Virus record (IMG/VR): IMGVR_UViG_3300021197_000410
Coordinates: 1-23,659 of that record
Length of the DNA: 23,659 bases
Reading direction: 5' to 3' (one strand)
DNA from: a virus
The notes under the pieces were generated by a model. The model saw only the letters and a program-made list of their open reading frames with translations, searched no databases and was not told the DNA's origin. A program made the translations under genes and the position numbers. Shown piece by piece: positions 1-23,659 of this stretch; position 1 is the stretch's first letter; each line of letters opens with the position of its first letter.

Positions 1-1929
1 CTTGAGGCAGAGGGTAACATAGCTCGAATCGAAAGGCAGCTAAACAATCCTGCGGCAAGCGATGAAGACAGCCCACAATTCCTGAGTCGCGATCAGCGGA
101 GGACGCTTGAGGAGCAGCTAGAGCGTCAGCGGAATTTCGTACTACCAAATCGTGTAGCAGCAGAAGAGCGATCCTTACAAAGATCAGAGGCTGCTGAGGA
201 TGCTCTCTCCGCTATTGAGACGCCCCGCCCTGCTGAAGTGCGAGCCGAGACAGAGGAGCTACAGAGACGTGCAATAGATGACCCTGCAAGCTTCCGTCCT
301 GATCAAGCTACACAGCTTACCACAGATGCACAACGTGCTTCAGGCGTATTGCGTGAGGGTGTAGGGCAAGTTGGGGCCACCCCAACAGTAACTGCACAAC
401 AGGTAGTAACCGCCCCTGATGTAGCTAGTCCTATAGCGACAGAGGCTGCATCGTATGACGTTACGCTTGCTACACCTGAAGTGCAGGGTGTGCTTGACCG
501 ACTTGAAGCGGCCACTGGACGACCTAGTGCAGAAGCACTTGCTCAGGCGGCTACTATGCCCCCGGAAGAGCTGGCACAGCTAGGCCTTAGTGCGGCTCAG
601 ATTAATGAAGCCGTACAGATTGTTAAACCTGATGACCGTGCTCTCGAAGAAGGCGAACTAATCTCTGGCTCTGCGGTAGATATGGGCCGGGTACGTCAAG
701 AGGTAAACTTCTCAGCTGCTACGGGTACGCCATCATCAGAGGCTACTGTTGAAGGTCAGCTTACTGATTTGCTGGGGCAGTTCGAAGAGGGCAAAGATCC
801 ACCATCGTGGGCTGCAGGTGCTATGCGAGCAGCTACAGCGGCGCTTGCGCAACGCGGTCTGTCTGCTTCTTCTATGGCAGGACAAGCAGTTGTACAGGCT
901 GCTATGGAGAGTGCGCTACCTATTGCTCAGGCAGACGCAGCTAGCTTTCAGCGTTTCGAATTGCAGAACCTGTCTAACAGGCAGCAGGCTGCTTTGTTTG
1001 CTGCAGAGCAGAGGGCTTCGTTTCTCAATCTGGAGTTCAACCAAGAGTTTCAAACTCGTGTAGCGAATGCAGCTAAGATCAGCGACATCGCTAACTTGAA
1101 CTTCACTGCAGATCAGAACATTGCCCTAGAGAATGCCCGTCTTGCACAGACTGTTGATCTAGCAAACCTCGACGCGAGCAACGCAAAGGTTCTGTCTGAT
1201 GCTGCTGCGATGTCAAACATTGACATAGCCAACCTGAGCAACCGTCAGCAGGCGCAGGTTCAGCAGGCAAACGCCTTCCTACAGATGGACATGACTAGCC
1301 TAAGCAATGAGCAGCAGGCTCGTGTCATCAAAGCGCAGGGCATGACGAATGCGTTGTTGTCTGACGCTGCAGCGGATAACGCCTCTAAACAGTTTAACGC
1401 TTCTTCTCAGCAGCAGAACGATCAGTTCTTCAGTAGTCTCGCTAATGATGTTGCACAGTTTAATACTACGCAGCGTAACTCTATGGAACAGTTTAACGTA
1501 AATGAAGCCAATGCGATAAGCCAGTTCAATGCAGGCCTTCAAGATAGTAGGGATAGGTTCAACGCAAGTAACGCTTTGATCATTGAGCAGGCTAACGCAC
1601 AGTGGTTTCAGAACATTGCTACTACAGACAATGCCACAATCAATCAGGCTAACAGGGACAGGTTCTTAACTGACGCGGCTATGACAACCAATGCCTATAA
1701 CGCATTTATGCAAAGCGCACGAGACACCATGAACTTTGCTTTTAATAGCGGGGAGAATGATGAGGACAGGGCTACAGCTATCGCTGTCGAAGTGATGCGA
1801 ATAGAGGCGGCTGTGGAAGCTGCACGGCAGAACAGAAGCGCCACTAAGTCTGCAGGCCTGTTTGGTGCTTTAGGCAGTATCGCAGGCAAGGTTCTTAGCA
1901 GCGATGTAGTCTTAAATAAGATTTTCTAA
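1..1929 (+). CDS. Repeat-rich putative internal virion protein, 5'-truncated
   Basis: The frame is open from the first base, so this gene starts before the window. The GTG at 238 is internal and has no special claim as a start. The visible part is 642 codons. The first third is Glu/Gln/Arg-rich and helical. The middle (about codons 110-310) is Ala-rich. Codons 319-560 form eleven units of 22 residues, rich in Asn, Gln and Ala, with recurring patterns such as NLSNRQQA and QFNxxxAN. The last 30 residues hold a glycine-containing hydrophobic stretch (GLFGALGSIAGKVL). There are no Cys residues and no enzyme motif that I recognise. It heads a run of late genes that look like internal virion proteins, 18 bases before the next start. 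A role in the virion core or DNA ejection is inferred from position and composition only. A tail-fibre or scaffold role cannot be excluded. Confidence 0.75.
   Translation, partial: LEAEGNIARIERQLNNPAASDEDSPQFLSRDQRRTLEEQLERQRNFVLPNRVAAEERSLQRSEAAEDALSAIETPRPAEVRAETEELQRRAIDDPASFRPDQATQLTTDAQRASGVLREGVGQVGATPTVTAQQVVTAPDVASPIATEAASYDVTLATPEVQGVLDRLEAATGRPSAEALAQAATMPPEELAQLGLSAAQINEAVQIVKPDDRALEEGELISGSAVDMGRVRQEVNFSAATGTPSSEATVEGQLTDLLGQFEEGKDPPSWAAGAMRAATAALAQRGLSASSMAGQAVVQAAMESALPIAQADAASFQRFELQNLSNRQQAALFAAEQRASFLNLEFNQEFQTRVANAAKISDIANLNFTADQNIALENARLAQTVDLANLDASNAKVLSDAAAMSNIDIANLSNRQQAQVQQANAFLQMDMTSLSNEQQARVIKAQGMTNALLSDAAADNASKQFNASSQQQNDQFFSSLANDVAQFNTTQRNSMEQFNVNEANAISQFNAGLQDSRDRFNASNALIIEQANAQWFQNIATTDNATINQANRDRFLTDAAMTTNAYNAFMQSARDTMNFAFNSGENDEDRATAIAVEVMRIEAAVEAARQNRSATKSAGLFGALGSIAGKVLSSDVVLNKIF
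955..1680 (+). repeat. Eleven 22-residue (2 x 11) coding repeats
   Basis: Codons 319-560 of the truncated first gene divide into eleven consecutive 22-residue units. Examples are units starting VDLANLDASN, IDIANLSNRQQ, MDMTSLSNEQQ, NDQFFSSLAND, MEQFNVNEAN and RDRFNASNAL. In the later units the QF or RF pair recurs every 11 residues, which points to a hendecad helix repeat. The DNA copies are diverged, so this is a protein-level repeat and not a recent tandem duplication. Confidence 0.7.
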
Positions 1930-1947
1930 TTAGTAGGTAGAGAATAA

Positions 1948-3834
1948 ATGAGCAACAAAGATACCTTCTCGTTCGACCCTTTCGCTAGGGATATTGAGGA
2001 TCAGGTTAGTACCCCTTCTAGTAATACGGGTATTATGTCTAAAGATATGTCTTCTACTTCAGGACCAATGGGTGAGCAAATGGATGACTCGTATGATCCT
2101 TTCTCGTTCGTGGAACGCTTTGCAAAAGATCTTGTTTCGCTCTTTGACGAGAATGAAGAAGACAAGGAAAAGCTCAAAAATACATACAGGGTTGATAAAT
2201 CGCTCGAAAAGCAAGCAGCGAAGGAAAGTGTGTTGGATGAACTTGTAGTGGATTACAATGCAGCATTTGAGAGAGGCAGGTCGCTTAAAGAATCTATGGA
2301 TATTGTAGAAGCACAACCTCTGTTGCCTATTGGTACTGAGGGCGTACTTCAGTCGCCTGTCCCCGTGTCGCGCCCCTCGTCTTTACAGGTACCCCTTAGT
2401 GGCGCACCTTTTGTGGCTCCTACACCTCAACGTCGGCCTCGCGGTCTTATGGAAAAAGACGATGAGTCGAGTGGGTATGTTCGTCTACCGCAGTTTAAAA
2501 ACGATATTCCAGAGGACGACGCCCCTAAAGACGTTCCTATTATTCCAGAGCTTGTTGCTCCTGCGATGGCGACCCTTTATAAAGACACTCCAGTAAATCT
2601 GCGAGCCTTCGGAGAGTATCTGGTTAAAGGCACACTCGCATCTGCCTTTAAGGCTGTCTTAGGCAGCGACGAAAAGGTTGTGGAGGCTCCTACATTTACA
2701 GAGAGAGATCTTGCAGATTCCGACATGAAAAACTTGCAAAATATTGTGGCATCAAAAGGATTAGGCGCAGACGGCTTAAATTATAAAGACTTTGGTTATG
2801 GGGGTTCTGACAGTATTCGAGATATTGTAGCATCCGCTTCACCCACTTCAACTGTTCTCAATAGCTTCACAGACTCAGATCTCAGAATGGCTAGCTTTAT
2901 TGGAAATGGGGATATCGTTGTTGAAGATGGTGATGTCTTTGTCGTAGACACCTACGACTTTGAACCTCGGCAAAAAGACATTTACAAAAAATATCAAGAA
3001 GGCAAGACTCTTACAGAAGAAGAGCAGGGTGTTATAGATAACATGAGTATCTTTAATAGGTTATATCACCTTGCTGACTACATGGGGAAAGAACTCAAAT
3101 CACAAGATGATAATGTACGCATTCGGTTGGGTACAGTTGAAGAGGTCTACGGGGATCAAGAGAACGCCAGTCTTTCTTTTATAAGCAACTCTCAGTCAGA
3201 GATAGACGCTGCCCCCGCTTCTATTGAGGTGCCTCCAGCACTGAACCCAGAGTCTGTCACGCAAAACATGCTGCGAGCTAGGGAGGCTGATAATTACGAT
3301 ACTCTGTATGGGAATTTTGAAAAAAAGAAAGACTCCCCTGTGTTTGACTACAAAGTAACAGAGAAAACATTAGGTGAGCTGGTTGAGTTTTCTAAACCTA
3401 GCAACGCTTACGGTAAATACGTAAAGCCCCGACTAGGTAAAAACACAGAGGCGCGTAGGAGAGGCCTAACATCTACCCCTATGGGTAAGTACCAGATTGT
3501 AGGCACAACCCTGCGAGGTATCATAAAAGACATGCGCCTTCCTAGTGACTTGGTTTTCAATAAAGAAACTCAAGATGCCATGTTCTTGTTTCTAGCTAGG
3601 CAGAAGATGCAAGGTAAAAAAACATTAGCCCAAAAAAGGCAGGCTCTTAAAGAGACATGGGAAGGCTTCCGTAGTTCAAAGGTAACAAAAGAGCAACTCA
3701 ATCAGATGGTGTCTGAAATTGAAAGTTCTTATGATTTGCTAGATGAGTGGATAATGGAAAACCAGATCCCTTCAGGCGCTCCTGAAACCTCGCCTACTCC
3801 AGCAAGACGGGGCTTGATGTCTTCTGAAAATTAA
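1948..3834 (+). CDS. Virion protein with C-terminal lysozyme-like segment
   Basis: 628 residues. The first 200 residues look disordered and Pro/Ser/Asp-rich. A middle region (about 320-400) holds DGDVFVVDTYDF followed by YHLADYMG and VRIRLG, an arrangement I associate with virion proteins of other phages, though I cannot name a family. Residues about 473-555 resemble phage muramidase or transglycosylase-like domains: TLGELVEFS (candidate catalytic Glu477), then PMGKYQIVGTTLRGI at 511-525 and an ETQDAMFLFLARQK helix. This matches the common pattern of a Glu helix, a G[KR]YQ motif and a DxxTQD helix. The protein would locally open peptidoglycan during DNA entry, or act at lysis. The short motif G[LI]M[SE] occurs at residues 28, 166 and 622. 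It sits 18 bases after the previous gene and 12 before the next. Structural role: fairly likely; hydrolase activity: moderate. Confidence 0.65.
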   Translation: MSNKDTFSFDPFARDIEDQVSTPSSNTGIMSKDMSSTSGPMGEQMDDSYDPFSFVERFAKDLVSLFDENEEDKEKLKNTYRVDKSLEKQAAKESVLDELVVDYNAAFERGRSLKESMDIVEAQPLLPIGTEGVLQSPVPVSRPSSLQVPLSGAPFVAPTPQRRPRGLMEKDDESSGYVRLPQFKNDIPEDDAPKDVPIIPELVAPAMATLYKDTPVNLRAFGEYLVKGTLASAFKAVLGSDEKVVEAPTFTERDLADSDMKNLQNIVASKGLGADGLNYKDFGYGGSDSIRDIVASASPTSTVLNSFTDSDLRMASFIGNGDIVVEDGDVFVVDTYDFEPRQKDIYKKYQEGKTLTEEEQGVIDNMSIFNRLYHLADYMGKELKSQDDNVRIRLGTVEEVYGDQENASLSFISNSQSEIDAAPASIEVPPALNPESVTQNMLRAREADNYDTLYGNFEKKKDSPVFDYKVTEKTLGELVEFSKPSNAYGKYVKPRLGKNTEARRRGLTSTPMGKYQIVGTTLRGIIKDMRLPSDLVFNKETQDAMFLFLARQKMQGKKTLAQKRQALKETWEGFRSSKVTKEQLNQMVSEIESSYDLLDEWIMENQIPSGAPETSPTPARRGLMSSEN

Positions 3835-3846
3835 AGGACGCACACT

Positions 3847-4293
3847 ATGTTTGGTCTCCCCCTAGAGTTAATCACTATGCTGGCGTCTACTCTGCTAGGC
3901 GGTGTGATGTCCATCTGGGGGCAGAGCATTCAGTCTCGTGAAGCTACCAACAAAATGCTCATTGAGCGTTCCCAGTTCAGAGCAGATCAAGTTAACGCAG
4001 CCCGTGAATATGGCAAGACAGACAAACACTTTGCGTGGACACGTAGAATTATAGCTCTTTCTTCTGTGTTTGCGATAATAGTCTTGCCTAAAGCTGTAGC
4101 TGTATGGTATCCTGAAGTACCCGTATACGTAGGCTATACTGAGATGACTGGCGGCTTCTTCAACTGGTTGTTTGGTCCTGCCGAAAGCATTAAGTGGGTG
4201 TATGCGCAAGGCTTCGTTATCACACCCCTCGATACACACCTAGTGTCTGCTATTGTTGGTCTATACTTCGGTGCAGGCTTCACGAAAAAGTAA
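3847..4293 (+). CDS. Small three-helix membrane protein, holin candidate
   Basis: 148 residues with three hydrophobic stretches: about residues 3-24 (LPLELITMLASTLLGGVMSI), 67-88 (RIIALSSVFAIIVLPKAVAVWY) and 126-144 (ending VSAIVGLYFGAGF). A charged helical linker of about 40 residues (Arg, Gln, Glu, Lys) lies between the first two. The order of a short N-terminal helix, a charged amphipathic linker, a helix preceded by WTRR and a C-terminal helix resembles the three-TM holins described for gene transfer agents of alphaproteobacteria. That resemblance is from memory and not a search. A holin would form inner-membrane lesions at the end of infection and release or activate the lysozyme. The preceding gene has a lysozyme-like segment, which fits. 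The alternative is an inner-membrane component of the ejection apparatus. The start has an AAAGGA site 10 bases upstream. Confidence 0.55.
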   Translation: MFGLPLELITMLASTLLGGVMSIWGQSIQSREATNKMLIERSQFRADQVNAAREYGKTDKHFAWTRRIIALSSVFAIIVLPKAVAVWYPEVPVYVGYTEMTGGFFNWLFGPAESIKWVYAQGFVITPLDTHLVSAIVGLYFGAGFTKK

Positions 4294-4305
4294 GGTTATA
4301 CAAAA

Positions 4306-4878
4306 ATGAACATGTTAGAAGCGCCTATTCCGGGGCAGTCTCTTACGGAACTACCACGTAACGCACCCTATGAGCGGCCTGCAGAATACGACACTGTAGA
4401 GGAAACACTATCCTACTACATGAAGAAGGTCGTCGAAGAAGAGACGATTGACGATATTGTAGTCCTATTCCAAGTAGGCATGGACTTGCGCTCTTTTTGT
4501 AAGACGCTTGTTATGTCAGGTGCCATGAAAGGTTTGCATACCATAGAGACGGGTATGCTCGCAGCCCCAATGCTAGGCACATTTGTTAAGTCAGTGCTTC
4601 TGGACTACGGCATTGAAGCAAAAGAGACTGCGACTGATGCTGCTGCCGAGAGTGCAGAACGCGAGAAGCAGAGGGTTTCACTGCTCATTCAACAGGCTGT
4701 GGAAGACGCTCTTGCTAGCGATGCATCAGAGGATGATACAGGTGTGGCTCTCTTGCAGGATATCGAAGCTGCTATGGAAGAAGCGCCGCAGAATAATCCT
4801 TTGATTGACGAGGATGAAGTTGCTGCAGAAGAAGAGCCATCAGGTAACGGGCTTATGTCGCGTAAGGAGAATTTGTAA
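4306..4878 (+). CDS. Acidic structural-region protein, unknown function
   Basis: 190 residues that I do not recognise. Residues 24-110 look like a folded helical domain (YDTVEETLSYYMKK, then a hydrophobic stretch from about 50 to 105). From about residue 112 the chain becomes strongly acidic and Ala-rich, with a Glu/Asp run, and ends GNGLMSRKENL. The closing motif GLMSRKEN is close to the C-terminus of the lysozyme-like protein upstream (RGLMSSEN), which suggests a shared peptide signal. No membrane segment is convincing. Its TAA overlaps the next ATG by one base (TAATG) and the AAGGAGA site for the next gene lies in its last codons, so the two are probably translationally coupled. Virion assembly or an internal protein is plausible from context only. 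Confidence 0.6.
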   Translation: MNMLEAPIPGQSLTELPRNAPYERPAEYDTVEETLSYYMKKVVEEETIDDIVVLFQVGMDLRSFCKTLVMSGAMKGLHTIETGMLAAPMLGTFVKSVLLDYGIEAKETATDAAAESAEREKQRVSLLIQQAVEDALASDASEDDTGVALLQDIEAAMEEAPQNNPLIDEDEVAAEEEPSGNGLMSRKENL

Positions 4879-6770
4879 TGGCGGATTGGCAATCGTTTGC
4901 AACGGGCTTTCTTGAATCCGTTGGTGAGGGGATCGACAGAAAGACCGAAAAAGCAGAAGAGTACGAAACGCGCCAGCGACTGCTAGGGGAGCGCAATCGA
5001 CCTACTGTTGAAAAAGAGAAGCAGATCTATCAAAGTGCACAGCGCGTTGCAGCACAGCTACGGGAGGTTGGCGTAAGCGAATCGGCCATGCGAGCAGCCT
5101 TAAAATCAGATCCTGTTACGGGCATTTTCAAGCTACAAAGGAATGTTGAAAACGCAGTGCAGGCTACTAAAAGTGCGTATGGGAGAAACCCTACATCTGA
5201 TGAATTGGCAGGTATGATGAATTACACTGCTGACAATGCTGAGGTGACTAACGCTAATCCAGCTGCAGTGAATAAACTACTGACTGATATTTATGGAGTA
5301 CAGAGACCTCCTGAAATGCCTGCAGAACCTTCTGATACAGGTATCTCTGGATTTGTTCGCGGTCTTTTCGGTCCTACTACACAGTCGGTAGATGAGAGGC
5401 TTAGGGCGGAATCGGCGGGCGACGGTCTGAGCGTATACGACTTGGCTACGTATTCTAGTGTACGGCCTTACGACCCTACAACTGCGGGTACTTTCTTCTC
5501 TTTTCAGGCACCTAAGTTCTTCAATCCTGATGACTATGGCTCTGAACTTAACGAGCTAAGAAGGTACATGACAAAAGCAGAAACCTCCTTCATGGCTGAT
5601 GATTCCTACACAAAAGCGGTAAGTAAAATAAAGGTACACGAAGATGCTGTTCTAAATTCTCAAGTTTCAATGGTCTCTCCAGAAGAATTAAAAGAAGCTC
5701 GTGCTATTGTTGAAAATAAGCGAAGAGAGGCACTAGACCTGTACGTAGGAACAAAAGCCAAGTTTTTTGAGGCAGGCTCCTACGTAGACGTAATGAGTAG
5801 TGTGATTAATAACTACGTACCGGGCTATTCTACTAGCTTCCTTCAACGCGCAGATGATGAGAGACAGGCGGCAGATGCTGTAACACAGGCGGTAGATGCT
5901 GAGCCAACTGCTGCTGCTGCACCAGAGTCAGCGCGGACACCTATTAGTGGCGCTGAAATAGAAGAACTGGTTACCGGTGCGGGCGGCGAAATAACTCAAG
6001 ATGGTAACACTTACAGGTTCGCATTAGATGAAGTCGAGGAGGGTAAGATTTTTATAGTCGGCGTAGATGAGGAAGGTAAGGTTGAATCTTTTGAAGTTGA
6101 GGGTGAAGCAGGAAATCGTCGAACCGGAATGGAAGCCAGCGATGCGTTTCAGAGATTTGCCGAAAGAAACCTGAATCAAGAACTGCGCGAGGATCTTGCG
6201 GGACCGGCCTACGTAGACCCGGATGCTATTAAGGTTCTCCCGCTAGCTGCGCCAGTGCTGACCATGTCGCCTGAAGAAATTACGGCTGCACTAGAGTCAG
6301 GCGATATCAAACCCGGATTGATAAACGAGAATGTTGTACGTAAACTTAGCTCTAAACAAAGATCCGCATTAGGGTATCCCGGACCGGAAGGTGCGTTTCG
6401 AATTACTGAGGCGGTACGCGCTGACGGCGGTGCTCCAAGCGAGGAACAGATAAAGGAAAGAACGCAGCAGCTGCTCTTTAAGGAAGAAGCAAAAAACAAC
6501 CCAGACAAGCTGTACGTAATTCGTATGCCCGGAGGCCCTAAAAGACGGGGGTTCCGCGAAAGTCGCGTGATCAAAGGGTCTATACTTGCTCAGATACCTG
6601 ATGAAGCACTTATTTCAGGAGCCATTAATCGCAATATGATCTCTGAATATACGGGAACTCCTATGGAAGAGTATGGTGATCCAATGAGTGTGGGCAAAAG
6701 AGATCCTTACTTTGAGGAAGAGGAGCTTCTCAAGTTCTTTAAAGTACGAACAAATAACGAGCAGGAATAA
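4878..6770 (+). CDS. 630-residue putative internal virion protein
   Basis: The ATG overlaps the stop of the gene before it (TAATG), with AAGGAGA at 4864-4870 as ribosome binding site. The first 140 residues are charged and helical (MADWQSFATGFLESVGEGIDR, then Glu/Lys/Gln-rich helices). A GISGFVRGLFGP segment near residue 155 could be a membrane-active or hinge element. The middle is mixed. Residues about 335-400 are Ala/Glu-rich with a small beta-like region (YRFALDEVEEGKIFIVGVDEEGKV). The C-terminal third is Pro/Lys-containing. I see no enzyme motif and no cysteine. Length and position before the 1196-residue protein fit the middle member of a set of internal virion (ejection) proteins, as gp14-gp15-gp16 are arranged in T7, but there is no visible sequence likeness to those. 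It could also be a tail component. Confidence 0.6.
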   Translation: MADWQSFATGFLESVGEGIDRKTEKAEEYETRQRLLGERNRPTVEKEKQIYQSAQRVAAQLREVGVSESAMRAALKSDPVTGIFKLQRNVENAVQATKSAYGRNPTSDELAGMMNYTADNAEVTNANPAAVNKLLTDIYGVQRPPEMPAEPSDTGISGFVRGLFGPTTQSVDERLRAESAGDGLSVYDLATYSSVRPYDPTTAGTFFSFQAPKFFNPDDYGSELNELRRYMTKAETSFMADDSYTKAVSKIKVHEDAVLNSQVSMVSPEELKEARAIVENKRREALDLYVGTKAKFFEAGSYVDVMSSVINNYVPGYSTSFLQRADDERQAADAVTQAVDAEPTAAAAPESARTPISGAEIEELVTGAGGEITQDGNTYRFALDEVEEGKIFIVGVDEEGKVESFEVEGEAGNRRTGMEASDAFQRFAERNLNQELREDLAGPAYVDPDAIKVLPLAAPVLTMSPEEITAALESGDIKPGLINENVVRKLSSKQRSALGYPGPEGAFRITEAVRADGGAPSEEQIKERTQQLLFKEEAKNNPDKLYVIRMPGGPKRRGFRESRVIKGSILAQIPDEALISGAINRNMISEYTGTPMEEYGDPMSVGKRDPYFEEEELLKFFKVRTNNEQE

Positions 6771-6772
6771 TC

Positions 6773-9700
6773 ATGGAAGAAGAAGATACCCTCGCAAAAT
6801 ATCTCACGGCCCCTGATGAGGATAACACACCTGCTGCCTTCAACTTAGAACAGCAAGACGAAGAAGATACCCTCGCAAAATATCTTCCTACTCCTGAAGA
6901 AAAGAAAGGCCCAGCAAAACCTCAGCGGCCTGCTGTTGAGGATGCCGTACCCGACTCGCGCTTTAGCATTTCTGACTTGAAGAAAGGGCAGAACGCTAGG
7001 GATATCCGTGCCTACATGGTAGATCGCATGGGCGTTGACTTTAAGGTGGGTCAAGGGCGTAGTGACGAAGAGGTCGTAGATGCTTTCGTAAACCAGATGC
7101 GCTACTTCAACTCTAACATCGTGTCTACTGCAGGGGAAGCCCGCTTTATTGCCAATGCAGATGAGCAGACAAAAGCACGAGCAGCGCAGGCTTACAAGCT
7201 GTACGACAATCTGGGCAACCTGTTTACAGGTGATGCAGGTGAGATCTTCGACGGTATAGGTGATTACATCTACTCAGCAGCCACTGATCCATCGAACTAC
7301 GCAGGTATCCTTACCGGTGGTATGGCTAAAGCAGGTCTTCTCGGTGGTCAGCAAGCAGGTAAGGCAGCTGTTAAGGCTGCAGTACGGACTGCTATTAAAG
7401 ACGTAGGCGCAAATACTGCCTTAAAGGGTGAGGCTAAACGAGCAGCTGGCAATGTCTACAAAGATGTACTCACGAGGGCTGCTTCACAGGGGGTCCGCCT
7501 CAACAAGAAACAAAAGCAGATGGCTTACGCAGCTGCGGAGAGGGAATACGCTCTCTTCATGCAGGCCCGTAAGCGAGCACTTAGTCGTGAAGCTGTGCAG
7601 CCTATCCTTAATAAGCGACGCACCAACGCCATCCTAGCTACTGCTGGTATAGACTCTGTATTTGCGGTACTTCAGGATGCTACGCTACAGAACACGCTCA
7701 TTGATGCTGGGGCGCAGGAGACGTACAGCACACTACAGACAGGTTTTAGCTCTCTCTTAGGCGGCGTTAGTGGGATTGGAGCCTTCGTAGCGCCTAGTGG
7801 GGCGAGAAAGCTAGTTGGCGAGTCTGGGCTTAAAGATATTCGTGATCAGGCTCGTATCAAAGCCCGTCGTGACGGCAACCTAGAAGAAATGGATACGCTT
7901 CTACGTGAGGTGTCTAGAAAGCAGGAAGCGCAAAAGGCAGCTGCGGACTTCAAGTTCACACCTAAACAGGCGAAGACAGCTGGGAGTAAGATACTGGAAG
8001 TGTCCCGCAGCTGGAAGGATAAGGTTGATGCTGGTAAGGGGCGCTACAGTGGGTTCGAAACTCCCGTAGAGATTATTAGGGAAGTTTTGCTTGGCAAAGA
8101 TGGCGACGGAAAAAGCGGGTTAGTCAAGATACTAATTGACGACGGCGTAGCTGTGCCAAAGGATATGCGTATCTCTGACTTCTTCACAAACTTGATGCAG
8201 ATGCTTCCGAAAGATCAGCTCAAGCAGATAAACGAAAACATCAAGGGCTTGGGTATTACATTGGGTGATACAACACAGGTTGCTACAAGCATTGAGGATT
8301 TGTTTGCGAAAGAGTTAAGCCGAGGCGGTCAAGTTCTTCAGGTAGCATCTCAGTTCAGAAAATATCTAGATGCGGCAACTGTGTATGGGGATCGTGTGAT
8401 TAACGGTAGCATCACTACAATTAATGAGAAGGAAGCGATTGCCGAGAACATGAAGAGGGCCAGAGTTTTTGAATACGGACAAAACGTCTGGAAGCGTATG
8501 CTCGTGTCGTCCCCTGCTACTTCAGCGATTAACATAATCGGTGCAGCGCAGTACGGCATGGGCCAGTCTCTTGCTGATCTGTTTGCTTCTCCTGTACACT
8601 ATCTAGCTGCGCTGGGCTACGGCTCAGTCGGCAACAAGGCAGCTGCAGAGCAGAACTTTAGGGCTGCTAAAGTGTACGCAGGAATCACAGGGCAGCGAAT
8701 GCGTAACCTGATGGACCCCTACACGACTAAAGATGCCTACATGGCGTTCCTTGAGCAGAATAAGGATGTCAAGAAGATACTTTTTGAAACCCTGACAGGC
8801 GGCATTGAACGTAGTGGTAAGAGGTTTGGTATTGATCCTGAAGATCCGGCGTACTTACTTGTCGAGAGGACTACAGATGCAGCGTCCATGCTTACAGGTG
8901 TTCGTGCTCAGGATACCTTTACTAAGTCTCAGATGTTTATGACGGAGCTTGATAAGCATATCCGTATAAAAACCGGAAAGACGTTGCAAGAGACTTTCAA
9001 AGATGGGGCTGTAGGCAGCGTTGATAACGATGTTATCGGACGTGCTGTTGACACTACGCTGAGGTCTGTCTTTTCTAAAGACTACACAACAGATGATCAA
9101 CTTTTAGGCGGTCTTGCAAAGGGGGTTGAGAACTTTTCTAGCCTCCCGCTTGTCGGTACTATCCTGCCGTTTGGCCGCTTCATGAACAACGTGATTGCAA
9201 CAACGTACCAGTGGTCTCCTGCAGGTGCTCTTAGTGTTATGTCATCCTTGTACAAAAAAGGACGCGGCTCAAAGCAACCTGAAAATATATCAGAAGCATT
9301 TGCTCGTGCTGCAGTAGGCACTACCGCCTTAGCCCTAGCAGCGGACTTCAGTAAAGAGCAGCGCGAAAAAGGCATGGGTACGTTTGACGTAGACTTGGGT
9401 AACGGGCAGATTCTGGATGCGCGTAACACGTTTCCGTTTTCCCTATGGCTAACTGCCGGTAGAATTATTGACCTTAATCGAGAAGGGGAGATGGTCCCCC
9501 GCGAACTCGTTAAAGACTTTGCCGCACAGACTGCTGTAGGTCAGTTCGCATCAGATGTGCAGTTTGCTAATGACATATATAATATCATGGATGTTGCCTT
9601 TAACGAGGATCGTCAACTAGGAGTATCTCTTATCGGCAGTGCTTTTGCTAAACAGGGTGGTAGTATTCTTGCTGGCTTTACCCGTCCGCTAGATGCGATC

Positions 9701-10363
9701 AACAGAATGACGGGTCTTATTGCAGGCTCCGACGTAGCGAAAGATCCCCGACAGGCAGAGGGCCTACAAGCTGGCACTATTCAGGCTACGCGATACGTGG
9801 ACAACCTGATCGAAATCTTTACCGATAAGCTAGAGGGTGTTACCGGAGAAGAGCTTCGAGTAGCTACCCGTGAAGGCAAGATACAAGACCCTTCTCCTCT
9901 ACTTAGCGTTATGGGGATCAAGCTAAAGCCTAACAGGACTTCTACAGAGAAGGCCTATTCTATGGCAGAGATGCATCCTTGGACTGCAAACGAGAGGAGT
10001 GCCATACCTGCATACGACAAGATCTTTAACGAGGCCATCGCACCTGCGTTTGAGGACTCAATGATGAAACTCATTCAGTCAGAAGAGTTTAAGAAAGGCA
10101 ATGTAGCCCGGCGTCGTCAGATGTTAACCGACACAAAGAACGCATTACGCTCTGACCTACGTAAGTACCTGCTCGTATCAGGTGATGAAACAACATCGTT
10201 GATGGCTGCTCGAAAGAAGTTAATCAACAAAGGAGACAAGAACGTGCGCTATCAAGCCAAACAAATAATGCGGGAGAAATATGACATTGATGCAGACATA
10301 CGAGATTATAGTGAGAGAGAACTCCGGCTTTACGAAAGCCTGATTGATTACTTAAAACTGTAA
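6773..10363 (+). CDS. Large internal virion protein candidate (1196 aa)
   Basis: This is the largest gene in the window and the last of the rightward block, two bases after the previous stop. The N-terminus carries two copies of EEDTLAKYL (residues about 3-11 and 30-38). The rest alternates long charged helices with Gly/Ala-rich hydrophobic segments: YIYSAATDPSNYAGILTGG near 165-185, TGFSSLLGGVSGIGAFVAPSG near 325, SSPATSAINIIGAAQYGMG near 580, and PLVGTILPFGRFMNNV near 795. Such alternation is usual for giant podoviral proteins that leave the capsid and form a channel across the envelope. I see no transglycosylase motif here; the lysozyme-like segment is in the second gene instead, unlike T7 where it is in gp16. 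Its TAA abuts the stop codon of the opposing gene. Role inferred from size, order and composition. Confidence 0.65.
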   Translation: MEEEDTLAKYLTAPDEDNTPAAFNLEQQDEEDTLAKYLPTPEEKKGPAKPQRPAVEDAVPDSRFSISDLKKGQNARDIRAYMVDRMGVDFKVGQGRSDEEVVDAFVNQMRYFNSNIVSTAGEARFIANADEQTKARAAQAYKLYDNLGNLFTGDAGEIFDGIGDYIYSAATDPSNYAGILTGGMAKAGLLGGQQAGKAAVKAAVRTAIKDVGANTALKGEAKRAAGNVYKDVLTRAASQGVRLNKKQKQMAYAAAEREYALFMQARKRALSREAVQPILNKRRTNAILATAGIDSVFAVLQDATLQNTLIDAGAQETYSTLQTGFSSLLGGVSGIGAFVAPSGARKLVGESGLKDIRDQARIKARRDGNLEEMDTLLREVSRKQEAQKAAADFKFTPKQAKTAGSKILEVSRSWKDKVDAGKGRYSGFETPVEIIREVLLGKDGDGKSGLVKILIDDGVAVPKDMRISDFFTNLMQMLPKDQLKQINENIKGLGITLGDTTQVATSIEDLFAKELSRGGQVLQVASQFRKYLDAATVYGDRVINGSITTINEKEAIAENMKRARVFEYGQNVWKRMLVSSPATSAINIIGAAQYGMGQSLADLFASPVHYLAALGYGSVGNKAAAEQNFRAAKVYAGITGQRMRNLMDPYTTKDAYMAFLEQNKDVKKILFETLTGGIERSGKRFGIDPEDPAYLLVERTTDAASMLTGVRAQDTFTKSQMFMTELDKHIRIKTGKTLQETFKDGAVGSVDNDVIGRAVDTTLRSVFSKDYTTDDQLLGGLAKGVENFSSLPLVGTILPFGRFMNNVIATTYQWSPAGALSVMSSLYKKGRGSKQPENISEAFARAAVGTTALALAADFSKEQREKGMGTFDVDLGNGQILDARNTFPFSLWLTAGRIIDLNREGEMVPRELVKDFAAQTAVGQFASDVQFANDIYNIMDVAFNEDRQLGVSLIGSAFAKQGGSILAGFTRPLDAINRMTGLIAGSDVAKDPRQAEGLQAGTIQATRYVDNLIEIFTDKLEGVTGEELRVATREGKIQDPSPLLSVMGIKLKPNRTSTEKAYSMAEMHPWTANERSAIPAYDKIFNEAIAPAFEDSMMKLIQSEEFKKGNVARRRQMLTDTKNALRSDLRKYLLVSGDETTSLMAARKKLINKGDKNVRYQAKQIMREKYDIDADIRDYSERELRLYESLIDYLKL
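6779..6885 (+). repeat. Direct repeat encoding the EEDTLAKYL motif
   Basis: Two identical 26-base copies lie at 6779-6804 and 6860-6885, 81 bases (27 codons) apart and in the same frame. Each encodes EEDTLAKYL, and each is followed by a short Pro/Asp/Glu linker (TAPDED and PTPEEK). Identity over 26 bases, where codons could drift, suggests a fairly recent duplication or selection on the DNA. Confidence 0.85.
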
Positions 10364-10570
10364 TCACTTAACGCCATACTTCTCTACTGCTTCTCGCAAC
10401 CACAGAAAGCTGCTAGTCAGATGGTCTCTGGCTAGCTCTGCTTCTCTGCAATCCCACACATTACTCTTGACGAGGCTCTCTACTTCGTTGATTTTCCCGC
10501 CTAGTGTACGTACAAACGCCTTACGCTTGCGAGTGACATGTTCTTGTGCTTCTTTTTCTAGGTGGTTCAT
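10364..10570 (-). CDS. Small Acb2/Tad1-hairpin-like protein (possible anti-CBASS)
   Basis: 68 residues predicted as a helical hairpin: a first charged helix (LEKEAQEHVTRKRKAFVRTL), a second helix, then DCREAELARDHLTSSFLWLREAV at the end. The ending R-E-x2-L-A-x3-L-x5-W-x3-A (Arg42, Glu43, Leu46, Ala47, Leu51, Trp57, Ala61) is the pattern I know from the Acb2/Tad1 hairpin family. Members of that family form oligomers that trap cyclic di- and trinucleotides and so block CBASS immunity. The assignment rests on this pattern only; other small helical phage proteins could resemble it. It is the last gene of the leftward block, three bases after phoH, with AAGG in the phoH tail as a possible ribosome site. 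Its stop codon abuts the stop of the large virion gene. The gene is quite sure; the function is a hypothesis. Confidence 0.5.
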   Translation of the reverse strand: MNHLEKEAQEHVTRKRKAFVRTLGGKINEVESLVKSNVWDCREAELARDHLTSSFLWLREAVEKYGVK

Positions 10571-10573
10571 ATT

Positions 10574-11284
10574 CTAGATACCTTCTTTAACAAAGACTTT
10601 AACCCACTCTGCGCAAATATCGCTGCGCACAATGTCTTCAATACCGAACTCAACAATCGGTACATCCAGCATATGTTTCTTAGCTAGGTGAATGATCTTA
10701 GACAGGCCGTCTGCCTCCTTAAGATCTGACTGTTGTACATCCCCGTTCAATACAATCTTACTGCCTTCGCCTACACGGGTGAGCAGCATCTTCAACTCAT
10801 GCGTTGTGATGTTCTGCGTCTCGTCTACGATCACAAAGGCATTCTCAAAGCTACGCCCCCGCATTAGCGCAAGGGGTGCCATCTCGATGTTGCCATTCTT
10901 TATGCCGGTATCTACAGAACCTCGTCCCATGTGGCGCACTAGGACGTCCAACACAGGCAACGCCCACGGATACGTCTTCTCCTCAAGTGTACCGGGTAGA
11001 AATCCTATGTCCCTCCCTACAGATACGTGAGGGCGAGTGATTACGATCTTGTCGATCTGTTTAGTAGTATAAAGATCTGACGCATATGTAGCAGTTACAT
11101 ACGTCTTGCCTGTACCTGCAGGGCCAAGCACCAGTACCTGACAGCTAGCCTTCATAAAGTCCCACAGTTTTCGTTGGGATTCTGTGCGAGGAACAAAGGC
11201 TGACGTCTTCTTCAGAGACGCATTCTTGTAGTTAGTCTTACGCCGGGTACGTGTCTGCTTCTTAGGTGGTTCAAGATCGTTCAT
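10574..11284 (-). CDS. phoH: PhoH-like P-loop ATPase
   Basis: 236 residues with a Walker A motif GPAGTGKT at 54-61, the family segment [22 protein letters not shown] at 82-103, a Walker B VIVDETQN at 151-158 and a LNGDVQQSD sensor-like segment at 179-187. These are hallmarks of PhoH-like proteins, a very common auxiliary gene in marine phages. The biochemical role in phages is not settled; bacterial relatives are linked to phosphate starvation or RNA metabolism, and some are fused to nuclease domains. This one has no extra nuclease domain, only a basic N-terminal tail (about 25 residues). It overlaps the upstream HNH gene by 14 bases, so the two are likely co-translated. Confidence 0.93.
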
Positions 11285-11690
11285 CTGATAAATACTCTAT
11301 TGCTGCTTGTAGTCTGTCTATGCTGTCTTCAAAAGCGCCTAATGCTCTGTTACACTTGTGGCACAGCCACCCTCTAAAAAGTTCTGTGTTATGGTCATGA
11401 TCAACAACCCATGAGCCTGTCTTCTTACCCCCTTGACCATCTACTTCTTCAGCACTCTTACTACAGATAGGACATGTGTATTCTGCTGGGGGATACTCTT
11501 GCTCATCTCTTATCTTAGCCCTTAGTTTTTGCATATCATTAGCGCAAGACTTGCACTCTGACCTGCGATAGTTACCCCCGCTAGCAAAGCTGAAACAGCC
11601 GAGAGGTAAAAAAGTATTACACTTGCTGCACTCCTTACCTTCACCTCTTATAGATTTAACTACGTACTGTCCGAACAACTCTAGCTGCAT
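11271..11690 (-). CDS. Endonuclease VII-like HNH (His-Me finger) nuclease
   Basis: 139 residues. The C-terminal half has the recombination endonuclease VII pattern: CPIC at 73-76, [24 protein letters not shown] with Asp97-His98-Asp99-His100 as the active site, and CHKC at 110-113 completing a four-Cys zinc site. An extra N-terminal zinc-binding pair is visible (CSKC at 21-24 and CKSC at 46-49). T4 endonuclease VII resolves Holliday junctions and other branched DNA. Shorter relatives in other phages may be general nicking or packaging nucleases, or homing enzymes. It lies 7 bases after glutaredoxin and overlaps phoH, so it is a normal member of the operon and not an obvious intruder. Confidence 0.88.
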
Positions 11691-11697
11691 AGCGGGA

Positions 11698-11934
11698 TTA
11701 GTACCTCTTTTTATCTACATATTGTTTCAACTCAGTGTAACCCCCGATACGACTACCATCGGGGGCGAACACTTGAGGTACGGAAGAAAGCCCTGCCTCT
11801 AGCATAAGATGCCCTACCCACTTAGAGGAAGGGCTACTCAGATTGTATGCTGTAAAAGGCAGGGCTTTCTCGCGGAACAAGCTCTTAGCTAAGTTGCAGT
11901 AAGAGCAATCATCTCGTGTCACAAGTACATACAT
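11698..11934 (-). CDS. Glutaredoxin
   Basis: 78 residues, the normal size for a phage glutaredoxin or NrdH-like redoxin. The dithiol active site is Cys10-Ser-Tyr-Cys13, the cis-proline is in SVPQVF (Pro53), and the glutathione-contact GGY turn is at 64-66. It would reduce the C-terminal cysteine pair of ribonucleotide reductase. Its ATG follows directly on the TAG of the reductase gene with no base between them, which supports that partnership. Whether glutathione or thioredoxin reductase recharges it cannot be told from the sequence. Confidence 0.93.
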
Positions 11935-13839
11935 CTACACAAGATCCACTATCTCACAGCTATCGCCTGAACACGCTAGCGTCTGAGAGCCTGCTGTGTT
12001 GTCCTCTACCTCATACGAGGATAGCTTAGACCAGTCGATAGATGCTGGCATGGTGGACTTACGCTCTTCGTATACAGCTTTATCGACCTCCTGATAGGGT
12101 GCCTGCTGATACGTGTGCTCACTGTAAGGCAGGAAGGATACGCCAGACATCTCGTCAAAGTGCTTATACACAAATGCACCCACCTCAACCCACTCATCCT
12201 TACGTACATTGATAGTGACAGACGGCTTATGTTCACACCAGTGACGCTGATAAACAAGCCATGTTTCCAGCTGCTCTACTGCGGACATATCATGCGTAAC
12301 TACTGCATTGTCAGGCGCTTTGACAGGGAAGCTGAACACAACTGTAGTGTCTGGCTTCATTACGCAAGGCTCTGACGGGACGTTCTGGTCCATCATGAAC
12401 TGCGTCAATGGATCTTTGACGTCGCCCCTAACTGTCCGAATGTAGTACGGGCTGTGTCTTGCATGAATACCGCTGGCTGAATCTACAAGCTGAGATACAG
12501 TGCCAGAAGGTTTAACACAAGTGATAGCGGTTGAAGCAGGAATTCCAAGTCTAGCACTCCATTCAGCATTAACTGATACAGCAACTTCACGAAGATGTCC
12601 AAGGGTCTTCTCCAATCCTGCGTTCTTAACTGTCATAAGAGGGTTGTCCATGATGCCAGTGAGACTGACACCTAGAAGCCTCTCTTCTTCCGTGTTCTTT
12701 TGCCAGACTTTGCGGAGGTACGGGAACTTCGTATAGGTAGATTGAAGTGTTCCCAGTATTGTTGCCAGCCTGACTTTTCGTTCGAGGGAGTCGATATCAT
12801 CTGTAGCCCGGACCACAACTTCCGTAAGATTACAGAACTGATACGGACGAAGAATGATTTCACTGCAAGGATTCGTTCCAAACTCGTAGCCTCCATCCCG
12901 ACGCCCAAACTTCTCAGCCTGCTTACGTGCTGCTTCTCTATTGAAGATGCCCCGCTCCCCTGAGCCTGACTCCACAAGCGAAGTCCACTCACGCAGGAAC
13001 GATGTGCTATCAGGCTTCTCAGTATAGGAGACGGAGTTGTTAGCCAGTGCTCGCTGTCCGTTGTTCTCCCACCATGCGCCTGACTTAGCGTGACGCATTC
13101 GATCATCAGACAGGTTAGACAGGGAGATCATTGCAGACCTACGCACACCGCCGACGACAACGACTTCGCCGATCTTACACATTAGATCATGGCACTCAAC
13201 AGACGACATCTTACGACCCTGTGCTTCTTTGAATGTACCAACAGCAAAGTTGAACAGGTTGATCAGAGGTGCAGGACCAGAGGCACGGCCCCCGAATGTC
13301 TTAAGACGTGCACCTGATGGGCGTACACGCGACGTATCCCACTTGGGGATCTCACCTGACCACAGCAGGGCGAGCACTTGCCGGAATGCTTTAGCCCAGC
13401 CTTCCTTGCTGTCTTTCACAACGACTGTCGTCTCGCTATCAAACAACTCAGGGACTTCCGGCAGCTTCGAAATGAACTGCCGCTCGACGGAGAAGCCGAC
13501 GCCTGTGCCGCACAGCAGGATGAACATTGCTTCGTCGAAAGACTTGGGATCATCTACTGGCAGGTACGAGCAGTTGTATCCTGCTACGTTGTCCCGCGCA
13601 AACGCAGGCCCTGCCGTCATCAAGGCCCGCATAGATGGCATGACTTCTAAACTGAGGATCGCTTGTGCAATCTCATGGATGATATCTGTAGGAACCTCAT
13701 TATGCGGTTTTACAATATTGTCAATGTATCGCTGGGCAGTTTCCCCCCAGCTTTCTCGACGCCCCTCCTCATCAAGCCAACGCGCATATCGCGACGTGTG
13801 AATGAAAGACTGATAGTCTGTAGGTAAATAGTTATTCAT
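11935..13839 (-). CDS. nrdJ: Class II (adenosylcobalamin-dependent) ribonucleotide reductase, monomeric type
   Basis: 634 residues. It makes deoxyribonucleotides for phage DNA synthesis using adenosylcobalamin. Visible core residues are Cys90 in GYNCSYLP (redox pair member), the NPCSEI motif with Asn323, Cys325 (thiyl radical) and Glu327, and Cys336 (second redox Cys) in QFCNLTEV. CVKPSGTVSQL at 441-451 is the phosphate-binding loop. The C-terminus LACSGDSCEIVDLV carries the re-reduction pair Cys623/Cys628. The layout resembles the Lactobacillus leichmannii triphosphate reductase type, somewhat shorter than its roughly 740 residues. No partner small subunit is present, as expected for class II. 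It overlaps mazG by 4 bases and abuts glutaredoxin. A GGAGAGGG site precedes the ATG by about 10 bases. It implies a host that takes up or makes B12. Confidence 0.93.
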   Translation of the reverse strand: MNNYLPTDYQSFIHTSRYARWLDEEGRRESWGETAQRYIDNIVKPHNEVPTDIIHEIAQAILSLEVMPSMRALMTAGPAFARDNVAGYNCSYLPVDDPKSFDEAMFILLCGTGVGFSVERQFISKLPEVPELFDSETTVVVKDSKEGWAKAFRQVLALLWSGEIPKWDTSRVRPSGARLKTFGGRASGPAPLINLFNFAVGTFKEAQGRKMSSVECHDLMCKIGEVVVVGGVRRSAMISLSNLSDDRMRHAKSGAWWENNGQRALANNSVSYTEKPDSTSFLREWTSLVESGSGERGIFNREAARKQAEKFGRRDGGYEFGTNPCSEIILRPYQFCNLTEVVVRATDDIDSLERKVRLATILGTLQSTYTKFPYLRKVWQKNTEEERLLGVSLTGIMDNPLMTVKNAGLEKTLGHLREVAVSVNAEWSARLGIPASTAITCVKPSGTVSQLVDSASGIHARHSPYYIRTVRGDVKDPLTQFMMDQNVPSEPCVMKPDTTVVFSFPVKAPDNAVVTHDMSAVEQLETWLVYQRHWCEHKPSVTINVRKDEWVEVGAFVYKHFDEMSGVSFLPYSEHTYQQAPYQEVDKAVYEERKSTMPASIDWSKLSSYEVEDNTAGSQTLACSGDSCEIVDLV

Positions 13840-14153
13840 CGGTTGTCACCCTCTCCTCTAATGACACCACGTTCTGCACGATCATTAAGCTTTTTGAGGT
13901 TCATTCTTGCAATCTCTTCGAGGTTAGACCCGTACATATTAGCCACTGCTGTAACGTAGAATAGCACATCGCCTAACTCTAATTGAATAGCCTCTGTTGT
14001 TACACGGTTGTGATCACGAAATTGCTTCTTTGCTTTTTCAGCAACCTCCCCTGCCTCACCACAAAGGCCAAGAATGTTTTCTACAAAACGATCCTGTCCT
14101 TCCAAGACAACTTTACCTTCTACCCATTCACTGTACTGTTTCCAATCAAGCAT
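13836..14153 (-). CDS. mazG: MazG-like nucleotide pyrophosphohydrolase
   Basis: 105 residues, a single MazG domain. The metal-binding motif is visible as Glu33-x2-Glu36 (CGEAGEVAEKAKK) and Glu59-x2-Asp62 (QLELGDVLFYV), with the usual spacing. MazG proteins cleave nucleoside triphosphates to monophosphates. Phage MazG was first thought to act on ppGpp but later work on a cyanophage enzyme favoured dNTPs. Here it sits directly upstream of ribonucleotide reductase with a 4-base ATGA overlap, fitting nucleotide-pool cleaning or recycling. It overlaps the small gene before it by 8 bases. Confidence 0.9.
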   Translation of the reverse strand: MLDWKQYSEWVEGKVVLEGQDRFVENILGLCGEAGEVAEKAKKQFRDHNRVTTEAIQLELGDVLFYVTAVANMYGSNLEEIARMNLKKLNDRAERGVIRGEGDNR

Positions 14154-14319
14154 TGAACCGCTCCTTTACTAGTAGGTTTTTTACATGAACGTCTTCATTA
14201 TCGTAAAAGACATCCTGCACAAAGTCAAACACATCTTCTGTATGCGAATCCATATGAGAAGATAGTAAGCTGTTAGGCTCTTCTACTTCTAGTAGAAGTG
14301 TGACACTAAACTTTTTCAT
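14146..14319 (-). CDS. Small acidic protein of unknown function (57 aa)
   Basis: I do not recognise this protein. It begins MKKFSVTLLLEVEEP, then is acidic and helical (SHTEDVFDFVQDVFYDNED) and ends with a short basic strand (VHVKNLLVKERF). The start at 14319 is chosen because it gives a TGACATG junction with the gene before it and has an AAAGG site upstream. A longer reading from the ATG at 14352 would overlap that gene by 32 bases and lacks a good site. Its position between endonuclease I and MazG suggests an accessory role in DNA or nucleotide metabolism, but that is context only. Confidence 0.6.
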   Translation of the reverse strand: MKKFSVTLLLEVEEPNSLLSSHMDSHTEDVFDFVQDVFYDNEDVHVKNLLVKERFNA

Positions 14320-14320
14320 G

Positions 14321-14647
14321 TCAGGCACTGCCTTTTGTAACCGTAAATTCATCTAGAATAGCTTCACTCTTCTCTGCGTCTTCTTGAAGTCTCACAGATA
14401 GGAGGCCTTCAAGTAATCTGTCTGCTCTAGTAGACAAGGCTTCTGCAAGACCTCTGTCTTCTTGGCCTAGCTGCACTGAAGCAAGAAGCATACAGGCATG
14501 ATGTAGTAGTTCCCAAGTTACGTTTGAATCTACATCTCCCTCATTAAATACAGATGTCTCTAAGAAAGTATCTATGCCTTGAAACATGCCTTCCTCATCG
14601 TACACAGCAGACATACTAACTGAGACAGTGTGGTTTTCTACATCCAT
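14321..14647 (-). CDS. Unknown 108-residue phage protein
   Basis: The start at 14647 is chosen over an upstream in-frame ATG at 14809, because the latter would overlap endonuclease I by more than 150 bases. The chosen ATG follows the endonuclease stop by one base (TAGAATG) with GAGGAA at 14655-14660 (minus strand) as a well-placed ribosome site. The protein begins MDVENHTVSVSMSAVYDEEG, a beta-like stretch, then has helices (NVTWELLHHACMLLASVQL, and LSTRADRLLEGLLSVRLQED). It is acidic with one Cys. No family is recognised. The close spacing makes it part of the same operon as the recombination and nucleotide genes. Confidence 0.65.
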   Translation of the reverse strand: MDVENHTVSVSMSAVYDEEGMFQGIDTFLETSVFNEGDVDSNVTWELLHHACMLLASVQLGQEDRGLAEALSTRADRLLEGLLSVRLQEDAEKSEAILDEFTVTKGSA

Positions 14648-14648
14648 T

Positions 14649-15086
14649 CTACAATTCCTCTTCAATAAGAAAGGTTTTACTTTTTGTTCGCTTGCCTGTT
14701 TCTGCGAGCCACCCTTCAGGTAAGACTTTGTGAGACCACTGAAAGTTATGCTTATCACACCACTCAAAGTACCGGCTCTTTGCGCCCTTGTACAAGCGGG
14801 CATTGGCATTACTAAACACGAAGCGGATATCTAACTCTGGATGTTGCTTCTGTATCTCTAGATGTTTGCGCCTGTCTTCGCTATCGAAGATACCCTTTGT
14901 CTCTACGATAATACCGTTATCCAATTCGAAGTCTGGCGTGTATGTACGATACCGCAGATCTCGCCACTTTATTCGTAGGGCTTCGTACTCAACCTTCTTC
15001 TGTTTTTCTTTTAAGTATGCAGCGACCTGTTTCTCCAAGCCGCTGCGATACCTACGGACGTTGTGTCGCCTCTTAGTAGTTGGCAT
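14649..15086 (-). CDS. T7-type endonuclease I (Holliday junction resolvase)
   Basis: 145 residues, against 149 in T7 gp3. The similarity is clear across the chain: RSGLE, then YTPDFELDNGIIVETKG, then DRRKHLEIQKQHPELDIRFVF and LYKG. The catalytic residues of T7 endonuclease I (Glu20, Asp55, Glu65, Lys67) match Glu18, Asp52, Glu62 and Lys64 here, so the PD-(D/E)XK site is intact. The enzyme cuts branched DNA and, in T7, helps degrade host DNA and resolve replication intermediates. I choose the ATG at 15086 because AGGTGA at 15095-15100 is spaced 8 bases from it; the GTG at 15098 lies inside that site. It overlaps the upstream nuclease gene by 14 bases. Confidence 0.92.
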   Translation of the reverse strand: MPTTKRRHNVRRYRSGLEKQVAAYLKEKQKKVEYEALRIKWRDLRYRTYTPDFELDNGIIVETKGIFDSEDRRKHLEIQKQHPELDIRFVFSNANARLYKGAKSRYFEWCDKHNFQWSHKVLPEGWLAETGKRTKSKTFLIEEEL

Positions 15087-15948
15087 CTTTGTTATCACCT
15101 ATGTACACATAGTCTACTTCTGGGGGTGCCTTAGCTTTGCTTGACCTATTAGGCATAGTCTTCAGAGTAGGGTGGCAGTCCTTCTTGAAAGAGCAAAACT
15201 TACAGTCAATAGGTAGCACCATATTACCAGTAGTCTTTCTGCTAAACGTCTCAGGCACAGGATCGAAACACCTTTCGAAAGGCGCATCACTGTCTAGGTA
15301 GTTAGCCGTATCCTGTATGGAACCCATAACATCTTCTACGTCTACGGTAGACGCATCTACGTACTTGAACTGCCCATTCGCTTTATTGACAGCCCACCAT
15401 CCGCCAACAGATTTGTTTGCAGCTACAGCGTAGCCTACCAGCTGTGCTACATACCCAAAACTGTCATGCTCTTTGAGAACATCTACTGATGTAAACTTGT
15501 TGTTATACGACCACGGTGACGCAGACTTTACGTCATCAATCCTGCCGTCTAACTCCATGTCGTACTCACCCCTGATCTCCTGCCCGTCAGGCAGTTGCAG
15601 GGTAACTGTAGCGTTGTCTTCAAACGTGACCCCCGCTGCAGTAAGCAGGCCTTTAAACACAGCCTCAACTATGTCACCCAAGATCATGTTCATCAGGAAG
15701 TAGGGCGGCAGTGCCTCCTTATTGTCTGGCTGGTTCTTTTCAAACCACAGCTGGCAGGTTGGCTTGCCAATGTTAGACATCCTTAGACGGAAGGCATCAC
15801 GCCTACCAGAGCCGAACTGCTTCATCATGGCCTTCTTGATGTCGGAGGCGACCTTATCAGTCACCTCCTCCGTCATAGTTGCTTCACCCGCCATAGCCTT
15901 CTGCAGATAAAGCAGCACAGAAAGTTCTGCTGGGTGCTGCGTCTCCAT
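15073..15948 (-). CDS. PD-(D/E)XK exonuclease with probable Fe-S cluster (Cas4/RecB-like)
   Basis: 291 residues. A nuclease core is suggested by GEYDMELDGRIDDVKSAS at 127-144 (Asp130, Asp139, Lys141 as metal and catalytic residues) and a following helix YVAQLVGYAVA with the conserved Gln. One Cys upstream of the core (Cys65 in KPTCQLWFE) and three near the C-terminus (Cys249-x2-Cys252-x5-Cys258) match the split 1+3 cysteine arrangement that holds a 4Fe-4S cluster in Cas4, AddB and related nucleases. It lies between a putative ssDNA-binding protein and endonuclease I, the position of recombination nucleases in T7-like phages. It probably degrades or processes DNA ends in replication-linked recombination. 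Two bases separate it from the upstream gene. Confidence 0.82.
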   Translation of the reverse strand: METQHPAELSVLLYLQKAMAGEATMTEEVTDKVASDIKKAMMKQFGSGRRDAFRLRMSNIGKPTCQLWFEKNQPDNKEALPPYFLMNMILGDIVEAVFKGLLTAAGVTFEDNATVTLQLPDGQEIRGEYDMELDGRIDDVKSASPWSYNNKFTSVDVLKEHDSFGYVAQLVGYAVAANKSVGGWWAVNKANGQFKYVDASTVDVEDVMGSIQDTANYLDSDAPFERCFDPVPETFSRKTTGNMVLPIDCKFCSFKKDCHPTLKTMPNRSSKAKAPPEVDYVYIGDNKDANY

Positions 15949-15950
15949 AA

Positions 15951-16838
15951 TTATTCTAGCTCCTCAACTTCTACGATACTGTTGACAAGTTCCTTATCCC
16001 GGTCAGACATAAAGTCCTCGCTACTTGAAGGATTGTTCTTCTCGTACTCACTCATCACCCAGCGGTTAGTCCCTTCGATGATGTCCTTGAAGAGTTCCGC
16101 CGTAGGCTTGTCCTTCTCAGACAAATCAACACGTTCTCCGATAGCGACAACCGGCCTGAAGTAAGATTCCCCTGAGTCTCCCAGTTTCTCTTTCTTATGT
16201 GAGAAATAAAACGTATTACAGATCGGGGGAATATTACGAGAGGCAAGAGATGTGGCCGCAGTCTTGATTTCTTTGATGCTCCGACTGTTAGTCATATCGA
16301 AGACTACAGGGATGTCCGTGTACTCTTCCTTTGAAAGCGCATTACCTTCCGCGTCAGTAGGATTGTCGAGAGTAGCTAAGCCATAGTTTACATAGACACG
16401 TCGAACACTTGAGATCTTATCCCGAACAGACTTAGGCAAGGCAGACATATCTTCGATGTAGCCACTGGGTCGGCCTAGATTAAAACCACCTGTAGTATCT
16501 TTCAGATCTTGACCCAGCTTAGTAGAGAGAACAGTTTTCTGAGAGACACGCTTGTCATTATCCCAGACGGTATACTGCCAGCGAAACGCAAAAGGCCGGA
16601 AGGTTACAGTCTCACTAAAGACATCCGGTGTATTCTTGTCGATAGTAAGTTTATATGAACCTGCTTTGATAACAGGTTTTCGTAGCGCATCGCCATCAAT
16701 GATGATCTCTTTTTCAATAGCGGTCTGCGACATCTTCAGACGCGCAAGACTTACTCGATCACTAGGCGTTGAATCAATGCCCATAAAATCCGCAATGTCA
16801 GCGATGCCCAGATCACTTAGTGTTACTTCTGTGCTCAT
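15951..16838 (-). CDS. Acidic-tailed protein, possible ssDNA-binding protein
   Basis: 295 residues that I do not recognise by family. The central part (about 55-240) is rich in beta-like stretches with aromatic and basic residues (KLTIDKN, TVTFRPFAFRWQYTVWDN, RVYVNYGLA, IPVVFDMTNS). The C-terminus is very acidic and ends VNSIVEVEELE. A beta domain with an acidic tail, placed between DNA polymerase and the recombination nucleases, is the arrangement of T7 gp2.5, so an ssDNA-binding role is a reasonable hypothesis without direct motif support. The start has AAAGGAA about 9 bases upstream. The 45-base gap before it is one of the longer ones in the leftward block. Confidence 0.55.
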   Translation of the reverse strand: MSTEVTLSDLGIADIADFMGIDSTPSDRVSLARLKMSQTAIEKEIIIDGDALRKPVIKAGSYKLTIDKNTPDVFSETVTFRPFAFRWQYTVWDNDKRVSQKTVLSTKLGQDLKDTTGGFNLGRPSGYIEDMSALPKSVRDKISSVRRVYVNYGLATLDNPTDAEGNALSKEEYTDIPVVFDMTNSRSIKEIKTAATSLASRNIPPICNTFYFSHKKEKLGDSGESYFRPVVAIGERVDLSEKDKPTAELFKDIIEGTNRWVMSEYEKNNPSSSEDFMSDRDKELVNSIVEVEELE

Positions 16839-16883
16839 GTAAGTTCCTTTCTGAGCGATAGATAAAGAGGCTTAGTTATATTC

Positions 16884-18935
16884 CTAAACGTCTTTTGTGT
16901 CAAGCCAATTAGGCCCTATCTTAGCTTCTAAAAGTAGAGGTACATTCATCTCTACGCCGTAAGCTTCTTGTATGATGTTATTCAAGTTTCCATTTAGGTT
17001 CTCCACCACTTGTATTACGCCCTGCGTCTCATCAGGATGAACATCAGCGACCAATGAGTCATGCACTGTGTTGACCAGACAGGATTGCATCCCTGCAATA
17101 CGCTTCTCAAACTCTGTAAGAACAACAGGTACGATGTCACCTGTAGCGAAACCTTGAACAGGATAGTTCTTGATCTGCGTGAAATGGCTAGGCGTACCGT
17201 TTGCTCTACGCATAACATGCGGGAAAGCATACTGCCTACCGCTTACGTTGGTCACCTTATTGAAACGCAATGCCTCGCTGGCTAGTTCGTTATGCCATGC
17301 TGCAATACCCTTATACTTCTCGACAAAGTGCGTGTAGTAGGCGGCTTCTGCTCTGGATCTTCCGTATCCTGTAGCCCCAAACAGAGGTGCAAACGTATGT
17401 GCCTTAGCCTCCTGCCTGTTCGTCGCCTGACCTGCATCGGAGATAACATTAGCAGTGTAACTGTGTACGTCGAAGCCTGTTTCAATCTCCTTCATTGCAA
17501 CCTTGTCCTGCGCTAAGAATGCAGCAACACGAAACTCTAGCTGTGCAAAGTCAGCCTCCAAGACCTGACCGCCTTCCCAACGAGACACAAAGACACGCTT
17601 CACAGGAAACGTATTACCCCGTGGCATGTTCTGCATGTTGGGGTTGCGACCTGAGAAGCGCCCTGTTGCCGTGATGTGCTGCGTAAGACCTACATGCAGG
17701 AAGCCGTCCGTTTTAGTAAACACCCTGATGCCATCAACAAAGCTAGACAAGTAGCTGCTCACAGCTGACAGCCTCTTCAAGTTAGACAGGAACGAGACAG
17801 CAGTATCCATGTTATTAGTGCGGGCTGTGGCGATCAGGGAATCCAGCCTATCTTTACCTGTACCAAAACCATTTGCAGTTACCCAAGCGGCAGACGGCGC
17901 AGCAAAACCTAAACCTGCCCGTTCGCTTAACTCCTCCAGCTGATACCCACGGGCCAAACAATCCTTACACTTGTTAGGTCGAGCATACTGTGAACCATCC
18001 TTCTTTGTTTTATATACCTTCCCTTCTCCTCCACACGTAGGGCAGGTAAAGCATCGCGTTTTCTTCAGCAGAATAGAGTTCGCGTCTACTGCATCCTTGA
18101 ACTCTTTCTTTGTATCAACACCATCGAACTGCGCTTCCCACGTAGACTTATCTTTTACGCGACGTGAGAAGATAACATGCGACATCTGCTCAGGCGAGTT
18201 GAGGTTGATCGGCGTGTCGCCCATAAGACTGCGCACTTCTTTCTGTAGCGTAGCCTCAAGCGCAGCCTTCTCTTCCTCAAACTCCCTTCCGACTTTATCT
18301 AGTTCGTCCTTATCAACGGCGAAGCCTGACATGTACATTCGGGTGAGGGTTTTGGTTGCGGTAAAGGTGCTTGCTTTAACGGCTTCAAGGGAAGCACTTG
18401 CACTGTCGGCAAAGTCTCGTTCGATGCTGAGGTACAACTCGCCAGTAGTGCGCAGGTCAGCACGAAGATAGTGGCACAACTCTTGTAGGGGTATTTCATC
18501 TGTATTGTATCCTTCCTTGAAGTAACGCTTCAGCGTATCATCTTTCTGTACAGACAACCTGCGCCTCTCAGCACAGGCTGCTAGGGATAGAGGCTCTTTC
18601 TGGCCCCGCAACAATAGGTACTCAGCAAGCATGGTATCATATATGTTACCATCGTACGTAAAACCACAAGCCCACAGCCACGCTAGATCGTGCTGCAAGT
18701 TGTGACCTATGAGCAGGCTAGTCTTGTTGAGCATTGCTTGAACGAATGCCGAGCCGGTGGCGTCTGTATCTTTAGAGTCCCGGTGATCCAGCGTTATGAT
18801 GTGTGTCTCTTTGTTAGCATCCTGAACATCAAGCATACCTACCTGAACCAGTTTGTTCCCCTGCTCGAAGGGGTCCATGTGGTTCTTACCACCTCGCTGT
18901 GTGGTTGTGTTCTCGACGTCTAGAACTAACTTCAT
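16884..18935 (-). CDS. Family A DNA polymerase with 3'-5' exonuclease and DnaJ-like zinc insert
   Basis: 683 residues from the ATG at 18935, which overlaps the TGA of the small gene before it (ATGA); an upstream in-frame start at 18956 is less likely. Exonuclease motifs are LDVEN (Asp6, Glu8), GHNLQHDLAWL and YDTMLAEYLL. Residues 295-330 are the zinc-knuckle insert. Polymerase motif A is ADFAQLEFR (Asp462), motif B is RQEAKAHTFAPLFG (Arg507, Lys511, Phe515, Phe519) and motif C is VHDSL (His625, Asp626). By alignment with E. coli Pol I, the 762 position is Phe and the Tyr766 position is Phe; motif C has HDS in place of HDE. The enzyme replicates the phage genome. The domain order with a DnaJ-like insert is known from HMO-2011-type phages. 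Confidence 0.95.
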   Translation of the reverse strand: MKLVLDVENTTTQRGGKNHMDPFEQGNKLVQVGMLDVQDANKETHIITLDHRDSKDTDATGSAFVQAMLNKTSLLIGHNLQHDLAWLWACGFTYDGNIYDTMLAEYLLLRGQKEPLSLAACAERRRLSVQKDDTLKRYFKEGYNTDEIPLQELCHYLRADLRTTGELYLSIERDFADSASASLEAVKASTFTATKTLTRMYMSGFAVDKDELDKVGREFEEEKAALEATLQKEVRSLMGDTPINLNSPEQMSHVIFSRRVKDKSTWEAQFDGVDTKKEFKDAVDANSILLKKTRCFTCPTCGGEGKVYKTKKDGSQYARPNKCKDCLARGYQLEELSERAGLGFAAPSAAWVTANGFGTGKDRLDSLIATARTNNMDTAVSFLSNLKRLSAVSSYLSSFVDGIRVFTKTDGFLHVGLTQHITATGRFSGRNPNMQNMPRGNTFPVKRVFVSRWEGGQVLEADFAQLEFRVAAFLAQDKVAMKEIETGFDVHSYTANVISDAGQATNRQEAKAHTFAPLFGATGYGRSRAEAAYYTHFVEKYKGIAAWHNELASEALRFNKVTNVSGRQYAFPHVMRRANGTPSHFTQIKNYPVQGFATGDIVPVVLTEFEKRIAGMQSCLVNTVHDSLVADVHPDETQGVIQVVENLNGNLNNIIQEAYGVEMNVPLLLEAKIGPNWLDTKDV
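17946..18053 (-). other. DnaJ-like zinc-knuckle insert in DNA polymerase
   Basis: Residues 295-330 of the polymerase contain C-x2-C-P-T-C-G-G-E-G (Cys295, Cys298, Cys301) and, 21 residues on, C-K-D-C-L-A-R-G (Cys323, Cys326). The CxxCxGxG and CxxCxxxG forms are those of the DnaJ central domain, which binds zinc through paired CxxC motifs. The insert lies between the exonuclease part and the polymerase palm. Its role is unknown; DNA or partner binding is possible. Confidence 0.85.
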
Positions 18936-19084
18936 TTGCCTTTGCCCGGATGCCATTCGATATGCGTCTTAAGGGATGATCGCATCTCCTTCATGATAAG
19001 GTCAAGTTCCTTAAGACGCTTGTCCATCTGTTTAATTTTATCTTCCAGATCGACGACCCGGTTCTCTAACATGTGCATGTGCAT
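18932..19084 (-). CDS. 50-residue coiled-coil protein upstream of DNA polymerase
   Basis: A short gene that fits the operon exactly. AAGGAG (minus strand, 19094-19099) is 9 bases before the ATG at 19084, and its TGA overlaps the ATG of DNA polymerase. It starts MHMHMLENRV; the ATG at 19078 or 19072 could also be used. The middle is a heptad-like, highly charged helix (VVDLEDKIKQMDKRLKELDL), and it ends IEWHPGKGK. No family is recognised. The good ribosome site, the coupling to polymerase and the clean amphipathic helix make it very probably real. It may be a polymerase or helicase accessory peptide, or may serve mainly to couple translation. Confidence 0.75.
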   Translation of the reverse strand: MHMHMLENRVVDLEDKIKQMDKRLKELDLIMKEMRSSLKTHIEWHPGKGK

Positions 19085-19093
19085 AGTTCATCG

Positions 19094-19099
19094 CTCCTT
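19094..19099 (-). promoter_or_regulatory. Ribosome binding site for the 50-aa coiled-coil gene
   Basis: AAGGAG lies in the short gap after the helicase stop, 9 bases before the ATG at 19084. It supports this small gene and sets the start of the coupled pair with DNA polymerase, which itself lacks a separate strong site. Confidence 0.7.
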
Positions 19100-19111
19100 C
19101 TGTTGTACATA

Positions 19112-20341
19112 TCAAGAGGTATATAGGCTCCTGTCTCCATCAAGATCACAATGCAGCACACCATGCCAGCCACCCTTTAGTTTGTTCTTTGCGATGTTCA
19201 GGTGGCGTTGCGTGTCTTGTTCATCAGCACCCTCTACCTGTGGGTTCTTAGAGATGAGTACCATCAAGTCAGACTCAGCTGCCTTACCTGTCTTACTGCC
19301 TTCCATCATTGATTGATCTAAGAACACCTTACCCTCTGCTGCTGCAGATAGCTGAGACATCCAGACTACAGCACACTTGTACTGCTTTGCAATATTACGT
19401 GCATAGATAGAAGCATCCTTCAAGTATACATCTGTCTTGTCAGACGTCTTACTAGAGAACTTATCGCCCATATCTAGAATAACAATGTCTGGTTTCTCGT
19501 GCTTTACTACCGCCTCTACCCAAGAAAGGTTTTTGTTAGTGCTGTCTTTGATCCTGACATTTTGTTTTACTGTATCGTACCTTTCCGCTGCTAGGCTTAC
19601 GTTACTGTGTACCTCATCCATCGTCATGTTAGTAGCGGCACTAAGATACCTAGCACCTACACGCTCGTAGCTTTCTTCATTACACAAGACGATACACTTA
19701 GCACCCTGATGCGCGAACCCGTCTGGCCCTGCAATCAGGGAGGCGTGAAAGGATGTCTTACCTGTGTTAGGTCTTGCGCCTACCATGATAAGATGCCCAC
19801 CACTGACGCCCTCAATCTTCCTACGAAGCGATGGTATATTGAACTTCCACTGAGACTCCTGCTTGTTAGCAGCCATCAGAGTTTCAATAGAGATATCATC
19901 CCAGTCTACACGTATGCTAGGCGTGAAGTCATTCTTATAGTCGTCTAGCAAACGACGCAAAGGTTCCAGACTTTCTTCTTCCCCGTTCACGAACGAGAAA
20001 CCCATCTGCGCTACCTGCTCGCCAACATACTGTTGAAACAAAGAGCTGAGTGCATCCTCTGCGATCTCGCCGTGGATCGCCTTAGTCGATTGCATCTTCC
20101 TGAACAGATCATCATACGAGACTTTGGTCGCAGTCGTCATCGTCTTATTGGTTGCGTGAAACACAGCCTGTAGATCTTCTGTCGTTAGATCCGCCTTGTA
20201 CTTCTCCATTGCTAAGTCGAGGCAGTCCTTGATCTTACGAACATCCTTCGAAAAGATTTCAGGTGGGCAACGCAGGCCTCTGTTCTTCTCGTAGAAATCT
20301 TTGTTGAGCAAGGCTTTCAATAAGCCTAGTTCCATTGTCAT
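19112..20341 (-). CDS. DnaB-like replicative helicase
   Basis: 409 residues. The first 150 residues are helical with no recognised primase elements. The RecA-like ATPase core follows: Walker A GARPNTGKTS at 188-197, the catalytic Glu pair in CNEESYERVGAR (222-223), Walker B DIVILDMGDK (Asp290), and WMSQLS with Gln330 as the motif H3 glutamine. The C-terminal part (HLNIAKNKLKGG) matches the end of DnaB-type cores. It would unwind the template ahead of the polymerase as a hexamer. Primase is a separate gene here, whereas T7 gp4 fuses both. The start has AAAGGAGA 6 bases upstream, and the gene precedes the small coiled-coil gene and the polymerase. Confidence 0.9.
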   Translation of the reverse strand: MTMELGLLKALLNKDFYEKNRGLRCPPEIFSKDVRKIKDCLDLAMEKYKADLTTEDLQAVFHATNKTMTTATKVSYDDLFRKMQSTKAIHGEIAEDALSSLFQQYVGEQVAQMGFSFVNGEEESLEPLRRLLDDYKNDFTPSIRVDWDDISIETLMAANKQESQWKFNIPSLRRKIEGVSGGHLIMVGARPNTGKTSFHASLIAGPDGFAHQGAKCIVLCNEESYERVGARYLSAATNMTMDEVHSNVSLAAERYDTVKQNVRIKDSTNKNLSWVEAVVKHEKPDIVILDMGDKFSSKTSDKTDVYLKDASIYARNIAKQYKCAVVWMSQLSAAAEGKVFLDQSMMEGSKTGKAAESDLMVLISKNPQVEGADEQDTQRHLNIAKNKLKGGWHGVLHCDLDGDRSLYTS

Positions 20342-20372
20342 GTTAGTCTCTCCTTTCTTTTAAGCTTAATAA

Positions 20373-20687
20373 TTATTTCTCTGCACGTATCTCCGGCAAA
20401 CTATTCACGAGACCTTTATCCATACGATCTGCAATCTCGTACCCGATACCGGCGTAGCCACAGATGTCTACATACGAGTCACGGTGCAGCGGCATGTGTG
20501 CTAGACGTGCCATCTTCACAGACAACAGAATCATAGCCATGTCATGCGCTGTTATACTACTGCCAGAGTAAGCGTTGTAGATATCAGCAGCCCTCTTGTG
20601 CATCTCAAAGGGGTCTCCATATTCGTGGCAACGATCCCCTTCAATCAGGGCTGCGGCCTCCGTCGGAACACGTCCTCGTTCTGTCAT
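20373..20687 (-). CDS. DUF6378-like phage protein
   Basis: 104 residues. The sequence carries the pattern I associate with DUF6378: EAAALIEGDRCHEYGDPF, then ITAHDMAMILLSVKMARL, then HRDSYVDICGYAGIGYEI. Such proteins are common in phages of alphaproteobacteria, with no settled function. The conserved Asp and His residues in helices are reminiscent of MazG/HD-like all-alpha nucleotide enzymes, but that is speculation. I choose the ATG at 20687, which has AGAGGA 8 bases upstream. A TTG at 20756 would add 23 residues with a poor site. It lies between primase and helicase. Confidence 0.75.
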   Translation of the reverse strand: MTERGRVPTEAAALIEGDRCHEYGDPFEMHKRAADIYNAYSGSSITAHDMAMILLSVKMARLAHMPLHRDSYVDICGYAGIGYEIADRMDKGLVNSLPEIRAEK

Positions 20688-20765
20688 GATTGTTATCCTC
20701 TTCGGTTTGCTGGGTGCGGAGCGTGGGTTGTTAGCAAAAAACGTCCGCGTCTTCAAGTCTTTCTT

Positions 20766-21578
20766 TTACTTGCTATGCAAGCATTTGTTCTTGATAGTTT
20801 CTATATCATTAGTTCGTCTGTACTTCGGATCGTCCTCCAAGCAGATTGCGATGGTCGGCAGGCCAGTCCACAGTGCGATCTCTCTGCGGTACTGGATAGT
20901 CTTATTCAGCGCATCAGGATCAAGCGCCACCAGAACACGGGAGTACTCTCCTATGTATTCCATATGCTTTGCGTTAAGCGATGTACCTAAGATCGCCATA
21001 CTAGTGACATCCTGTATTTCTTGTGCAGCTATGATAGCTGACAGGACATCCTCTACTATCAGTAAGGTCTTGCCTGACCCAGAGAAGTAGGCGGGTGCCT
21101 GTCCTGTGTATCTGTACCACTTAGGCATTTTACCTTTCAGCGATCTACCTATAGCGTCTATGATCCTGCCCTTCTTATAGATCGGGAATACACACCGTGA
21201 ATCCTTGACGTCATACATCAGGCCATACGCAGGGACTTTCCACTTATTCAGGAAACCATGAAAGTCTTTCATCTCCGGCGTAGGCTGCACGACATACTGA
21301 GGTATCTCCATCGTAGGTATCTCAGTACGTACCACGTCCTGCTTTCCTCTCTTGCGCATTTGCATCTGTATATCTTTGGCTGTCAGACCAATGTTCACGG
21401 CACCCTTGATGCGACATGCTAACTTATAGCAGTTATATATGAAGCGCCCACTATCGTTGAACACAGTGAACGTATTGCTACCTCGACATACCGGACAAGT
21501 ACCCCGGTAGGTGCCGCCGGATTCGATGTTCAGGTCTTCGACGTGCTTAGTCAGGTTCATCTTCGTCATCATCATCAT
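20766..21578 (-). CDS. DNA primase (zinc finger + TOPRIM)
   Basis: 270 residues. The N-terminus holds a zinc-binding site CPVC at 28-31 with Cys50 and Cys55, of the kind that reads the primer template in T7 gp4. The TOPRIM catalytic core follows: LLIVEDVLSA (Glu176) and VLVALDPDALN (Asp220, Asp222). It lacks a helicase part, which is a separate gene downstream. It would lay RNA primers for lagging-strand synthesis. The start is ambiguous: four consecutive ATG codons at 21567-21578 and another at 21560 follow an AGAGG site at 21581-21585. The second or third ATG has the best spacing. It overlaps the recombinase gene by about 32 bases. Confidence 0.9.
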   Translation of the reverse strand: MMMMTKMNLTKHVEDLNIESGGTYRGTCPVCRGSNTFTVFNDSGRFIYNCYKLACRIKGAVNIGLTAKDIQMQMRKRGKQDVVRTEIPTMEIPQYVVQPTPEMKDFHGFLNKWKVPAYGLMYDVKDSRCVFPIYKKGRIIDAIGRSLKGKMPKWYRYTGQAPAYFSGSGKTLLIVEDVLSAIIAAQEIQDVTSMAILGTSLNAKHMEYIGEYSRVLVALDPDALNKTIQYRREIALWTGLPTIAICLEDDPKYRRTNDIETIKNKCLHSK

Positions 21579-22461
21579 TACCTCTTGCAGCTAGCGCCTT
21601 TGCAGCACCCCTGAATGTGTTGACCATGTAAGGTCGCAGACTAGTTGCACTCTTATGCCCTGTCACCTGCATGATGCCAATGATATCAACATCACCCTCC
21701 ATCATCTCTGTCACTGCTGTCCTGCGTAGGTCCATTGCAGTCAGAGTAGATGGCAGGTCCGCCGCTTCCAAGATCTCGTTAGTGATCCGAGATATGTCTG
21801 ACTTGTTGTATGGATAGTAGACAGTATTCTCAGCGGTAACACGGGGCGCAACGTACTTCTGGAACCCGAAGTCCTCCTTCTGTTTGTGTAACATACGGCA
21901 AAGGCTTTTGCCTATCGGTAGATGTACTGCAGCGCCACGCTTAGACTGCACGATATCCAGCCTGCACTCATCTAAGTTAACACTATCCCACGTCAGCAGA
22001 CGCATGTCGCCTACACGCTGACCCCACTCGTACGACATCTGCACGATCAGGCCCATGTTGCGCCAGTTCCACGAGTCGTATGCTGTTTCAAGAAACTGCT
22101 TCACCTGATCCCGCTGCCACATCACACGGCGAGGCTGCGTAGAAAGGGTTCGCACGAGCGAGATCGGATTGTGATCCGCCATACCTGTACGCATTCCGTA
22201 CTTCCAAGCTGCACTGACACACGCCTTGCGATAGTTAGCAGACCGAACACCGGACGTCAGCCAGTTCTCGTATGCCGTGATCGCGTGACGCACCTCTAGC
22301 TTGTTTGCACGATAGTTACCAAAGTGTTTGTTGTGTTCGATAGGTGTGCTGCCTGCCTTGCGTAGGTGGGTCTCGTAGTCCTTCTGCGTACCACCCTTCA
22401 AACGTGCAAAGTCTGGGCTGTGCAGGTACGCATCGAATATCTTTCCAACTGTGTGTCGCAT
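21547..22461 (-). CDS. int: Tyrosine recombinase / integrase
   Basis: 304 residues. An N-terminal SAM-like core-binding domain (about 5-105) is followed by the catalytic domain: Arg149 in WGQRVGDMRLLTW, Lys174 in VQSKRGAA, Arg246 in TAMDLRRTAVTEM, His269 in TGHKS and Tyr278 in LRPYMVNTF. The usual box II His of HxLRR is Met243 here. The C-terminus is a short Asp/Glu run (GNDDDDEDEPD). It would integrate the phage genome or resolve multimers. It sits inside the replication operon between thyX and primase, with no visible attachment site beside it, which is unlike a classic lysogeny module. GGAGAGG precedes the ATG closely. Confidence 0.9.
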   Translation of the reverse strand: MRHTVGKIFDAYLHSPDFARLKGGTQKDYETHLRKAGSTPIEHNKHFGNYRANKLEVRHAITAYENWLTSGVRSANYRKACVSAAWKYGMRTGMADHNPISLVRTLSTQPRRVMWQRDQVKQFLETAYDSWNWRNMGLIVQMSYEWGQRVGDMRLLTWDSVNLDECRLDIVQSKRGAAVHLPIGKSLCRMLHKQKEDFGFQKYVAPRVTAENTVYYPYNKSDISRITNEILEAADLPSTLTAMDLRRTAVTEMMEGDVDIIGIMQVTGHKSATSLRPYMVNTFRGAAKALAARGNDDDDEDEPD

Positions 22462-22476
22462 GTCCTCTCCATGTAC

Positions 22477-22486
22477 ATCATATGAT
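22477..22486. promoter_or_regulatory. 10-base palindrome before the recombinase gene
   Basis: ATCATATGAT is a perfect 10-base palindrome in the 37-base gap between thyX and the recombinase gene, about 15 bases before the recombinase ATG. It could be an operator half-site pair or a recombinase core, or chance. No flanking symmetry extends it. Confidence 0.25.
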
Positions 22487-22498
22487 TAGTCTACCGTA

Positions 22499-23305
22499 TC
22501 ACGCTGCTCCCAAAGATTGTAGGACTTCCGCTGCAATGCTGCGGATGTATCCGTTAGTGCTCGCTCCAACCTCGCCCTTGATCTCATGAAGTGCATCAAT
22601 CGCGTAGGCAAGGTCTCTCTCTAAAGTCGCGACACGATTTAGCGGGTGCCAATCATCCAGCGCAGCCCAACTTACAGGGAAAAAGCTCTCCATCCATTCG
22701 GCAATCGCGTCTGCCACCTCCCGTGTCTCTGCCTGTGTATCAGACGCCTGTCGTAGCGCACACATGTCGTGGAATGCGTCGAGGCTACCGGACCAGTACC
22801 ACTCTGTCATCGTAGACTGTGGCAGTACCATGCGGGCCTGCTCTGGTGCTACTCCTTTCTCAAGCAAAATATCATAGAAGTCTAAGCTAGAGCCTGTCTC
22901 TACCATATACTCTGCCTGAAGATCGCCTACGTCCACGACCCCTTCTGACCCCTGCTTCTTGTCAGCGGATCGCCCACGCCACTCATCAGGTACGTAGAAC
23001 TCTGGTTGTTTGTCTACGTAGCGTCTGCTGATCTCGTTCCAGCGCAGGAACTTATGCTTCACGAGCTGACGTGCGACGAACACGGGGGCCTTGATATGGA
23101 AACTGGCAAACGAATGGCCGAAGGGCGACATGTGTCGGTGCTTGGCGAGGTACTTAATCAGCCTGTGATCCTTCGGCTTAAGCGTATCCATCTCACCACT
23201 GTGTACCGTAACGGGCCAGTCACTATCTTGGGCGAACGATACTCGCGCAGCATTAACTACCGACAGATCAGTACCCATATGATCGACGTATTCTACTTGC
23301 ATCAT
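22499..23305 (-). CDS. thyX: Flavin-dependent thymidylate synthase ThyX
   Basis: 268 residues. It methylates dUMP to dTMP using FAD, NADPH and methylenetetrahydrofolate. The ThyX signature RHR-x7-S appears in altered form as Lys83-His84-Lys85-x7-Ser93 (KHKFLRWNEISRRY), with the NE-x-SRRY part intact. The upstream HRHMSPFGH (56-64) and the C-terminal ARMVLPQSTMTEWYWSGSLDAFHDMCALR segment with conserved Arg and Gln also fit the family. The C-terminal 60 residues are an extension with a predicted coiled coil (RVATLERDLAYAIDALHEIKGE). The ATG has AGAGG 10 bases upstream and overlaps the stop of the small membrane gene. Confidence 0.93.
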   Translation of the reverse strand: MMQVEYVDHMGTDLSVVNAARVSFAQDSDWPVTVHSGEMDTLKPKDHRLIKYLAKHRHMSPFGHSFASFHIKAPVFVARQLVKHKFLRWNEISRRYVDKQPEFYVPDEWRGRSADKKQGSEGVVDVGDLQAEYMVETGSSLDFYDILLEKGVAPEQARMVLPQSTMTEWYWSGSLDAFHDMCALRQASDTQAETREVADAIAEWMESFFPVSWAALDDWHPLNRVATLERDLAYAIDALHEIKGEVGASTNGYIRSIAAEVLQSLGAA

Positions 23306-23421
23306 TTCTTGATCCTCTTCAGAGTGCGGTTCATCTCGCGGCTAGTATGGCAATAGCAGACTACGAAGCCCACAACGTAAGCAGCAATAAGCACTGCACA
23401 AAGTATCTGTAGACCTATCAT
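23302..23421 (-). CDS. 39-residue single-span membrane peptide
   Basis: A short gene with a strong ribosome site (GAGGAG at 23428-23433 on the minus strand, 6 bases before the ATG). Its TGA overlaps the first ATG of thyX. Residues 2-24 are one hydrophobic span containing three Cys (Cys8, Cys22, Cys24), followed by a strongly basic tail (REMNRTLKRIKK). The positive-inside rule puts the tail in the cytoplasm. Size and layout resemble small membrane-active phage peptides, for example superinfection or lysis-control peptides, but no family is recognised. Confidence 0.7.
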   Translation of the reverse strand: MIGLQILCAVLIAAYVVGFVVCYCHTSREMNRTLKRIKK

Positions 23422-23427
23422 GTTATT

Positions 23428-23433
23428 CTCCTC
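23428..23433 (-). promoter_or_regulatory. Strong ribosome binding site for the 39-aa membrane peptide
   Basis: GAGGAG, part of a longer GAGAGAGGAG purine run, lies 6 bases before the ATG. This is among the best ribosome sites in the leftward block and decides the start of a gene too short to stand on length alone. Confidence 0.75.
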
Positions 23434-23453
23434 TCTCTTTTTTTAGAACAGCG

Positions 23454-23469
23454 GGTGATGTGTATCACC
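23454..23469. other. Small stem-loop at a gene end
   Basis: GGTGAT-GTGT-ATCACC forms a perfect 6-base stem with a 4-base loop. It includes the TGA of the partial gene at the window end and lies upstream of the membrane-peptide ribosome site. It has no following T run in either direction, so it is not a standard intrinsic terminator. An RNA-processing or translational role is possible, and chance cannot be excluded. Confidence 0.35.
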
Positions 23470-23659
23470 TTCGCTTAGTGTTAAGACGCCAGTGTACCCA
23501 GCTTTCCTGACAGTGATGGTACCCGAAGATCATGTCAATCATGCGGGCGCAGTTCCGTCGCTGTCGTCTTCGCAGTTCATGTTGTCGGGCGCTGAACGTC
23601 TGCTCATCAGCACCGCCCAGCACCACGTTTATTAGTACAGATACAGCACGAGCTACTCT
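23465..23659 (-). CDS. Small basic phage protein, 5'-truncated at window end
   Basis: The frame is open from the last base of the window, and 64 residues are visible before TGA. It reads VSVLINVVLGGADEQTFSARQHELRR, then MIDMIFGYHHCQESW and ends WRLNTKRR. The LNVxLGGxxDQTFSAR plus IDxIF and HCxxSW pattern is one I recall from small proteins of diverse phages, with unknown function. Most of the protein is probably visible. It is Arg-rich with a His/Cys cluster, which might bind metal or nucleic acid. It is followed by a 43-base gap with a stem-loop and the next ribosome site. Confidence 0.65.
   Translation of the reverse strand, partial: RVARAVSVLINVVLGGADEQTFSARQHELRRRQRRNCARMIDMIFGYHHCQESWVHWRLNTKRR

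Follow-up and report, generated by a model that had tools for sequence, protein, structure and literature searches.

A Small Protein Closing a Marine Phage Replication Operon and Its Probable Remote Kinship with the Acb2/Tad1 Hairpin

Introduction

The window analyzed here is the whole 23,659-nucleotide stretch of viral DNA, in which a leftward replication operon ends with a gene for a protein of 68 residues. An initial annotation proposed this protein as a candidate cyclic-nucleotide sponge directed against CBASS, and the locus raises the question of how far its kinship with the Acb2/Tad1 hairpin extends and whether that function comes with it. In named phage records the gene product is annotated as a hypothetical protein; no paper naming the gene, or describing it as anti-CBASS, was found in the literature searched, and the survey of HMO-2011-type phages does not use that term. 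Phages of the HMO-2011 type have been described as dominant in the ocean, with a broad distribution (PMC9038755).

The Gene and Its Operon Slot

The leftward operon is ordered as RNR, glutaredoxin, endonuclease VII, PhoH and, at its end, the 68-aa gene, which starts with ATG; the terminal position proposed at first is thus borne out. Only 3 nt separate the phoH stop (10574) from the start of the gene, which is convergent with a 1196-aa ORF (6773–10363), and a MazG is encoded upstream of RNR in the same window.

10364..10570, minus strand: gene of the 68-aa hairpin protein, stop codon included (ORF, same-slot homologues, AlphaFold2 hairpin)
10574..11284, minus strand: phoH, the upstream neighbor (PF02562, E 3.3e-62)
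10571..10600, minus strand: junction, read directly, and candidate ribosome-binding site AAGGT within the phoH 3′ end

About 40 homologous loci were found, with identities of 28–96%, including those of the Roseobacter phages CRP-207, CRP-2, and CRP-603. The close homologues (93–96% identity) lie on two viral contigs; a second group comprises CRP-207 gp38, 28% identical to the window protein, and about two dozen contigs, while a third one displays 31–40% identity to the window. The gp43 products of both CRP-2 and CRP-603 are members of the family. At nearly every locus the gene is terminal, downstream of RNR, and faces a large convergent ORF. In nine of the ten homologue pairs dN is clearly lower than dS, indicating purifying selection (dS 0.21 and dN 0.03 for the window and L002; dS 0.38 and dN 0.06 for CRP-2 and CRP-603); the window and L001 differ by too few changes for dN and dS to be judged. 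Since the homologues keep the same slot and dN is below dS, the 68-aa ORF is a real gene.

The DNA polymerase of the window shows 66–69% identity to its counterparts in CRP-603, CRP-2, and CRP-207 and 57% identity to that of the SAR116 phage HMO-2011. By this identity the phage is assigned to the HMO-2011 type, and the marine host assumed in the initial annotation fits these relatives. The operon ends of HMO-2011, CRP-1, CRP-345, and CRP-3 yielded no homologue of the hairpin gene, which is classed as accessory by its absence from these four.

A profile scan of cellular genome contigs found no cellular copy. Matches in Vibrio phages (E 0.1) were dismissed, as they cover a short stretch within a long, tape-measure-like ORF. 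Homologues of the RNR, at most 77% identical, were also seen on contigs (L145–L158) of MAGs labeled as Flavobacteriaceae, Neomarinimicrobiota, archaea, and others; these contigs probably belong to phages and ended up in the bins of cellular genomes.

Two further observations concern the operon itself. The endonuclease VII alleles of the window (11271–11690) and of L001 (1899–2300) differ, with 33% identity, while the flanking RNR, glutaredoxin, and PhoH are 99–100% identical, pointing to a cassette swap. A second 68-aa ORF (14146–14352), with no Pfam match, is located upstream of MazG and is conserved in that position in CRP-207 (56%) and in several contigs.

Predicted Structure

The AlphaFold2 model of the 68-aa protein (pLDDT 86) consists of two antiparallel helices, residues 3–37 and 41–65, in agreement with the helical hairpin predicted from the sequence. 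The comparison with Acb2 structures proposed in the initial annotation was carried out with this monomer model, and it upheld the two-helix hairpin but not the match: no Acb2 was among the PDB matches obtained with Foldseek, although the model of a bona fide Acb2 (pLDDT 92.6), used as a control, recovered 8h2x, 8h2j, and 7uq2 at E values of about 1e-4 to 1e-3. The test therefore gives an Acb2-like protomer no support at the level of the predicted model; a missing match, however, is not equivalent to a different fold. All of the 32 PDB chains reviewed for a fold match were common helical pairs. In BFVD, the best match was a 68-aa protein with a weak E value of 0.028, and several of the subsequent weak matches are annotated as Acb2/Tad1 hairpin.

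Kinship with the Acb2/Tad1 Hairpin

The pattern R-E-x2-L-A-x3-L-x5-W-x3-A, on which the first proposal was based, is exact in the window protein (R42 E43, L46 A47, L51, W57, and A61) and falls in the second helix.

10382..10456, minus strand: second helix, codons 39–63, the Acb2/Tad1-like stretch with R42, A47, L51, W57, and A61 (hhalign, shuffle control, PF24729)

The HMM search suggested at first gave a divided answer: PF24729, the Acb2/Tad1 hairpin, is the top Pfam family of the window protein (E 0.03, residues 17–62), but its score of 15 bits is below the curated cut-off of 27 bits. Nothing above cut-off was found for the window protein in Pfam, PHROGs, and NCBIfam, and members scanned individually against PF24729 reach at most 19.4 bits, none attaining the cut-off. 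Among 23 diverse members, 15 match PF24729 (best E 0.0012), which makes it the most frequent family in these scans. Twelve of the 23 also match phrog_1454 (best E 1.8e-6), as does T4 Vs.4 (E 7e-4); the window protein itself has no match to it.

A bona fide Acb2 set was obtained from viral contigs, which were searched with T4 Vs.4 and its relatives as the query alignment. Six-frame translation of all loci gave 4,504 ORFs; in this set, the Acb2 HMM placed the family immediately behind the true Acb2s (top E 0.022), and the family HMM placed SUFG_00048 and the Acb2s next after the family itself (best E 4.5e-5). These matches do not count as independent, since the Acb2s are mutually related. Reversed decoys did not exceed 8.7 bits in these searches. 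The hhalign score of the family against Acb2 is 32.9, while 600 column-shuffled Acb2 alignments, 400 of which kept the hydrophobic pattern, reach 20.0 at most. The score is still 30.3 without the window clade; that clade alone scores 21.4 versus 12.9 for the reversed alignment, the reversed alignment being the only control in this case. Alignment A3 matches the Acb2 alignment A5 over residues 40–65 with a probability of 87%.

The protein SUFG_00048 of Sulfitobacter phage phiCB2047-B (L057, 1075–1641) provides a bridge. In this protein a RyR domain is followed by a PF24729 hairpin that scores 33.4 bits (cut-off 27), and the family HMM matches this hairpin at E 5e-5. In L175 (1483–1680; 40.2 bits) the same hairpin forms a protein by itself, about 66 residues long, and it also stands alone in L176. 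Hairpins of the PF24729 kind therefore do occur without the Acb2 loop and with differing N-termini.

The possibility that the likeness to PF24729 arose by chance in an unrelated two-helix phage protein, e.g., a host-takeover or sigma-like factor, was weighed and considered very unlikely. Helical hairpins are common, every Pfam score of the family is below cut-off, and segments of sigma factors are the best PDB sequence matches of the family profile (E 0.03–0.05, not significant), the best of them at E 0.03; these matches, however, were judged to be due to chance since the Pfam scans show no sigma family, and the reciprocal ranking, the shuffles, and the above-cut-off bridge also speak against this explanation. 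The sub-threshold but consistent Pfam matches, the reciprocal HMM ranking, the shuffle control, and the bridging protein together support a remote homology to the Acb2/Tad1 hairpin domain, affecting the second helix and the loop, which is regarded as very probable. The kinship read into the hairpin pattern by the initial annotation is thus sustained, whereas a CBASS sponge function beyond kinship is not.

Ligand Residues of Acb2

In 25 Acb2s, G3, Y4, N16, K19, R59, and P64 (L110 numbering) are invariant. T4 F82 stacks on the bound dinucleotide, and T4 Y8 is the tyrosine of the IKGY loop (PMC12657218). In the alignment, the N-terminal G-Y motif of the dinucleotide pocket (T4 G7-Y8) is absent from all family members, the position of the stacking aromatic F82 is occupied by E63 in the window protein, and the C-terminal proline (T4 P84) has no counterpart in the family. 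Since this pocket is missing, a ligand is probably not bound in the way in which Acb2 binds cyclic dinucleotides.

Arg67 of the p26 Acb2 (8h2j), a trinucleotide contact, corresponds to R42 in the window clade, but elsewhere in the family its place is taken by K, G, E, or T; in T4 Vs.4, too, this position carries no arginine. The residues invariant in the family are instead E7, A8, K15, F19, W57, R59, G66, and K68; CRP-2 and CRP-603 depart from this set at K15 and R59. According to the antiparallel register of the model, these residues would sit toward the open end of the hairpin.

The first proposal, in which the protein would be a genuine Acb2 orthologue and would sequester the cyclic di- and trinucleotides of CBASS, is accordingly quite unlikely. 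The hairpin homology and the alignment of the second-helix pattern of the window, with R42, to the Acb2 segment around R67 are in its favor; the IKGY loop, the stacking aromatic, and the C-terminal proline are missing, however, the Arg67 equivalent is variable within the family, the PF24729 score is under the cut-off, and Foldseek recovers Acb2 with the control but not with the 68-aa model. The claim of a CBASS cyclic-nucleotide sponge is therefore unsupported beyond kinship, and an identity as "anti-CBASS Acb2" is not established.

A Leader Shared with Operon-Terminal MazGs

The N-terminus of the family follows the pattern M-x2-L-E-x-E-A-x2-(F/H)-V-x2-K-x3-F. A MazG protein takes the place of the hairpin at the end of the operon in HMO-2011, CRP-1, and CRP-345, and the first ~18 residues of these MazGs (MNKLEQEASNWMKERY, MNKLKEEAEQFLKEKY, and MKLEEEAKKYMENKY) resemble the family leader.

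10514..10570, minus strand: N-terminal leader, codons 1–19, in place of the IKGY loop of Acb2 (leader profile)
Window 10514–10570, L159 4387–4440, L160 from 4113, and L161 3994–4040: shared leader (leader profile)

When 6,611 Met-started segments were searched with the leader profile, the three MazG N-termini came directly below the family, with scores of 19.0, 15.6, and 13.3 versus 9.5 for the next segment. The leader looks largely specific to the operon-terminal slot because other phage MazGs align to the HMO-2011 MazG mostly from residue 18–23 onward; in the MazG of the window itself, which lies upstream of RNR, the leader is absent. A kinship with MazG over the whole protein was dismissed, the match spanning residues 1–20 only and the MazG domain being absent. 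The common leader could be the product of recombination or a docking motif. As for CRP-1 gp30, the MazG at about 4113–4493 of L160, its annotated start is probably too late, and an in-frame upstream Met restores the leader MNKLKEEAEQFLKEKYN.

The leader lends itself to an alternative, considered somewhat unlikely, in which the homologous hairpin acts only as an oligomerization or docking module: the leader (residues 1–19) would target a partner in phage nucleotide metabolism, or a protein of the operon would be regulated, and no signal would be trapped. The resemblance to the leader of operon-terminal MazGs is consistent with this proposal, as are the presence of RNR, glutaredoxin, and MazG in the operon, the fusion of the hairpin to other domains (RyR in SUFG_00048), and the fact that the most invariant residues of the family are not the ligand residues of Acb2. 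However, those residues would be close to the open hairpin end, which is also the site of the dinucleotide pocket in Acb2, so that they may represent a ligand site, and no partner is known.

Proposed Function and Significance

The explanation tentatively preferred, which is rated just short of an even chance, is that the gene product, a divergent relative of the Acb2/Tad1 hairpin that consists of a hairpin only, traps a nucleotide signal. Oligomers would form from its two antiparallel helices in the manner of Acb2 and Tad1; they may retain a nucleotide-type immune signal at the protomers or between them, and the host effector would stay inactive once the signal is trapped. While the trapping of some nucleotide signal has nearly as much in its favor as against it, an action against CBASS specifically is doubtful. 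SMODS nucleotidyltransferases occur in 3 of 192 genomes sampled from the class of a Maricaulis-labeled genome, a count that covers one CD-NTase family in genomes other than those of the actual hosts and is a weak argument against a CBASS target.

A broader reading of the trapping hypothesis, speculative and on balance improbable, considers the hairpin as an exchangeable C-terminal building block with which phages handle immune signals, placed in Acb2 with the IKGY loop, in Tad1 with a beta domain, in SUFG_00048 with RyR, in L175 alone, and here with the leader in common with MazG. The marine version would then be a distinct sponge subfamily for a signal outside the known ligands of Acb2, occupying the slot that sibling phages give to a nucleotide hydrolase. 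According to a preprint (PMC13232231), ADPR-based Thoeris signals are degraded by RyR-domain proteins of phages.

If a nucleotide signal is trapped, abundant marine phages would counter such signaling with a stripped-down hairpin, which would point to a signal or a pocket not yet known. If no signal is bound, PF24729-type hairpins must not be labeled as anti-CBASS from sequence alone.

Comparison with Known Systems

Acb2 (T4 Vs.4; PaMx33-type p26; PDB 7uq2, 8h2j, and 8h2x) resembles the family in being a small protein of phages built from two long helices in antiparallel arrangement, and the two have in the second helix the pattern R-x-x-x-(L/I)-A-(K/R)-x-x-L-x-x-x-x-(M/L)-W-x-x-x-A-(V/I) in common; the window protein also has the length of the short Acb2s (65–70 aa). 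What sets the family apart from Acb2 is the absence of the IKGY loop, of an in-register N-x2-K signature, of an aromatic at the T4 F82 position, and of the C-terminal proline; it has instead a leader like that of MazG and, at its C-terminus, (H/Y)-G-(I/V/L)-K, and it remains below the Pfam cut-off. Phrog_1454 is matched both by family members and by T4 Vs.4, with no function assigned in PHROGs.

Tad1 carries an N-terminal beta-sheet domain (PMC12043709), unlike the 68-aa protein; its C-terminal hairpin is of PF24729, a hairpin family common to Tad1 and Acb2 by Pfam definition. SUFG_00048 and L175 differ from the family in passing the PF24729 cut-off and, for SUFG_00048, in the presence of the RyR domain; they nevertheless provide the hairpin segment closest to that of the family, with YILDN......KL....MWA..SA in common with the CRP-type members.
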